Source: Ramlibacter sp. PS4R-6 (GTDB taxonomy: Bacteria > Pseudomonadota > Gammaproteobacteria > Burkholderiales > Burkholderiaceae_C). Taken from it: a stretch of DNA of 64,000 nt. How positions within the stretch are numbered: the stretch's first letter is position 1; each line of letters starts with the position of its first letter. Below are positions 1 to 64,000 of the stretch, piece by piece. The stretch covers positions 2,976,001 through 3,040,000 of the forward strand of contig NZ_JBBHKA010000001.1 of NCBI RefSeq assembly GCF_037572775.1, given 5' to 3'. The notes under the pieces were generated by a model. It ran no database searches, was not told the origin of the DNA, and saw only the letters and a list, made by a program, of their open reading frames with translations. The position numbers and the translations under genes are program-made.

Positions 1-1144
1 CGGGCAGGTGCTTCTTGAGCACGGCCACGATCGCCGGCATGTCGATGTCGCCCGGCAGTTTCGTCGGGACGAGGTTCTGCTCGTACTCGGCATGCACGGC
101 TTCGGTCCATGCGGCCCACGGCACGTCGGGCGGCGCCGTCAGCACCTCGAGCGAACGCGCCGCGGCGTTCATCGTGGCGTTGATCGCCAGGTCGGCCTGG
201 TACACGCGGTTCAGCTCCTCCGCGCTCGCGTGGATGTGCACCAGCTTCTGTTTCGGCTTGGGCGGCGTGAGCAGCGTGTAGCCGCTGGTGGTCATCTCGC
301 CCAGGCGCGGGCCGATTGCCAGGATCAGGTCGGCTTCCTTGATGCGCGCCGCGAGCTTCGGGTTGATGCCGATGCCCACGTCGCCCGCGTACAGCGCGTG
401 GTGGTTGTCGAAGGTGTCCTGGAAGCGGAAGGCGTTGCCCACGGGCAGCTTCCAGTTCTCGGCGAAGCGCTGCAGCGCCTGCGCCGACTGCTGCGTCCAG
501 CCGCCGCCGCCCGCGATCACGAAAGGCTGTTTCGCCGCGAGCAGCATCTCGCGCAACTCGCGGATCGCGCCGGGGTCGCTCCACGCTTCGACGGCTTCGA
601 CGCGTCCCACGGGCCGCGAGGCCGTCTGCTGCACCAGCATGTCCTCGGGCAGCACCAGCACCACGGGGCCGGGGCGGCCGTTCATCGCCGTGGCGAAGGC
701 ACGGGCGACGTATTCGGGAATCCGGTTCGGGTCGTCGATGCGCTCGACGCGCTTGGCCATGCCGCCGGTGGACGGGCCGAAGAAGCTGCGGTAGTCGACC
801 TCCTGGAAGGCCTCGCGGTCGCGCTGGTCGCTCGCGACGTCGCCGACGAACAGCACCATCGGCGTCGAATCCTGGAACGCGGTGTGCACGCCGATCGACG
901 CGTTCGTCGCGCCGGGACCGCGCGTGACGAAGCACACGCCGGGCCGTCCCGTGAGCTTGCCCGCGGCTTCCGCCATGTACGCGGCGCCGCCCTCCTGGCG
1001 GTTGATGACGAATTCGATCTTGTCGCGATAGGCGTGGAAGCCGTCGAGCACCGCGAGGAAGCTCTCGCCCGGCACGCCGAAGGCATGCGTCACGCCCTGC
1101 GCCACGAGGCATTCGACGATGAGGTGGCCGGCGATCTGAGTCAT
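1..1144 (-). CDS. ThDP-dependent enzyme, acetolactate synthase-like (3' end cut by window edge)
   Basis: About 381 codons are visible and the C-terminus lies outside the window. The protein opens with the N-terminal ThDP-binding (Pyr) fold of the acetolactate synthase/benzoylformate decarboxylase superfamily. The segment NRQEGGAAYMAEA carries the Glu (about residue 51) that activates the thiazolium ring, followed by FVTRGPGATN. A central Rossmann-like domain starts near residue 190 (FVIAGGGGW). It faces away from a TetR gene and lies opposite a dehydrogenase/aldolase/isomerase operon. By analogy with IolD-type hydrolases it may cleave or decarboxylate a keto-sugar or cyclitol intermediate, but the substrate is unknown. 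A true biosynthetic IlvB is less likely in this setting. Start is the ATG at 1144. Confidence 0.88.
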   Translation of the reverse strand, partial: MTQIAGHLIVECLVAQGVTHAFGVPGESFLAVLDGFHAYRDKIEFVINRQEGGAAYMAEAAGKLTGRPGVCFVTRGPGATNASIGVHTAFQDSTPMVLFVGDVASDQRDREAFQEVDYRSFFGPSTGGMAKRVERIDDPNRIPEYVARAFATAMNGRPGPVVLVLPEDMLVQQTASRPVGRVEAVEAWSDPGAIRELREMLLAAKQPFVIAGGGGWTQQSAQALQRFAENWKLPVGNAFRFQDTFDNHHALYAGDVGIGINPKLAARIKEADLILAIGPRLGEMTTSGYTLLTPPKPKQKLVHIHASAEELNRVYQADLAINATMNAAARSLEVLTAPPDVPWAAWTEAVHAEYEQNLVPTKLPGDIDMPAIVAVLKKHLP

Positions 1145-1172
1145 TGACTTTATTAACCGTGTGGTGAATTAT
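1144..1172 (+). promoter_or_regulatory. Candidate sigma-70 promoter of the TetR gene
   Basis: TTGACT (1144-1149), a 17-nt spacer, then AATTAT (1167-1172). The predicted start of transcription falls at about the ATG at 1179, so the message would be leaderless or nearly so. The operator at 1152-1172 covers the spacer and -10 box, which would give autorepression. Inferred from spacing and sequence only. Confidence 0.45.
1152..1172. promoter_or_regulatory. Operator copy 1 for the adjacent TetR regulator
   Basis: Imperfect inverted repeat with half-sites ATTAACC and GTGAATTAT. It matches the site at 1876-1896 at the same register (ATTxACC, then GTGAATTA). Finding the two copies on either side of the regulator gene, each in a promoter, supports a shared TetR binding site. 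Confidence 0.6.
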
Positions 1173-1178
1173 TGCGCC

Positions 1179-1829
1179 ATGACGAGAGACACCGCCCCCG
1201 TCGCGGAGGAGCGCCAGCGCGATGCCGACCGCTCGCAGCTCACCATCCTAGCAGCGGCCCGGGACGAGTTCGCCGAGTTCGGGCTGGGCGGCGCGCGCAT
1301 GGACCGCATCGCCGAACGCGCCGGCGTGAACAAGCGCCTGATCTACTACTACTTCGAGGACAAGGAGAAGCTGTTCGAGGCCGTGCTGGAGCAGGCCTAC
1401 CTCGACATCCGCGAGGAAGAAAGGCACCTGCACCTGCTGGATCTGGCGCCCACCGACGCCGTGCGCAAGCTGGTGGAATTCACCTGGGACTACTACCTCG
1501 CGCACCCGGAGTTCCTTACGCTGCTGAACAGCGCCAACTTGCACAAGGCGCGCCACCTGGCGGAGTCACGGCGCGCGAAGGAACTCAACTCGCCGCTCAT
1601 CGAGACGCTCGGCCAGATCCTCGAGCGCGGCCGGCGCGAAGGCACGTTCCGCGGCGGCGTCGACCCCGTGCAGCTCTACGTGTCGATCGCCGGGCTGTCG
1701 TACTTCTACCTTTCGAACAGCTACACACTGTCGGCCATCTTCGGCCGCGACCTCCTGTCGACCAAGGCCAAGGCCGAGCGCCTCTCGCACATGGTCGACG
1801 TGACGCTGGGCTACCTGCTGAGGAGCTGA
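1179..1829 (+). CDS. TetR/AcrR family transcriptional regulator
   Basis: A 216-aa one-component repressor. The N-terminal helix-turn-helix is clear: LAAARDEFAEFGLGGARM, then a recognition helix around NKRLIYYYFEDKEKLF. The C-terminal ligand domain resembles TetR_C families with a YLAHPEFLTLL segment. I chose ATG 1179 because the in-frame GTG at 1161 lies inside the operator and -10 region. It sits between the ThDP enzyme and the catabolic operon, and the same palindrome occurs in both flanking intergenic regions. It probably represses both directions and responds to a pathway intermediate; the ligand is unknown. Confidence 0.92.
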   Translation: MTRDTAPVAEERQRDADRSQLTILAAARDEFAEFGLGGARMDRIAERAGVNKRLIYYYFEDKEKLFEAVLEQAYLDIREEERHLHLLDLAPTDAVRKLVEFTWDYYLAHPEFLTLLNSANLHKARHLAESRRAKELNSPLIETLGQILERGRREGTFRGGVDPVQLYVSIAGLSYFYLSNSYTLSAIFGRDLLSTKAKAERLSHMVDVTLGYLLRS

Positions 1830-1849
1830 GCCGCGTTTTCCGCGGGGGC

Positions 1850-1877
1850 TTGCGCCGGCCGTCCTGCGCCCTATAAT
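1850..1877 (+). promoter_or_regulatory. Sigma-70 promoter of the catabolic operon
   Basis: TTGCGC (1850-1855), a 16-nt spacer, then a perfect TATAAT (1872-1877). The operator at 1876-1896 begins at the end of the -10 box, the classic position for repression. The operon downstream starts at 1924. Confidence 0.65.
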
Positions 1878-1896
1878 TCACCAGTTAGTGAATTAA
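1876..1896. promoter_or_regulatory. Operator copy 2 for the TetR regulator
   Basis: Palindrome with half-sites ATTCAC and GTGAAT separated by six bases and followed by TAA. It shares the ATT-x-ACC...GTGAATTA pattern with the site at 1152-1172. It overlaps the -10 end and start region of the operon promoter. Confidence 0.65.
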
Positions 1897-1923
1897 GGTC
1901 CACCGCCCCAGGAGACGACTTCC

Positions 1924-2901
1924 ATGCGCCTTTCCCGCCGCGCCGCACTGGCCGCAGCCACCCTTTCGCTCGCCGCACCCCTGGCCGCCTTCGCGCAGGC
2001 CGGCTACCCGAACAAGCCGATCCGTGTCATCGTCCCCTTCGCGGCGGGCAGCACCACGGACATCATTGCGCGCGCGATCACCGACAAGATGAGCCAGAGC
2101 ATGGGCCAGCAGCTCGTGGTCGACAACCGCGGCGGCGCCAGCGGCACCATCGGCCAGGCGGCCGTGGCGCAGGCGCAGCCCGACGGCTACACGATCATGG
2201 TGCACTCGTCGTCGCACACCGTCAGCCCGCACACCTTCGCGAAGCTGCCCTTCGACACCGAGAAGGACTTCGTCGCCATCACGCCGATCTCGACGACGCC
2301 GAACGTGCTGGTGATCTCCCCCGCCAAGAACATCAAGACGCTGCAAGACCTGCTGGCGTACGGCAAGGCGAACCCCGGCAAGCTCAATTTCGCTTCCGCC
2401 GGCCAGGGCAGCGCCACGCACCTGAACGCCGAGAAGTTCAAGCTCGCCGCGAAGATCGACGCGGTGAACGTGCCGTTCAAGGGCTCGGCGGAAGCGGTGA
2501 CCGAGGTCATCTCGGGCCGCGTCGACTATTACTTCTCGCCCATCGCGCCCGTGATCGGCCAGATCCGCAACGGCCAGCTCGTGCCGCTGGCCGTCGGTTC
2601 GCCCAAGCGCGCCGCCGCCCTGCCCAACGTGCCGACCACCGCCGAAGCGGGCGTGCCCGGCTCCGAGTTCAATTTCTGGATCGGCATGTTCGCGCCCGCG
2701 AAGACGCCGAAGGAGATCGTCGACCGCCTGAACGCGGAAGTGATCAAGGCGCTCAACACGCCCGAGGTGAAGGAACGTTTCGCGTCACTGGGCGCCGATG
2801 CGTGGACGCTCAAGCCCGAGCAGTTCGACGCCTACGTCCACGACGAAATCAAGGCCAACGCGGGCCTGGTGAAGGCTGCCGGCCTGGAGGTGCACAAGTA
2901 A
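1924..2901 (+). CDS. Bug/TctC-family tripartite tricarboxylate transporter substrate-binding protein
   Basis: A 325-aa periplasmic binding protein. Residues 1-25 form a signal peptide (RRAALAAATLSLAAPLAAFAQA). The mature part has the family's YPNKPIRVIVPFAAGSTTD start, the VVDNRGGASGTIG loop and the LNFASAGQGSATHL segment. TctC/Bug proteins deliver organic acids or related solutes to a TctAB membrane pair, but no tctA or tctB is present here, as is common for orphan Bug proteins in Burkholderiales. It is first in the operon and its stop shares one base (TAATG) with the next start, so it is cotranscribed with the dehydrogenase. Ligand unknown; probably the substrate of this pathway. Confidence 0.93.
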   Translation: MRLSRRAALAAATLSLAAPLAAFAQAGYPNKPIRVIVPFAAGSTTDIIARAITDKMSQSMGQQLVVDNRGGASGTIGQAAVAQAQPDGYTIMVHSSSHTVSPHTFAKLPFDTEKDFVAITPISTTPNVLVISPAKNIKTLQDLLAYGKANPGKLNFASAGQGSATHLNAEKFKLAAKIDAVNVPFKGSAEAVTEVISGRVDYYFSPIAPVIGQIRNGQLVPLAVGSPKRAAALPNVPTTAEAGVPGSEFNFWIGMFAPAKTPKEIVDRLNAEVIKALNTPEVKERFASLGADAWTLKPEQFDAYVHDEIKANAGLVKAAGLEVHK

Positions 2902-4064
2902 TGGCTACGCAAAGACTCGGCATCGTCATGCACGGCGTCACCGGACGCATGGGCATGAACCAGCACCTGATCCGCTCCATCGTCGCGATCCGCAGGGAAG
3001 GCGGCGTGATGCTTTCCAACGGCGACAAGGTCATGCCCGACCCGATCCTCGTCGGCCGCAACGCCGAAAAGATCGCGGCGCTGGCCAAGGCCAACGGCAT
3101 CGAGCGCTGGACCACGGACCTCGACAAGGCGCTGGCGGACAAGAACGACACGGTGTTCTTCGACGCGGGCACGACGCAGATGCGCCCCACCCTGCTGGCC
3201 AAGGCGATCCGCGCCGGCAAGCACGTGTACTGCGAGAAACCGATCGCCACCAACCTGAACGAGGCGGTGGAGATCGCGCGCCTGGCGCAGGAGTCCGGCC
3301 TGAAGCACGGGGCCGTGCAGGACAAGTTGTTCCTGCCGGGGCTGCGCAAGCTCGACATGCTGCGCCGCGCCGGCTTCTTCGGCCGCATGCTGTCGCTGCG
3401 CCTGGAGTTCGGCTACTGGGTGTTCGAAGGCGACCTGCAGCCGATCCAGCGCCCGAGCTGGAACTACCGCGCCGAGGACGGCGGCGGGATGATCCTGGAC
3501 ATGATGTGCCACTGGCGCTACGTGCTGGACAACATCTTCGGCGAGGTGAAGTCGATCTCGTGCCTGGGCACCACGCACATCCCGCAGCGCTGGGACGAAG
3601 ACGGCAAGCCGTACGCGGCCACGGCGGACGACGCCGCGTACGCAACGGCGGAACTCGTGGGCCACAACGGCGAGCCGATCATTGCGCAGCTGAACATGTC
3701 GTGGGCCACGCGCGTGCGCCGCGACGACCTCGTCACCTTCCACGTCGACGGCACGCACGGCTCCGCCGTCGCGGGCCTGCAGGAATGCCGCGCGCAATCG
3801 CGCGTGACGACGCCGCGGCCCGTGTGGAACCCGGACGTCAAGCAGTCGATGGACTTCTTCGACCAGTGGCAGGAAGTGCCGGACAGCCAGACCTACGACA
3901 ACGGCTTCAAGATCCAGTGGGAGCACTTCATCCGCCACATCGTCGAGGACGCGCCCTACAAGTGGACGCTGCCCGAAGGCGCCAAGGGCGTGCAGCTGGT
4001 GGAAGCCGCGCTGCAAAGCTGGAAGGAGCGGCGCTGGGTGGACGTTCCGAAGCTCGCGATCTGA
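2901..4064 (+). CDS. Gfo/Idh/MocA family oxidoreductase
   Basis: A 387-aa NAD(P)-dependent sugar or cyclitol dehydrogenase. The N-terminal Rossmann domain contains GIVMHGVTGRMG, and YCEKPIATN is the family EKP motif, with the catalytic Lys that contacts nicotinamide and substrate. The C-terminal alpha/beta domain includes GGGMILDMMCHWRY, where the His corresponds to the usual catalytic histidine region. I start it at ATG 2901, overlapping the upstream stop by one base, rather than at an upstream in-frame codon inside the transporter gene. Probable role: oxidation of a hydroxyl on a sugar-like substrate ahead of cleavage by the DUF993 protein. Confidence 0.93.
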   Translation: MATQRLGIVMHGVTGRMGMNQHLIRSIVAIRREGGVMLSNGDKVMPDPILVGRNAEKIAALAKANGIERWTTDLDKALADKNDTVFFDAGTTQMRPTLLAKAIRAGKHVYCEKPIATNLNEAVEIARLAQESGLKHGAVQDKLFLPGLRKLDMLRRAGFFGRMLSLRLEFGYWVFEGDLQPIQRPSWNYRAEDGGGMILDMMCHWRYVLDNIFGEVKSISCLGTTHIPQRWDEDGKPYAATADDAAYATAELVGHNGEPIIAQLNMSWATRVRRDDLVTFHVDGTHGSAVAGLQECRAQSRVTTPRPVWNPDVKQSMDFFDQWQEVPDSQTYDNGFKIQWEHFIRHIVEDAPYKWTLPEGAKGVQLVEAALQSWKERRWVDVPKLAI

Positions 4065-4071
4065 GGGCGCA

Positions 4072-5229
4072 ATGGCACTGACGCTGTACCTGCCCGCGGC
4101 CGCCAACGGCCGGATCGAGAACTACGCACTCTCGGGGACCAAGCCCGTGCGTCCCGCGAAGGGCGTGGCGTTCAACCGCATCGCCTATTCGGCCGCGCAC
4201 GTCGTGGCCGACCCGCGTGCGGCCATCGACCCGTGGCTGCAATGCGCGGTCGACTGGGACACGACGATCAAGTACCGCCAGTACCTGTGGTCGCTGGGCC
4301 TGGGGGTGGCCGAGGCGATGGACACGGCGCAGCGCGGCATGGGCCTGGACTGGCCGACCTCGCTCGAGCTGATCCGCCGCTCGCTCGACGCCGCGCGCGA
4401 CGTGCCGGGCGCGATCGTCGCATCGGGCTGCGGCACCGACCACCTCGCCATCGACGAGGTGAAGTCGGTGGACGACGTCATCCGCGGCTACGAGGAGCAG
4501 ATGGCTGCGATCGAGAAGCTGGGCGGCAAGCTGATCGTGATGGCCAGCCGCGCGCTCGCGAAGGTCGCGAAGTCGCCGGCGGACTACGAGCGCGTGTACG
4601 ACCGCGTGCTGTCGCAGGCGAAGCAGCCCGTCGTGCTGCACTGGCTGGGCGACATGTTCGACCCGGCGCTGGCGGGCTATTGGGGATCGAAGGACGTCGA
4701 TGCGGCGATGAACACCGCGCTCGGCATCATCGAGGCGCACCCAGCCAAGGTCGACGGCATCAAGATCTCCCTGCTGGACAAGGACAAGGAGATCGCCATG
4801 CGCGCGCGCCTGCCGAAGGGCGTGCGCATGTACACCGGCGACGACTTCAACTACGCGGAGCTGATCGAGACCGGCAGCGACGCGCTGCTGGGCATTTTCG
4901 ACGCCATCGCTCCCGCCGCCAGCGCGGCGCTGGGAGAACTCGCGCAGGGCAACACCGCGAGGTTCCACGACATCCTGGGCCCGACGGTGCCCCTGTCGCG
5001 CCACATCTTCCAGGCGCCCACGCGCTTCTACAAGACGGGCGTGGTGTTCATGGCGTGGCTCAATGGCCACCAGTCGCACTTCACCATGGTGGGCGGCCAG
5101 CAGAGCACGCGCTCGCTCGTTCACCTCGCGGAACTGTTCCGCCTGGCCGACCGCGCCAACCTGCTCGAGAAGCCGGACCTCGCGGTGCAGCGCATGAAAT
5201 CGCTCCTCGCGGTGCACGGGGTCGAATGA
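4072..5229 (+). CDS. DUF993 / dihydrodipicolinate synthase-like aldolase family protein
   Basis: A 385-aa protein of the DUF993 family, distantly related to the DapA/N-acetylneuraminate lyase TIM barrels. The segment VDGIKISLLDKDKE resembles the DapA strand that carries the Schiff-base lysine. A role as a retro-aldol lyase or dehydratase is therefore plausible but unproven. It starts 7 nt after the dehydrogenase stop and overlaps the next gene by ATGA, so it is tightly cotranscribed. Its repeated pairing with a Gfo/Idh/MocA dehydrogenase and a sugar-phosphate isomerase-like protein suggests a multistep sugar-acid or cyclitol breakdown route. Confidence 0.88.
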   Translation: MALTLYLPAAANGRIENYALSGTKPVRPAKGVAFNRIAYSAAHVVADPRAAIDPWLQCAVDWDTTIKYRQYLWSLGLGVAEAMDTAQRGMGLDWPTSLELIRRSLDAARDVPGAIVASGCGTDHLAIDEVKSVDDVIRGYEEQMAAIEKLGGKLIVMASRALAKVAKSPADYERVYDRVLSQAKQPVVLHWLGDMFDPALAGYWGSKDVDAAMNTALGIIEAHPAKVDGIKISLLDKDKEIAMRARLPKGVRMYTGDDFNYAELIETGSDALLGIFDAIAPAASAALGELAQGNTARFHDILGPTVPLSRHIFQAPTRFYKTGVVFMAWLNGHQSHFTMVGGQQSTRSLVHLAELFRLADRANLLEKPDLAVQRMKSLLAVHGVE

Positions 5230-6077
5230 GGGATTTTTCGCAAGACCCCCACTGGCTGTCCATCAACACGGCCACGATCCGCAAGAGCGAAGGCAAGGAA
5301 TTGCCCTTGCCGGACATCATCGAAGCCTGCGTCGGGCGCGGCATCCGCGCGATCTCGCCCTGGCGCGACCAGGTGGCGGCGGCGGGCCTTGCGACGATCT
5401 CGAAACTCGTGAAGGCGCATGGCCTGGAGCTCTCGGGGTACTGTCGCGGCGGGATGTTCCCCGCGGGCACGCCCGAAGGGTTGCAGGCCGCACACGACGA
5501 CAACCGGCGCGCGGTCGATGAAGCGCGCGAGCTGAACGCCCGGTGCCTGGTCCTCGTGGTCGGCGGCGGCGGCAAGGACATCGCGCTTGCGCGCACGCAA
5601 GTGCGCGACGGCATCGCGAAACTGCTCGAGCACTCGCGGTCGGTCGGCATGCCGCTCGCGATCGAGCCGCTGCACCCGATGTACGCGGCTGATCGTGCTT
5701 GCGTGAACACGATGGAGCATGCGCTCGACCTCTGCGACGAACTCGACCCGTCGAAGTCAGGGGCCCTCGGCGTCGCGTGCGACGTCTACCACGTGTGGTG
5801 GGACCCGAAGCTGCAAGCGCAGATCGCTCGCGCAGGACGCGAACGCCTGCTTGCGTTCCACGTCTGCGACTGGCTCGTGCCCACGACCGACCTCTTGCTC
5901 GACCGCGGCATGATGGGCGACGGCGTCATCGAAATCCGCCGCATCCGCGGCTGGGTGGAAGATGCGGGCTTCGCCGGCTACAGCGAAGTCGAAATCTTCT
6001 CGGAGAACAACTGGTGGCGGCGCGAGCACGGTGACGTGCTCGACACCTGCATACAGCGGCACCACACTTTCGTGTGA
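5226..6077 (+). CDS. Sugar phosphate isomerase/epimerase (xylose isomerase-like TIM barrel)
   Basis: A 283-aa AP endonuclease 2/xylose isomerase-like TIM barrel (IolE/IolI/Hyi type). Visible metal-site elements are AIEPLHPMY (Glu and His), CDVYHVWWD (Asp and His), FHVCDW and the C-terminal GYSEVEIFSE (Glu). Start is the ATG at 5226, overlapping the DUF993 stop as ATGA. Members isomerise, epimerise or dehydrate keto-sugars and inososes using a divalent metal. It is the last gene of the operon and ends 15 bases before the convergent bactofilin gene. The exact reaction cannot be read from the sequence. Confidence 0.9.
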   Translation: MRDFSQDPHWLSINTATIRKSEGKELPLPDIIEACVGRGIRAISPWRDQVAAAGLATISKLVKAHGLELSGYCRGGMFPAGTPEGLQAAHDDNRRAVDEARELNARCLVLVVGGGGKDIALARTQVRDGIAKLLEHSRSVGMPLAIEPLHPMYAADRACVNTMEHALDLCDELDPSKSGALGVACDVYHVWWDPKLQAQIARAGRERLLAFHVCDWLVPTTDLLLDRGMMGDGVIEIRRIRGWVEDAGFAGYSEVEIFSENNWWRREHGDVLDTCIQRHHTFV

Positions 6078-6091
6078 CCGCCGCCGGGTAG

Positions 6092-6613
6092 TTACGCGTT
6101 CGCGACGCGCAGGCTCTTGTCCGCCGCGCGCGTGCCGCCGGCGTCGATCTCGCCGGAGAGCTGGCCGCCCTCCTCGATCACCACCTTGCCGTAGCGGATC
6201 TTGCCGGTGACCTTGCCGGTGGAGTAGATCGTGAGCTTCTGGCGCACGGTCAGGCTGCCTTCGAACTGGCCGTGGATCTCGGCGATGTCGATCTCGCACG
6301 AGCCCTTGAACGAGCCGCGCTCGGAAATCTGGATCACGCGCGAGTCCATGGTGGCCTCGACCGAGCCTTCGACCACCAGCGTGTCGCAGTCGGTGATCTC
6401 CACGCCCTTCAGCTTGATGTTCGGGCCCACGGTCAGCTTGCTCTCGCCTTCCTTGCCGGCCGTCGTGTTGGCGGCGGCGGCGGTGGGCGCGGCGGTGGCG
6501 GCGACGATGTTCGTCGCGCCCGAGGCGGCGGCCTGGTTGGGGCTGGTGCCCGGCGCGCGCATGTTCGGGTTGTTCTCGTCGCGCTTGTTGAAGAAGGGGG
6601 ATTGCAAGGCCAT
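6092..6613 (-). CDS. Bactofilin (polymer-forming cytoskeletal protein)
   Basis: A 173-aa protein. About 60 residues of low-complexity Ala/Thr/Asn tail are followed by a beta-helical bactofilin domain (roughly 60-165). Its regular hydrophobic repeats are visible in DTLVVEGSVEATM, GSFKGSCEIDIAEIHGQFEGSLTV and GKVTGKIRYGKVVIEEGGQLSGEI. Bactofilins polymerise without nucleotide and act in cell shape, envelope synthesis or positioning of envelope proteins. Lone gene, convergent with the catabolic operon. Confidence 0.93.
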   Translation of the reverse strand: MALQSPFFNKRDENNPNMRAPGTSPNQAAASGATNIVAATAAPTAAAANTTAGKEGESKLTVGPNIKLKGVEITDCDTLVVEGSVEATMDSRVIQISERGSFKGSCEIDIAEIHGQFEGSLTVRQKLTIYSTGKVTGKIRYGKVVIEEGGQLSGEIDAGGTRAADKSLRVANA

Positions 6614-6829
6614 GGTGATGCTTCCTCTGAGGTGGCGTTGAATGAGGTGCCGATGCTACGGATGACCCACGCCCGCACAAAGACGTTTTACGCAACGGAA
6701 GTAACCGAATTCGTGGCGGCGTACACGCTCGTCCACACGCGCGTGCGACATATTTCGCGGCGCTTGTAAACGGCCGTTGCATCCGCGCGGCTCTCGCGGC
6801 ACATTGGGGGTTCGAACGAGGGGAACTCC

Positions 6830-7525
6830 ATGGGCGCCATCGACCGGCTGCGCGCTTGGGCCGCGGCCCTTGCCATTGCAACGACTCCCGCTTTCGCCGC
6901 GCCGACGGGCGAGGAAGTGATCGACACGTCGGCCGCGAACCTGATCGTGGTCCTGCGCGAGTCGCTGGGCGAGAACCACCCCGACACGACGCTGCGCCCC
7001 TATGGCCGCGTGGTCGCCGAATTGCCCGACGGCAAGCGCGTGGAACTCGCCACCAGCTGGTACCACTACATCGGCGATATGCACATCCGCCTGGTGTTCG
7101 ACGGCGGGCAGACCCTGCAGAGCGCCTCGCCCAACGACCTCGAGCGCCTGCGCCTGTCGCCCGAAGAGGCGCTCGACACCGCCGTGCGCAACCTGCGGCG
7201 CGTCTATGGCCAGCCGACGGCCACGCCGTGGAGCGGCGGGCTCATGCAGGTGCAAGGCATGGCGCCCGATTTCGCCAGCAGCTACTTCCTCGACCGCGAG
7301 TTCTGGCTGGGCGTGCAGCGCGGCCACCCGGAAGGCGTCGTCGCCGCCGTGCCCCAGCGCGGCGGACTGGTGTTCGCGTCGGCCAAGGACGACGATGCCA
7401 TCGACGCGCTGCGCTTCTCGGCGGCGGCGCTCTACGCGGGCGGCGGCGGCCGCCGCGTGTCATCCGGCCTGTACCTGTTCAAGGACGGGCGCTGGTCGGT
7501 GTTCCAGCCCCCGCGCGGTCAGTAG
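6830..7525 (+). CDS. Exported protein of unknown function
   Basis: A 231-aa protein with a probable signal peptide (RAWAAALAIATTPAFAAP, cleavage near residue 24). The mature part is globular with no membrane segment. Its composition and the ending FKDGRWSVFQPP recall DUF1444-like proteins, but I cannot confirm that. Preceded by GAGGGGAACTCC, a strong ribosome site 5-6 nt before ATG 6830. Its stop overlaps the end of the convergent gspB gene by 7 nt. Confidence 0.75.
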   Translation: MGAIDRLRAWAAALAIATTPAFAAPTGEEVIDTSAANLIVVLRESLGENHPDTTLRPYGRVVAELPDGKRVELATSWYHYIGDMHIRLVFDGGQTLQSASPNDLERLRLSPEEALDTAVRNLRRVYGQPTATPWSGGLMQVQGMAPDFASSYFLDREFWLGVQRGHPEGVVAAVPQRGGLVFASAKDDDAIDALRFSAAALYAGGGGRRVSSGLYLFKDGRWSVFQPPRGQ

Positions 7526-8109
7526 GCGACGGTGTAGCGCCCGCCGCGGAACGACAGCGTCGCGGTGCGCGCCTGGATCGCCTCGACCTTCACGCCCGGC
7601 GCGACCTCGCTGCCTTCGTTGAATACCTGGCCGTTGACGATCAGCAGGCGCTGCGCCGGGTTGGGCGAGTAGACACCGCCGCTGATCGCCACGCGCGGCG
7701 CATCGGCGGGCAGTCCGCCCGGGATCGGTGCAGCAACCGCACTTGCATCCGTTGCGGCAGGCGCAGCGGTGGCCTGCTTGGTGAAAGCGGCCTCCCTCGC
7801 CTGCAGGGCCGCCGGGGCCATGGGAGCGGGCGGAGGCGGTGAGATCGCAGCCGCCGCCGGCGGGGATGGAACGACGGCAGGCGGCGCCGTGACCACTGGC
7901 GGGGGAACTTCGCTGCGCGTGAAGTACCAGCCCGCGGCAGCGGCGACGACCATGCCGGCCGCTGCCAACGCCACCCAACCGCCGCGCCGCTCCGGCGCAC
8001 CCGCAGCCGACGGCGTGCCGAGCGAAGCCGGCTGCGCGTGGATGCCGCGCGAGGCATCGCGTTCACGCTGGGCGTCGGCCTTGCGCAGGGCATCGAGGAT
8101 GTACGACAT
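7519..8109 (-). CDS. gspB: General secretion pathway protein GspB-like
   Basis: A 196-aa GspB-type protein. It starts with the family signature MSYILDALRKADAQRERD on the cytoplasmic side. One membrane helix follows at about 45-65 (WVALAAAGMVVAAAAGWYF), then a long Pro/Ala-rich periplasmic linker. The C-terminal T2SSB domain contains NPAQRLLIVNGQVFNEG and VEAIQARTATLSFRGGRYTV. GspB works with the GspA ATPase to insert or assemble the type II secretin through the peptidoglycan. It lies 3 nt after gspA and is cotranscribed with it. No other gsp genes are in the window. Confidence 0.85.
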   Translation of the reverse strand: MSYILDALRKADAQRERDASRGIHAQPASLGTPSAAGAPERRGGWVALAAAGMVVAAAAGWYFTRSEVPPPVVTAPPAVVPSPPAAAAISPPPPAPMAPAALQAREAAFTKQATAAPAATDASAVAAPIPGGLPADAPRVAISGGVYSPNPAQRLLIVNGQVFNEGSEVAPGVKVEAIQARTATLSFRGGRYTVAY

Positions 8110-8112
8110 GGA

Positions 8113-9657
8113 TCAGGGTCCCGTGGCAAGGCGCGGCTCGTCGGCGCCACCGGCGCGATTGAGCTGCATGTAGGTCATGGGACCGGGCTGGCCGTCGGCC
8201 GGCAGTCCGTGCGCCAGCTGGAAGCTGCGCAGTTGCGGCTTGAACGGCGCGTCGGGCGCGGCGGCGAGCAGGCGGCGCATCCACTCGGTGGTCTGCACGC
8301 CGGGCTCGCCGCGCGGCGCGTAACCGGGCGGCGACTTCCACAAGGTCGCGAACTCGCCGTTCCAGCGAGCGGCCAGCGCATCGAGCGTGACGGTCTGCTC
8401 CGTGCCGCCCGCGCGCAGCGTCGCGCTGTCGCGCGTCAGGCGCGTGAGCAGCGCGTAGCTGGGCGTGCCCTGTTGCGCGTCGAGCGTGACGATGCCGGGG
8501 CGGTCCAGCTCGCGCACCAGCGCGAGCGGCAGCGTCTTCGTGAAGCATTGCACCTGCGACTTCGCGAGCTCGGCGCAAGCATCGCCCTCGCCCGCCGGCG
8601 CCTTCCACAGCGCCGCGAGTTCGCGCCACGCTTCCTGCACGTCCTTGTGCAAGCGCGGTGGCGCCGCAGGTGCACTCGCCTTCGTCGTCGGGGCCGGCGC
8701 GGCGCGGACGGCCGGCGCCTTGGCCACCACGCGGGGCGCGTCATCGTCCTGCGCCACACGGGTGGCCGCCGCGTACAGGCCCGCGCCCGCCGCGAGCCCG
8801 AGCCCCAGCACGAGCGCCGTGCGCTGGCGCACCGGCGGCTGGACGCTGGCCTTGCCGAACACCTCCTGCGCGGCCTGGTCGACGACCTTGCGATCGACGG
8901 TCGCGCGCGAGGTCGCGTAGGCGCCGAGGAGCGCCCGGTCGCACAGCAGGTTGATGCGGCGCGGGACGCCGCGCGAGATCTCATGGATGCGTTTGAGGGC
9001 ACGCGGCTCGAAGGGAAACGGCCGCTCCAGCCCGGCGACATCCATCCGGTGGCGGATGTATTGCTCGGTTTCGGCCGGGGTCAGCGCCCCCAGGTGGTAG
9101 CGCGCGATCACGCGCTGGGCGAGCTGCTCCAGCTGCGGCTGCGCCAGCATGTCGCGCAGCTCGGGCTGGCCGATCAGCACGATCTGCAGCAGCTTGCGCT
9201 CGCGCGTCTCCAGGTTCGTGAGCAGCCGCAGCTGCTCCAGTACATCGGGCTCGAGGTTCTGCGCCTCGTCGATGATCAGCACGTTGTTGCGGCCCGCCGC
9301 ATGCGACTGCAGCAGGAACCCGTTCAGCCTGTCGACGTGGGCCTTCACCGTGTCGCCCTGCGGCGCCGGCAGGTGGAATTCCTCGCCGATGGATTGCAGC
9401 AGCTCGGTGACCGTGAGCTTCGGGTTGAAGATGTAGGCGACGTTGCAGTTGGCGGGGATCTGCTCCAGGAACAGGCGGCACAGCGTGGTCTTGCCGGTGC
9501 CGATCTCGCCGGTCAGCAGCACGAAGCCGCCGCCACCGCCCAAGCCATACAGCAGGTGCGCGAGCGCCTCGCGGTGCCGCTCGCTCATGAAGAGGAAATG
9601 CGGGTCGGGCGCGATCGAGAAGGGTTCGTGCTTCAGGCCGAAGTACGAGGCGTACAT
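8113..9657 (-). CDS. gspA: ExeA/GspA-family AAA ATPase with peptidoglycan-binding C-terminus
   Basis: A 514-aa protein. The N-terminal AAA domain starts with YFGLKHEPFSIAPDP. Walker A is GEIGTGKTT near residue 50 and Walker B is VLIIDEAQNL near 125. A single membrane segment lies at about 275-295 (TALVLGLGLAAGAGLYAAA). The periplasmic part ends in a PG_binding-like repeat (LRSFQLAHGLPADGQPGPMTYMQLN). ExeA/GspA uses ATP and peptidoglycan contact to help secretin assembly. Paired with gspB downstream. Confidence 0.9.
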   Translation of the reverse strand: MYASYFGLKHEPFSIAPDPHFLFMSERHREALAHLLYGLGGGGGFVLLTGEIGTGKTTLCRLFLEQIPANCNVAYIFNPKLTVTELLQSIGEEFHLPAPQGDTVKAHVDRLNGFLLQSHAAGRNNVLIIDEAQNLEPDVLEQLRLLTNLETRERKLLQIVLIGQPELRDMLAQPQLEQLAQRVIARYHLGALTPAETEQYIRHRMDVAGLERPFPFEPRALKRIHEISRGVPRRINLLCDRALLGAYATSRATVDRKVVDQAAQEVFGKASVQPPVRQRTALVLGLGLAAGAGLYAAATRVAQDDDAPRVVAKAPAVRAAPAPTTKASAPAAPPRLHKDVQEAWRELAALWKAPAGEGDACAELAKSQVQCFTKTLPLALVRELDRPGIVTLDAQQGTPSYALLTRLTRDSATLRAGGTEQTVTLDALAARWNGEFATLWKSPPGYAPRGEPGVQTTEWMRRLLAAAPDAPFKPQLRSFQLAHGLPADGQPGPMTYMQLNRAGGADEPRLATGP

Positions 9658-9675
9658 GGCCCGAAGGATAACCCC

Positions 9676-10911
9676 CTATGCCGGGGCCAGCGACGTCCGG
9701 CGGACCTTGCGCACGTTGAAGGCGCTCGTGATCAGCACCGCCTGCATGAAGACCAGCCCCAGCCACACGCCGCGGTACTGCTGGTGGTCCATCAGGGCGC
9801 CGAAGAACAGCGGTGCGATGGCCTGGCCGATGTCCAGGCCCGAGTACACGACGCCGTACACGCGCCCCGTCGCGTTGTCGGGGGTGGACTTCTTCACCAG
9901 CAGGTCGCGCGAAGGGCCGGCGATGCCGCTGGCGAAACCCATGGCGCCGAAGAGGGCCGGCACGGCGATGGCCGGCACATGGCCCAGGCCGATCAGCAGC
10001 GCGACCAGCGCCGCCATGCCGAAGCCCGCGCCCACGATGCGTTCGCAGCGCTCGGGGTCGGACGCGAGGAAGCCGCCCACGACCATGCCGCCGGCCGCGC
10101 ACACCATGTACACCGTGAGGCACATCGCGGCCCAGCCCACGGGCACGTCGTGCAGGCGGCGCGCCGCCTCGGGCGCGAAAGCCTGGATGGTGCTCAGGAC
10201 CACGGCATAGAAAAAGAAGAACCCGAAGCACATCCACACGGCGGGAATGCGCAGGAAAGCCAGGCTGTGTTCGGCGGGGCCGCTCGTGTGCGCCTTGGGT
10301 GCGGCCGCGGGCAAGGCCAGCTTGCTGCGGTTGAACCAGATGACCACCAGGACGGCGAACGCGATCGTGCCCGCGCCCATGAGCGCCACGCGCCACGAAT
10401 ACGCCAGCGCGAGCGGCACGACCACCGCCGGTGCGAGCGCCCAGCCCAGGCTGCCGGTGATGCCATGCACGCTGTAGGCATGGCCCAGGCGCGCGGGACT
10501 GACCTTGCGGTTGATCAGCGTGTAGTCGACGGGATGGAAGACGCCGTTGCCGACGCCAGCGATGACCGAGCACAGGGCCATCGTGACGTAATCGGGGCTC
10601 CACGCAAAGCCGAAAGCGGCGATCCCGATCAGCGCCAGCCCCGCGAACAGCACGGGCCGCGGGCCCCAGCGGTCGACGAGGAACCCCGAGAGCGTCTGCA
10701 CGCCGCAGGAAACGACGAAGAACACCGTCATGAGGAAGCCCAGCTCGGTGTAGCTGGCATGGAGCGCGTCCTTGAGCCATGGGAACAGCGGCGGCAGGAT
10801 CAGCTGGCTGAAGTGGCTGACCATGTGGGCCAGGCCCACGAAACCGATCACGCCCGCGTCCTCGCGCAGGGTCGCCGGCGCCATCGCCCCGTTGGCCATC
10901 GTCGTGCTCAT
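9676..10911 (-). CDS. MFS transporter
   Basis: About 411 aa with roughly twelve hydrophobic segments. The MFS signature between helices 2 and 3 is visible as GFLVDRWGPRPVLF, and a related stretch occurs in the second half. I placed the start at ATG 10911 (MSTTMANGAMAP). The upstream in-frame extension would run into the divergent AraC gene and has Arg-rich shadow composition. The LVKKSTPDNATGRVYGVVYSG segment resembles efflux or organic-acid carriers; substrate unknown. It is divergent from the AraC regulator, 70 nt apart, which suggests control by it. Confidence 0.9.
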   Translation of the reverse strand: MSTTMANGAMAPATLREDAGVIGFVGLAHMVSHFSQLILPPLFPWLKDALHASYTELGFLMTVFFVVSCGVQTLSGFLVDRWGPRPVLFAGLALIGIAAFGFAWSPDYVTMALCSVIAGVGNGVFHPVDYTLINRKVSPARLGHAYSVHGITGSLGWALAPAVVVPLALAYSWRVALMGAGTIAFAVLVVIWFNRSKLALPAAAPKAHTSGPAEHSLAFLRIPAVWMCFGFFFFYAVVLSTIQAFAPEAARRLHDVPVGWAAMCLTVYMVCAAGGMVVGGFLASDPERCERIVGAGFGMAALVALLIGLGHVPAIAVPALFGAMGFASGIAGPSRDLLVKKSTPDNATGRVYGVVYSGLDIGQAIAPLFFGALMDHQQYRGVWLGLVFMQAVLITSAFNVRKVRRTSLAPA

Positions 10912-10961
10912 GGCCGCATCGTACGTCGGGGCGCTGTTTCCGGATTGCGACAGAAGGACAG

Positions 10962-10979
10962 GAATCGGCGAGAATCGGC
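10962..10979. repeat. Tandem direct repeat of GAATCGGC before the AraC gene
   Basis: GAATCGGC occurs at 10962-10969 and again at 10972-10979, a 10-base period. Same-face direct repeats are typical of AraC-family half-sites. It lies just before ATG 10982, in the 70-nt region shared with the MFS gene. Confidence 0.35.
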
Positions 10980-10981
10980 CA

Positions 10982-11800
10982 ATGGCCCGCCGCAGCTTCC
11001 GCGCCGCCCCCGTCGGCGACACCGACGCCTTCCGCCCCACGCGCCAGCGGCCAGTGCGGGTGCGGGCGCGTTCGATGGCGGCGGACACGCATTTCGAGCC
11101 ACACCGGCATTCCTGGTCGCAACTGGCCTACTGCGCCACCGGCATCGTGCAGGTGACGGCGCAGCGCGAGGCGGGATCGGACGACGAAGCGACCTTCATC
11201 GTGCCGCCGTCGCGCGCGGTGTGGATCGCGCCGGGCGCGCGCCATTCGGTGCACGTGCTCGAAGACGCGCAGTTCCGCACGCTCTACATCGATGCCAGCG
11301 CTACGCCCGCCGGCTGGGAAGGTTGCCGTGTCATCGTCGTATCGCCACTGCTGCGCGAGCTGGTGGGCTCGCTCGACGTCGAGGGCATTGCGCGCCAGCG
11401 CGAGCAGCGCCTGGTGGAACTCGTGCTCGACGAGATCGGGCACGCCGACCCGCATGAGCTCGGCGTGCCGATGCCGCGCGCGCACGGTGACAAGCGACTG
11501 CGCGCGCTGTGCCAGTCCGTTCTCGATGCGCCCGAGCAACGCGAGACGCTCGCGCAAGCGTCAGCACGCTTCGGCGCGAGCGAACGCACGATGGCGCGCC
11601 TGTTCCGCGACGAGCTCGGCACCACGTTCCAGCAATGGCGGCAGCAGGCGATCCTGGCGCATGCGCTGCCGATGCTGGCGCGCGGCGCGCCCGTCAGCCA
11701 CGTCGCGGCGGCCAGCGGCTATTCGAGCGAGAGCGCGTTCACCGCGATGTTCAAGTCGGCGATGGGCCAGCCGCCCAGCCGCTTCCTCGGCAAAGCCTAG
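10982..11800 (+). CDS. AraC family transcriptional regulator with cupin sensor domain
   Basis: A 272-aa protein. The N-terminal cupin-like domain has HFEPHRHSWSQLAY and PPSRAVWIAPGARHSVHV. The C-terminal double helix-turn-helix begins near residue 170; GYSSESAFTAMFKSAMGQPPSRFL is the classical second HTH. Start at ATG 10982 gives the normal family length. It is divergent from the MFS gene, its likely target. It ends in a CTAG shared with the stop of hutF on the other strand. The inducer is not evident. Confidence 0.9.
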   Translation: MARRSFRAAPVGDTDAFRPTRQRPVRVRARSMAADTHFEPHRHSWSQLAYCATGIVQVTAQREAGSDDEATFIVPPSRAVWIAPGARHSVHVLEDAQFRTLYIDASATPAGWEGCRVIVVSPLLRELVGSLDVEGIARQREQRLVELVLDEIGHADPHELGVPMPRAHGDKRLRALCQSVLDAPEQRETLAQASARFGASERTMARLFRDELGTTFQQWRQQAILAHALPMLARGAPVSHVAAASGYSSESAFTAMFKSAMGQPPSRFLGKA

Positions 11801-13173
11801 GCCCAGAGGGCTTTCATCGCGGCGCGGAAGCCGCGTGCGAGTTCCGCGATCTCGCCGCCCCCCAGCACCTCGTCGCCCGCGACGAACACGCGCGCGAACT
11901 TCGACTCGGGCGTGGAGAACACGAGCGCATCCAGCACGTGGTCCGCGGGCAGGCCCGCAAGCTCCGGCGCATCGGCATCGACGACGGCGAAGTCGGCGCG
12001 CTGGCCCACGGCGATGCCGCCCAGCGGCAGTCCCGCGGCGGCGCTGCCGCCTTCCAGCGCGCCCTGGAACAAGGCCGCCGCACTGCTTTCCGCGACGCCG
12101 GCCTGCGCCGCGACATTGCGCTTGCGCGCGTGCAGGCGCTGCGAGTACTCGAGCAGGCGCAGCTCCTCGCGCCAGCTGCGCGTCACGTGGCTGTCGGAGC
12201 CGACGGACCACACGCCGCTCTCGCCCGCCCACGTGGCGAAGTCGAAGATGCCATCGCCGAGGTTCGCCTCGGTGGTCGGGCAGATCACGATCGAAGCGCC
12301 GGTCTGGCGCAGCGCCGCGAGTTCCGACGCGCTGGCTTGCGTGGCATGGACCATGTTCCAGCGCGCATCGACCGGCGCCTGCGCGAGCAGGAATTCCATG
12401 GGTTTCAGCCCGTGTTCGGCCTGGCAGTCTTCCACCTCACGCCGCTGCTCCGCGATGTGGATGTGCACCGGAAGGCCGCGCGCACCTTGCGCCGTCTCGC
12501 GGATGGCGGCGACATCCGCCGCGCGCAGCGAGTGGATCGCCACGCCGGCCGTGATGCGCCCGGCGTCGCTCGCGCCCGCGCGCACGGCTTCGGCGATGGC
12601 CAGCACCGATTGCGGTGTCGAGGCGAAGCGCCGCTGGTCGTCGCGCAAGCCCTTCGCCGCGAAACCCGACCGCATGTACAGCGTGGGCAGCAGCGTCAGC
12701 CCGATGCCCACGCGCCGCGCGGCACGGGCCAGCGCGCGCGACAGCTCCAGCGGGTCCGCGTAGGGCCGGCCATCCGCGTCGTTGTGCAGGTAGTGGAACT
12801 CGCACACCTGCGTGTAGCCCGCAGCCAACAGCTCCGCGTAGAGGAAGGCCGCGATCGCTTCGAGCTGCTCCGGCGTGATGCGGTTGGCGGCGCGGTACAT
12901 GCGGTCGCGCCAGCTCCAGAAGTCGTCGTCGCCGCCGGGGCTGCGTTCGGTCAGCCCGGCGATGGCGCGCTGGAACGCGTGGCTGTGCGCGTCGACGATG
13001 CCGGGCAGCACGGGGCCCCCGAGCGATGTCGCACCCGCGCGCTGCGCGAGCGATGCGCCGGCCTCGACGCGCGACCAGAGGCCCGCCGCGTCCACCTCCA
13101 GCAGCACGTCGTGCTGCCAGCCCCCGCGCACCCAGGCCATGGGCGCGTAAAAGCGCCGGCCGTCATCGCGCAT
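11797..13173 (-). CDS. hutF: Formimidoylglutamate deiminase
   Basis: A 458-aa amidohydrolase. Metal-binding VDAHSHAF lies near residue 60, later motifs include CEFHYLHND and HIHIAEQRREVEDC, and VWSVGSDSHVT holds the conserved Asp. HutF deaminates N-formimino-L-glutamate to N-formyl-L-glutamate plus ammonia. With HutG it forms the five-step histidine pathway, distinct from the HutE/formiminoglutamase route. Last gene of hutCDIGF, overlapping hutG by 11 nt. Confidence 0.93.
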   Translation of the reverse strand: MRDDGRRFYAPMAWVRGGWQHDVLLEVDAAGLWSRVEAGASLAQRAGATSLGGPVLPGIVDAHSHAFQRAIAGLTERSPGGDDDFWSWRDRMYRAANRITPEQLEAIAAFLYAELLAAGYTQVCEFHYLHNDADGRPYADPLELSRALARAARRVGIGLTLLPTLYMRSGFAAKGLRDDQRRFASTPQSVLAIAEAVRAGASDAGRITAGVAIHSLRAADVAAIRETAQGARGLPVHIHIAEQRREVEDCQAEHGLKPMEFLLAQAPVDARWNMVHATQASASELAALRQTGASIVICPTTEANLGDGIFDFATWAGESGVWSVGSDSHVTRSWREELRLLEYSQRLHARKRNVAAQAGVAESSAAALFQGALEGGSAAAGLPLGGIAVGQRADFAVVDADAPELAGLPADHVLDALVFSTPESKFARVFVAGDEVLGGGEIAELARGFRAAMKALWA

Positions 13174-13963
13174 GAATCGCCTCCGCAGTCACCAGCGCTG
13201 CCAGCAGCATCTCGCGCACGACGGGGATCACGGTTGCCGCCTTCTCCTCGTCGTAGGCGAACGGCGCCTCCTCCTGCATGTACAGCTTCTGGCACATCTC
13301 CAGCTGCACTGCGTGCACGTCCTGCGCGGGACGGCCGTAGTGGCGGGTGATGTAGCCGCCCTTGAAGCGGCCGTTGGCCACGTGCGTGAACTCGGGGTGG
13401 CGGCGCGCGGCGTTGGCGACGGCGCGCGTGATCGTCTCGTCGGCGCTGACGTCGTTCGCCGTGCCGATGTTCAGGCCCGGCAGCTCGCCTTCGAAGAGCC
13501 AGGGGATGCGAGAACGAATGCTGTGGCCGTCCCACAGCAGCGCAAAGCCGTGCTGCGCCTTGATGCGCTCCAGTTCACCCGCCAGCGCATCGTGGTACGG
13601 CTGCCAGTACGTCGCGCGCCGGTGCGCGCGTTCGGCGGTATCCGGCTCGCGGCCTTCGCGGTACAGGGGGTCGCCGGTGAAGAAGCGCGTGGGGCACAGC
13701 TCGGTGTTGGAAGCGCCCGGGTACATCGGGGCGTCGTCGGGCGGGCGGTTCAGGTCGATCACGTAGCGCGAATAGCGCGGCTGCAGCACGCTGGCGCCTA
13801 TGTCGCGCGCCCACGCATACAGGCGCGCCAGGTGCCAGTCGGTGTCCTCGACCTGCAGCGCACGCTCGACATAGCGGTCGCGCAACTCCGCGGGGATCTC
13901 CGTGCCCACGTGCGGCATGCTCACCAGCAGCGGCGCGCTGCCCCGGTGCAAGCTGAAGCTCAT
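13163..13963 (-). CDS. hutG: N-formylglutamate deformylase
   Basis: A 266-aa member of the N-formylglutamate amidohydrolase family. Visible are the [13 protein letters not shown] start, [22 protein letters not shown] and the C-terminal [11 protein letters not shown]. It releases formate to yield L-glutamate, the final step of the HutF branch. Overlaps hutI by ATGA upstream and hutF by 11 nt downstream, so the genes are translationally linked. Confidence 0.94.
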
Positions 13964-15165
13964 ACCGCCTCTCCCCCGAAAACGACCTGCCGGCAGGGAT
14001 TGGCGCCGATGGCGTACGCGAGCTGCGCCGGATGGTCAGCGTCCCACACCACGAAGTCCGCGCGCCTGCCTGCGCCCAGCACGCCGCGGTCCTGGAGCCC
14101 GAGCGCGCGCGCCGCGTTGCGCGTGACGCCGGCCAAAGCCTCCGCGGGCGTCAGCCGGAACAAGGTGCATGCCATGTTCATCATCAAGAGGAGCGAGGTG
14201 CACGGCGAGCTGCCCGGGTTGCAGTCCGTCGAGATGGCGATCGGCACGCCATGCGCACGGAGCAGCTCCACTGGCGGCAGTTTCGTTTCGCGCAGGAAGT
14301 AGAAGGCGCCGGGTAGCAGCACGGCCACCGAGCCTGCGGCGGCCATCGCCCGCACGCCCTCCTCGCCCACCCATTCGAGATGATCGCAGCTCAGCGCGTC
14401 GTAGCGCGCCGCCAGCTGGGTGCCACCGCTGTCGCTCAATTGCTCGGCGTGCAGCTTCACGGGCAGCCCCAGCTCCCGCGCCAGGGCGAAGACCTTGTCG
14501 GTTTGCTGCGTCGTGAACGCGATGCGCTCGCAGAACGCATCCACCGCGTCGACGAGACCCTCGCGGTGCAAGTCGCGCAACATGTGCAGCACGTCGGCTA
14601 TGTATGCATCGGCCCTGCCCGCGAATTCCGGCGGGATCGCGTGCGCGCCCAGGAAGGTCGTCTTCACGGTGACGCGGTGCCGCTCGCCGAGCCCGCGTGC
14701 GACGCGCAGGCATTTGCGTTCGTGCTCCAGCGCCAGGCCGTAGCCGGTCTTGATCTCCACGGTGGTCACGCCTTCGGCCAGCAGCTCCGCGAGCCGCTTC
14801 TCGCTCTGCGCGAAGAGCTCTTCTTCGCTGGCCGCCCGCGTGGCCTTGACCGTCGACACGATGCCGCCGCCGGCGCGCGCGACCTCCTCGTAGCTCGCGC
14901 CCTTCAGGCGCAGCTCGAATTCATGGGCGCGGTCGCCGCCGTAGACCAGGTGCGTGTGGCAGTCGACCAGCCCCGGCGTGACGAGCGCCCCGCCAAGGTC
15001 GCGCGTTTCGGCGCTGCGGTCGCGCCATTCGCGCGGCAATTGCGACGAAGGCCCGGCCCAGGCGATGCGCTCGCCGTCGACCGCGAGCGCACCGGCGTCG
15101 ACCGTTCCGTAGTCGCCGCCTTCCATCGTGGCGAGCGTCGCGTTGTCCCAGATGCGCACGGTCAT
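13960..15165 (-). CDS. hutI: Imidazolonepropionase
   Basis: A 401-aa metal-dependent amidohydrolase. [17 protein letters not shown] gives the HxH metal pair near residue 70, with [25 protein letters not shown] and [13 protein letters not shown] (catalytic Asp) further on. It opens the imidazolone ring to N-formimino-L-glutamate. Start at ATG 15165 overlaps the hutD stop by ATGA and matches the family length of about 400. An upstream reading through hutD is a shadow. Confidence 0.95.
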
Positions 15166-15716
15166 GGCTGCACCTCGAACCACAGTGCGCCGTCGGTCGC
15201 GAAGTCGACGCGCTCGTCCCGCGGCACGACGTGCCACGCCAGCGTGCGCGGCGGGATGACGATGCGCACTTCCACGGCGCGGAAGGCGATTTCGTGCTCG
15301 TGCGAGTAGACGCCAACGATCGAACCCTTGCGGCAGTTGCGCTCCTGCTGCCCCTGCACGCGTTCGAGCACACCGTCGCGTCCGCGCAGCATCAGGTTGA
15401 AGTCCTCGGTCGCGCCGCCGCGCAGCGCGCAATCGGTCGCCGATGCGCCATCGAACGAAAACGGTTGCGACTCGCGGCCCAGGACATGCTCGCGCCCCTC
15501 GACTCGCAGCGTGACGCCCTCACCGGACAGCACGGCAAACCAGCGCGCGACGCCGGGATACGAGGAGAAAGGGCCGCCCGCGGCAACGTCCGCGACCGAT
15601 ACGCGCGCGGTCCATTCATCCGCGTTCGGCCACGCGAGCAATTCGCGCGTGGTCCCGCCGCCGTTGCGCCAGGGCGTGGCCGCGACCGAATCGAGGGAGA
15701 CCTGGTGCCAGTTCAT
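15162..15716 (-). CDS. hutD: HutD/Ves family protein
   Basis: A 184-aa bicupin-like protein with the HutD hallmark [17 protein letters not shown] near the N-terminus and [19 protein letters not shown] later. HutD is encoded in many hut operons. In Pseudomonas it is thought to moderate hut expression by binding a pathway intermediate, but it has no proven enzyme activity. It starts 7 nt after the hutC stop and overlaps hutI by ATGA. Confidence 0.9.
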
Positions 15717-15723
15717 GCCTGCG

Positions 15724-16434
15724 TCATGCTTGGAATTGCCCCGCGAAACTGTAGCGCGACCCGGGATAGACGAGCCGTGCGACGCTGGCGACGTTGCCGC
15801 CGCTCACGGTGCGCCTCATCATCACGAGGCAGGGATCGCTGCGGCGGATGTCCAGCTCCTTCGCTTCCTCGGCGCTGGGCAGGCAGGCTTCGATCGAGTA
15901 GCTCGCTTCGGTCAGCGGCGCATGCTGCAGCAGGTGCAGCGTCGGCGAGACCCGAGTGAAGTCGGTCTGCAGGTAATCGGGCGCCGCGGCCGGGTTGACC
16001 CAGCGGTCCTCGTACTGGATGGGCACGCCGTTCTCCATGTGGATGAGCACGGTGTGGAAGACCGCGGCGCCGGTGCGCAGGCCCAGCGTCGCCGCCAGCT
16101 CCGCCTTGGCTTTCGCCTTCTCCACGACCAGCACGCGCGTGGTGTGCACGTGGCCGCGCTCGGCCACTTCCTCGTGGATGTCGCGGATGGTCAGGCGCGA
16201 GGAGATGCGGTGCAGCTGCGCCACGGTGGTGCCGGAACCCTGCACGCGGTGCACGAGGCCCTCGCCGGCCAGCTCGCGCAGCGCCCGGTTCACGGTCATT
16301 CGGCTGATGCCGAACTTCTGCATGAGCGCGGCTTCGCTGGGCACGGGGTCGCCCGGCCGCCACTGGCCGCTGGCGATGTGCCCGCGGATCCACTCTTTCA
16401 CCTGCTCGTAGGCAGGCAGGTCGGCTTTGGACAT
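15724..16434 (-). CDS. hutC: Histidine utilisation repressor (GntR/HutC family)
   Basis: A 236-aa protein. The N-terminal winged HTH of GntR type is clear (YEQVKEWIRGHIASGQWRPG, PSEAALMQKFGISRMTVNRAL). The C-terminal UTRA ligand domain includes the PIQYEDRWVNP segment typical of HutC. Urocanate is the known inducer of family members. I used ATG 16434 (MSKADLPAYEQ); a second ATG at 16446 is possible. First gene of hutCDIGF, divergent from hutU, with a HutC-like palindrome in between, so autoregulation is likely. Confidence 0.93.
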   Translation of the reverse strand: MSKADLPAYEQVKEWIRGHIASGQWRPGDPVPSEAALMQKFGISRMTVNRALRELAGEGLVHRVQGSGTTVAQLHRISSRLTIRDIHEEVAERGHVHTTRVLVVEKAKAKAELAATLGLRTGAAVFHTVLIHMENGVPIQYEDRWVNPAAAPDYLQTDFTRVSPTLHLLQHAPLTEASYSIEACLPSAEEAKELDIRRSDPCLVMMRRTVSGGNVASVARLVYPGSRYSFAGQFQA

Positions 16435-16453
16435 GGGCGCGAGCATACCCCAG

Positions 16454-16482
16454 TTGACACAAGTTGTATAGACAACTACGAT
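16454..16482 (+). promoter_or_regulatory. Promoter of hutUH and the ABC transporter genes
   Basis: A consensus TTGACA (16454-16459), a 17-nt spacer, then TACGAT (16477-16482). It lies 30 nt before hutU. The HutC palindrome occupies the last 14 bases of the spacer, so bound repressor would block polymerase directly. Confidence 0.7.
16463..16476. promoter_or_regulatory. HutC operator
   Basis: GTTGTATAGACAAC, an inverted repeat of GTTGT/ACAAC around TATAG-type centre bases. HutC proteins of Pseudomonas are known to bind TTGTATxTACAA-like palindromes. It lies between divergent hutC and hutU and exactly fills the promoter spacer of hutU. Confidence 0.72.
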
Positions 16483-16511
16483 GCGCCGGAATTTCCAGGC
16501 CGGGAGCCCCC

Positions 16512-18215
16512 ATGTCCGATCTTTCCCAATCGAAGTTCCTCGACAGCAAGCCGCGCACCGTGCGCGCACCCCAGGGCACGCAGCTGTCCTGTGCCAACTG
16601 GCAGATCGAGGCGGCCTACCGCATGATCCAGAACAACCTGGACCCGCAGGTCGCCGAAAACCCGAACGAACTCGTCGTGTATGGCGGCATCGGCAAGGCC
16701 GCGCGCAGCTGGCCGGCGTTCGACGCCATCCTCGACTCGCTGCGGAAGCTCAAGGCCGACGAGACGCTGCTGGTGCAATCGGGCAAGCCGGTCGGCGTGT
16801 TCCGCACCCACACCGGCGCCCCGCGCGTGCTGCTCGCCAACTCGAACCTCGTGCCCAAGTGGGCCACGTGGGAACACTTCAACGAGCTCGACCGCGCGGG
16901 CCTGATGATGTACGGCCAGATGACGGCCGGCAGCTGGATCTACATCGGCACGCAGGGCATCGTGCAAGGGACGTACGAAACCTTCGCCGAGGCGGGCCGC
17001 CAGCATTTCAACGGCGACCTCGCAGGCCGCTGGGTGCTGACCGCGGGCCTGGGCGGCATGGGCGGCGCGCAGCCGCTGGCGGCCACGTTCGCCGGCGCGT
17101 GCTCGCTGAACATCGAATGCCAGCAGTCGCGCATCGACTTCCGCCTGCGCACGAAGTACCTGGACAAGCAGGCCAAGGACCTCGATGAGGCGCTGGCCCT
17201 CATCCAGGAGCACACCGCGAAGAAGGAAGCGGTGTCGATCGGCCTGTGCGGCAACGCCGCCGACATCGTGCCCGAGCTCGTGAAGCGCGCGAAGGCCGGC
17301 GGCATCAGGCCCGACATCGTCACCGACCAGACCTCGGCCCACGACATCATCAACGGCTACCTGCCCAGCGGCTGGACGGTCGAGCAGTGGCAGGCGGCGC
17401 AGAAGGATTCGTCGCAGCACGCCCGGCTGAAGCAGGCCGCCGGCGAATCGTGCGCCCGGCACGTGCGCGCGATGCTCGAGTTCCACGCCATGGGCATTCC
17501 CACGGTCGATTACGGCAACAACCTGCGCCAGGTCGCGAAGGACTTCGGCGTCGACGACGCTTTCGCGTACCCCGGCTTCGTGCCCGCGTACATCCGCCCG
17601 CTCTTCTGCCGCGGCGTCGGCCCCTTCCGCTGGGTGGCGCTCTCCGGCGACCCGGAAGACATCCGCAAGACCGACGCCAAGATGAAGGAGCTGTTCCCGG
17701 ACAACAAGCACCTGCACCGCTGGCTGGACATGGCCGAGGAGCGCATCAGCTTCCAGGGCCTGCCGGCGCGCATCTGCTGGATCGGCCTCGGCGAGCGCCA
17801 CAAGGCAGGGCTCGCCTTCAACGAAATGGTCAGGAGCGGCGAGCTCAAGGGCCCCATCGTGATCGGCCGCGACCACCTCGACAGCGGCTCCGTCGCTTCG
17901 CCCAACCGCGAGACCGAGGCGATGAAGGACGGCAGCGACGCCGTCAGCGACTGGCCGCTGCTCAATGCGCTGCTCAACACCGCCAGTGGCGCCACCTGGG
18001 TGAGCTTCCATCACGGCGGCGGCGTCGGCATGGGTTACTCGCAGCACGCGGGCGTGGTGATTGTCTGCGACGGCACGGAGGAAGCCGCGCAGAAGATCGA
18101 ACGCGTGCTCTGGAACGACCCGGCCACCGGCGTCATGCGCCACGCCGACGCGGGCTACGACATCGCCATCGAGTGCGCGCGCGAACACGGCCTGAAGCTG
18201 CCGATGCTCGGATGA
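16512..18215 (+). CDS. hutU: Urocanate hydratase
   Basis: A 567-aa NAD-dependent urocanase. It begins with [20 protein letters not shown], and the dinucleotide region has [19 protein letters not shown]. The active-site segment is [15 protein letters not shown], whose Cys corresponds to the family's reactive cysteine. It converts urocanate to 4-imidazolone-5-propanoate. ATG 16512 follows a GGGAG ribosome site; an upstream in-frame codon overlaps the promoter and was rejected. Its stop overlaps hutH by ATGA. Confidence 0.96.
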
Positions 18216-19759
18216 CGGAGAAGCTCGTCCCCGGCGAACTGACCATCGCCCAGCTCAAGCGCCTCTCAGGCGCCGAGCGCGTGCGCGTCGAGCTCGACCC
18301 GAAGTGCCGCGCCGGCGTGCGCGCCAGCGCGGCGCTCGTCGAGAAGGCAGCGCAAGGCGACGCGCCGGTCTACGGCGTCAACACCGGCTTCGGCAAGCTC
18401 GCGACGAAGCGCATCGCCCGCGAAGACCTCGCGCTGCTGCAGCTGAAGCTGCTGCGCTCGCATGCCGTCGGCGTGGGCGAGCCGCTGTCGGATCGCGTCG
18501 TGCGGCTCGTGCTGCTGCTCAAGGCGACGAGCCTGGCGCGCGGCTATTCCGGCGTGCGCGAAGAAGTGATCGACACCCTGCTCGCCTTGCACAACGCCGG
18601 CATCAGCCCCGTGATCCCCTGCCAGGGTTCGGTGGGCGCATCGGGCGACCTGGCGCCGCTCGCGCACCTGTGCCTGCCGCTGGTGGGCGAAGGCGAAGTG
18701 TTCTTCCGTGGCGAGCGCATGCCGGCCGCGCCCGCGCTGAAGCAATGCGGCATCGCGCCGCTGCAGCTGGGCGCGAAGGAAGGCCTCGCACTGATCAACG
18801 GCACGCAGGTGTCGACGGCGCTCGCACTCGATGCCCTCCTCGCGGCCGACCGGCTCTTCGAAGCCGCGGTGATCGCCGGCAGCCTCACGCTCGACGCCGC
18901 GCGCGGCAGCGACGCCCCGTTCGATCCGCGCATCCACGCCGTGCGCGGCCAGCCGGGGCAGATCGACTGCGCCGCGGCGTACCGCTCGCTCCTGGTCGGC
19001 AGCCAGATCCGCGCCTCGCACCTGGAGAACGACGACCGCGTGCAGGACCCGTACTGCCTGCGCTGCCAGCCGCAGGTGATGGGCGCCTGCCTGGACCAGA
19101 TGCGCTACGCCGCGCAGGTGCTGGTGCGCGAAGCGAACGCCGTCACCGACAACCCGCTCGTCTTCGCGGATGGCGGCCACATGGTGTCCGGCGGCAACTT
19201 CCACGCGGAGCCCGTCGCGCTGGTGGCCGATGCGCTCGCGGTGGCCATCGCCGAGATCGGCGCGATCTCCGAGCGCCGCGTCGCCATGCTGATCGACACG
19301 GTGATCTCGCGCCTGCCGCCCTTCCTCACGCCGGACCCGGGCCTCAATTCCGGCTTCATGATCGTGCACGTCACGGCCGCGGCGCTGGCGTCGGAGAACA
19401 AGTCGCTGGCGCACCCGGCGAGCGTCGACAGCCTGCCGACCTCCGCCAACCAGGAAGACCACGTGAGCATGGCGACTTTCGCGGCGCGGCGCCTGTCGCA
19501 GATGCTGAAGAACACCGCGCACATCGTCGCCATCGAGCTGCTGGCCGCGGCGCAGGGCATCGAGTTCCTGCGCCCGCTGCGCAGCGCGCCGGCCATCGAG
19601 AACGTCATGCGCCTGGTGCGCAGCGTGTCGCCGGCCATGATGTCCGACCGCTCGCTGGCGCGCGACATCGAAGCGGTTCATCATCTCGTGGAGGCCGGCG
19701 ACGTCGGCCACGCCATCGAGGCGCAGATCCGCGAACTGCAGGCACTGAAATTGCACTAG
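18212..19759 (+). CDS. hutH: Histidine ammonia-lyase
   Basis: A 515-aa lyase of the aromatic amino acid lyase family. The self-forming MIO cofactor comes from Ala143-Ser144-Gly145 in [14 protein letters not shown]. Other family blocks are [11 protein letters not shown], the loop with the catalytic Tyr, and NQEDHVSM near residue 415. It deaminates L-histidine to urocanate, the first step and the source of the HutC inducer. Start ATG 18212 overlaps the hutU stop. Confidence 0.96.
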
Positions 19760-19778
19760 ACCCCACCCAGGAGATCCC

Positions 19779-20723
19779 ATGAAGAAGCTATTCGCCCTCA
19801 CCCTCATCGCCGCTGCGGCGTTCGCCGCGCAGGCGCAGGAAACCAAGGTCGCCATCGGCATCTCGGGCTGGACGGGCTTCGCCCCGCTCACGCTCGCCAA
19901 GGAAGCCGGCATCTTCAAGAAGAACGGCCTGGACGTGACGATCAAGAAGATCCCGCAGAAGGACCGCCACCTCGCCATCGCGTCCGGCGACATCCAGTGC
20001 GCGGCAACCACGGTCGAAACGTGGGTGGTCTGGAACGCCAACGGTGTCGCCACCACGCAGATCTTCCAGCTGGACAAGAGCTACGGCGCCGACGGCATGG
20101 TGGTCAAGCCCGCCATCGCGAAGATCGCCGACCTCAAGGGCAAGACGGTCGCCGCGGACGCGCCCGGCACGGCCGGCTACTTCGGCCTGGCCTGGATGCT
20201 CAAGAAGAACGGCCTGTCGGTGAAGGACGTGAAGGTGGTGAACATGGGCCCGCAGCCCGCGGCCAATGCCATGATCGCCGGCAACAACGACATCGACGCC
20301 GCGATGACGTACGAGCCGTACCTGTCCGCCGTGCGCGCGAAGCCGGAAGCCGGCAAGATCATCGCCACCACGCTCGACTACCCGATGGTGATGGACACCT
20401 TCGGCTGCACGCCGAAGTTCCTGGCCGAAAACCCCAAGGCCGCCAAGGCGCTGGCCGATTCCTACTTCGAAGCCGTCGAGATGATCGGCAAGGAACCGAA
20501 GAAGAGCTACGAGATCATGGGCGCCGACGTGAAGCAGACGGGCGAGGCGTTCGAGGCCAGCTCCAAGTACCTGCGCTGGCAGGACCGCGCGGCCAACCAG
20601 AAGTTCTTCGCCGGTGAGCACGCGCAGTTCAGCAAGGAAGCCGCCGACCTGCTGCTGGAGATCGGCATCATCAAGGCGCTGCCCGACATGGGCAAGCTCG
20701 CCGACACGAGATTCCTCAAGTGA
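19779..20723 (+). CDS. NitT/TauT-like ABC transporter substrate-binding protein
   Basis: A 314-aa protein with a signal peptide at 1-19 (KKLFALTLIAAAAFAAQA) and a SsuA/ThiY-like fold: GWTGFAPLTLAKEAGIFKKNGLDV, then the DLKGKTVAADAPGTAGYF hinge. It lies 19 nt after hutH and is followed by its permease and ATPase. The position suggests a substrate of the hut pathway such as histidine, urocanate or a related imidazole, rather than the sulfonates or nitrate usual for this family. That assignment is inference from context. Confidence 0.9.
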   Translation: MKKLFALTLIAAAAFAAQAQETKVAIGISGWTGFAPLTLAKEAGIFKKNGLDVTIKKIPQKDRHLAIASGDIQCAATTVETWVVWNANGVATTQIFQLDKSYGADGMVVKPAIAKIADLKGKTVAADAPGTAGYFGLAWMLKKNGLSVKDVKVVNMGPQPAANAMIAGNNDIDAAMTYEPYLSAVRAKPEAGKIIATTLDYPMVMDTFGCTPKFLAENPKAAKALADSYFEAVEMIGKEPKKSYEIMGADVKQTGEAFEASSKYLRWQDRAANQKFFAGEHAQFSKEAADLLLEIGIIKALPDMGKLADTRFLK

Positions 20724-20836
20724 CCCAGGCGTTGGCGCGCAGCGACGAAAGCCTGGGTCATCCCGGCGCAGGCCGGGATCCGGCGGCTACTTCGGCGCAT
20801 CCCAAGACACTGGATTCCGGCCTGCGCCGGAATGAC
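20723..20836. repeat. Intra-operon palindromic repeats (REP-like) between binding protein and permease
   Basis: Two elements. First, a stem of ACCCAGGC (20723-20730) with GCCTGGGT (20751-20758) that begins at the stop codon of the binding-protein gene. Second, inverted copies of a 25-base palindromic unit at 20757-20781 and 20812-20836, core CCGGCCTGCGCCGG. A third copy of the unit is at 37052-37076. In transport operons such hairpins often protect the binding-protein mRNA from 3' decay and lower downstream expression. Confidence 0.7.
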
Positions 20837-20845
20837 ACCTTCCGC

Positions 20846-21625
20846 ATGAAGCCGCTGGTCCCGGTATCGCCGTCGACGAAGGCCGTCCTCGGCATCGCCT
20901 TCTTCGTCGTCTTCGTCGCCCTCTGGGCGATCGCCACCCTCGGCGGCTTCGTCTCCAAGACCTTCCTCGCCGACCCGCTGACGATGGTGCGCTCCGGCTG
21001 GGACCTGCTGGCCAACCAGGGCTTCGCCAAGGACATCGGCATGACGGTGTGGCGCGTGCTGGGGGGCTTCCTCATCGCGGCCGTCATCGCCGTGCCGCTG
21101 GGCGTGGCGATGGGCGCGTACAAGCCGATCGAGGCGTTCTTCGAACCCTTCGTGAGCTTCGCGCGCTACCTGCCGGCGTCCGCCTTCATCCCGCTCCTGA
21201 TCCTGTGGGCCGGCATCGGCGAGGCGCAAAAGCTGGCCGTGATCTTCATCGGTTCGTTCTTCCAGCTGGTGCTGATGATCGCGGTGTCCGTCGGCAACAC
21301 GCGCCGCGACCTGGTCGAGGCCGCCTACACGCTGGGCGCCGGCGATCGCGGCATCGTCACGCGCGTGCTGCTGCCCTCCTCCGCGCCCGAGATCGCCGAG
21401 ACGCTGCGCATGGTGCTGGGCTGGGCGTGGACCTACGTGATCGTCGCCGAGCTGATCGGCGCATCCAGCGGCATCGGCCACATGATCACCGACAGCCAGG
21501 CGCTGCTGGCCACCGACCAGATCATCTTCGGGATCATCGTGATCGGCGTGATCGGCCTGGTGAGCGACTTCGCCTTCAAGGCGCTGAACCGCACCCTCTT
21601 CCCCTGGGCCCAACTGGGGCGCTAG
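20846..21625 (+). CDS. ABC transporter permease (NitT/TauT/SsuC family)
   Basis: A 259-aa membrane protein with about six hydrophobic helices. The EAA-type cytoplasmic loop is EAAYTLGAGDRGIVTRVLLPS, the contact point for the ATPase. I placed the start at ATG 20846 (MKPLVPVSP). The longer in-frame reading translates the palindromic repeat and is not credible. Its stop is 2 nt before the ATPase start. Forms the channel of the hut-linked importer. Confidence 0.92.
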   Translation: MKPLVPVSPSTKAVLGIAFFVVFVALWAIATLGGFVSKTFLADPLTMVRSGWDLLANQGFAKDIGMTVWRVLGGFLIAAVIAVPLGVAMGAYKPIEAFFEPFVSFARYLPASAFIPLLILWAGIGEAQKLAVIFIGSFFQLVLMIAVSVGNTRRDLVEAAYTLGAGDRGIVTRVLLPSSAPEIAETLRMVLGWAWTYVIVAELIGASSGIGHMITDSQALLATDQIIFGIIVIGVIGLVSDFAFKALNRTLFPWAQLGR

Positions 21626-21627
21626 CC

Positions 21628-22413
21628 ATGAGCATCCTCGAGATCCGCGAAGTCGCGAAGACCTTTGCCGGCGGCACCGTCGCCCTGCAGGCCACCAACC
21701 TGTCGGTCGCCGAGAACGACTTCATCACCATCCTCGGCCCATCGGGCTGCGGCAAGAGCACGCTGCTGCGCATGGTCGCCGGCCTGGATACGCCGACGTC
21801 TGGCCGCATCGCGCTGGACGGCCACACCGTCAGCGGCCCCGGCGCGGACCGCGGCATGGTCTTCCAGAGCTACACGCTGTTCCCGTGGCTCACGGTGTTG
21901 CAGAACGTGTGCTTCGGCCTGCGCGAAAAGGGCCTGCCGCTGGCGCAGCAACTGGAGATCGCGCGCACCTTCGTCGCGAAGGTGGGCCTCAAGGGCTTCG
22001 AGAATCACTTCCCCAAGCAGCTCTCGGGCGGCATGCAGCAGCGCACGGCGCTGGCCCGCGCGCTCGCCAACGACCCGCGCATCCTGCTGATGGACGAGCC
22101 CTTCGGCGCCCTGGACCACCAGACGCGCGAGCTCATGCAGGAGCTGCTGCTGGGCATCTGGGAGGCCGAGCGCAAGACGGCCCTCTTCGTCACGCACGAC
22201 ATCGACGAGGCGATCTTCATGGGCACGCGCGTGGTCGTCATGAGCGCCCGCCCCGGCCGCATCAAGTGCGACCTGCCGGTGCCCATCGCCCACCCGCGCG
22301 CGTACTCGGTCAAGACGCAGCCGGCCTTCGTGGACCTCAAGGCGCGCCTGACGGAAGAGATCCGCATCGAGGTGCGGCGCGCCGCCGGGCTGGCCGAGCC
22401 CCAGCCGGCTTGA
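21628..22413 (+). CDS. ABC transporter ATP-binding protein (SsuB/TauB family)
   Basis: A 261-aa ATPase with Walker A GPSGCGKST near residue 40, Q-loop QSYTLFPW, signature LSGGMQQR, Walker B ILLMDEPFGALD and H-loop FVTHDID. It drives the importer formed with the two preceding genes. Last gene of the hutUH transcript; I see no strong terminator in the 120 bases that follow. Confidence 0.94.
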   Translation: MSILEIREVAKTFAGGTVALQATNLSVAENDFITILGPSGCGKSTLLRMVAGLDTPTSGRIALDGHTVSGPGADRGMVFQSYTLFPWLTVLQNVCFGLREKGLPLAQQLEIARTFVAKVGLKGFENHFPKQLSGGMQQRTALARALANDPRILLMDEPFGALDHQTRELMQELLLGIWEAERKTALFVTHDIDEAIFMGTRVVVMSARPGRIKCDLPVPIAHPRAYSVKTQPAFVDLKARLTEEIRIEVRRAAGLAEPQPA

Positions 22414-22534
22414 ATCGGCGGTCTCCTACAGAACCCCGCGCAGCCGTCCGATGGCTGAGCTTGCGATTTTTCACAAGACTTCGACAAGGGAAAAAACCGC
22501 CACATGGTGGTTGCAGGTCCGGGAGTTTGGTGAC

Positions 22535-22729
22535 ATGAGCAGCAAGAACGCCGACAGGAATTCCAAGCAGGAGCACGTGCAGCAGGAGCAGGGCGTCCAC
22601 GGGGAAGCCGCGGACCAGCATGGCCATTCCGGCGAGGGCGCGGCCAGCGCGATGGCCCACATGATCCAGCAGGACCAGAAGCACCGCCGCCAGAGCGGCG
22701 ACTCGGACGAGGAGCCCCCCCAGGGCTGA
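22535..22729 (+). CDS. Small hydrophilic protein of unknown function
   Basis: A 64-aa protein, very rich in Gln, Asp, Glu, His and Lys (SKQEHVQQEQGVHGEA, MIQQDQKHRRQSGDSDEE), so probably disordered in solution. A GGGAG ribosome site lies about 12 nt before ATG 22535. A longer reading from 22451 is possible. No family recognised. It stands alone between the transporter and the Nudix gene. Confidence 0.5.
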   Translation: MSSKNADRNSKQEHVQQEQGVHGEAADQHGHSGEGAASAMAHMIQQDQKHRRQSGDSDEEPPQG

Positions 22730-22754
22730 GCCTGCGTTCGCGTAGCCTTGCGCC

Positions 22755-23207
22755 ATGACGACAAGCGCGGGGCTCCTGTTGTTCCGCCGCCGCAGCGGCG
22801 CACTCGAAGTTCTCCTGGCCCGCCCCGGCGGCCCCTGGTGGCGCGGCAAGGATGCCGGCGCCTGGACCATCCCCAAGGGCGAATACGAAGCACCCGAACA
22901 ACCGCTGGACGCCGCCTTGCGCGAATGGCGCGAGGAGACCGGCTTTCCGGCGCACCCGCCGTTCATCCCGCTGGGTGACGTCAAGCAGAAGGCCGGCAAG
23001 CGCGTGACGGCCTGGGCGTTCGAGGGTGACTGCGACCCCGCCGCCTTCTCGTGCAACACCTTCGAGGTGGAGTGGCCGCCGAAGTCCGGCCGCCGGCAGT
23101 CCTTTCCCGAGCTGGCGGAGGTGCGCTGGTTCACGCTGGACGAAGCCCGAACCCGCATCAACGAGGCCCAGGCCGCGTTCCTGGACCGGCTCGCCGAAAC
23201 CGCCTGA
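22755..23207 (+). CDS. Nudix hydrolase
   Basis: A 150-aa Nudix protein with a complete box, Gx5Ex7REUxEExGU, at residues 42-64 (Gly42, Glu48, Arg56-Glu57, Glu60-Glu61, Gly63). The start TTSAGLLLFRRR and the PKGEYEAPEQPLDAA lead-in match small NUDIX proteins that hydrolyse nucleoside diphosphate derivatives or diadenosine polyphosphates. The substrate is not predictable from the sequence. Confidence 0.92.
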   Translation: MTTSAGLLLFRRRSGALEVLLARPGGPWWRGKDAGAWTIPKGEYEAPEQPLDAALREWREETGFPAHPPFIPLGDVKQKAGKRVTAWAFEGDCDPAAFSCNTFEVEWPPKSGRRQSFPELAEVRWFTLDEARTRINEAQAAFLDRLAETA

Positions 23208-23244
23208 TCCGCCGATTCCTTCACGCCCGGGGCGAAAAACCCTG

Positions 23245-23273
23245 TTGCGTCCTGAATTGAATTGATTTAATAT
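23245..23273 (+). promoter_or_regulatory. Promoter of the TetR/metallo-hydrolase operon
   Basis: TTGCGT (23245-23250), 17-nt spacer, TAATAT (23268-23273). The -10 box sits at the exact centre of the 42-bp palindrome, so operator occupancy would silence it. Confidence 0.55.
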
Positions 23274-23292
23274 TAATTTAATTCGATTCAGG
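23251..23292. promoter_or_regulatory. 42-bp operator palindrome
   Basis: Left arm starts CCTGAATTGAATTG and right arm ends TTCGATTCAGG. Folding the two 21-base arms gives 18 matches of 21. It is strikingly A+T-rich in a G+C-rich genome. It sits 14 bases before the TetR start at 23306. Most likely the autoregulatory site of that protein, large enough for two dimers. Confidence 0.7.
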
Positions 23293-23305
23293 ACCCGGCA
23301 GGACA

Positions 23306-23935
23306 ATGGCACCCCGCGCCTACAACAGCGAAACACGCAAGCAGCAGCAGGCCGCGCTCAAGGCCCGCATCGCCGAAGCCGCTGTGCAGCTGCACGCCGA
23401 AAAAGGCGTGCTGGGCACCAGCTACGCCGACGTCGCCCAGCGCGCGGGCGTGTCGCTGCCCACCGTCTACAACCACTTCCCCACGCAGGACGATCTGATC
23501 GGCGCCTGCACCGGTCACGCCGCTTCGCTGGCGCCCGAGCTGCCCGTGGGCGACATGCTCGCTGCCCCGACGCTGGCTGCGGCGGCGGAAATGCTGGCCG
23601 ACGCGATGGACCGCATGCACCTGTACTTCGAGCCCTGGATGGCCTGGGGCGAGCGGCGCGTCATCCCCACGCTGCAGCAGATCCTGGACGGCGAGCGCCG
23701 CCAGCTCACGGGCCTCATCGCGCAGCTGCTCGCCGCGCACCTGGGCGCCGGCGACCACCGCGAGGCCGCCGCCACCTGGGAAACCCTGCTTTCCTTCGAC
23801 TTCTGGCACCGCCTGGTGCGCGAACACAAGCTCGCGCGCACCGCGGCCCGGCGCCAGGTCGTCCAACTGCTGCTGGCGGCCGCCGGACCGCTGCCCGCAG
23901 CCTCACCCTCCCCGCGTCCGAAACACAGGAAATGA
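23306..23935 (+). CDS. TetR/AcrR family regulator
   Basis: A 209-aa regulator with the HTH at residues 20-65: VQLHAEKGVLGTSYADVAQRAGVSLPTVYNHFPTQDDL. The C-terminal domain is all-helical with no recognised ligand signature. Start at ATG 23306 with AGGA 6-7 nt before it. Cotranscribed with the metallo-hydrolase gene 1 nt downstream, so it probably controls that enzyme and itself through the 42-bp palindrome. Confidence 0.9.
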   Translation: MAPRAYNSETRKQQQAALKARIAEAAVQLHAEKGVLGTSYADVAQRAGVSLPTVYNHFPTQDDLIGACTGHAASLAPELPVGDMLAAPTLAAAAEMLADAMDRMHLYFEPWMAWGERRVIPTLQQILDGERRQLTGLIAQLLAAHLGAGDHREAAATWETLLSFDFWHRLVREHKLARTAARRQVVQLLLAAAGPLPAASPSPRPKHRK

Positions 23936-23936
23936 C

Positions 23937-24653
23937 ATGACCGCACCCCATGGCCGCATCGACCTGATCGCGCCCGACACCTGGCGCATCTCCATCGCCA
24001 TGCCCGAGGAGCTCTTCCCGGGCGGCTTCACCTTCAACCAGTTCCTGGTGGTGGACGAGCAGCCCCTGCTCTTCCATACCGGACCGCGCCGGCTCTTCCC
24101 GCTGGTGCGCGAGCAGATCGAGAAAGTGATGCCGCTCGAGCGCCTGCGCTGGGTTTCGTTCTCGCACAACGAGGCCGACGAGTGCGGCAGCCTCGCCGAA
24201 TTCCTCGCGGCGGCGCCGAATGCCCGCCCCGCCACCGGCCGCGTCGCGAACATGATCGCCACCGGCGACCAGGTGGACGTGGAAGCGCTCGTGCTGGAGG
24301 ACGGCCAGGTGCTGGACCTGGGCAAGCACCGCCTGGTCTGGCAAGCCACGCCGCACCTGCCGCACGGCTGGGAATGCGGGTTCTTCCACGACGAGACGAC
24401 GGGCACGCTGTTCTGCGGCGACCTGTTCACGCAGCCCGGCGACAAGCACGACCCCGTGACCTCCGGCGACATCCTCACGCCCAGCGAGGAGTTCCGCCAC
24501 AAGGAGGACTACTACTCGTACACGAAGGAAGCGCCGCGCCTCATCGAGAAGCTGGCCGCGCTCAAGCCCAGGCTCCTGGCGTGCATGCACGGCAGCGCCT
24601 GGGCCGGCGACGGCGCGGCGATGCTGCGCAAGCTGGGCGCCGCGCTGGCGTAA
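23937..24653 (+). CDS. MBL-fold metallo-hydrolase, ODP/flavodiiron-like
   Basis: A 238-aa metallo-beta-lactamase-fold protein. Instead of the usual HxHxDH it has SHNEADECG (His77, Glu79, Asp81). The HxExD pattern is seen in the diiron centres of flavodiiron proteins and oxygen-binding ODP domains. Later ligands are probably in FCGDLF (Asp) and CMHGS (His). No flavodoxin domain is attached. It may handle oxygen, NO or a peroxide-type substrate, or be a hydrolase; the metal type is inferred. RBS AGGAA precedes ATG 23937. Confidence 0.85.
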   Translation: MTAPHGRIDLIAPDTWRISIAMPEELFPGGFTFNQFLVVDEQPLLFHTGPRRLFPLVREQIEKVMPLERLRWVSFSHNEADECGSLAEFLAAAPNARPATGRVANMIATGDQVDVEALVLEDGQVLDLGKHRLVWQATPHLPHGWECGFFHDETTGTLFCGDLFTQPGDKHDPVTSGDILTPSEEFRHKEDYYSYTKEAPRLIEKLAALKPRLLACMHGSAWAGDGAAMLRKLGAALA

Positions 24654-24656
24654 CCG

Positions 24657-24971
24657 TCAGTTGAGGGCGGCGCGTTCCCAGGCGGCGCGGATGGCCTCGC
24701 GCGCCTGCTCGTAGGGCAGGCGCGAGTCGCCCTTGATGCGCACCCAATTGGCCACCAGCGACTTCTCGGCGTCCTCGAAGCTGCCGCCGTACTGCGCGTA
24801 GCCGATGTAGCCCACGCAGTAGGCGGGCGCGTAGTCCTCGTAGTCGAGGTGCTCCGCGTAGTAGCGCTCGCGCCGGTGGGCGTCCTGCCAGTACGCGTCC
24901 TCGCGCGCGGCGTCGATCTCGCAAACGGCGAGGTCGCCGTGGTCTTCGTCGGCTTCGATCGTGAAGGCCAT
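24657..24971 (-). CDS. Conserved-looking protein of unknown function
   Basis: A 104-aa acidic protein. Residues 1-25 are Glu/Asp-rich (FTIEADEDHGDLAVCEID), the middle is unusually Tyr-rich (RYYAEHLDYEDYAPAYCVGYIGYAQYGG), and the C-terminus is helical. A clear ribosome site AGGGAAC lies just before ATG 24971; the reading can be extended upstream but without a better start. Convergent with the metallo-hydrolase, 3 nt apart. No domain recognised. Confidence 0.75.
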   Translation of the reverse strand: MAFTIEADEDHGDLAVCEIDAAREDAYWQDAHRRERYYAEHLDYEDYAPAYCVGYIGYAQYGGSFEDAEKSLVANWVRIKGDSRLPYEQAREAIRAAWERAALN

Positions 24972-25157
24972 GTGTTCCCTTCCCTTGTCGCTTTTGGGGT
25001 TGCCGCGCATCGTCCGTCACGCGGTGGCTCAGCCGCGTAGGACGCCGACCCGTGATCGGTGTCGGCGGCGCGCCACACCCGCGCGTCCAAAAACACCCCA
25101 ACACAGCCGTGATTGGCCGCTGCGCCGCTACACTTTCGCTAGCAACGCAAAGCACGG

Positions 25158-25565
25158 ATGAGCGCGCGAGCCTTGACCTACTACGACGTCCTGCAGGTGG
25201 AACGCACCGCGGCGCCCGACCGCGTGCGCGTCGCCTACCGCCAGCTCGCCCGCCGCTACCACCCCGACCACGCGCCAGGCGACGTCGACGCGCACCGCCT
25301 CATGGCGGAGCTGAACGCGGCCTACGCGGTGCTGTCCGACCCCGAGCAGCGCGCGCTCTACGACGAGCGCATCGACGCCATCCGGGCCGCGCGCGAGCGG
25401 GCCCGGGCCAGCTTCATCGCGCGGCTGGAAGACAACGGCGCGCGCTGGCCGTGGTTCCTGCTGTTCGCCACCATGGCCTTGTCCGGCCTGTGCGTGGGCG
25501 TCTCGGTCTACACCAACTACGTGCCTTCGGCGGCCACGCCCATCGTCAAGGCGTTTTCCCGCTAG
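25158..25565 (+). CDS. Membrane-anchored J-domain protein
   Basis: A 135-aa protein. The N-terminal J domain (residues 5-70) has the catalytic His35-Pro36-Asp37 in RRYHPDHAPG, needed to stimulate a Hsp70 ATPase. A short charged linker leads to a single C-terminal membrane helix (about 97-118, WPWFLLFATMALSGLCVGVSV). It lacks the Gly/Phe, zinc and client domains of DnaJ. It probably recruits DnaK to the membrane; the client is unknown. Confidence 0.88.
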   Translation: MSARALTYYDVLQVERTAAPDRVRVAYRQLARRYHPDHAPGDVDAHRLMAELNAAYAVLSDPEQRALYDERIDAIRAARERARASFIARLEDNGARWPWFLLFATMALSGLCVGVSVYTNYVPSAATPIVKAFSR

Positions 25566-25633
25566 CTGTCGCGTGCGTGGCTTCGCGCCACGCCCCCGAG
25601 CGCCCATACTGGCGGCTGCACTGGAGGAATCGC

Positions 25634-26413
25634 ATGGACATTCGTGGAAAGGTCGCCGTGGTCACCGGCGGCGCGAGCGGCATCGGCGCGGCCATCTCGA
25701 AGCGCTTCGCGCAGGACGGCGCCAAGGGCGTCGTCGTCGCCGACCTGAACCTGGAGCGCGCGCAGGGCGTGGCGAAGGAATTCGGCGGGCTGGCCGTGCG
25801 CTGCGACGTGAGCCGCGAGGCCGACATCCAGGCGCTGGTGGCGCAGGCGCGCCAGCGCTACGGCCAGGTCGACATCTTCATCTCCAATGCCGGCATCCTC
25901 GGCACGCCCGGCGACATCACGCTGGAAGACGCGCTGTGGCAGAAGATGTGGGAGGTGCACGGCATGGCGCACGTGTGGGCCGCCCGCGCGGTGGTACCGG
26001 AGATGCTCGAGCGCGGCGAAGGCTACTTCCTGGTCACCGCTTCGGCGGCCGGCCTGCTGAACATCGTCGAGTCGCCGCCCTACGGCGTCACGAAGCATGC
26101 GGCCGTGGCCATCGCCGAGTGGCTGCGCATCGCCTATGGCCGCCGCGGCCTGCGCGTCTCGTGCCTGTGCCCGCAATCGGTGGCCACCGACATGACGGCC
26201 AACGGCACGGGCTCGGCCAGCGTGGACGGCGTGCTGTCGGCCGAGCAGGTGGCCGCCGACGTCGTCGCGACGATGCGCGAGGAGAAATTCCTCGTGCTGC
26301 CCCACCCCGAGGTGCTGGAGTACTTCCGCCGCAAGGGCCAGGACTACGACCGCTGGCTGGGCGGCATGCAGAAGGTGTACGCGGCCTCCGCGTACACGCA
26401 GCCGAAATCCTAG
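25634..26413 (+). CDS. SDR family oxidoreductase
   Basis: A 259-aa short-chain dehydrogenase. The NAD(P) motif is TGGASGIG at residues 12-19; NAG is followed by the catalytic Ser in ASAAG and Tyr/Lys in YGVTK near 155. The C-terminal RRKGQDYDRWLGGMQKV resembles SDRs annotated beside acyl-CoA metabolism. ATG 25634 has a strong GGAGGAA ribosome site. It ends in a CTAG shared with the convergent DUF3096 gene. Confidence 0.92.
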   Translation: MDIRGKVAVVTGGASGIGAAISKRFAQDGAKGVVVADLNLERAQGVAKEFGGLAVRCDVSREADIQALVAQARQRYGQVDIFISNAGILGTPGDITLEDALWQKMWEVHGMAHVWAARAVVPEMLERGEGYFLVTASAAGLLNIVESPPYGVTKHAAVAIAEWLRIAYGRRGLRVSCLCPQSVATDMTANGTGSASVDGVLSAEQVAADVVATMREEKFLVLPHPEVLEYFRRKGQDYDRWLGGMQKVYAASAYTQPKS

Positions 26414-26547
26414 CGGCCGAAAAGGCCCACCGCGCCGACCACGATCAGGTAGATCGCGACGATGTAATTGAGCAGGCGCGGGATCAGCAGGATCAGCACC
26501 CCGGCAATGAGCGCGGCGACCGGGCCTATGTGTCCGACGAAATTCAT
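26410..26547 (-). CDS. DUF3096 small membrane protein
   Basis: A 45-aa protein, almost entirely hydrophobic: two helices with VGHIGPVAALIAGVLILL and LNYIVAIYLIVVG, matching the DUF3096 pattern. GAAGGGAG before ATG 26547 is a good ribosome site. Function unknown. Its stop codon shares CTAG with the SDR stop. Confidence 0.85.
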   Translation of the reverse strand: MNFVGHIGPVAALIAGVLILLIPRLLNYIVAIYLIVVGAVGLFGR

Positions 26548-26593
26548 GCGGGCTCCCTTCGACGAGTGAAGGAAGTATGCGCCGCGCGCGAGC

Positions 26594-26845
26594 TCAGCCG
26601 AAGATGCCCGATGCAAGATGGCGGGCGAACTTGCCCGTCCAGTCGGCGCCGCCGCTCGCCTCGTACTGGGCCGCGGCGCCCGAAGTGGCAACGACGTGCA
26701 CGCGCCGCAGCACCGCGCCCGAATCGACGAGCGTGGTTTCGAACGACTCCGCGCTGAAGCCGCGCGGGTCCCGCCCCGAGGCGCGGATCGCTTCCTCGAA
26801 GTGGTGCCTTTCGACGGCGGAGAGGTCGGCGCGGTGGACCAGCAT
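26594..26845 (-). CDS. Small protein of unknown function
   Basis: An 83-aa soluble protein starting VHRADLSAVERHHFEEAIRA, followed by SAESFETTLVDSG and RVHVVATSGAAAQYEASG; a compact alpha/beta fold is likely. AAGGA is well placed before ATG 26845. No family recognised. It lies between DUF3096 and acuI on the same strand, without overlap. Confidence 0.65.
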   Translation of the reverse strand: MLVHRADLSAVERHHFEEAIRASGRDPRGFSAESFETTLVDSGAVLRRVHVVATSGAAAQYEASGGADWTGKFARHLASGIFG

Positions 26846-26942
26846 GCTTCCTTAACGCACGCTGACCTGCGCGGACGACGAGGGAAAGCGAGAAGCCGGG
26901 AAAGCGGAACTTTTCCCGCGCGAGCGCTACAGGAGGCGCGTT

Positions 26943-27926
26943 TTAGCGCGTGCGCACGACGATGCGCCCGCGCACCTGCCCGGCCATGAGGCGCTGTGCC
27001 TGCTCGACAGCCTGCGCCAGCGGCACTTCGGTGGTGATGGCCTCGAGCTTCGCCGGGTCGAGGTCGCGGGCCAGCCGCGACCAGGCCTGCTCGCGCAGCG
27101 GCAGCGGCGCCATAACGCTGTCGATGCCGGCCAGCGTGACGCCGCGCAGGATGAAGGGCGCGACGGTGGCGGGGAAGTCCATGCCTTGCGCCAGGCCGCA
27201 GGCGGCGACGGTGCCGCCGTAGCGCGTTTGCGCGCAGGCGTTCGCGAGCGTATGGCTGCCCACCGCATCCACCACCGCCGACCAGCGCTCCTTCTGCAGC
27301 GGCTTGCCGGGCGCGGCGAGCTCCGCGCGGTCGATGATGGACCCGGCGCCCAGCGACGTGAGGTACGCCTCTTCCGAGGCCTTGCCCGTCGCCGCGGCGA
27401 CGCGATGCCCGAGTTTCGCCAGCAGCGCGATCGCCACCGAGCCGACGCCGCCCGTCGCGCCCGTCACCAGCACCTCGCCGTCGCCGGGCATGAGCCCATG
27501 CCGCTCCAGCGCCAGCACGCACAGCATCGCCGTGTAGCCCGCCGTGCCGATCGCCATCGCCTGCTTCGCGGTGAATGCGTCCGGCAGGCGCACCAGCCAC
27601 TCCGACTTCAGGCGCGCGCGGCCCGCCAGGCAGCCCTTGTGCGTCTCGCCGACGCCGAAACCGTTGAGCACGACGCGGTCGCCGGCCTTCCACTTCGGCG
27701 ACGTGCTCGCCGCGACCGTGCCCGCGCCGTCGATGCCGGCCACCATCGGCCAGCTGCGCACCACCGGCGAGCGGTTGGTGACGGCCAGGCCGTCCTTGTA
27801 GTTCAGCGTGGAGTACTCGACGTCGAGCGTGACGTCACCGTCGGACAGGAAGTCGTCGCCGACCTCGCGCACGGACGCGGAAAACTCGGGGTTCTTGTCG
27901 AGGACGAGGGCGGCAAAGCGGTTCAT
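26943..27926 (-). CDS. acuI: Acrylyl-CoA reductase (AcuI/YhdH-type MDR oxidoreductase)
   Basis: A 327-aa medium-chain dehydrogenase without zinc ligands. Family blocks are VEYSTLNYKDGLAVTNRSPVVR, GIDGAGTV, LNGFGVGETHKG and the cofactor motif VTGATGGVGSVAI near 155. AcuI reduces acryloyl-CoA to propanoyl-CoA with NADPH, protecting the cell from a reactive thioester. ATG 27926 overlaps the stop of the upstream esterase by ATGA, so the two are cotranscribed. Confidence 0.9.
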   Translation of the reverse strand: MNRFAALVLDKNPEFSASVREVGDDFLSDGDVTLDVEYSTLNYKDGLAVTNRSPVVRSWPMVAGIDGAGTVAASTSPKWKAGDRVVLNGFGVGETHKGCLAGRARLKSEWLVRLPDAFTAKQAMAIGTAGYTAMLCVLALERHGLMPGDGEVLVTGATGGVGSVAIALLAKLGHRVAAATGKASEEAYLTSLGAGSIIDRAELAAPGKPLQKERWSAVVDAVGSHTLANACAQTRYGGTVAACGLAQGMDFPATVAPFILRGVTLAGIDSVMAPLPLREQAWSRLARDLDPAKLEAITTEVPLAQAVEQAQRLMAGQVRGRIVVRTR

Positions 27927-28837
27927 GGCGCAACCTGGCGGAAGAAGTCCCACATGATGTCATTCGCCGAAATCGCCTGCGACGGCGCGGGCAATCGCCC
28001 CTGGCGCGCCTTCGCGCCCCCGGGCCACGAGTGGCCGCCCGTCTCGGTGACGCACAGCTGCACCTTCGTCCCCCCGCTGCACGCCGGATGCGCGTCGCAG
28101 GACGCGCCCGGGCGCTCGACGACGCGCAGCACCTGCGCGCTGCAGCCATCCAGCGCCGCCCATTTCTCCACCGTCTTCGGCACCGAGACGTAGTCGGTCA
28201 CGGCCGACGCGCGCGCCGAGTCCGGCCCGGCGCCGCCTTCGAAGAGCACGTGGCTGTCGTCGCGGGCGTGGATGTGCAGCACCGCTACAGGGCGGGAGGG
28301 CCGGCAGCCGGTGGTGTTGTCGGTGCCGGCCACGGGGGCTATCGCGGTGAAGAGATCGGCGGCGTCGCATGCCAGCCGGTAGGCCATCATCGCGCCGTTG
28401 GACATGCCGGTCGCGAAGATCCGCCGGCCGTCGATGTTCCAGCGCCTGCGCGCATCGGCAACCACCGCGCGGATGAAGCCCACGTCGTCCACGTTGCGGT
28501 CGCGCGCCGCCGCGCAGCATCGGCCCGCGTTCCAGGTGGCCAGCTTGCCCCCGGGCATGCGGCTGTAACCGTTGGGAAACACCAGGATCGCGCCTTCCCG
28601 CTCGGAGGTGGAAACCTGGTGATAGAGCGACTCGTCCGCCTGCAGGTCCATGTTGCCGCCGCCCCCATGCAGGGCCACGAGCAGCGGCGCGGCGCGCGAG
28701 GCGTCGTAGCTCTGGGGGACGTGCACGCGCCACTGGCGCGCCAGGCCGCCGTGCTCGAGCGTGAAGGTGAAATCGCCGGCGTGCGCGAAGGCGCTGCAAG
28801 CCAGCAGGACCAGGGTGATCGTCCATGAACGCAGCAT
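27923..28837 (-). CDS. Secreted PHB depolymerase-like esterase
   Basis: About 304 aa. A signal peptide (RSWTITLVLLACSAFAHA) precedes an alpha/beta-hydrolase of the LpqC/polyhydroxybutyrate depolymerase family: oxyanion HGGGGNMDL, nucleophile GMSNGAMMAY and a late GGHSWPGG with the catalytic His. I chose ATG 28837 because it puts the signal peptide at the very start; 28855 and 28864 are in-frame alternatives. Likely substrates are short-chain polyesters or feruloyl-type esters. Translationally coupled to acuI. Confidence 0.88.
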   Translation of the reverse strand: MLRSWTITLVLLACSAFAHAGDFTFTLEHGGLARQWRVHVPQSYDASRAAPLLVALHGGGGNMDLQADESLYHQVSTSEREGAILVFPNGYSRMPGGKLATWNAGRCCAAARDRNVDDVGFIRAVVADARRRWNIDGRRIFATGMSNGAMMAYRLACDAADLFTAIAPVAGTDNTTGCRPSRPVAVLHIHARDDSHVLFEGGAGPDSARASAVTDYVSVPKTVEKWAALDGCSAQVLRVVERPGASCDAHPACSGGTKVQLCVTETGGHSWPGGAKARQGRLPAPSQAISANDIMWDFFRQVAP

Positions 28838-28874
28838 GGCCAAAGCGTAATGCATCGCGCTCATATGCATAGAT

Positions 28875-28903
28875 TTGACCGGCCTTCCCGTTCGTCCTAC
28901 GCT
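28875..28903 (+). promoter_or_regulatory. Promoter of the 1-Cys peroxiredoxin gene
   Basis: TTGACC (28875-28880), 17-nt spacer, TACGCT (28898-28903), 34 nt before ATG 28937. Sequence-based prediction. Confidence 0.5.
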
Positions 28904-28936
28904 CGCACTCCCGAACATTTCCAGGAGGGTCACACC

Positions 28937-29593
28937 ATGTCCCTGCGCATCAACGACACCGCACCCAATTTCAAGGCGAACACGACGAAGGGCCCCGTCG
29001 ACTTCCACGAGTGGATCGGCGACAAGTGGGCCATCCTGTTCTCACACCCGAAGGACTTCACGCCCGTGTGCACCACCGAGCTGGGCTACATGGCGCGCAT
29101 CGAGCCGGAGTTCACGCGCCGCAACGCCAAGCTCATCGGCCTGTCGGTGGACCCGGTGGACAGCCACTCGCGCTGGCTCGGCGACATCGAGGAGACGCAG
29201 GGCGCCAAGGTGAACTACCCCATCATCGCGGACAACGACCTGCAGGTCGCCAAGCTGTACAACATGCTGCCCGCGGAAGAAGCCGCGTCGGACGGGCGCA
29301 CGGCGGCGACGAACGCCACGGTGCGCTCGGTCTTCATCGTCGGCCCCGACAAGAAGATCAAGCTGATGCTGACGTACCCCATGACCACGGGCCGCAACTT
29401 CGACGAAATCCTGCGCGTGCTCGACTCGATGCAGATGACCGCGAAGTTCAAGGTGGCTACGCCCGCCAACTGGAAACCCGGCGAGGACGTGATCATCGCG
29501 GGCTCGGTGAACGACGAGGACGCGAAGAAGCTCTTCCCGCAAGGCTGGAAGGCGCCCAAGCCCTACCTGCGCATCGTCAAGCCGCCGCAATAA
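28937..29593 (+). CDS. Peroxiredoxin (1-Cys, Prx6 family)
   Basis: A 218-aa peroxidase with the peroxidatic Cys45 in HPKDFTPVCTTE. The extended C-terminal domain of Prx6-type enzymes contains MQMTAKFKVATPANWKPGEDVI. It reduces peroxides; the reductant is not encoded nearby. GGAGGG precedes ATG 28937. Single-gene unit with its own promoter and a strong terminator. Confidence 0.94.
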   Translation: MSLRINDTAPNFKANTTKGPVDFHEWIGDKWAILFSHPKDFTPVCTTELGYMARIEPEFTRRNAKLIGLSVDPVDSHSRWLGDIEETQGAKVNYPIIADNDLQVAKLYNMLPAEEAASDGRTAATNATVRSVFIVGPDKKIKLMLTYPMTTGRNFDEILRVLDSMQMTAKFKVATPANWKPGEDVIIAGSVNDEDAKKLFPQGWKAPKPYLRIVKPPQ

Positions 29594-29615
29594 GGCGCCG
29601 CGCGTTTGCGAGTGA

Positions 29616-29644
29616 AGCCGACCGCCCGGTCGGCTTTTTCTTTG
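29616..29644 (+). terminator. Rho-independent terminator after the peroxiredoxin gene
   Basis: Stem AGCCGACC (29616-29623) and GGTCGGCT (29628-29635) with a GCCC loop, followed by a T-rich tract to 29644. It begins 23 nt after the stop codon. The clearest intrinsic terminator in the window. Confidence 0.92.
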
Positions 29645-29666
29645 GTCAGAACGGTGTCAGCCACGG

Positions 29667-30479
29667 ATGAGCCAATGCGCCATGCACCGCAGCCTGTCCG
29701 CCACGGCCCTCGCGTTCGCACTCGCCGCTTGCGGGGGCGGCGGCACCGATGAAGAAGCCTTCGAGCCGCAAGCGGCGGTTGTGGCGCCGGCCGTCACGCC
29801 GGGCTCCGTGCCGTCGGCGCCCGGGGCCGACCAGGTCGTCTTCTCCGGCCACACGTTCCAGGTGCGCAGCGGCGCTGGCGGGCCGGGACCCAACACGTGG
29901 AGCACGCAGAACGTGTGGGTCGACGGGAACGGCTGGCTGCACCTGAAGATCTCGCAGCAGGCGGGCCAGTGGACGGCGGCGGAGGTGTACACGACCGAGG
30001 CGCTCGGCTTCGGCACCTACCAGTTCAAGATCGCCGGGCACCCCGAAGCCCTCGACGACAACGTCGTGCTGGGCCTGTTCAACTACCCCACGCCGGACGT
30101 CGGCCCCGACGGCACGAACGAGATCGACATCGAGTTCGCGACCTGGGGCGGCGCGCAACCGCAGCACGGGAACTGGACAGTGTGGCCCGCCACCGCCGCT
30201 ACGCCGCTGGCGACCCATCCCTGGAATCCCTTGTCCACGACCGGCGCATCGACGCACCAGTTCACGTGGTCGGCCAAGTCGGTCGCCTTCCAGTCCCTGG
30301 ACGGCAAGCGCAAGGTCGCTTCCTGGAACTACGCGCCGCGCAATGCGGCCGCGGTGGTGCCGCAGCAGGCGATGCCGCTGCACATGAACTTCTGGCTGTT
30401 CCAGGGGCAGGCGCCCACCGACGCCCAGGAGGCCGAGATCGTCGTCACGCAATTCACCTTCACGGCGCGGCGGCGCTGA
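29667..30479 (+). CDS. Glycoside hydrolase family 16 lipoprotein
   Basis: A 270-aa protein with a lipoprotein signal: ALAFALAACGGGG, where Cys22 would be lipidated. The beta-jelly-roll GH16 domain carries the catalytic signature NEIDIEF, with nucleophile Glu152, Asp154 and acid/base Glu156. Clan members cut beta-1,3 or mixed glucans, or act on other polysaccharides; the substrate is not evident. ATG 29667 is used; ATG 29682 (MHRSLS) gives a better signal peptide and may be the true start. Confidence 0.86.
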   Translation: MSQCAMHRSLSATALAFALAACGGGGTDEEAFEPQAAVVAPAVTPGSVPSAPGADQVVFSGHTFQVRSGAGGPGPNTWSTQNVWVDGNGWLHLKISQQAGQWTAAEVYTTEALGFGTYQFKIAGHPEALDDNVVLGLFNYPTPDVGPDGTNEIDIEFATWGGAQPQHGNWTVWPATAATPLATHPWNPLSTTGASTHQFTWSAKSVAFQSLDGKRKVASWNYAPRNAAAVVPQQAMPLHMNFWLFQGQAPTDAQEAEIVVTQFTFTARRR

Positions 30480-30482
30480 CGC

Positions 30483-30908
30483 TCAGGGCTTGAACAGCTC
30501 CATGAGGTCCAGCTGCGCGAAGAGGCTGGCGCGGTCGTAGTAGTCGCGGTAGCGCACGATGCAGCCGCTTTCCACCTCGGCCACGGCGCAGCCGCGGCGC
30601 GAGAAGCGCTTGCCGTTGGGCGCATGGCCGCGGAAGTCGTTGCGGAACGTCCCCGTGGTGTGCCACTCCACCACCACGTAACGCCCCTCGCCGATCACGC
30701 GCTCCACCGCCACGTGCCAGTCGGGGAACGACGTCGTGAACTCGCGCAGCCCGGCGACGATGGCGGCCGGGCCGTGGAAGACGTTCCCGGAAGCCATGTT
30801 CAGCCACTCGCAGTTCTCGGCGATGGGCCCGGCGGCGCGCGCGTAGTCGCGCGCATTGAGCGCGTCGTAGTAGCTGCGGACGATGGCTTCGGCGCTGAGG
30901 TCGGTCAC
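30483..30908 (-). CDS. SnoaL-like / NTF2-fold protein
   Basis: A 141-aa single-domain protein of the SnoaL/ester cyclase superfamily: SAEAIVRSYYDALNARDYARAA at the start, EWHTTGTFR and RRGCAVAEVESGCIVRYRDYYDR later. These folds bind small hydrophobic molecules and act as cyclases, isomerases or dehydratases, or are non-catalytic. No partner gene suggests a specific reaction. Convergent with the GH16 gene, 3 nt apart. Confidence 0.85.
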   Translation of the reverse strand: MTDLSAEAIVRSYYDALNARDYARAAGPIAENCEWLNMASGNVFHGPAAIVAGLREFTTSFPDWHVAVERVIGEGRYVVVEWHTTGTFRNDFRGHAPNGKRFSRRGCAVAEVESGCIVRYRDYYDRASLFAQLDLMELFKP

Positions 30909-30942
30909 CGCCGCAGTGTACGGGCCTGCGGCAGCCCGGTCC

Positions 30943-33573
<2,631 letters not shown>

Positions 33574-33595
33574 GGGTTGCTCCGTATGCATCACC

Positions 33596-33623
33596 AGCTT
33601 AGGCCTTCCCCCGGTCTTTCAAG
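33596..33623 (-). promoter_or_regulatory. Candidate sigma-32 heat-shock promoter of clpB
   Basis: On the minus strand CCCCCTTGAAA gives a full -35 box (CTTGAAA, 33617-33623), followed after 13 nt by CCTAAGCT (33596-33603), a weak match to CCCCATNT. The -35 is strong, the -10 poor. It lies 23 nt before ATG 33573. Confidence 0.5.
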
Positions 33624-33666
33624 GGGGAATGTAAGAAGACGTGGCCTGACTAGAATCGAAAGTGCA

Positions 33667-34239
33667 ATGAAAATCCACCAGCTGTCGGTCAACTACCAGG
33701 CGGAGCAGGACCGCATCTTCGTGCGGATCAACACCTCCGCCGCGGAAGAGGTGCGGCTGTGGCTCACCCGGCGCCTGATGGTAGGCCTCTGGCCGCTGCT
33801 GACAAGGCTGCTCACCCAGCACCTGCTCAAGCTCGAAGCCGCCGGCAGCACGCTGGAAAGCGCCGACGACGGGCTCAAGAAGATGCTGGCCGACTTCCGC
33901 AAGGAGCAGTTCCTGCAGGAGGCCGACTTCGACACGCCCTACGACGAGAACCAGGCCGTACTGCCGCTGGGGCCCAAGCCCGTGCTGGTGACCGACGTGG
34001 ACGCCTCGCCCCTGCCCAACGGCCGCCTGCGCCTGGTGTTCAACGAGCGCCTGCCGAGGAAGAAGGAGCCGCGCAACTTCCAGGTGGAGATGGACCCCAA
34101 GCTCATGCAGGGCCTGATCCACCTGCTGGAACAGGCGCTCACGCGCTCGCAGTGGCTGGAGCCGTTCACGCCGCCGGCGGCGGTGGAGGAAGCGGCCGAG
34201 GAAGGCGACGGCAAGCGCAAGCCGCGCTACCTGCAGTAG
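33667..34239 (+). CDS. Protein of unknown function, divergent from clpB
   Basis: A 190-aa soluble protein. A short beta-rich start (KIHQLSVNYQAEQDRIFVRINTS) leads to an amphipathic helical stretch with two Leu-rich segments. A middle region, PKPVLVTDVDASPLPNGRLRLVFNERLP, is followed by a Glu/Ala-rich tail and basic end KRKPRYLQ. No family recognised. The 93-nt gap to clpB holds both promoters. Confidence 0.8.
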   Translation: MKIHQLSVNYQAEQDRIFVRINTSAAEEVRLWLTRRLMVGLWPLLTRLLTQHLLKLEAAGSTLESADDGLKKMLADFRKEQFLQEADFDTPYDENQAVLPLGPKPVLVTDVDASPLPNGRLRLVFNERLPRKKEPRNFQVEMDPKLMQGLIHLLEQALTRSQWLEPFTPPAAVEEAAEEGDGKRKPRYLQ

Positions 34240-34243
34240 GCGC

Positions 34244-35473
34244 TCAACCCTTCAGGGCGCCCAGCGAGAAGCCCGCGATCTCCTTGTACTCGTCCGAGAG
34301 CTTGCGCAGCTCCTCGGCGCTGATCACGTCCTCGAGCTTGTCGAACGGCTGGCCGCCGGTGAGCTCGTCGACCTTCATGATGATGTAGTCGGGCGGCACC
34401 GTGCGGTTGGTCTCGACGATCTTGGACGTGGGGGCGAGGCGGAGCTTCTCGTATTCGGCCAGCGCCGCAACGGGATCCGCCTGCTCGCGCAGCAGCTGGG
34501 CCAGCACGCGCGCGTCGATCAGTGCTTGCGCGGAGCCGTTGGAGCCACGCGGGTACATCGGGTGCGCCGCATCGCCCAGCAGCGTGACGCGCCCGAACGT
34601 CCAGCGCGCCACCGGGTCGCGGTCCACCATCGGGTACTCGAAGATGCTCTGGGCCGAGCGGATGAGCTGCGGCACGTCCAGCCAGTCGAAGCGCCAGTCC
34701 TCGAAGAAGCGGATCACGTCCTCGGGGCGGCCCGGCTGGTTCCAGTCGTTCATCGCGGCGCCTTCGCGCCGGATCTCCGCCACCCAGTTCACGAGCTGGT
34801 TGCCCTGGCCGTCCACGTCGTCCGCGATCGGGTAGATGACCATCTTGCCGGTGTCGATGGAGCCGATGCGCAGGTAGCTCTTGCCGGTGAGGATGGGCGC
34901 GTGCACGGTGACGCCGCGCCAGGTGTTGATGCCGCCGAACGCGAGCTTCTCGCCGGGGTAGAACCCTCGCCGCACCGTTGAATTGACGCCGTCGCAGGCC
35001 ACGGCCACGTCGGCCTGCACGGGCGCGAGCGGCGCGCCCGCGGCGGTGTGGAAGCGCAGGATGGCGTGCTTCGCATCCTGCTCGACGCCGACGCAGCGGT
35101 GGTCGAGGTGGATGTGTGCGGGCCCGAGGCGCTCCAGCGCCGCGCGGTACAGGATGCCGTGCAGCTTGCCGCGGGCCAGGCCCACTTCCGGCAGCGAGTA
35201 GCCCGCATGGCGGCCGCGCGGCTCGCGGTAGATGAATTGCCCCCAGCGGTTGCAGAACACGCTCTCGTAGTTCTCGATGCCGGCCGCTTCCAGCTCCTCC
35301 TGCACGCCGAGCAGCGCCAGCTCGCGCATCGCGTGCGGCAGCAGCGTGATGCCCACGCCGATCTCGCGCACCTCGGGCACGGATTCGTAGACGTCGCAGG
35401 CTACGCCCATGCGGTGCAAGGACAGCGCGAGGGCCAGGCCCCCGATGCCGCCGCCGACGATCGCGATGCGCAT
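34244..35473 (-). CDS. FAD-dependent monooxygenase, PhzS-like flavin oxidoreductase
   Basis: A 409-aa class A flavoprotein monooxygenase. Visible are GxGxxG in VGGGIGGLALAL at residues 7-18, the REIGVGITLLPHAMREL segment typical of the PhzS group, the DG motif in VAVACDGVNSTVR and the GD motif in VTLLGDAAHPMYPRGSNG. Members hydroxylate or decarboxylate-hydroxylate aromatic or heteroaromatic acids. The downstream TctC-type gene and divergent MarR regulator suggest catabolism of an aromatic acid; the substrate is unknown. Confidence 0.9.
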   Translation of the reverse strand: MRIAIVGGGIGGLALALSLHRMGVACDVYESVPEVREIGVGITLLPHAMRELALLGVQEELEAAGIENYESVFCNRWGQFIYREPRGRHAGYSLPEVGLARGKLHGILYRAALERLGPAHIHLDHRCVGVEQDAKHAILRFHTAAGAPLAPVQADVAVACDGVNSTVRRGFYPGEKLAFGGINTWRGVTVHAPILTGKSYLRIGSIDTGKMVIYPIADDVDGQGNQLVNWVAEIRREGAAMNDWNQPGRPEDVIRFFEDWRFDWLDVPQLIRSAQSIFEYPMVDRDPVARWTFGRVTLLGDAAHPMYPRGSNGSAQALIDARVLAQLLREQADPVAALAEYEKLRLAPTSKIVETNRTVPPDYIIMKVDELTGGQPFDKLEDVISAEELRKLSDEYKEIAGFSLGALKG

Positions 35474-35476
35474 GCC

Positions 35477-36463
35477 TTACTCCGCCGTGATGCCTTGCGC
35501 CTTGATCAGGCGCGCCCAGCGGTCGGAATCCTGCTCGACGAGGCGGCGGAATTCATCGGGCGAACTCGTCGCGGGGTCCATGCCTTGCGTCTCGAAGGCG
35601 GTGCGCACGTCGGGGGCGGCGAGGATCTCGCGCAGCTCGCGGTTGATCCGCTGGACGAAGTCGGGCGACGTACCGGGCGGCGCGAACACGCCGTACCACA
35701 TGTCCACGTTGACCTTGCCCGCGCGCGCCTCCTCCACCGTCGGCACCTGCGGCAGCAGTGCGTGGCGCTTCTCGCTGCCGATCGCCAGCGCGTTCAGCTT
35801 GCCGGCCTTGATGTGCGGCAGCGCCACGTGGATCGGCAGGAACGCGACGTCGACCTGCCCGCCCAGAAGGTCCGTCACCGCGGGCGCGGTGCCGCGGTAG
35901 GGAATGTGCGTGAGGAAGACCTGGTTCGTGGCCTTGAACAGCTCCATCGACAGGTGGTGCGGCGTGCCGACGCCGGGGCTCGCGTAGTTGATCGCACCGG
36001 GCCGCTGCCTTGCGGCTGCGACCAGTTGCGCGGCCGACGTGTAGTTGGTGCGCGGCGACGCGACAAGGACCAGTTGCCCCCAGCTCGTGAGCGACACCGG
36101 CACCAGGTCCTTCACGGGGTCGAAGGGCAGCTTGGGGTACAGGCTGCGGTTCATCACGAGCGTGTTCACCGACACCAGCAGCGTCGTGCCGTTCGGGGCC
36201 GCACGCACGACCGCCTCCGTGCCGATGTTGCCGGAGGCGCCGGCGCGGTTGTCGACGACCACCGGGCGGCCCAGGCGCTCGGCCAGCTTGGGTCCCACCG
36301 TGCGTGCGATCAAGTCGATGCCGGTGCCGGGCGTGAACGGGACGATGAGGCGCAGCGGTGCGGCGCCGGCGGCGCTGGCCGACGGTGCGGGCTGCGCGAA
36401 GGCCGACACCAGGGCGGCGCAACCCAGGACGAAGGCGGCGGCTTGCCTGCGGGTGGATGGCAT
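35477..36463 (-). CDS. Bug/TctC-family substrate-binding protein
   Basis: A 328-aa protein with signal peptide PSTRRQAAAFVLGCAALVSAFAQ (cleavage near 24) and Bug-family blocks LRLIVPFTPGTGIDLIAR, VVDNRAGASGNIG and INYASPGVGTPHHLSMELFK. ATG 36463 follows GGGGAA; ATG 36475 is an alternative. It lies 3 nt before the monooxygenase gene, so both are in one transcript, and divergent from a MarR gene. Probably binds the aromatic or organic acid used by the monooxygenase. No membrane partner genes nearby. Confidence 0.92.
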   Translation of the reverse strand: MPSTRRQAAAFVLGCAALVSAFAQPAPSASAAGAAPLRLIVPFTPGTGIDLIARTVGPKLAERLGRPVVVDNRAGASGNIGTEAVVRAAPNGTTLLVSVNTLVMNRSLYPKLPFDPVKDLVPVSLTSWGQLVLVASPRTNYTSAAQLVAAARQRPGAINYASPGVGTPHHLSMELFKATNQVFLTHIPYRGTAPAVTDLLGGQVDVAFLPIHVALPHIKAGKLNALAIGSEKRHALLPQVPTVEEARAGKVNVDMWYGVFAPPGTSPDFVQRINRELREILAAPDVRTAFETQGMDPATSSPDEFRRLVEQDSDRWARLIKAQGITAE

Positions 36464-36549
36464 GGCGTTCCCCATCGGTTGTATGCTAACCATTATGGCG
36501 AGCCCCGGCCAAGGCACAATCCGTGGGTTCCCGGAAAGAGCAACCACCC

Positions 36550-37041
36550 GTGTCCCCGCCCGCCAAACTGCCCGCCAGCCTCTCGCGCCTGTACGCCCGG
36601 CCGGGCTTCCTGCTGCGCCGCGCCCACCAGATCTCGGCGGCGGTGTTCGAGGATGAGTGCCGAGACCTGGGCCTGACGCCCGCCCAGTTCGGCGTGCTGA
36701 CGGTGCTGAAGACCCATCCGGGGCTGGGCCAGTCGAGCCTGGCGCGCGCGCTGGGGTTCGACAAGGTCACGGTGTTGCGCGTGCTGCGCGGCCTGGAGAC
36801 GCGCGGCCTGGTCGAGCGCGGCCCCGCGCCCGACAACAAGCGCAACATGTGCGTCACGCTCACGCGCGAAGGCGAGGCGACGCTGGCCAAGGCGCAGAAG
36901 CCCGCCGAGCGCGCCTACAAGCGCCTGCTCGGGCCGCTCAAGCGCGACCAGCAGGAGCAGCTGATCGAGCTGCTGCAGCTGCTCACCGGCGAGCTGGAGG
37001 AGGACGCCCGCGCGGCGTTCATCCCGCCGGGCCACGGGTAG
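36550..37041 (+). CDS. MarR family transcriptional regulator
   Basis: About 163 aa with a central winged HTH: LTPAQFGVLTVLKTHPGLGQSSLARALGFDKVTVLRVLRGLETRGLVERG, here quoted only for its fold order of helix-turn-helix then wing DNKRNMCVTLT. The start is probably the GTG at 36550, about 10 nt after GGAAAGAG; an in-frame GTG at 36523 is possible. Divergent from the TctC-type/monooxygenase pair, its likely target. MarR proteins of this type commonly sense phenolic acids. Confidence 0.88.
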   Translation: MSPPAKLPASLSRLYARPGFLLRRAHQISAAVFEDECRDLGLTPAQFGVLTVLKTHPGLGQSSLARALGFDKVTVLRVLRGLETRGLVERGPAPDNKRNMCVTLTREGEATLAKAQKPAERAYKRLLGPLKRDQQEQLIELLQLLTGELEEDARAAFIPPGHG

Positions 37042-37051
37042 GAAAGACGCT

Positions 37052-37076
37052 GGGTCCCGGCCTGCGCCGGGATGAC
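37052..37076. repeat. Third copy of the 25-base palindromic repeat
   Basis: Core CCCGGCCTGCGCCGGGATGAC, given here as positions 37056-37076, matches the units at 20757-20781 and 20812-20836. It sits in the 42-nt gap between the convergent MarR and moaE genes. Just after it ACTCAC-TAGC-GTGAGT (37079-37094) forms a second small hairpin over the moaE stop codon. Confidence 0.7.
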
Positions 37077-37083
37077 GGACTCA

Positions 37084-37551
37084 CTAGCGTGAGTTCGTCA
37101 CCTCGATGCCCCAGCGCTTGAGCGCTTCGTCGTCGCTGCTGCGCGCGTCCACCCACTGCGCGCCTTGCGCCGTGTGCTCCTTCTTCCAGAACGGCGCCTG
37201 CGTCTTCAGGTAGTCCATCAGGAACTCGCACGCCAGGAAGCTCTGGTGCCGGTGCGCCGAGGTCACCGCCACCATCACGATCTGGTCGCCCGGCTTCAGC
37301 GCGCCCACGCGGTGGATGATGCGCACGCCGAAGAGGTCGAAGCGGCGGTGCGCCTCGTCCACCATGGCCTCGATGGCCCTCTCGGTCATGCCGGGGTAGT
37401 GCTCCAGCTCCATGGCGCTCACGCCTTCGCCGCGCACGGTGCCCACGAAGCTGCAGACGGCGCCCACGCGCGCATCGCCCGCGCGCAGGGCCGCGCATTC
37501 CTTCGCGAGGTCGAAGTCTTCGTGCTGGATGGCGACGCGGGCGGCGGCCAT
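37084..37551 (-). CDS. moaE: Molybdopterin synthase catalytic subunit
   Basis: A 155-aa MoaE with ARVGAVCSFVGTVR, the HRVGALKPGDQIVMVAVTSAHR core and the late PFWKKEHT carrying the conserved active-site lysines. It transfers sulfur from MoaD thiocarboxylate to cyclic pyranopterin monophosphate. Start ATG 37551 is 2 nt after the moaD stop. Final gene of the seven-gene operon. Confidence 0.95.
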   Translation of the reverse strand: MAAARVAIQHEDFDLAKECAALRAGDARVGAVCSFVGTVRGEGVSAMELEHYPGMTERAIEAMVDEAHRRFDLFGVRIIHRVGALKPGDQIVMVAVTSAHRHQSFLACEFLMDYLKTQAPFWKKEHTAQGAQWVDARSSDDEALKRWGIEVTNSR

Positions 37552-37553
37552 GG

Positions 37554-37805
37554 TCAACCCCCGGTCACGGGCGGGAAGAAGGCGACCTCGCCGCCTTCGC
37601 GCAGGGCCGCGTCCTCGGCCGTCATCACCTGGTCGGTCGCGATGCGGACAAGCTTGCCGCGCGCCAGGGCCTGCGCGTAGGCACCGCCGCGGGCGATGAG
37701 CTCGTCGCGCAGCGCGCCGACCGTTGCGGCTTTCGTTTCCACGCTCTCGGCGCCCTGCCCCACGGCTTCGCGGATCGAGGCGAAGTACTTCACGGTGACC
37801 TTCAT
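37554..37805 (-). CDS. moaD: Molybdopterin synthase sulfur carrier subunit
   Basis: An 83-aa ubiquitin-like protein. It starts MKVTVKYFASIREAVG and ends FFPPVTGG, with the Gly-Gly tail that is adenylated and thiocarboxylated. Start ATG 37805 overlaps the moeA stop by ATGA. Partner of MoaE encoded immediately downstream. Confidence 0.95.
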   Translation of the reverse strand: MKVTVKYFASIREAVGQGAESVETKAATVGALRDELIARGGAYAQALARGKLVRIATDQVMTAEDAALREGGEVAFFPPVTGG

Positions 37806-39022
37806 GCGAGCAGCTCCGCCAGCGGCAGGAACGACACCGCATCGCCGCGCGCGATCGTGGTGCCCGCCGGGTTGTCGACCAGGCCTTCGGCCCACACGGC
37901 CGACGTGAGCACGCCGGAACTCTGGTTCGGAAACAGTTCGACGCCACCTTCCGCATTGCGGCGCGCGCGCAGGAACTCGCGGCGCTTGTCGGCGCGCGGC
38001 AGGGCGAAGTGCGCCTGCAGCCGGAGGGCCTTGGGCGCGAGCCGCGTCGCGCCCTGCAGCTTCAGCAGGAAGGGCCGCACCAGCAGCAGGAAAGTGACGA
38101 AGCTCGACACCGGGTTGCCCGGCAGCCCGATGAAGTGCGCGTCCTTCACACGGCCGTAGGCGAAGGGCTTGCCGGGCTTCATGGCGATCTGCCACAGGTC
38201 GAGCGTGCCCAGCGACTGCACGGCGGGCTTGATGTGGTCCTCCTCGCCGACGGACACGCCGCCGCTGGTGAGGATCAGGTCGTGCGACTGCGCCGCGCGC
38301 GCGAGCGCATCGACGGTGGCGTCGCGGCGGTCGGGCACGATGCCGAGGTCGCTCACTTCGCAGCCCAGGCGCAGCAGCAAGGCGCGCAGGAAGAAGCGGT
38401 TGCTGTTGTAGATCGCGCCCGGCTTCATGTCGGCCGGTTTCACCGCGCCCGGCATGACGAGCTCGTCACCAGTCGAGAACAGCGCCACACGCGGGCGGCG
38501 CGCAACCTCGAGCCGGTCGCAGCCGATGCTGGCCGCCAGGCCCAGTGACGCCGGGTTGAGCCGTTCGCCCTTGCCCAGCACCACGCTGCCCTGCGTCACG
38601 TCCTCGCCGCTGCGCCGGATCCACTGCCCGCGATCGGGCACGCGCAGGATGCGCACACGCTCGCCGTCGGCCTCGGTGTCTTCCTGCATCACGATCGCGT
38701 CGGCGCCGGGCGGCACCGGGGCGCCGGTGAAGATGCGCGCGGCGGTGCGCGGCTGCAGCGGCTGCGCAGCGCTGCCGGCGGGAATGCGCTGGCTCACCGG
38801 CAGGCTCACGCCTTCGTCGGGGATTTCCTCGATGCGCACGGCATAGCCGTCCATCGAGCTGTTGTCCTGCGGCGGCACCTGCAGGGGCGACACCAGCTCC
38901 TGCGCGAGCACGCGGCCGTCGGCGTCGAAGGTCGACACCTGCTCGCTGCCGGCGAGCGGCTTCGCGTGGTCCAGCAGTTGTGCGAGCGCGTCCTCCAGCG
39001 GACGCAGCGCCGTCCTCTCCAT
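37802..39022 (-). CDS. moeA: Molybdopterin molybdenumtransferase
   Basis: A 406-aa MoeA. Domain order fits: N-terminal linker domain with PPQDNSSMDGYAVR, the PAGSAAQPL loop, the MoCF/MogA-like domain with STGDELV and LTSGGVSVGEED, and the C-terminal beta domain with GLPGNPVSSFVTF. It inserts molybdate into the adenylated pterin. ATG 39022 is taken as the start, but an upstream GTG at 39043 overlaps the mobB stop as GTGA and may be the real one. Confidence 0.93.
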   Translation of the reverse strand: MERTALRPLEDALAQLLDHAKPLAGSEQVSTFDADGRVLAQELVSPLQVPPQDNSSMDGYAVRIEEIPDEGVSLPVSQRIPAGSAAQPLQPRTAARIFTGAPVPPGADAIVMQEDTEADGERVRILRVPDRGQWIRRSGEDVTQGSVVLGKGERLNPASLGLAASIGCDRLEVARRPRVALFSTGDELVMPGAVKPADMKPGAIYNSNRFFLRALLLRLGCEVSDLGIVPDRRDATVDALARAAQSHDLILTSGGVSVGEEDHIKPAVQSLGTLDLWQIAMKPGKPFAYGRVKDAHFIGLPGNPVSSFVTFLLLVRPFLLKLQGATRLAPKALRLQAHFALPRADKRREFLRARRNAEGGVELFPNQSSGVLTSAVWAEGLVDNPAGTTIARGDAVSFLPLAELLA

Positions 39023-39039
39023 GGCTCGCTTCGCAAGCG

Positions 39040-39573
39040 TCACGTGTATTTCTCGGGAACGTATTCGAAACGTTCGCGATTGTCCTCCAGCCACTGCGCG
39101 ACCGCATCGGGGTCGTTCAGGTCGAGGACGGGCCTGAGGGTTTCTTCCGGCAGGCGCCCGGGCGAGTCGGTGGCGATGGCCACGACGAAGTCGTCGTCGG
39201 CGTAGCGCGCGGGCTGGCCGGAATCGGCACGCCACACCTCGATCTTGAGCAGGTTGCTGGACTTGAAGCCCTCGACCAGCACCCAGTCGACGCCGTCCCA
39301 CAGCTCGGCGATGAGCTGGTGCACCGTCATCTGCCCCGGCTGCTCGAACTCGCGCATCAGGGCCAGGCGCTGCGTCGAGGCCACCACCACTTCGAACGCG
39401 CCCGCCTCGCGGTGCCGGTGCGTGTCCTTGCCGGGATGGTCGATGTCGAACTTGTGGTGCGCGTGCTTCACCACGGAAACGCGCTGCCCGCGCATCTTCA
39501 GCGCGGGGATGAGCTTTTCGACCAGCGTGGTCTTGCCCGATCCCGAAAAGCCCGCGAAACCGACAACCTTCAT
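39040..39573 (-). CDS. mobB: Molybdopterin-guanine dinucleotide biosynthesis protein MobB
   Basis: A 177-aa P-loop GTPase with GFSGSGKTTL at residues 8-17, VVKHAHHKFDIDHPGKDTHRH and the LVEGFKSS motif. MobB assists attachment of GMP to the molybdenum cofactor. It lies 7 nt after thrC and just before moeA. Confidence 0.94.
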   Translation of the reverse strand: MKVVGFAGFSGSGKTTLVEKLIPALKMRGQRVSVVKHAHHKFDIDHPGKDTHRHREAGAFEVVVASTQRLALMREFEQPGQMTVHQLIAELWDGVDWVLVEGFKSSNLLKIEVWRADSGQPARYADDDFVVAIATDSPGRLPEETLRPVLDLNDPDAVAQWLEDNRERFEYVPEKYT

Positions 39574-39580
39574 CGGGACC

Positions 39581-40974
39581 TCACGCGCAATGCGCGGCGA
39601 TGTATTCCTGGACCGTCTTCGCGTCGGCCGGCAGCACCGTGACGCGCCGCGGCAGCTTCTCGATGCCCTCGAACTTCGCGGGGCGCTCGGGCTCGCGGCC
39701 CAGCGCCTCGACGATGGTCGCGGCGAACTTGATCGGCAGCGCCGTCTCCAGCACGACCATCGGGATGCCCGGCTGCACGTATTGCCGCGCGACCTTCAGG
39801 CCGTCGGCCGTGTGCGTGTCGATCATGATGCCGAAGCGCTCGTAGGTGTCGCGGATGGTCGCCAGGCGGTCGGCGTGCGTGCTCTTGCCCGAGACGAAGC
39901 CGAATTTCGCGTCGCGCGCCAGTTCGAACTGCCCTTTCGCCGGCAAGTCCTCGGCGAAGAGCTTTTTCACCTTCGCGCCATCGCGGCCCACCAGGTCGAA
40001 CACGAAGCGCTCGAAGTTGCTCGCCTTGCTGATGTCCATCGAGGGGCTGGACGTCTCGTGCGTGTCGGCGCTGCCGCGCACGCGGTACACGCCGGTGCGG
40101 AAGAACTCGTCCAGCACGTCGTTTTCGTTGGTCGCGAGCACGAGCTTGTCGATCGGCAGGCCCATCATGCGCGCCACGTGGCCGGCGCAGATGTTGCCGA
40201 AGTTGCCCGACGGCACGGCGAAGCTCACGCGCTCGCCGTTTGCCTTCGTCGCCTGGAAGTAGCCCGCGAAGTAGTAGACGACCTGCGCCACCAGCCGCGC
40301 CCAGTTGATCGAGTTCACGGTGCCGATGCGGTACTTGCGCTTGAACGCGAGGTCGTTCGACACGGCCTTCACGATGTCCTGGCAGTCGTCGAAGACGCCT
40401 TCGATCGCGAGGTTGTGGATGTTGGCGTCCTGCAGGCTGAACATCTGCGCCTGCTGGAACGGGCTCATGCGGCCGTTGGGCGAGGTCATGAAGACGCGCA
40501 CGCCCTTCTTGCCCTTCATCGCGTACTCGGCGGCGCTGCCGGTGTCTCCGGACGTCGCGCCCAGGATGTTCAGCTCCTCGCCGCGGCGCGCCAGCTCGTA
40601 CTCGAACAGGTTGCCCAGCAGCTGCATCGCCATGTCCTTGAAGGCGAGCGTCGGGCCGTTGGAGAGCGCCTCGAGGTACACGCCCTCTTCCAGCTTCTTG
40701 AGCGGCACGATCTCCTTCGTGCCGAACACGGCGGGCGTGTAGGTCTTCTCGCAGATCCGCTTCAGGTCCGCGGCGGGGATGTCGTCGATGTAGAGCGACA
40801 GGACCTCGAAGGCGAGCTGCGGGTACGAAAGCGGGCGCCACTTCGCGAGCGTGGCCGCATCGACCTTCGGGTAGCTCTCGGGCAGGTACAGGCCGCCGTC
40901 GGGCGCGAGGCCCTCGAGCAGGATCTCGCTGAAATGCTTGCGGTCCGCATGGCCCCGCGTCGAGACGTACAGCA

Positions 40975-40975
<1 letters not shown>
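39581..40975 (-). CDS. thrC: Threonine synthase
   Basis: A 464-aa PLP enzyme of fold type II, long bacterial form. It starts MLYVSTRGHADRKHF; the PLP lysine is in NGPTLAFKDMAMQ (about residue 110) and the phosphate loop is GATSGDTGSAA. It converts O-phospho-L-homoserine to L-threonine. ATG 40975 shares one base with the hom stop (TGATG), so translation is coupled. Confidence 0.95.
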
Positions 40976-42314
<1,339 letters not shown>

Positions 42315-42318
<4 letters not shown>

Positions 42319-43541
42319 TGCGAATGCTTCTTGCGGTAGGTCTCGAGGAACCGGGCGATGCGGCCGATGGCCTCCCTCAGGTCGTCCTCGTGCGGGAGGA
42401 ACACGATGCGGAAATGATCCGGCCGCGGCCAGTTGAAGCCCGTGCCCTGCACGAGCATCACGCGCGTCTCCTGCAGCAGCTCCAGGAAGAACTGGCGGTC
42501 GTCCTGGATCGGGTAGACCTTCGGGTCCAGGCGCGGGAACATGTACAGGGCCGCGCTCGGCTTCACGCACGTCACGCCGGGGATGGCCGTGATCAGCTCG
42601 TAGGCCAGGTCGCGCTGGCGGCGCAGCCGGCCGCCTTCCTTCACGAGGTCGTCGATGCTCTGGTAGCCGCCCAGCGCCGTCTGGATCGCGTACTGGCCCG
42701 GCACGTTGGCGCACAGGCGCATGTTCGTGAGCATGTTCAGGCCTTCGATGTAGTCGGCGGCCATCTTCCTGTCGCCGGTCACGACGACCCAGCCCGCGCG
42801 GTAGCCGCACGAGCGGTAGCTCTTGGACAGCGAATTGAACGTGAGCGTGAGCACGTCGTCCGACAGGCTGGCCATCGGCACGTGCTTCACGTCGTCGTAG
42901 AGCACCTTGTCGTAGACCTCGTCGGCCAGGATCACCAGCCCGTGCCGGCGCGCGATGGCGACGATCTCCTCGAGGAGCTCGCGCGAGTACTGCGCGCCCG
43001 TCGGGTTGTTCGGGTTGATGACGACGATGCCCTTGGTGCGCGGCGTGATCTTCTTGCGGATGTCGTCGAGGTCCGGCATCCAGCCGTTGGCCTCGTCGCA
43101 CATGTAGTGCACGGGCTTGCCGCCCGACAGGCTGGTGCACGCAGTCCACAGCGGGTAGTCGGGCGTGGGCAGGAGCAGCTCGTCGCCGTCGTCGAGCAGT
43201 GCGTTGGTGGCCATGGCGATCAGCTCGCTGGCGCCATTGCCGAGGTAGATGTCGTCCAGCGTGACGCCCTTGATGCCCTGCTTCTGGGTTTCGTGCATCA
43301 CGGCCTTGCGGGCCGAGAAGATGCCCTTGCTGTCCGAGTAGCCCGACGAGGCGGCGAGGTTGCGCGCCATGTCCTGCTGGATCTCCTCGGGGGCATCGAA
43401 GCCGAACACGGCCAGGTTGCCGATGTTCAGCCGGATGATCTTGTGCCCCTCGTCTTCCATGCGACGCGCGGCGTCCATGATGGGACCGCGGATGTCGTAG
43501 AGGACGTTGGCCAGCTTAGCGGATTTGTGGACGGTCTTCAA
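42315..43541 (-). CDS. alaC: Alanine transaminase-type aminotransferase (TTG start)
   Basis: A 408-aa fold-type I PLP aminotransferase of the AlaA/AlaC group. It starts KTVHKSAKLANVLYDIRGPI, with NPNNPTGAQYS, ILADEVYDKV and the PLP lysine in NSLSKSYRSCGYRAGW. The start is a TTG at 43541, set by an AGGAGG-type ribosome site 5-6 nt upstream; no ATG fits the family N-terminus. It forms alanine from pyruvate and glutamate. First gene of alaC-hom-thrC-mobB-moeA-moaD-moaE. Confidence 0.92.
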
Positions 43542-43543
43542 AG

Positions 43544-43551
43544 CCCCTCCT
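43544..43551 (-). promoter_or_regulatory. Strong ribosome-binding site that sets the alaC TTG start
   Basis: On the minus strand AGGAGGGG ends about 2-3 nt before CTTTG, so its AGGAGG core is well spaced from the TTG codon (43541-43539). It is close to full anti-16S complementarity, which offsets the weak initiation codon. Confidence 0.7.
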
Positions 43552-43634
43552 GGAAGGCTTTTACGGGGAGAAAAGTACAATTTGACCATAGTTCCGCTGC
43601 GATTCCCGCAGCGCAACATGCACCGCATTCCCCC

Positions 43635-44042
43635 ATGAAACTCCAGCCCGATTCCTTCGACGTCCAGGCGATCAGCGGCTACGGCCCGGGCTGGGTCGGC
43701 GTCAACGGGGAAAAGATCACGCACAGCGTCATCGTGGCCTCGACGGGCGAGCGCATCGAGTGGAAGGCTTCGCGCTTCGAGGACCTCGGCCCCGAGCACT
43801 TCGAACAGCTCGCGAAAGTGGGCGCGGAAGTGGCGCTTTTCGGCAGTGGCGACCGCATCCGCTTCCCGAAGCCGGTGTGGCTCAAGCCATTGATCGACGC
43901 GCACGTCGGGCTGGAAACCATGGACACCGCGGCGGCCTGCCGGACCTACAACATCCTCGCGCAGGAGGGCCGCCGAGTCGCCGTCGCGCTGCTGCTGGAA
44001 GCCCAGGTGCCTCAGCAGCAAGGGGGTACTGTTTCGGGGTAA
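43635..44042 (+). CDS. Mth938-like domain protein
   Basis: A 135-aa protein of the Mth938/NDUFAF3-like fold: LQPDSFDVQAISGYGPGWVGVNGE, then VALFGSGDRIRFP and the late MDTAAACRTYNILAQEGRRV, the most conserved stretch. Eukaryotic relatives help assemble respiratory complex I; the bacterial role is unknown. Divergent from alaC; the gap contains the stem GCTGCG/CGCAGC at 43596-43612. Confidence 0.9.
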   Translation: MKLQPDSFDVQAISGYGPGWVGVNGEKITHSVIVASTGERIEWKASRFEDLGPEHFEQLAKVGAEVALFGSGDRIRFPKPVWLKPLIDAHVGLETMDTAAACRTYNILAQEGRRVAVALLLEAQVPQQQGGTVSG

Positions 44043-44121
44043 AATCAAATACTCGCCGAAGGGCGAGGCACGTTCCAAAGCCCACCCGCGGGCTGTCCAT
44101 CCAAAAATCGAAGCGAGACCC

Positions 44122-44598
44122 ATGGCGATCGTAGTCAACAAGCCCATCCCCGAGTTCGAAGCCAACGCCACGGGCGGCATCAAGGTCACGAACAGCACCC
44201 ACCTGGGCCAGGTGCTCGTGCTGTACTTCTACCCCAAGGACAACACCCCGGGCTGCACGACCGAGGCCATGCAGTTCCGCGACAAGTACAAGGACTTCGT
44301 GAAGGCCGGCGCCACCGTGTTCGGCGTGTCGCGCGACAACATGAAGTCGCACGAGGACTTCAAGTCCAAGCTCGAGCTGCCCTTCGAGCTGATCGCCGAC
44401 ACCGAAGAGAAGATGTGCCACATGTTCGGCGTGGTCAAGAACAAGATCATGTACGGCAAGAAGGTGAAGGGCATCGAGCGCTCCACCTTCCTGATCGGCG
44501 CCGACGGCATCCTCAAGCAGGAATGGCGCGGCCTGAAGGTGCCGGGCCACGTGGACGAGGTCCTCAAGGCCGTCAAGCTCCTGAAGAAGGCCGCCTGA
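44122..44598 (+). CDS. bcp: Thioredoxin-dependent peroxiredoxin (BCP/PrxQ)
   Basis: A 158-aa PrxQ with peroxidatic Cys45 in NTPGCTTEAMQF. The usual resolving cysteine five residues later is missing (Met50). Cys99 in EEKMCHMFG is the only other candidate, as in the PrxQ subgroup that resolves from a distant helix. It reduces organic and hydrogen peroxides. The 79-nt gap after the Mth938-like gene is free of a clear terminator. Confidence 0.94.
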   Translation: MAIVVNKPIPEFEANATGGIKVTNSTHLGQVLVLYFYPKDNTPGCTTEAMQFRDKYKDFVKAGATVFGVSRDNMKSHEDFKSKLELPFELIADTEEKMCHMFGVVKNKIMYGKKVKGIERSTFLIGADGILKQEWRGLKVPGHVDEVLKAVKLLKKAA

Positions 44599-44649
44599 GG
44601 GCGCTTTCCGTAGGCCTGATGCATTGACACAACAAGGCGCGATCTGACA

Positions 44650-44677
44650 TTGCCGCGCCGGGGCCCCTGTGGATAAT
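44650..44677 (+). promoter_or_regulatory. Promoter of the candidate small RNA
   Basis: TTGCCG (44650-44655), 16-nt spacer, GATAAT (44672-44677). The predicted start is about 44684. Nothing else nearby explains a -10 box this close to consensus in so G+C-rich a gap. Confidence 0.5.
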
Positions 44678-44683
44678 GGCCCC

Positions 44684-44758
44684 ATGCTGTTGATCCAGGC
44701 GCTGCGCGCCGTCACTGCTGTAGTCGATCAAGCCGCCGAGGTCTCCGGGCGGCTTTTT
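44684..44758 (+). ncRNA. Candidate structured small RNA or phoH leader with intrinsic terminator
   Basis: About 75 nt bounded by a promoter and a terminator. An outer stem pairs TTGATC (44690-44695) with GATCAA (44726-44731) and encloses the hairpin GGCGC-TGC-GCGCC (44698-44710). A terminator stem AGCCGCC (44731-44737) with GGCGGCT (44748-44754) then runs into TTTTT. The two outer structures share base 44731, so they could be mutually exclusive, as in an attenuator. It ends 37 nt before phoH. No known RNA family recognised. Confidence 0.5.
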
Positions 44759-44795
44759 CGTTTCTTGGACACCTCGACAGGGAAATCCCACCCCC

Positions 44796-46478
44796 ATGCC
44801 ACTGCCTCCCGCCCCCACGAAGCGCGCCGCCATGCTCCCGCCGCAAGCCTACGATTCACCGGCCCGGCCCTCGCACAAGGCGCGAAAAGCGGAAGGCTCG
44901 CACGACGCGCCGCTGGCTGAGCGGCCCGTCGTCCTGGATTTCGACCCCCGCGGCGGCGCGGGCGGTGGCGAGCCGCACGCCGAGGCGCTGCTGCGCGACG
45001 TGCCCGAAAGCTACGGGGAGGCCCAGACGGCGGTACGCCGTGCCATGCAGCCGGCGAGCAAGCCCGTGCGCAAGGCCGCCAAGCCCACGGGCCCCAAGAA
45101 GCTGTTCGTGCTGGACACCAACGTCCTGATGCACGACCCCATGAGCCTGTTCCGCTTCGAGGAGCACGACATCTTCCTGCCGATGATCGTGCTGGAGGAG
45201 CTGGACGGCCACAAGAAGGGCACGACCGAAGTGGCGCGCAACGCCCGCCAGGCCAGCCGCTCGCTCGATGCGCTGGCGGCCGCCAAGGGCGCCGACATCG
45301 CCTCGGGCCTGAAGCTCGAGTCCACCGGCCACCCGGAAGCGCGCGGCTGCCTGTTCTTCCAGACCCAGGCGCTGGCCCACCACCTGCCGCCCAGCCTGCC
45401 GCAAGGCAAGGCCGACAACCAGATCCTCGGCGTGGTGCAGGCGCTGCGCGAGGTGCACGCCCCGCGCGAAGTGGTGCTGGTGTCCAAGGACATCAACATG
45501 CGCGTCAAGGCGCGCGCGCTGGGCCTGGACACCGACGACTACCAGAACGACAAGACGCTGGACGACGTCGACCTGCTCTATGCCGGCTCGCTCGCCCTGC
45601 CCAACGACTTCTGGGCCAAGCACGGCAAGACGGTGGAAAGCTGGCAGAGCGGCCAGCACACCTTCTACCGGATCACCGGCCCCATCGTGCCGTCGCTGCT
45701 GATCAACCAGTTCGTGTACTTCGAGTCGCCCGGCGAGCCGAGCCTGTACGCGCGCGTCACCGAGATCCGCGGCAAGACCGCGGTGCTCAAGACGCTGAAG
45801 GACTACGGCCACCTGAAGAACGCCGTGTGGGGCGTCACCACGCGCAACCGCGAGCAGAACTTCGCGATGAACCTGCTGATGGACCCGGAAGTGGACTTCG
45901 TGACGCTCACGGGCACCGCCGGCACCGGCAAGACGCTGATGGCGCTGGCCGCCGGCCTGACGCAGGTGCTCGACGACCGCCGCTACACCGAGATCATCAT
46001 GACCCGCGCCACCGTGAGCATGGGCGAGGACATCGGTTTCCTGCCGGGAACGGAAGAGGAGAAGATGGGCCCGTGGATGGGCGCGCTGGACGACAACCTG
46101 GAAGTGCTCGCCAAGACCGACCAGGGCGCCGGCGAATGGGGCCGCGCGGCCACCAACGAGCTGATCCGCAGCCGCATCAAGATCAAGAGCATGAACTTCA
46201 TGCGCGGGCGGACGTTCCTGAACAAGTACGTGATCATCGACGAGGCCCAGAACCTCACGCCCAAGCAGATGAAGGCGCTAATCACGCGTGCCGGCCCGGG
46301 CACCAAGATGATCTGCATGGGCAACCTCGCGCAGATCGACACGCCCTACCTGACGGAAGGCTCCTCGGGCCTGACCTTCGCCGTCGACAAGTTCAAGGGC
46401 TGGCCGCACAGCGGGCACATCACGCTGGCCCGCGGGGAACGCTCGCGATTGGCGGATTTCGCGAGCGAAGTCCTCTAG
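44796..46478 (+). CDS. PhoH family protein with PIN domain (PhoH2-type)
   Basis: A 560-aa protein. A disordered N-terminal 95 residues precede a PIN nuclease domain starting LFVLDTNVLMHDP (acidic Asp in place), with EELDGHKKG and the late VLVSKDINMRVKA. Next is the PhoH RNA helicase-like ATPase with Walker A TGTAGTGKTLMA and Walker B VIIDEAQNLTPKQMK. PhoH2 proteins unwind and cut RNA. It sits behind a candidate small RNA or attenuator. Confidence 0.93.
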   Translation: MPLPPAPTKRAAMLPPQAYDSPARPSHKARKAEGSHDAPLAERPVVLDFDPRGGAGGGEPHAEALLRDVPESYGEAQTAVRRAMQPASKPVRKAAKPTGPKKLFVLDTNVLMHDPMSLFRFEEHDIFLPMIVLEELDGHKKGTTEVARNARQASRSLDALAAAKGADIASGLKLESTGHPEARGCLFFQTQALAHHLPPSLPQGKADNQILGVVQALREVHAPREVVLVSKDINMRVKARALGLDTDDYQNDKTLDDVDLLYAGSLALPNDFWAKHGKTVESWQSGQHTFYRITGPIVPSLLINQFVYFESPGEPSLYARVTEIRGKTAVLKTLKDYGHLKNAVWGVTTRNREQNFAMNLLMDPEVDFVTLTGTAGTGKTLMALAAGLTQVLDDRRYTEIIMTRATVSMGEDIGFLPGTEEEKMGPWMGALDDNLEVLAKTDQGAGEWGRAATNELIRSRIKIKSMNFMRGRTFLNKYVIIDEAQNLTPKQMKALITRAGPGTKMICMGNLAQIDTPYLTEGSSGLTFAVDKFKGWPHSGHITLARGERSRLADFASEVL

Positions 46479-46482
46479 GCGC

Positions 46483-46974
46483 TCAGTTGGCGCCGGTTTC
46501 CGGCGTCGCGGCGGCCTGGGCCACCACGGCCTTGCCGGAGTCGATGTCGCACTTCAGCTGGGGGTGCACCTTCTTCTGCGCGGTGCAGATGGCCCAGAAC
46601 TCGCGCTCGGGCTCGCCCTTCTTCCAGATCGCGTAACCGACGGCCAGGCCGACGATGGGGGCCGCGATGGAGCTGGCGCCGGCCAGCACCAGCAGGTTGT
46701 TCGCCGCCGCGCCCCAGCCGCCCGCTTCGATGCTCTGCATCATGGGCCGGCCTTCTTCCTGCGGGAGGGACTTGGCATGCTGGACCATCATGATGCGCAG
46801 GGGCACCGTCGCCCAGCCGAGCGGGTTCAGTTCGCCGATGCCCGGGGCCGACAGGGCCAGGCCCGTGCTCACGGCGTCGGCGGTGATGCCGCTGTAGGCT
46901 TCCACTTCACCGGCTTGCGCTTGGGAAGCGACTGCGAGGGAGATCAGCGCCGCGGCGCCCAGCTTCTTGAACAT
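46483..46974 (-). CDS. Exported/membrane protein of unknown function
   Basis: A 163-aa protein with a signal peptide (KKLGAAALISLAVASQAQA, cleavage near 20) and two hydrophobic segments at roughly 83-110 (NNLLVLAGASSIAAPIVGLAVGY region). Two cysteines near the C-terminus (WAICTAQKK, LKCDID) could form a disulfide. ATG 46974 is set by AAGGAC. No family recognised. Convergent with phoH, 4 nt apart. Confidence 0.78.
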   Translation of the reverse strand: MFKKLGAAALISLAVASQAQAGEVEAYSGITADAVSTGLALSAPGIGELNPLGWATVPLRIMMVQHAKSLPQEEGRPMMQSIEAGGWGAAANNLLVLAGASSIAAPIVGLAVGYAIWKKGEPEREFWAICTAQKKVHPQLKCDIDSGKAVVAQAAATPETGAN

Positions 46975-47038
46975 GTCCTTGCTCCTTGCGAAAGTGACCG
47001 TGTTGCGATGGATGAAGTCTGGGTTTCGCAAGGACCCC

Positions 47039-47107
47039 CGCCTTAGGGCGATGGCTCGCCGCCACTAGGTGAAAGAGCCGGGGGGCTTAGGGGGCGTGCC
47101 TAAGGCG
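47039..47107. repeat. Long inverted repeat in the divergent gap before the MBL ribonuclease
   Basis: CGCCTTAGG (47039-47047) pairs with CCTAAGGCG (47099-47107). Inside, GGCTC and GAGCC can form an inner stem, and a further CTTAGGGGGCG echoes the arm. It lies between an exported-protein gene and the FNR-like site at 47126. Role unknown; a regulatory site or mRNA structure is possible. Confidence 0.4.
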
Positions 47108-47125
47108 AATGGCCTGCACGCGCGC

Positions 47126-47139
47126 GTGACGTGGATCAA
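47126..47139. promoter_or_regulatory. Possible FNR-type site before the MBL ribonuclease gene
   Basis: GTGACGTGGATCAA: the second half-site ATCAA is perfect and the first is one or two bases off TTGAT. Its centre lies only about 41 nt from the start codon, so a normal activation position would imply a leaderless message. Weaker than the sites at 50611 and 62348. Confidence 0.35.
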
Positions 47140-47172
47140 ATGGGCCGCACGCGCACGGCCGCACAGTGGGGC

Positions 47173-48525
47173 ATGCGTATCACTTTCCTCGGGGCCACGG
47201 AGACCGTCACGGGCTCGAAATACCTGCTGGAGACGCAGGGCCGGCGCGTGCTGGTGGACTGCGGCCTGTTCCAGGGCTACAAGTCGCTGCGCGTGCGCAA
47301 CTGGGCGCCGCTGCCGCTGGCGCCGCAGCAGATCGACGCCGTGGTGCTCACGCACGCGCACATCGACCACAGCGGGTACCTGCCGCTGCTGGTGCGCAAC
47401 GGCTTTCGCGGCCCGGTGCTGTGCAGCGAGGCCACGTTCGACCTGTGCCGGATCATGCTGCCCGACTCGGGGTGGCTGCAGGAGGAAGAGGCGCAATACG
47501 CCAACCGGCACAAGCTGTCGAAACACGATCCCGCCCTGCCCCTCTACACACGCGACGACGCCGTGCGCTGCCTCGATCGCTTCCGGCCCGTCCGTGGCTC
47601 CTCAGCCGACATCGCGCCGGGCCTCTCGCTGCAGCTGGCCCGCTCGGGGCACATGGTGGGCTCCACCTTCGTGCGCATCGCGGATGGGCAGGCTTCCATC
47701 CTCTTTTCCGGCGACATCGGGCGGCCCAACGACCTGGTGCTCAAGCCGCCGGCGGCCGTGGCCGGGGCCGACTACCTGGTGGTCGAATCGACGTACGGCG
47801 ACCGCGACCACGAACCCTCCGAGCCGTTCGAACACCTCGCCGACGTCGTCAACCGGACGGCGGCCCGCGGCGGCGTGGTGGTGATCCCGGCATTCGCGGT
47901 GGGCCGGGCCCAGAGCCTGCTCTACTGCATCGCCCGGCTCAAGCGCGACGGACGCATCCCGGACGTGCCGGTCTTCCTCAACAGCCCGATGGCGGCCAAC
48001 GCGATGGAGGTGTACTGGAAGCACGGGGAGGACCTGCGGCTCGCCGCGGAGGAGTGCCGGGCCGTGCGCGAAGTGGCGCGGATCGTCCAGACACCCGAGG
48101 AATCCGAGCGCCTGAACGCACGCAAGGGCCCCATGGTGATCGTCGCGGCCAGCGGCATGGCCACCGGCGGGCGCGTGGTGCATCACCTGAAGGCGTTCGC
48201 GCCCGACCGCCGCAACGCGATCGTGCTGGCGGGCTACCAGGCCGGCGGCACCCGCGGCGCGGCCCTGGCCGCCGGGGCGCGAACCGTGCGCATCCACGGG
48301 CAGGACGTCCCGGTGCGGGCCGAAGTGGTCCAGCTGGACGACTTGTCGGCGCATGCGGACGGCGGCGAGATCGTGCAGTGGCTGCGCTCGTTCAGCCAGG
48401 CGCCGCGGCGCACCTTCATCACGCATGGCGAGCCGGCGGCGGCCGACGCGATGCGGCTGCGCATCGAGCGCGAACTGAAGTGGCGCTGCGAGGTGCCCTA
48501 TTACCTGCAGTCGGAGGAGCTCTAG
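47173..48525 (+). CDS. MBL-fold RNA exonuclease/endonuclease (beta-CASP family)
   Basis: A 450-aa protein. The metallo-beta-lactamase domain has HAHIDH at residues 61-66 and GDIGRPND. A beta-CASP insertion follows (VVIPAFAVGRAQSLLY), and a C-terminal RMMBL-type segment contains ASGMATGGRVVHHL, LSAHADGGE and ITHGEPAAADAMR. Family members related to CPSF-73/RNase J process RNA with zinc. In proteobacteria such genes often lie among anaerobic and fermentation genes, as here. ATG 47173 is preferred over an upstream in-frame codon. Ends in a CTAG shared with the SafE-like gene. Confidence 0.92.
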   Translation: MRITFLGATETVTGSKYLLETQGRRVLVDCGLFQGYKSLRVRNWAPLPLAPQQIDAVVLTHAHIDHSGYLPLLVRNGFRGPVLCSEATFDLCRIMLPDSGWLQEEEAQYANRHKLSKHDPALPLYTRDDAVRCLDRFRPVRGSSADIAPGLSLQLARSGHMVGSTFVRIADGQASILFSGDIGRPNDLVLKPPAAVAGADYLVVESTYGDRDHEPSEPFEHLADVVNRTAARGGVVVIPAFAVGRAQSLLYCIARLKRDGRIPDVPVFLNSPMAANAMEVYWKHGEDLRLAAEECRAVREVARIVQTPEESERLNARKGPMVIVAASGMATGGRVVHHLKAFAPDRRNAIVLAGYQAGGTRGAALAAGARTVRIHGQDVPVRAEVVQLDDLSAHADGGEIVQWLRSFSQAPRRTFITHGEPAAADAMRLRIERELKWRCEVPYYLQSEEL

Positions 48526-49202
48526 GGCGCCAGCCCGCACCACTGCGCCACGCGGTGGGCCAGGTCCACCCACAGCGCGAACACCGCGGCGATGGAGAGC
48601 AGCAGGCCGGAGATGCGCGTGCCCCAGTCCTGCCGTGCGTGGTTGGCGCGTTCGCGCAGCTTCGCCAGCAGGCGCGGCGCCGCCGCGAGCCAGGCGCCGC
48701 TGCCGAGCGCGAAGAGCGCCATCGACAGTGCGCCATCCAGCGCGCCGCCGCTCAGCGACGCGACGAGCAGCGCCGAGTAGAGCAGGCCGCACGGCATCAG
48801 CGCCCACAGCGCGCCGGCCGTGAACAACCCGCCGCGCGTGCCGGCGACGGGCCGCATGCGCGCCCACGCCGCGCGGCCCGCTTCGCCCACCCACATGGGT
48901 TGGCGCGCCAGCGTGAGCAGCATCAGCCCCCATGCCAGCACGGCCAGGTGGAACAGCGTCCACACGGGCCGCAAGGCGGCCGTCTGCGACGCCAGCCACG
49001 CGAAGCCCTGCACCGTTTCCGCGGCGACCGCGCCGGCCGCCGAGTAGCCGGCCAGCCGCCCCGCCTGGAAAACCCACGGCGCGAACTTCGGTTGCTTGCC
49101 GAAGCGGACCACGCCGGCGCACGCCGCGCCGCACATCGCCGTGCAGTGCGGCCCGCCCGCGAGGCCCATGACGAGTGCCGTGGCCGCGAGCGTTGCCGAC
49201 AT
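48522..49202 (-). CDS. SafE/TauE-like membrane protein of the cco/hemN neighbourhood
   Basis: A 226-aa protein with about six helices. It starts with GLAGGPHCTAMCGAACAG (HCxxMC motif) and continues with ALWALMPCGLLYSALLVA. The HCxxMC and MPCG motifs are typical of CcoH-linked SafE proteins suspected of copper or metal transfer to cbb3 oxidase; true sulfite export is unproven. ATG 49202 shares one base with the hemN stop (TGATG). Confidence 0.88.
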   Translation of the reverse strand: MSATLAATALVMGLAGGPHCTAMCGAACAGVVRFGKQPKFAPWVFQAGRLAGYSAAGAVAAETVQGFAWLASQTAALRPVWTLFHLAVLAWGLMLLTLARQPMWVGEAGRAAWARMRPVAGTRGGLFTAGALWALMPCGLLYSALLVASLSGGALDGALSMALFALGSGAWLAAAPRLLAKLRERANHARQDWGTRISGLLLSIAAVFALWVDLAHRVAQWCGLAP

Positions 49203-50575
49203 CAGAGGATCCGCGAGAACTTCGCGCGGTTGCGGTCGGCCGCGATGTAGCGGTCGAACACCATCGCGATCGCGCGCACCACGTACCAGCCGCTGGCCGT
49301 CACCTGGATGCCGTTGGCGTCCACTTCGACGAGCCCCATGGCCTCGTAATCGCGCAGGCGCTCCAGCTCGGGCTCGAAGTACTCCTGGAACTGCAGCAGC
49401 CACGCCTGCTCGATCGACTCGAACAGCAACTGCCCCTGGCACATCAGGCCCATGATCACGGCGCGCCGCGCCAGGTCGTCGCGCGACAACGCAAGGCCGC
49501 GTGCGACGGGCAGGCGCCCCTGGTCGAGGTGGTCCGTGTATTCGTCCAGTGTTTTCGCGTTCTGGCTGTAGGTGGCGCCGATGCGGCTGATGGCGGACAC
49601 GCCCAGGCCGACGAGGTCGCAATCGGGCTGCGTGCTGTAGCCCTGGAAGTTGCGGTGCAGCCGGCCCTGGCGCTTGGCGACCGCGAGCGCGTCGTTGGGC
49701 AACGCGAAGTGGTCCATGCCGACGTAGACGTAGCCCGCGGCCTCGAACGCCTGCAGCGCCTGCGACAGCATGCCGAGCTTGTCGGCGCCGCCGGGCAGGT
49801 CGGCGGAATGGATGCGCCGCTGCGGCTTGAAGCGCTCGGGCAGGTGCGCATAGCCGTAGAGCGCGATGCGGTCGGGCCGCAGTTGCGCCACCTGCGCGAG
49901 CGTGCGCGCGAACGATCCGGGAGTCTGCTTCGGCAGCCCGTAAATCAGGTCGACGTTGATCGAGTCGAAGCCGATGGCCCGCGCCGCCACCATCAGTTGC
50001 TCCACCTGCCCGAAAGGCTGGATGCGGTGGACGGCCTGCTGCACCTCGGGGTCGAAGTCCTGCACGCCGAAACTGATGCGGTTGAAGCCGAGCGCCGCGA
50101 TGTGCGCCAGGCGTTTCAGGTCGACGGTGCGCGGGTCGATCTCGATCGAGTGCTCGCCGCCGGGCACGAGCCGGAAGCTGCGCCCCAGCAGGGCCATGAG
50201 CGCCGAGAGCTCCTCGTCGGACAGGAACGTGGGCGTGCCGCCGCCCAGGTGCAATTGCGTGACGGCCTGGCCGGCGCCCAGCTGCGCCGTGTACAGGTCG
50301 GCCTCGCGCGCCAGGGCCTGCAGGTACAGCGCGCCGCGCTCGTGCTTCTTCGTGATGATCTTGTTGCACGCGCAGTAGTAGCAAAGCTGCTCGCAGAACG
50401 GGATGTGCACGTACAGCGACAGCGGCGCGGCGGGGCCCTGCCGCCGGGCGTCGAGCGCGGACTGCAGGTCGGCCGGGCCGAACGCCTCCACGAACCGGTC
50501 GGCGGTGGGATAGGAGGTGTAGCGTGGCCCGGGGATGTCGAAGCGGCGCAGGATCTCGGGGGCGGCGGGAAGCAT
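49202..50575 (-). CDS. hemN: Oxygen-independent coproporphyrinogen III oxidase
   Basis: A 457-aa radical SAM enzyme. The cluster motif is CEQLCYYC (Cys61, Cys65, Cys68) in YVHIPFCEQLCYYCACNK, LGGGTPTFL follows, and the C-terminal HemN domain is intact. It decarboxylates coproporphyrinogen III without oxygen, keeping haem synthesis running under anoxia. The gap to the divergent reductase gene holds an FNR-type box. Confidence 0.95.
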   Translation of the reverse strand: MLPAAPEILRRFDIPGPRYTSYPTADRFVEAFGPADLQSALDARRQGPAAPLSLYVHIPFCEQLCYYCACNKIITKKHERGALYLQALAREADLYTAQLGAGQAVTQLHLGGGTPTFLSDEELSALMALLGRSFRLVPGGEHSIEIDPRTVDLKRLAHIAALGFNRISFGVQDFDPEVQQAVHRIQPFGQVEQLMVAARAIGFDSINVDLIYGLPKQTPGSFARTLAQVAQLRPDRIALYGYAHLPERFKPQRRIHSADLPGGADKLGMLSQALQAFEAAGYVYVGMDHFALPNDALAVAKRQGRLHRNFQGYSTQPDCDLVGLGVSAISRIGATYSQNAKTLDEYTDHLDQGRLPVARGLALSRDDLARRAVIMGLMCQGQLLFESIEQAWLLQFQEYFEPELERLRDYEAMGLVEVDANGIQVTASGWYVVRAIAMVFDRYIAADRNRAKFSRIL

Positions 50576-50610
50576 GCGGGCTACTTTGCCTGCGGCGCGG
50601 CCCTGCTCCG

Positions 50611-50624
50611 TTGACGTGAATCAA
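50611..50624. promoter_or_regulatory. FNR-type box between hemN and the class II reductase gene
   Basis: TTGACGTGAATCAA, matching TTGAT-N4-ATCAA at 9 of 10 defined bases. It is centred 42 nt before hemN and 66 nt before the reductase start, so it could serve either or both. GATAAG at 50656-50661 is a possible -10 on the plus side. Confidence 0.75.
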
Positions 50625-50683
50625 CCCCCGCCGGATCGCCGCTGCTGACAGCGGGGATAAGGGGAAAGGACTATCCTTCGAGG

Positions 50684-53101
50684 ATGAAGCGCGAAACCGA
50701 ATCCGGCGCCCCGCCCGTGCTCCCGGCCCAGCCGATCACGGTCGACGTCCTGCGCGAAAAGTACGCCAAGCCGGGCGAGCATTCGCAGGCGGATGTCTTC
50801 GCCCGCGTGGCGCGCGCGCTGGCCAGCGTCGAGGCGGAGCCGCTGCGTGCCCAATGGGAGGCGCGCTTCCACGCCAACCTCGAAGCCGGCGCCATCGGCG
50901 CGGGCCGCATCATGAGCGCGGCGGGCACGCAGCTGGAAGCCACGCTGATCAACTGCTTCGTGCAGCCCGTGGGCGACAGCATCCAGGGCGTGGACGACGC
51001 CGGCTATACCGGCATTTACGAAGCCCTGCGCGAGGCCGCCGAGACCATGCGCCGCGGCGGCGGCGTGGGCTACGACTTCTCGCGCATCCGCCCGCGCGGC
51101 GCCGAGGTCAAGGCCACGCATTCGCTGGCGTCCGGCCCGTGCAGCTACATCGACGTCTTCGACGCCTCCTGCGCCACCGTGGAAAGCGCGGGCGCGCGGC
51201 GCGGCGCGCAGATGGGCGTGCTGCGCATCGACCACCCCGACGTGCTGGAGTTCATCACCGCCAAGCGCAAGCCGGGGCGCTGGAACAACTTCAACGTCTC
51301 GGTCGCGGTGACCGACGAGTTCATGCGCACCGTGCAGGCCGGCGGCGAATGGGCGCTGGTGCACCGCGCCGCGCCCGGCGCCGCGCTCATCGCCCAGGGC
51401 GCGCACCTGCGGGCCGACGGCCTGTGGGCCTACCGCACGGTGCAGGCGCGCGAGCTGTGGGACACGATCATGCGGTCGACCTACGACTTCGCCGAGCCGG
51501 GCATCCTGTTCCTCGACGCCGTCAACCGCGACAACAACCTGCGCTACTGCGAGCGCATAGAAGCCACGAATCCCTGCGCCGAGGAGCCGCTGCCGCCCTA
51601 CGGCTGCTGCGACCTCGGGCCCGTGATCCTCACGCGCTTCGTGCAGCACCCCTTCGGCTTCGGCGGCGTGCCGCACTTCGACTTCGCGCGCTTCGCGCAG
51701 GCCGTTGCGGTGCAGGTGCGCGCGCTCGACAACGTGCTGGATCTGACGCACTGGCCGCTGGAGCAGCAGCGCAGCGAGGCCATGGCCAAGCGCCGCATCG
51801 GCGTGGGTTTCACCGGCCTGGGCGACACGCTGGTCATGCTGGGCCTGCGTTACGACGCCGCGGAAGGCCGCGACATGGCGGCCCGCATCGCGCGCTCGAT
51901 GCGCGATGCCGCGTACGCCGCGTCGATCGAGCTCGCGAAGGAGAAAGGCCCCTTCCCCGCCTTCGATGCGCGCGGCTACCTCGAGCCCGGCACTTTCGCG
52001 AGCCGCCTCGACGAGCCGCTGCGCCAGGCCATCGCGCAGTCCGGCATCCGCAACAGCCACCTGCTGGCCATCGCGCCGACGGGCACCGTCAGCCTGGCCT
52101 TCGCCGACAACGCGTCGAACGGCATCGAGCCCGCGTTCTCCTGGACCTACCGCCGCCGCAAGCGCGAGGGCAACGGCGCGATGAGCGAGTACGAGGTGGA
52201 AGACCACGCGTGGCGCGTGTACCGCGCCCTCGGCGGCGACATGGCGCAGCTGCCGCCGGCCTTCGTCTCGGCGCTGCAGATGCGCGCCGGCGACCACCTC
52301 GCGATGATGGAAGCGGTGCAGCCCTTCATCGACACGGCCATCTCCAAGACCGTGAACATCCCGGCCGACTACCCGTACGACGATTTCAAGGGCCTGTACA
52401 TGCAGGCCTGGCAGGCGCAGCTGAAAGGCCTGGCCACCTACCGCCCAAACGACATCCTCGGCGCGGTGCTCGAAGCGCCTTCGTCGGGCGCGAGCGAGCC
52501 GGAGGGCGCGCAGGCCGCGCGCGCGTCGGGCGCCGACCCGATGCGCTCGGTGATCGAGAAGCGGCCGCAGGGCAACCTGCCCGCCGAGGTCGAGAAGCTC
52601 GAATACTGGACGCAGGAAGGCCGCAAGAACCTGTACCTCGTCGTCTCGTTCCTGCCGCTGCCCGACGGGCGCGAACGCGCCATCGAGTTCTTCATGCCGG
52701 TGGGCCAGAGCGGCGAGTCGCAGCAGTGGATCACCTCCAGCATGCGCCTGCTGTCGCTCGCCGCGCGCGGCGGCTTCCTCGAGCGCGCGCTGGCCGACAT
52801 GCGCAAGGTCGCCTGGGACCGCGGGCCCGTGCGCCTGGGCGCGTACACGCGCTCCGACGGCGCGCAGGTGCCCATGTGGCACGACTCCGAAGTGGCGGCC
52901 ATCGCCTATGCGGTGCAGAACGTGATCGCACGCCGCCGTGGCGAACCTGCCGCGGCGCTGGAAACGCCGGAGCCGGTTCCGTCCACTTCCACACAGGTCC
53001 TGGCCGGCCGCAAGTGTCCCGAGTGCGGCGCCCATGCGATGATCCGCAAGGACGGCTGCGACTGGTGCACCAGCTGCGGCCACATGGGATCCTGCGGATG
53101 A
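50684..53101 (+). CDS. nrdJ: Adenosylcobalamin-dependent ribonucleotide reductase (class II)
   Basis: An 805-aa enzyme. Conserved cysteines include Cys91 (LINCFVQP) and Cys298 in ATNPCAEEPLPPYGCC, where the usual NPCGE is NPCAE and an extra Cys pair (308-309) follows. ARRGAQMGVL and the late IAPTGTVSLAF are family blocks. The C-terminus is a four-Cys zinc-ribbon-like tail (CPECG...CTSCG) that probably carries the redox cysteines. It reduces ribonucleotides with a B12 radical and no oxygen. Stop overlaps the hemerythrin start by ATGA. Confidence 0.94.
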   Translation: MKRETESGAPPVLPAQPITVDVLREKYAKPGEHSQADVFARVARALASVEAEPLRAQWEARFHANLEAGAIGAGRIMSAAGTQLEATLINCFVQPVGDSIQGVDDAGYTGIYEALREAAETMRRGGGVGYDFSRIRPRGAEVKATHSLASGPCSYIDVFDASCATVESAGARRGAQMGVLRIDHPDVLEFITAKRKPGRWNNFNVSVAVTDEFMRTVQAGGEWALVHRAAPGAALIAQGAHLRADGLWAYRTVQARELWDTIMRSTYDFAEPGILFLDAVNRDNNLRYCERIEATNPCAEEPLPPYGCCDLGPVILTRFVQHPFGFGGVPHFDFARFAQAVAVQVRALDNVLDLTHWPLEQQRSEAMAKRRIGVGFTGLGDTLVMLGLRYDAAEGRDMAARIARSMRDAAYAASIELAKEKGPFPAFDARGYLEPGTFASRLDEPLRQAIAQSGIRNSHLLAIAPTGTVSLAFADNASNGIEPAFSWTYRRRKREGNGAMSEYEVEDHAWRVYRALGGDMAQLPPAFVSALQMRAGDHLAMMEAVQPFIDTAISKTVNIPADYPYDDFKGLYMQAWQAQLKGLATYRPNDILGAVLEAPSSGASEPEGAQAARASGADPMRSVIEKRPQGNLPAEVEKLEYWTQEGRKNLYLVVSFLPLPDGRERAIEFFMPVGQSGESQQWITSSMRLLSLAARGGFLERALADMRKVAWDRGPVRLGAYTRSDGAQVPMWHDSEVAAIAYAVQNVIARRRGEPAAALETPEPVPSTSTQVLAGRKCPECGAHAMIRKDGCDWCTSCGHMGSCG

Positions 53102-53637
53102 ACCAGATCACCCCGCCCGGCGCGCCGCTGGGCCCCGGATTCGAGCAGCCTTTCGAGATGCTGCTGGCCTGCCACGACCGCGTCGAGCGCATGCTCACGC
53201 TGCTGTCGAAGCTGCGCTCGCACCTGCTGGAATTCGGCGCGGACGAGCAGGCACGGCAGGCCGCGCGCGACGTCATGCGCTACTTCGACAAGGCCGGCCC
53301 GCAGCACCACCGCGACGAGGAACTGCACGTGTTCCCCACGCTGATCGGCCTGCAGGACGTCGAGATGATCCACCTGGTCGCGCGCCTGCAGGTGGAACAC
53401 CAGGAGATGGCTTCGCGCTGGATCATCGCGCGCTCGCTGCTGGAGGAAGTGGAGACCGGCATGCGCACGCGCTTCAACGAGGCCGACGATGCCATCCTCG
53501 AGGGCTTCGCCACGCTCTACAAGGAGCACATGCGCGCCGAGGAGAAGGTCGCCTTCCCCAAGGCCAGCGCCGAGATGGACCCCGAACGCCTGAAGGCCAT
53601 GAGCCGCGACATGATGTCGCGGCGCGGGGTGGCCTAG
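53098..53637 (+). CDS. Hemerythrin domain protein coupled to the reductase
   Basis: A 179-aa helical protein with a hemerythrin-like ligand pattern: LLACHDRVERML (His), GPQHHRDEELHVFP (His-His, Glu), LQVEHQEM (His) and LYKEHMRAEEKVAFP (His, Glu). A diiron site binding O2 or NO is expected. ATG 53098 overlaps the reductase stop. Coupling suggests it protects or supports the reductase or senses oxygen beside it; this is inference. Confidence 0.9.
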   Translation: MNQITPPGAPLGPGFEQPFEMLLACHDRVERMLTLLSKLRSHLLEFGADEQARQAARDVMRYFDKAGPQHHRDEELHVFPTLIGLQDVEMIHLVARLQVEHQEMASRWIIARSLLEEVETGMRTRFNEADDAILEGFATLYKEHMRAEEKVAFPKASAEMDPERLKAMSRDMMSRRGVA

Positions 53638-54221
53638 GCGCGCTGCAGCGACGGCCCCACGCCGACGGGCGCAGGCGCCGCGCGCACGATGCGCGTGAAC
53701 AGCCGGTCGTAGCCAGGGTCCGCCATGCCGCCGGCCAGCGGGTCGCGGGTGGCTTCGAAGGCGCGGTCGAGCTCGGCCCACTCCCTTTCGTCCAGCACGC
53801 GCTCCGCCGCGGGGAGCAATTGCGTCTCCTCCAGCCGCATGTGCTCCAGGTAGAAGCGCACATAGTCCTGCGCGCTGCGCACGAACTCGCCGCGCCGGGA
53901 CTCGCCCAGGAGCTCCCAGGCCAGGAGCTGGTGCTGCAGCTCCCGCACGCGGTATTCGCCCTGCATGTGGTCGCCTTCGAGCTTGTGGATCACGTCCATC
54001 AGCTCGGGCGCCTTGCGCACGAGCTTGGGGAACAGCAGGTCGGACTCCTTCGGGTGGTGGCGCTTCTCGGGGAATTCGTCGATGTAGAACAGCATCGCGC
54101 GAAGCACGTCGAAGAAGCGCTCGGGTTCGTCGCCCGGGCCCTGGTCGAGCAGGGGTTGCAGCGAGCGCAGCATGGCCGCCACCGCGGCGTGTTCGTCCCG
54201 GATGATCCTGAGCGTCTTCAT
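53634..54221 (-). CDS. Hemerythrin domain protein (second copy)
   Basis: A 195-aa protein. Ligand candidates are RIIRDEHAAVAAML, EKRHHPKESDLLFP, KLEGDHMQGEY and YLEHMRLEETQLLP, giving the five-His/two-carboxylate set of bacterial hemerythrins. It is not a recent duplicate of the preceding gene, as it differs in spacing and length. Start ATG 54221. It lies 13 nt after fnr (stop to start) and may share its transcript. Convergent with the first hemerythrin through a shared CTAG. Confidence 0.9.
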   Translation of the reverse strand: MKTLRIIRDEHAAVAAMLRSLQPLLDQGPGDEPERFFDVLRAMLFYIDEFPEKRHHPKESDLLFPKLVRKAPELMDVIHKLEGDHMQGEYRVRELQHQLLAWELLGESRRGEFVRSAQDYVRFYLEHMRLEETQLLPAAERVLDEREWAELDRAFEATRDPLAGGMADPGYDRLFTRIVRAAPAPVGVGPSLQRA

Positions 54222-54234
54222 GGACGTCCCCGCG

Positions 54235-55023
54235 TCACTGCACACGCGCCTCGAACGCGCGCGTCAGGCCATCGAGGTCGGTGATGCGGATGTGCTTCTT
54301 GTCCACTTCCAGCAGCCGCTGCGCCTGGAACGCCGAGAAGGTGCGGCTCACGGTCTCCAGCTTCATCCCGAGGTAGCTGCCGATCTCGGCGCGCGACATG
54401 CGCAGGTGGAACTCCTTCGGCGAATAGCCGCGCGCCTTCATCCGCTGCGACAGGTTCAGCAGGAACGCGGCCAGGCGCTCTTCGGCGTTCATGCTTCCCA
54501 GCAGCATCATGAGGCTGTGCTCGCGCACGATCTCGCGGCTCATGAGGCGCGCCATCACCATCTGCAGGCCGGCGCTGTTCACGGCGAGCTCACCCAGGTG
54601 CGCATACGGGATGGCGCAGACCTCGGTGTCCTCCAGCGCGACCGCCGTGCTCGCGTGCTTGCCCGACGCCAGGCCGTCCAGGCCCATCAGCTCGCCGGCG
54701 ATGTGGAAGCCGCTCACCTGCTCGCGGCCGTCGGCCAGCGCCAGGGCGGACTTGAAGGTGCCGCTGCGCACCGCGTAGATGAACTGGAACCCGTCGCCCT
54801 CGCGGTAGAGCGTCTCGCCCGCTTCGACCTTGCGCCGGCCGAACTTGAGGCCGTCCAGGCGCTGCACGTCGGGGTCCGCCAGGCCGCAGGGCAGGCACAG
54901 GTCCTTGAGGTGGCAGCTGGAGCACAGCGTCTTCAACGGCGCTACGGCGGCCACGCGTGGCGTTGCCGGGACCGGTGCAATGCGGATGCTGCGGATGGGC
55001 GCTTCGGACAGGGCTGCGTTCAT
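54235..55023 (-). CDS. fnr: FNR/ANR-type oxygen-responsive regulator
   Basis: A 262-aa Crp/Fnr protein. N-terminal cysteines 34, 37, 43 and 46 (CSSCHLKDLCLPCG) with Cys136 (DTEVCAIPY) give the set needed for an oxygen-labile [4Fe-4S] cluster. The HTH is SRAEIGSYLGMKLETVSRTF, where Glu223, Ser226 and Arg227 (E-xx-SR) are the residues that read TTGAT half-sites. It probably controls the boxes at 50611 and 62348. Start ATG 55023. Confidence 0.94.
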   Translation of the reverse strand: MNAALSEAPIRSIRIAPVPATPRVAAVAPLKTLCSSCHLKDLCLPCGLADPDVQRLDGLKFGRRKVEAGETLYREGDGFQFIYAVRSGTFKSALALADGREQVSGFHIAGELMGLDGLASGKHASTAVALEDTEVCAIPYAHLGELAVNSAGLQMVMARLMSREIVREHSLMMLLGSMNAEERLAAFLLNLSQRMKARGYSPKEFHLRMSRAEIGSYLGMKLETVSRTFSAFQAQRLLEVDKKHIRITDLDGLTRAFEARVQ

Positions 55024-55040
55024 GGCGGGTTCTTCTCTTC

Positions 55041-55433
55041 TCAATGCGAAAGGGTCTGCGGCGCGGCGGCGACGGCCGCGGCGAGCTGGTCGAATTCGGT
55101 GGACTTGTCCAGGAAGCGGCTGGCGCCGGCGGCCAGGTAGTGCTTGCGGTAGGCCGGCTGCGAGTTGTTGGAGAGCACGACGAAGGCGACGTGCGGCTGG
55201 GCGGCCCGCACGGCGCGCAGCACCTCCAGGCCTTGCCCGCCTTCGAGCTGCACGTCGAGCACGACGACGTCGGGCCGCGTGGCCAGGATGCCGGCGATGC
55301 ACTCGTGCGGGGTGCCGCCTTCGCCGACCACCGTACTGGCGGGCGGCAGCATGCCGGCCACGCGCTGGCGGATCGGGGCGGAATCGTCCGCGAGGAAGAC
55401 CTTGAGGTCGCGGGCGGCAAGGGCTGTGGACAT
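55041..55433 (-). CDS. Stand-alone response regulator receiver
   Basis: A 130-aa receiver domain with no output domain. The acidic pocket is LADDS (Asp16-Asp17), the phosphoacceptor is Asp60 in VVVLDVQLEGG, the switch Ser is in VLSNNS, and Lys118 or so is in LDKSTEF. Its upstream gene encodes a NarL-type regulator but is 86 nt away. It could act as a phosphate sink or a partner-binding switch. ATG 55433 chosen; an upstream ATG near 55469 is possible. Confidence 0.9.
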   Translation of the reverse strand: MSTALAARDLKVFLADDSAPIRQRVAGMLPPASTVVGEGGTPHECIAGILATRPDVVVLDVQLEGGQGLEVLRAVRAAQPHVAFVVLSNNSQPAYRKHYLAAGASRFLDKSTEFDQLAAAVAAAPQTLSH

Positions 55434-55519
55434 GCCCCTACTGTCGTCTGCATAGGCCCTCGGCGACATCGGCGCGCGCTGAATCGCGCCTTCGGACGAG
55501 TCCGGAAAGCGCCTAGGAA

Positions 55520-56149
55520 TTATCCGAGGCCGTGCCGCATCGCGTAGCGAACCAGGTCGCTCTGGTTGGCGATGGCGAGCTTTTGCATCAGGTTGGACTT
55601 GTGCGTGCTGACGGTCTTGACCGAGAGCTTGAGGTTGGCGGCGATCTCGGTCACCGACGACCCGGCGACGAGCTGGCGGAACACCTCGAACTCGCGGTCC
55701 GACAGCGCCTCGTGCGGTGGCTTCTCGCCGCCCGGCATCGCGCCGAGCGCGAGCTGCTCGGCAACCTCGGTGCTGATGTACGCGCCCCCGGCAGCGATCT
55801 TGCGGATCGCCTGAACCAGCTGGCCCGGCGCGCTTTCCTTGGTGAGGTAGCCGCTGGCGCCCGACTTGATCGCCCGCACGGCGTACTGCGTCTCCTGGTG
55901 CATCGACAGCACGAGGATGCGCAGCTTCGGCCGCTCGGACTTCACCAGCTTGATCAGCTCCATGCCGCTGCGGCCCGGCATCGACAGGTCGGTCACGAGC
56001 ACGTCGAACTCGCGCTCGCGCACGATCGCCATCACCTCGTTGCCGTCCGCCGCCTCCGCCTCGACCTGCAGGTCGGCCGCGTCGCCGACGATGCGCTTGA
56101 GGCCCTCGCGCACGATGGCGTGGTCGTCGGCGATCACGAGGCGGATCAC
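55520..56149 (-). CDS. NarL/FixJ family response regulator (GTG start)
   Basis: A 209-aa regulator. The receiver has Asp54 as phosphoacceptor in VTDLSMPG, and the LuxR-type HTH is LSDREFEVFRQLVAGSSVTEIAANLKLSVKTVSTHKSNLMQKL. That segment is quoted only as two blocks: LSDREFEVFRQL and KTVSTHKSNLM. It starts at GTG 56149 with a GGGGGAGGG ribosome site and overlaps the kinase stop as GTGA. Cognate kinase is the upstream gene. Probably controls oxygen or redox genes given the neighbourhood. Confidence 0.92.
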   Translation of the reverse strand: MIRLVIADDHAIVREGLKRIVGDAADLQVEAEAADGNEVMAIVREREFDVLVTDLSMPGRSGMELIKLVKSERPKLRILVLSMHQETQYAVRAIKSGASGYLTKESAPGQLVQAIRKIAAGGAYISTEVAEQLALGAMPGGEKPPHEALSDREFEVFRQLVAGSSVTEIAANLKLSVKTVSTHKSNLMQKLAIANQSDLVRYAMRHGLG

Positions 56150-57207
56150 GCGCCCTCCCCCTCGCCCACGGGGATGAAGGCCTCGACGGTGGTGCCCTGC
56201 CCCGGCCGGCTCTGGACGGCGACGGTGCCCTTGAGCAGCTGGGCGCGCTCGCGCAAGCCGGCCAGGCCCAGCGAGCCGGGCTTGCGCGCGGCCCCGGTGT
56301 CGAAGCCCGCGCCGTCGTCCTGCACCACGAGCCGCAGGCCGCGCTCGACCGGCATGACGGAAACGGTGACGCGCCGGGCCTGCGCGTGCTTGGCGACGTT
56401 GGCCAGCGACTCCTGGACGATGCGGAACACGGCGGTCGCGTACGGTTCGGCCAGCTCCAGGTCCTCGTCGGCCTCGAGGCGGCACTCGATGCCGTGGCGC
56501 TGGCGGAAGTTCTGCACCAGCCAGTCGATCGCGGGCATGAGGCCCAGGTCGTCGAGCACCAGCGGCCGCAGGTCGGCGGCGATCCGGCGCGTCGAAGCCA
56601 CCGCGCCATCGATCATGCGCAGCATCTCCTGCACCTTCGCCGCGGCCGCATCGGGCTCGGCGCGCAGGTTGTCCTTCAGCCAGATCGTGTCCATCTTGAT
56701 CGCCGTGAGCGACTGCGCCAGCTCGTCGTGCAGCTCGCGCGCCACGCGGCTCTTTTCCTGCTCGCGTACGGCGCTGGACTGCTTGGCGAACGCGGCGAGG
56801 TCTTCCTGCGCACGCACGCGCTCGGTCACGTCACGCAGGATCACCGTGTAGAGCTTGCCTTCGGGCGTGTCCAGCTGCGAGATGGAGGCGTCGACCGGGA
56901 ACTCCTCGCCGCCGCGGCGCAGCCCGAAGACCACCGTGCTGCCGCTCATGCGGCGCGACGTCACGCCGGTTTCGCCGAAGCGGCGGACGTGTTCGCCATG
57001 GTGGGGCCGGAAGCGCGCCGGGATCAGGAGGTCGAGCGGCTTGTCTTTCACGTCGGCGAAGGCCCAGCCGAAGATGCGCTCGGCGGCGCGGTTGTACATG
57101 ACGATGCGCTGCGCCTCGTCGACGGTGATGATGGCGTCCATCGCCGATTCGAGCAGGCCCGCCAGCCGCGCGGCGGCGTTGTGTTCGGTGATGGAAGAAT
57201 TCGGCAC
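56146..57207 (-). CDS. PAS-domain sensor histidine kinase (HisKA_3/NarX-type)
   Basis: A 353-aa cytoplasmic kinase without membrane helices. PAS domain at residues 12-130, HisKA_3 dimerisation domain with phospho-His160 in VARELHDELAQSL, and HATPase with QESLANVAKHA, DDGAGFD and GLAGLRERA. His70 in FRPHHGEHVRRF aligns with the haem-ligand His of FixL, but the FixL Arg220 equivalent is not conserved, so haem is uncertain. Pairs with the overlapping NarL-type regulator. Confidence 0.93.
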   Translation of the reverse strand: MPNSSITEHNAAARLAGLLESAMDAIITVDEAQRIVMYNRAAERIFGWAFADVKDKPLDLLIPARFRPHHGEHVRRFGETGVTSRRMSGSTVVFGLRRGGEEFPVDASISQLDTPEGKLYTVILRDVTERVRAQEDLAAFAKQSSAVREQEKSRVARELHDELAQSLTAIKMDTIWLKDNLRAEPDAAAAKVQEMLRMIDGAVASTRRIAADLRPLVLDDLGLMPAIDWLVQNFRQRHGIECRLEADEDLELAEPYATAVFRIVQESLANVAKHAQARRVTVSVMPVERGLRLVVQDDGAGFDTGAARKPGSLGLAGLRERAQLLKGTVAVQSRPGQGTTVEAFIPVGEGEGA

Positions 57208-57244
57208 GCGGCGGTTCCCTGCAGGGGAATTTACCGCAACCGCC

Positions 57245-57478
57245 TCACTGGTTGATTTCCGCGGGCGGCAGGCGCAGCAAGCTGGTGAAAGAGCAGGCGG
57301 CGCAGGTCACGCACCAGAAGGCGAAGAATGCGATCGTGTGGACGGCCTGCCGCGACCAGCCCAATGGCGCCCCCGCCCAATGCATGTCCAGGGGGTCGGC
57401 GACGGCGAACACCAGCAGCTCCAGCACGCAGGCGGCCATGAACGCCGGCCACACCACCGCCATCAGCCCCGCCTTCAC
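57245..57478 (-). CDS. Two-helix membrane protein at the end of the cco cluster
   Basis: About 77 aa with two hydrophobic helices (VVWPAFMAACVLELLVFAVA and a second with HTIAFFAFWCVTCAACSFTSLL). Three cysteines in CVTCAAC within or near the second helix could bind metal or haem. The GTG at 57478 overlaps the fixH-like stop as GTGA; ATG 57463, with its own GGGG site, is the alternative. Function unknown, but it is cotranscribed with cbb3 assembly genes. Confidence 0.75.
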   Translation of the reverse strand: MKAGLMAVVWPAFMAACVLELLVFAVADPLDMHWAGAPLGWSRQAVHTIAFFAFWCVTCAACSFTSLLRLPPAEINQ

Positions 57479-57726
57479 GGCTTCACCGGCGTGGCGGCAT
57501 GGTTGCGGCCCTGCACCGCCGGCAGCAGCGCGCGCTCGGCGGCCAGCTGCTTGTTGATCTCGATGCCGCGGCGGTAGTAGTCGGCGTCGACCACCGGATC
57601 GCTCTTCGCGACCGCGATCCAGGCCGTGAGAACGCCGGCGACGACGACGGCGGCGGGGCCGGCGATCAACAGCCACACGTGGCCATGCTGCCACCACGGC
57701 GCCGGGTTCATGTCCTGTCCGTTCAT
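57475..57726 (-). CDS. Short FixH/CcoH-like protein
   Basis: An 83-aa protein with one membrane helix (HVWLLIAGPAAVVVAGVLTAWIAV) followed by DADYYRRGIEINKQLAAE, the recognisable FixH block. Typical FixH is about 150-170 residues, so the periplasmic beta domain is missing here. FixH/CcoH helps cbb3 oxidase assembly and stability. Lies 10 nt after ccoG. Confidence 0.78.
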   Translation of the reverse strand: MNGQDMNPAPWWQHGHVWLLIAGPAAVVVAGVLTAWIAVAKSDPVVDADYYRRGIEINKQLAAERALLPAVQGRNHAATPVKP

Positions 57727-57736
57727 GCGAATCTCC

Positions 57737-59152
57737 TCATCGCGGCACGAGGAATGCCGCTTTCTCGCTGACATGGGCGTCGGCGCCCAGCGCCTCCACC
57801 TGGAACTGGATCGGGTGCGAGCCCGGCGCGGCGCTGCCGTACGGCACCTGCAGGCGGACCGCGACCCAGCGCGATTCCGCAGGGCCGACCGCGACCTCGC
57901 TCTCGGAGGCCACGGCCAGCCCCGGCAACCCGGTGACGGTGATGCGGTATTTCTGCGGCTGCTCGGTGGCGTTCATCACCTGCAGCCGGTACACGTTCTC
58001 CAGCTTGCCGCCCGCCACGATGCGCGAAAGCGCCGCGCGGTCGCGGACCACGTCGACCTTCAGCGGCGTGCGCAGCGCCAGGCTCAAGGCCAGCGCGAAG
58101 CACAGGGCCCCCAGCACCGCCGCGTACAGCAGCACGCGCGGGCGCAGCACGTGGCGCCAGATCCGGCTCTCGTCCCAGCCCTGCTTCAGCGCGTTCTGCG
58201 TCGTGAAGCGGATCAGCCCGCGCTGGTAGCCCATCTTGTCCATGACACCGTTGCACACATCGATGCAGCCGGCACAGCCGATGCACTCGTACTGCAGGCC
58301 CTGGCGGATGTCGATGCCGGTGGGGCAGACCTGCACGCACAGGCTGCAATCCACGCAGGCGCCCAGGCCCAGCGTGGCGGGATCGGCCTGGCGCGAGCGC
58401 GCGCCGCGCGGCTCGCCGCGGGCGGCGTCGTAGCTGATGATGAGCGTGTCCTTGTCGAACATCGCGCTCTGGAAGCGCGCGTAGGGGCACATGTACTTGC
58501 ACACCTGCTCGCGCAGGAAACCCGCATTGCCGTACGTCGCGAACGCGTAGAAGAAGACCCAGAACACCTCCCACGACCCCATGCGGGTCTGCAGGAACTC
58601 CAGCATCAGGTCGTCGATCGGCGTGAAGTAGCCCACGAAGGTGAAGCCGGTCCACATGGCCAGCATGAACCACAGCAGGTGCTTGAACCACTTCTTCACC
58701 AGCTTCTCCAGCGTCAGGGGCTGCCCGTCCAGCTTCATGCGGGCGGTGCGGTCGCCCTCGACCTTGCGCTCGATCCACAGGAACATCTCCGTGTAGACGG
58801 TCTGGGGGCAGGCGAAGCCGCACCACAGGCGGCCTGCGACGGCCGTGAAGAGGAACAGCGACAGCGCACTGACGACCAGCAGGCCCGTGAGGTAGATGAA
58901 GTCCTGCGGGTACAGGACCCAGCCGAAGATGTAGAAGCGGCGCGCGGCCAGGTCGAACAGCACCGCCTGGCGGTTTCCCCACTCGAGCCACGGCAGGCCG
59001 TAGAAGACGACCTGCGTGAGCCACACGAAGGCCCAGCGCCAGCGCGCGAAGCGGCCGGTGACCGCGCGCGGGTAGATCTTCTTCTGCGCTTCGTAGAGCG
59101 ACTGCGTCCCGTCCTCGCCCGGAACCGCGGCGACGATGGGGATGACCTTCAT
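57737..59152 (-). CDS. ccoG: Cytochrome c oxidase accessory protein CcoG
   Basis: A 471-aa membrane iron-sulfur protein. It has membrane helices around residues 40, 90, 160 and 195, then a ferredoxin-type block GACVDCSLCVQVCPTGIDI followed by YECIGCAGCIDVCN, which gives two cluster motifs. After one more helix near 340 comes a C-terminal Ig-like periplasmic domain. CcoG reduces Cu(II) for delivery to the cbb3 active site. ATG 59152 overlaps the ccoP stop by ATGA. Confidence 0.95.
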   Translation of the reverse strand: MKVIPIVAAVPGEDGTQSLYEAQKKIYPRAVTGRFARWRWAFVWLTQVVFYGLPWLEWGNRQAVLFDLAARRFYIFGWVLYPQDFIYLTGLLVVSALSLFLFTAVAGRLWCGFACPQTVYTEMFLWIERKVEGDRTARMKLDGQPLTLEKLVKKWFKHLLWFMLAMWTGFTFVGYFTPIDDLMLEFLQTRMGSWEVFWVFFYAFATYGNAGFLREQVCKYMCPYARFQSAMFDKDTLIISYDAARGEPRGARSRQADPATLGLGACVDCSLCVQVCPTGIDIRQGLQYECIGCAGCIDVCNGVMDKMGYQRGLIRFTTQNALKQGWDESRIWRHVLRPRVLLYAAVLGALCFALALSLALRTPLKVDVVRDRAALSRIVAGGKLENVYRLQVMNATEQPQKYRITVTGLPGLAVASESEVAVGPAESRWVAVRLQVPYGSAAPGSHPIQFQVEALGADAHVSEKAAFLVPR

Positions 59153-60063
59153 GGCCGGGCGGGCGGCTTGTTCGACAAGCCCCACACGTACGCACCCAGC
59201 ACGTGGATCTGTGCGGCCGAGAGCTTGGCTTCCTGCGCCGGCATGACGTTGGTCTTGCCGTTGTTGATGATGCCGACGATGGCCTGCTCGCCCCAGCCGT
59301 GCAGCCAGGTGTCGTCGGTGAGGTTCGGGGCGCCGATGGCGGGGTTGCCCTTGCCGTCCATGCCGTGGCAGGCGGCGCAGGCCGTGAACTTGGACTTGCC
59401 CAGCTGCGCGCGCACGGAGTCGTGCGGCGCGTTCGACAGCGACAGCACGTAGTTCGCGACGTTCTTCACGTCGTCGGCCGAGCCGACGGCCGCGGCCATG
59501 GGCGGCATCGCGCCCGTCCGGCCCTTGGTGATCGACTCGACGATCTTCTCCGGCGTGCCGCCGTGCAGCCAGTCGGTGTCGGCCAGGTTGGGGAAGCCCT
59601 TGCTGCCGCGCGCATCGGAGCCGTGGCACTGGGCGCAGTTGTTCATGAACAGGCGCTCGCCGACCGCCATGGCGTTGCGGTCACCCGCGACCTCCTCCAC
59701 CTTCCGGGCGGTGAACTGGGCGTAGAACGGCGCCAGTTCCTTGTCGGCCTGCGCCATCTCGGTCGCGTGCTCCTGCGCGCTGCTCCACTTCAGCTCGCCC
59801 TGGTAGCTGCCCAGGCCCGGGTACGCGGCCAGGTACAGCAGCGAGAAGACGATGGTGAGCACGAACAGCCACATCCACCAGCGCGGCATGGGGTTGTTCA
59901 TCTCGGTGAGGTCCTCGTCCCACACGTGGCCCGTGGTGTTGTCGGCGGTCGCCGTGACCTTCTTGCGCGCGGTGACCCACAGCAGGACCAGGCAGGCGAG
60001 GATGCCGACGACGGTGGCGCCGGCCACGTAGACCGACCAGAAACTGGCGTTGAAATCGCTCAT
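59149..60063 (-). CDS. ccoP: cbb3-type cytochrome oxidase subunit III (dihaem)
   Basis: A 304-aa dihaem cytochrome c. Two N-terminal helices are followed by haem sites Cys143-Cys146-His147 (CAQCHG) and Cys229-Cys232-His233 (CAACHG), with axial Met candidates in GAMPPMA and NVMPAQE. It passes electrons to CcoO/CcoN. Start ATG 60063, 12 nt after ccoQ. Confidence 0.96.
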   Translation of the reverse strand: MSDFNASFWSVYVAGATVVGILACLVLLWVTARKKVTATADNTTGHVWDEDLTEMNNPMPRWWMWLFVLTIVFSLLYLAAYPGLGSYQGELKWSSAQEHATEMAQADKELAPFYAQFTARKVEEVAGDRNAMAVGERLFMNNCAQCHGSDARGSKGFPNLADTDWLHGGTPEKIVESITKGRTGAMPPMAAAVGSADDVKNVANYVLSLSNAPHDSVRAQLGKSKFTACAACHGMDGKGNPAIGAPNLTDDTWLHGWGEQAIVGIINNGKTNVMPAQEAKLSAAQIHVLGAYVWGLSNKPPARP

Positions 60064-60075
60064 GGCTTGTCCCGG

Positions 60076-60213
60076 CTAGTCGTCGTTGAAGGGAATCTGC
60101 GCGGCGCGCTCGAGTTGCGGCTTCTGCCGCCTCGCGTACGTCCACGCGAGGATGCCGACGAAGACCGTGAAGCAGGCCACGGTGGCGAAGATGCGAAGCG
60201 TGTTGACGTCCAT
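60076..60213 (-). CDS. ccoQ: cbb3-type cytochrome oxidase subunit CcoQ
   Basis: A 45-aa protein: one membrane helix (ATVACFTVFVGILAWTYA) and the conserved basic ARRQKPQLERAA before an acidic end PFNDD. Stabilises CcoP within the oxidase. Start ATG 60213 (an ATG at 60219 is in frame). Too short for many gene finders but clearly placed between ccoO and ccoP. Confidence 0.92.
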   Translation of the reverse strand: MDVNTLRIFATVACFTVFVGILAWTYARRQKPQLERAAQIPFNDD

Positions 60214-60222
60214 GTGCATTCC

Positions 60223-60849
60223 CTACTTGAGCGCCAGGCCCAGGCCCTGCAGGTAGGCGACCAGCGCCTCCATCTCGGACTTGCCCTTGACGTCGGCCTC
60301 GGCCTTCGCGATCTCGGCGTCGGTGTACGGCACGCCCACGGTGCGCAGCGCCTTCATGTGCGTGGGCATCGCCGCGGCGTCGACCTTGTTCTTCTCCAGC
60401 CAGGGGTAGGCCGGCATGTTCGACTCGGGCACCACGTCGCGCGGGTTGTTCAGGTGGATGCGGTGCCAGTCGTCGCTGTACTTGCCGCCGACACGGTGCA
60501 GGTCGGGGCCGGTGCGCTTGCTGCCCCACTGGAAGGGGTGGTCGTAGACGAACTCGCCGGCCACCGAGTAATGGCCGTAGCGCAGCGTCTCGGCGCGGAA
60601 GGGCCGGATCATCTGCGAGTGGCAGTTGTAGCAGCCCTCGCGCACGTAGATGTCGCGGCCCGCGAGCTGCAGCGCGGTGTAGGGCTTGACGCCCTGCACG
60701 GGCTCGGTCGTGGACTTCTGGAAGAACAGCGGCACGATCTCGACGGCGCCGCCGATGGCGACCACCAGCAGGATCAGCACGATCATCAGGAAGTTGCTGG
60801 TCTCGACCTTCTCGTGCGTGAAGCCGGTGTCGGAAGTGGTTTGGCTCAT
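60223..60849 (-). CDS. ccoO: cbb3-type cytochrome oxidase subunit II (monohaem)
   Basis: A 208-aa monohaem cytochrome c with an N-terminal membrane helix ([20 protein letters not shown]) and haem motif Cys73-Cys76-His77 in [34 protein letters not shown] and the axial Met in [10 protein letters not shown] are typical. Lies 13 nt after ccoN. Confidence 0.96.
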
Positions 60850-60862
60850 GGTGTTCGATTCC

Positions 60863-62293
60863 TCAGGCGGCTTGCGGCATGGGGACGGCGACGCGCACCG
60901 AGCGCCCGCCCGCCACGGTCATCCAGGTGTTCCAGGCCATGACCAGCATGCCGGCCAGGTACATCAGCCCGCCGATCGCGCGGATCACGTAGAAGGGATA
61001 GGTGGCCTTCACGGATTCGACGAAGGTGTAGGTGAGCGTGCCGTCGGTGTTGACCGCGCGCCACATCAGCCCCTGCATCACGCCGGCGATCCACATCGCG
61101 GCGATGTACAGGACGATGCCCAGCGTCGAGATCCAGAAGTGCAGCTCGATCGCCGGGACCGAGTACATCTTCTTCTGCCCGAACAGGCGCGGGATGAGGA
61201 AGTACAGGCAGCCCATCGTGATCAGGCCGACCCAGCCCAGCGCGCCCGCGTGCACATGGCCCACCGTCCAGTCGGTGTAGTGCGACAGCGAGTTCACCGT
61301 CTTGATCGACATGAGCGGGCCCTCGAAGGTCGCCATGCCATAGAAGGACAGCGCCACGATCATGAAACGCAGCACCGGGTCGTCGCGCAGTTTGTGCCAC
61401 GCGCCCGAGAGCGTCATCATCCCGTTGATCATCCCGCCCCAGCTCGGCGCGAGCAGGATCAGCGAGAACAGCATGCCCAGCGATTGCGTCCAGTCGGGCA
61501 GCGCGGTGTAGTGCAGGTGGTGCGGGCCCGCCCACATGTACGTGAAGATCAGCGCCCAGAAGTGGACGATGGACAGGCGGTAGCTGTAGACCGGGCGCTC
61601 GGCCTGCTTCGGGACGAAGTAGTACATCATCCCCAGGAAGCCGGCGGTGAGGAAGAAGCCCACCGCGTTGTGGCCGTACCACCATTGCACCATCGCGTCC
61701 TGCACGCCGGCGTACGCGGAGTAGGACTTCATCCAGCCCGCGGGAACCTCGGCGCTGTTCACCAGGTGCAGGATGGCCACCGCGATGATGAAGGAGCCGT
61801 AGAACCAGTTGGCGACGTAGATGTGCTTGATCCGCCGCGTGCCGATGGTGCCGAAGAAGACGACCGCATAGGACACCCACACCAGCGTGATCAGGATGTC
61901 GATGGGCCACTCGAGCTCGGCGTATTCCTTGCCGGTGGTGTAGCCCAGGGGCAGCGAGATCGCGGCCGCCACGATGACCGCCTGCCAACCCCAGAACGTG
62001 AACGACGCGAGCTTGGGCATGAACAGCGGCACGTGCGACGTGCGCTGCACGCACCAGTAGCTGGTGGCGAACAGCGCGCAACCGCCGAAAGCGAAGATCA
62101 CCGCGTTGGTGTGCAGGGGCCGCAGGCGGCCGTAACTGAGCCAGGGGATGCCGAAATTGAGTTCGGGCCAGGCCAGCTGGGCCGCGATGAACACGCCTAC
62201 CAGCATGCCGACGACGCCCCACAGCACGGCGGCCAGCGTGAACTGGCGCACGGCCGTGTCGTCGTAGGCGGCGGGTGCGGTCTTGTCGGTCAT
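60863..62293 (-). CDS. ccoN: cbb3-type cytochrome oxidase catalytic subunit I
   Basis: A 476-aa haem-copper oxidase subunit with about twelve helices. Conserved metal-ligand histidines occur in [43 protein letters not shown] and the late [11 protein letters not shown]. It carries haem b, haem b3 and CuB, and reduces O2 with high affinity while pumping protons. Start ATG 62293; preceded by a perfect FNR box. Confidence 0.97.
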
Positions 62294-62347
62294 GGGTTGC
62301 CTCGCGTTTTCATGCCGACAGTCTCCGTGCGGGGGGCGCCCGCGCGC

Positions 62348-62361
62348 TTGATGAAAATCAA
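62348..62361 (-). promoter_or_regulatory. FNR box of the ccoNOQPG operon
   Basis: TTGATGAAAATCAA on the plus strand, a perfect TTGAT-N4-ATCAA, overlapping the stop codon of ccoS. On the minus strand GAGACT lies 22 nt after the box as a weak -10, a spacing that fits class II FNR activation (centre near -41.5). Confidence 0.85.
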
Positions 62362-62495
62362 TCGCCCCGGAGAATCCGCTCGCCCTCGGCCTCGATCGAG
62401 TCGAACTGGCCGCGCCACACGGCCCACCCCAGCGCGCCGAGGATGATGAAGCCCAGGGCCACGGACAGCGGAATCAGCAGGAACAGGATGTCCAT
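62358..62495 (-). CDS. ccoS: cbb3-type oxidase assembly protein CcoS
   Basis: A 45-aa protein with an N-terminal membrane helix ([22 protein letters not shown]) and the conserved [13 protein letters not shown] tail. Needed to fit haem b and copper into the oxidase. ATG 62495 shares one base with the ccoI stop (TGATG). Its 3' end carries the FNR box for ccoN. Confidence 0.93.
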
Positions 62496-64000
62496 CAGTC
62501 CATTGCTTTCGGAAGGCTTGCAAGCCGCGCGGAATTGAGCACCACCAGCAGCGAGCTGGCCGCCATGCCGATGCCCGCCAACCACGGCGGCATCCAGCCG
62601 ATGACCGCGAGGGGCACGCACACGAAGTTGTAGGCCGCGGCCCAGGCCAGGTTCTCGCGCACCACCGCGCGGGTGCGCCGCGACAGCGCGAGAAGCTGCG
62701 GCACCGCAACGACCTGCCCGCCCGGGACGATGAAGTCGCAGCGCGCCTGCGCCAGCGGCACGGCGTCGCCGAGCGCGATCGACACGTCGGCACGCGCGAG
62801 CACGGGGCCGTCGTTCATGCCGTCGCCCGCCATCGCCACGCGCCGGCCATGCGCCTGCAAGCCAACGACGCGTGCCAGTTTCGATTCCGGCGTCCGGGCT
62901 CCTTGCGCGGCGTCGATGCCGGCGGCGCGTGCCATGCGCTCGACGGCCGCGGGCCGGTCGCCGGAGAGCAGTTCCACCGCGACCCCCGCGCGGCGCAGCG
63001 ACGCGACGGCGGGCGCCGCGTCGGCGCGCAGCGCTTCCTCGATGCCGAAACTCGCGAGCCACCCCTGCGCATCGGCCAGGTGCACCTGGCCATCGGCCCC
63101 GGCCGCGCCGCAGAACACGGCGGAGCCCAGGCGCCAGCCTTCGCTCTCGACGCCCTGGCCAGGAATTTCGCGCACCTCGCCGAACACCTTGGCGCGATCC
63201 CCCGCCGCGGCCACGAGAGCGCGCGACAGCGGATGCAGCGAATGACGGGCCAGCCCGGCCGCGACTCGCAGGGCCTCCTGCGCATCAATGCCCTCGCGTG
63301 TGCGGATGGCCCCGACAGCCGCTTGCGGCCGGGTGAGCGTGCCCGTCTTGTCGAAGACCACCGTGTCGATCGCCGCCGCAGCCTCCAGGGCCGGCAGCCG
63401 GCGAACGAGGATGCCGCGCCGCGCCAGCGCACCGGCCGCGGCCAGCGTGGCGGCGGGCGTCGCCAGCGAGAGCGCGCACGGGCAGGTGACGATGAGGACG
63501 GCGATCGCGACGCCGATGGCATGCGCCGGGCCCGCGGGCCACCACCACGCTGCCGCCGCGGCGCTCGCCGCGATGACCGCCGCGAGAAACGGCGACGCGA
63601 AACGGTCCGCGAGCTGCGCGGCCCGGGGCTTGTCGGCCGATGCGCGCTCCATCAGCGACACGATGGCCGCGAAGCGCGTGTCCTCGCCGCTTCGCTCGAC
63701 GCGGACGACGAGGCTCGCGCCGACGTTGTGGCTGCCGGCGACCACGCGCTCGCCTTCGCGGCGTGCAACCGGCCGCGACTCGCCCGTGAGCAGCGCTTCG
63801 TCGAGTTCGCTCGCGCCTTGCAGCACCTCGCCGTCGGCGGGCACCACCTCGCCCGGCAGCATGCGGATGCGGTCGCCGGGCCGCAGGCGCCGCACGGGGA
63901 CGCGCTCGAATGCGCCCTGCCCGTCCTCGCGCTCGATCGTCTCCGGCAGGCGCCTGGCCAGCGCCTCCAGGGCCCCGGCCGTGCGGTCGCGCAGGCGCTG
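62495..64000 (-). CDS. ccoI: cbb3 oxidase copper-transporting P-type ATPase CcoI (5' end cut by window edge)
   Basis: About 502 C-terminal codons of a P1B copper ATPase. Visible in order: the actuator domain with TGES (LLTGESRPV), the metal-binding helix CPC (VTCPCALSLATP), the phosphorylation site DKTGTLT, the N domain, and the hinge AGDGMNDGPVLA. The N-terminal metal-binding domain and first helices are beyond the window. It supplies copper for the CuB site of CcoN. Confidence 0.95.
   Translation of the reverse strand, partial: QRLRDRTAGALEALARRLPETIEREDGQGAFERVPVRRLRPGDRIRMLPGEVVPADGEVLQGASELDEALLTGESRPVARREGERVVAGSHNVGASLVVRVERSGEDTRFAAIVSLMERASADKPRAAQLADRFASPFLAAVIAASAAAAAWWWPAGPAHAIGVAIAVLIVTCPCALSLATPAATLAAAGALARRGILVRRLPALEAAAAIDTVVFDKTGTLTRPQAAVGAIRTREGIDAQEALRVAAGLARHSLHPLSRALVAAAGDRAKVFGEVREIPGQGVESEGWRLGSAVFCGAAGADGQVHLADAQGWLASFGIEEALRADAAPAVASLRRAGVAVELLSGDRPAAVERMARAAGIDAAQGARTPESKLARVVGLQAHGRRVAMAGDGMNDGPVLARADVSIALGDAVPLAQARCDFIVPGGQVVAVPQLLALSRRTRAVVRENLAWAAAYNFVCVPLAVIGWMPPWLAGIGMAASSLLVVLNSARLASLPKAMD

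Follow-up and report, generated by a model that had tools for sequence, protein, structure and literature searches.

Paired palindromic sites around a tetR gene of Ramlibacter sp. PS4R-6 as putative operators of a regulon spread over two loci

Genes, promoters and paired sites around tetR

We analyzed a 64-kb stretch of the Ramlibacter sp. PS4R-6 genome (G000:C1:2976001-3040000), referred to as the window, in which a gene for a TetR/AcrR-family regulator lies between a divergent ThDP-dependent enzyme gene and a downstream operon. The features of the locus are listed below in window coordinates. The promoters and operators are predictions, and the held-out loci are the 70 comparison loci described in the next section.

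1..1144, minus strand: 5' part of the divergent ThDP-dependent enzyme gene (ATG at 1144; 561 aa; PRK08199 subfamily), a possible but doubtful target
1144..1172, plus strand: predicted tetR promoter, TTGACT-17-AATTAT, with the two hexamers conserved across 75 distinct loci
1152..1169, no strand: putative operator 1, ATTAACCGTGTGGTGAAT, with a site here in 68 of 70 held-out loci
1179..1829, plus strand: tetR, TetR/AcrR-family regulator (TetR_N and TetR_C_29); orthologues align from this ATG
1850..1877, plus strand: predicted operon promoter, TTGCGC-16-TATAAT, with a -10-like element common in 77 distinct loci
1876..1893, no strand: putative operator 2, ATTCACCAGTTAGTGAAT, with a site here in 67 of 70 held-out loci
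1924..2901, plus strand: Bug/TctC solute-binding protein gene, first of the operon (domain match)
2901..4064, plus strand: Gfo/Idh/MocA oxidoreductase gene (domain match)
4072..5229, plus strand: DUF993 protein gene, of the DHDPS-like aldolase superfamily by weak PDB matches
5226..6077, plus strand: xylose-isomerase-like TIM-barrel gene (domain match)

The ThDP gene runs beyond the window to G000:C1:2975459. The regulator scored 60.8 bits for TetR_N (Pfam gathering score, 24) and 155 bits for TetR_C_29 (gathering score, 26.2), and its nearest named relatives were found in Caenimonas and Ramlibacter. Additionally, by sequence and conservation, putative palindromic operators overlap its own predicted promoter and that of the neighbouring operon, a characteristic of the TetR family. 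The ThDP protein was the one enzyme, among those of the predicted regulon that were scanned, to pass a curated NCBIfam cutoff, which belongs to a broad subfamily. The PDB searches of these enzymes resulted in a weak DHDPS-class match and, for the DUF993 protein, an uncharacterised DUF993 relative, and at strict cutoffs they gave no match for the enolase-like or ThDP proteins. In the literature searched, no paper on DUF993 was found, and nothing relevant was returned for the half-sites of the motif or for a TetR operator of Ramlibacter.

The initial annotation had described twin sites with matching half-sites at 1152-1172 and 1876-1896, the first over the tetR promoter and the second over the end of a perfect TATAAT. 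Both 21-mers are present and agree at 15 of 21 positions. The core of site 1, ATTAACCGTGTGGTGAAT (18 bp, 1152-1169), lies between the divergent ThDP and tetR genes, inside the TTGACT-17-AATTAT of 1144-1172, where it occupies the spacer and the -10 of the predicted tetR promoter; ATTAAC is its one imperfect half. The core of site 2, ATTCACCAGTTAGTGAAT (18 bp, 1876-1893), overlaps the -10 of the operon, sharing the last two bases of the TATAAT at 1872-1877, and widens to the 22-bp palindrome TAATTCAC-CAGTTA-GTGAATTA (1874-1895). The positions of both sites fit repression through blocking of RNA polymerase.

The promoter elements recur together with the sites. Around site 1, TTGAC(T) at positions -7 to -2 and AATTAT at core positions 16-21 were conserved (75 distinct loci), whereas around site 2 a TATAAT/TACAAT-like element at -3 to +3 was common (77 distinct loci). 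Across loci, the tetR ATG usually follows about six bases past the -10 element. In the window (1144-1181), six bases separate the end of the tetR -10 from the ATG, a Shine-Dalgarno sequence is lacking, and this geometry is conserved in orthologues; due to the short distance, a leaderless tetR mRNA is predicted. A GTG at 1161 was rejected as the tetR start, as it lies inside the operator and the orthologues align from the ATG at 1179.

Recurrence of the sites in relatives and in the genome

We searched 200 genomes of the same family and assumed orthology at 60% identity or more; paralogues reached at most 54%, with a gap between the two groups. About 45 tetR orthologues were found, and a position weight matrix was built from the sites around them. 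By our own tally over 45 loci, site 1 was found in 39, site 2 in 34, and both in 31, and 14 loci were without one site or the other. In orthologue neighbourhoods of up to 14.6 kb, the matrix found almost nothing else above 20 bits, with the exceptions of L055, L073, L077, and L078. The site pair was absent from all eight loci of homologues with 54% identity or less.

For the held-out test, we used 70 loci outside the training set, taken from named records of Ramlibacter, Acidovorax, Hydrogenophaga, Limnohabitans, and others. A site was found upstream of tetR in 68 loci, downstream in 67, and at both positions in 66, and no other site exceeded 17 bits in 373 kb. The initial annotation had suggested a motif search in orthologous clusters and held that a palindrome unconserved upstream of orthologues would refute it; the palindrome proved to be conserved.

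Many of the held-out loci come from congeners, and the cases in which a site moves with its gene are for this reason the stronger argument. In one locus (L077), tetR follows the operon, and both sites lie ahead of the first operon gene. In two others (L043 and L045), the tetR start and site 2 are separated by about 1.1 kb, the site being located at the Bug promoter. In genome G022, a Bug gene (74% identical) on a different contig from tetR has two upstream sites (L123). The regulator and its putative targets also occur together: the TetR was carried by 45 genomes and DUF993 by 46, with an overlap of 41 genomes (own tally).

In other families of the order, orthologues with about 60% identity (L207-L215) were mostly without the motif, L209 being an exception, which suggests divergence of the operator between families. 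Simple inverted-repeat ranking of these order-level orthologues left no common palindrome evident. Within the own genome, a TetR paralogue (L091, G000:C1:3280022-3280630; 44% identical) lies near another Bug gene without this operator. A sister TetR group (L085-L090; 46-52% identical) lies beside related epimerase, DHDPS-like, and enolase genes; this operator is missing there, so the group may have its own. The same ranking for the sister TetRs L084-L091 revealed no evident common palindrome.

At the genome scale, DTTMACNNNNNNGTKAAH occurs at 6 places, whereas the reversed-pattern control gave 0. With a matrix from whose training the genus was left out, four of these matches scored 23-30 bits; the remaining two, at 1412001 (8.2 bits) and 2327937 (17.2 bits), were discounted as probably due to chance. 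Allowing two mismatches gave 478 matches against 219 for the reversed control, which was too noisy. With this pattern-only scan of the genome, weaker sites may have escaped. In 20 same-family genomes without the regulator, pattern matches stayed at background level, with 3 of 24 above 20 bits and a maximum of 24.5 bits. Site 1, at 23.2 bits, falls within the range of these chance sites, so its conserved position counts for more than its score.

A second locus and the proposed regulation

Two further strong sites of the own genome, at G000:C1:451336 (26.7 bits) and 453520 (30.1 bits), lie 2.5 Mb away from tetR. They precede an NAD-epimerase/DHDPS-like pair and a Bug-TctB-TctA-TIM-barrel-enolase-superfamily operon. 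At the second of them, a TTGACA-18-TAAAGT promoter was read by eye, with the operator just downstream.

L121:7336-14879 (G000:C1:451336-458879): second cluster, with two putative operators and genes for epimerase, DHDPS-like, Bug, TctB, TctA, TIM-barrel, and enolase-superfamily proteins

No tetR gene was found beside this cluster. In a congener (G097), these genes have two sites in matching positions, scoring 26.5 and 30.3 bits. Elsewhere, the second-locus genes adjoin tetR: the Bug-TctB-TctA-TIM-enolase module lies between tetR and the Gfo gene in L040, L048, and others, the complete gene set follows the tetR orthologue in L082, and a single cluster holds most genes of both loci in L069. This arrangement in relatives argues that the predicted regulon is one gene set, split in the own genome. 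It is larger than the three units of the initial annotation, which missed the second putatively regulated locus.

Very probably, the sites are operators of the TetR-family repressor encoded between them, which would regulate itself, the operon, and the second locus. Strong comparative support for a single regulator that controls both its own gene and the downstream operon comes from the site pairs (66 of 70), the co-occurrence of regulator and targets, and the operators travelling with their targets. We infer that the local TetR is the binder, that it represses, and that it has an inducer. Without inducer, one or more TetR dimers would bind TAATTCAC-N6-GTGAATTA-like palindromes. Bound at site 1, TetR would repress its own gene by occluding the spacer and -10 of the tetR promoter; at site 2, it would occlude the -10 of the Bug-Gfo/MocA-DUF993-TIM-barrel operon together with the start region. 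At the second locus, the two bound sites would cover the start regions of the epimerase/DHDPS-like pair and of the Bug-TctB-TctA-TIM-barrel-enolase operon. A pathway substrate or intermediate would then release TetR and turn on the genes for taking up and degrading a compound similar to a carboxylate or sugar acid, a substrate class that we guessed from the TctABC-type uptake and the enolase-superfamily, DHDPS-like, and Gfo/MocA enzymes.

Chance likeness between two AT-rich promoter stretches can be dismissed with near certainty. The arms do overlap -10-like sequence, which somewhat raises their similarity; however, exact ATTMAC-N6-GTKAAT matched only sites 1 and 2 in the 64-kb window and nothing in 6.4 Mb of first-order Markov shuffles of it, none of 20,000 local shuffles had the 18-bp consensus in both intergenic stretches at once, and the conservation of the pair in 66 of 70 held-out loci refutes this explanation. 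It is also very improbable that a different regulator, such as a TetR paralogue encoded elsewhere, binds the sites while the local TetR merely lies in between. The genome has other TetR proteins, one of them 44% identical, whereas genomes without this orthologue group showed background sites only, and loci of homologues with 54% identity or less were without the pair. Some TetR-family proteins activate, and an activator, or a protein that both activates and represses, would be compatible with evidence from position; such a role is nevertheless highly unlikely here, given that the sites overlap the -10 and start region instead of lying upstream of the -35.

The initial annotation had one repressor controlling three units, of which tetR and the operon stand on the site pairs, co-occurrence, and travelling operators, whereas the ThDP gene became uncertain. 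That this gene is controlled together with the other two, its enzyme being a dedicated part of the pathway, is a tentative and somewhat doubtful reading. Site 1 lies within the 34 bp that separate the two start codons in the own genome, and the ThDP gap is below 60 bp in 39 of 80 named loci. On the other hand, 16 of 20 same-family genomes without the regulator have a homologue, no ThDP gene lies within 3 kb of tetR in 36 of the 80 named loci, some of which are short contigs, six copies located elsewhere in TetR-bearing genomes have no operator, and the site stays beside tetR in loci with a longer gap. In several of these longer-gap loci, a GATAAT-like element, possibly the ThDP -10, was seen by eye well away from the site. 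We read the ThDP-tetR adjacency as lineage-specific; an effect of the operator on the ThDP gene is plausible in the own genome, where most of this gap of 34 bp is taken up by site 1.

A whole nutrient-use pathway that is as yet uncharacterised is probably under the control of this one repressor of ordinary appearance. We consider it fairly likely that the palindrome marks a previously undescribed TetR regulon defining an uncharacterised catabolic pathway of Comamonadaceae and close relatives, whose genes scatter to distant loci while the operator is kept. The pathway would comprise DUF993, Gfo/MocA, DHDPS-like, epimerase, enolase-superfamily, and TIM-barrel enzymes and tripartite uptake. The mechanism is ordinary, and the operator serves to mark scattered genes of unknown function as parts of one pathway. 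Through it, the DUF993 protein is connected with a transporter and several further enzyme families, and a handle for finding the substrate is gained.

Comparison with known systems

The closest solved sequence was PDB 3npi, a TetR family regulatory protein, which matched over almost the full length (E 2.8e-25) but is distant (92.8 bits). The best NCBIfam matches were to RutR, the pyrimidine utilisation regulator, also of the TetR family. They covered mostly the N-terminal half and stayed below the curated cutoffs, with 54 bits for NF011584 (cutoff, 230) and 53 bits for TIGR03613 (cutoff, 368), and the target genes are different.

In Rhodobacter sphaeroides, AcuR is a TetR-family repressor of acuR-acuI-dddL, and its operator, TAATAGAC-N6-GTCTATTA, overlaps the promoter of its own leaderless gene acuR (PMC3017554). 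The system described here resembles it in the 8-bp arms with a 6-bp spacer, the overlap with the own promoter, and the leaderless regulator gene (predicted here). The outer TAAT and inner AC/GT are common to TAATAGAC-N6-GTCTATTA and TAATTCAC-N6-GTGAATTA; however, each operator arm differs by two bases, reading TAATTCAC and GTGAATTA here and departing from the AcuR operator. Moreover, this TetR scored 26.3 bits against the curated AcuR cutoff of 247 (NF051457), the target genes are others, and several operators are found here at separate promoters and loci. The best reading is that the regulator is architecturally like AcuR and, judged from these sequence comparisons, not a member of the AcuR family.
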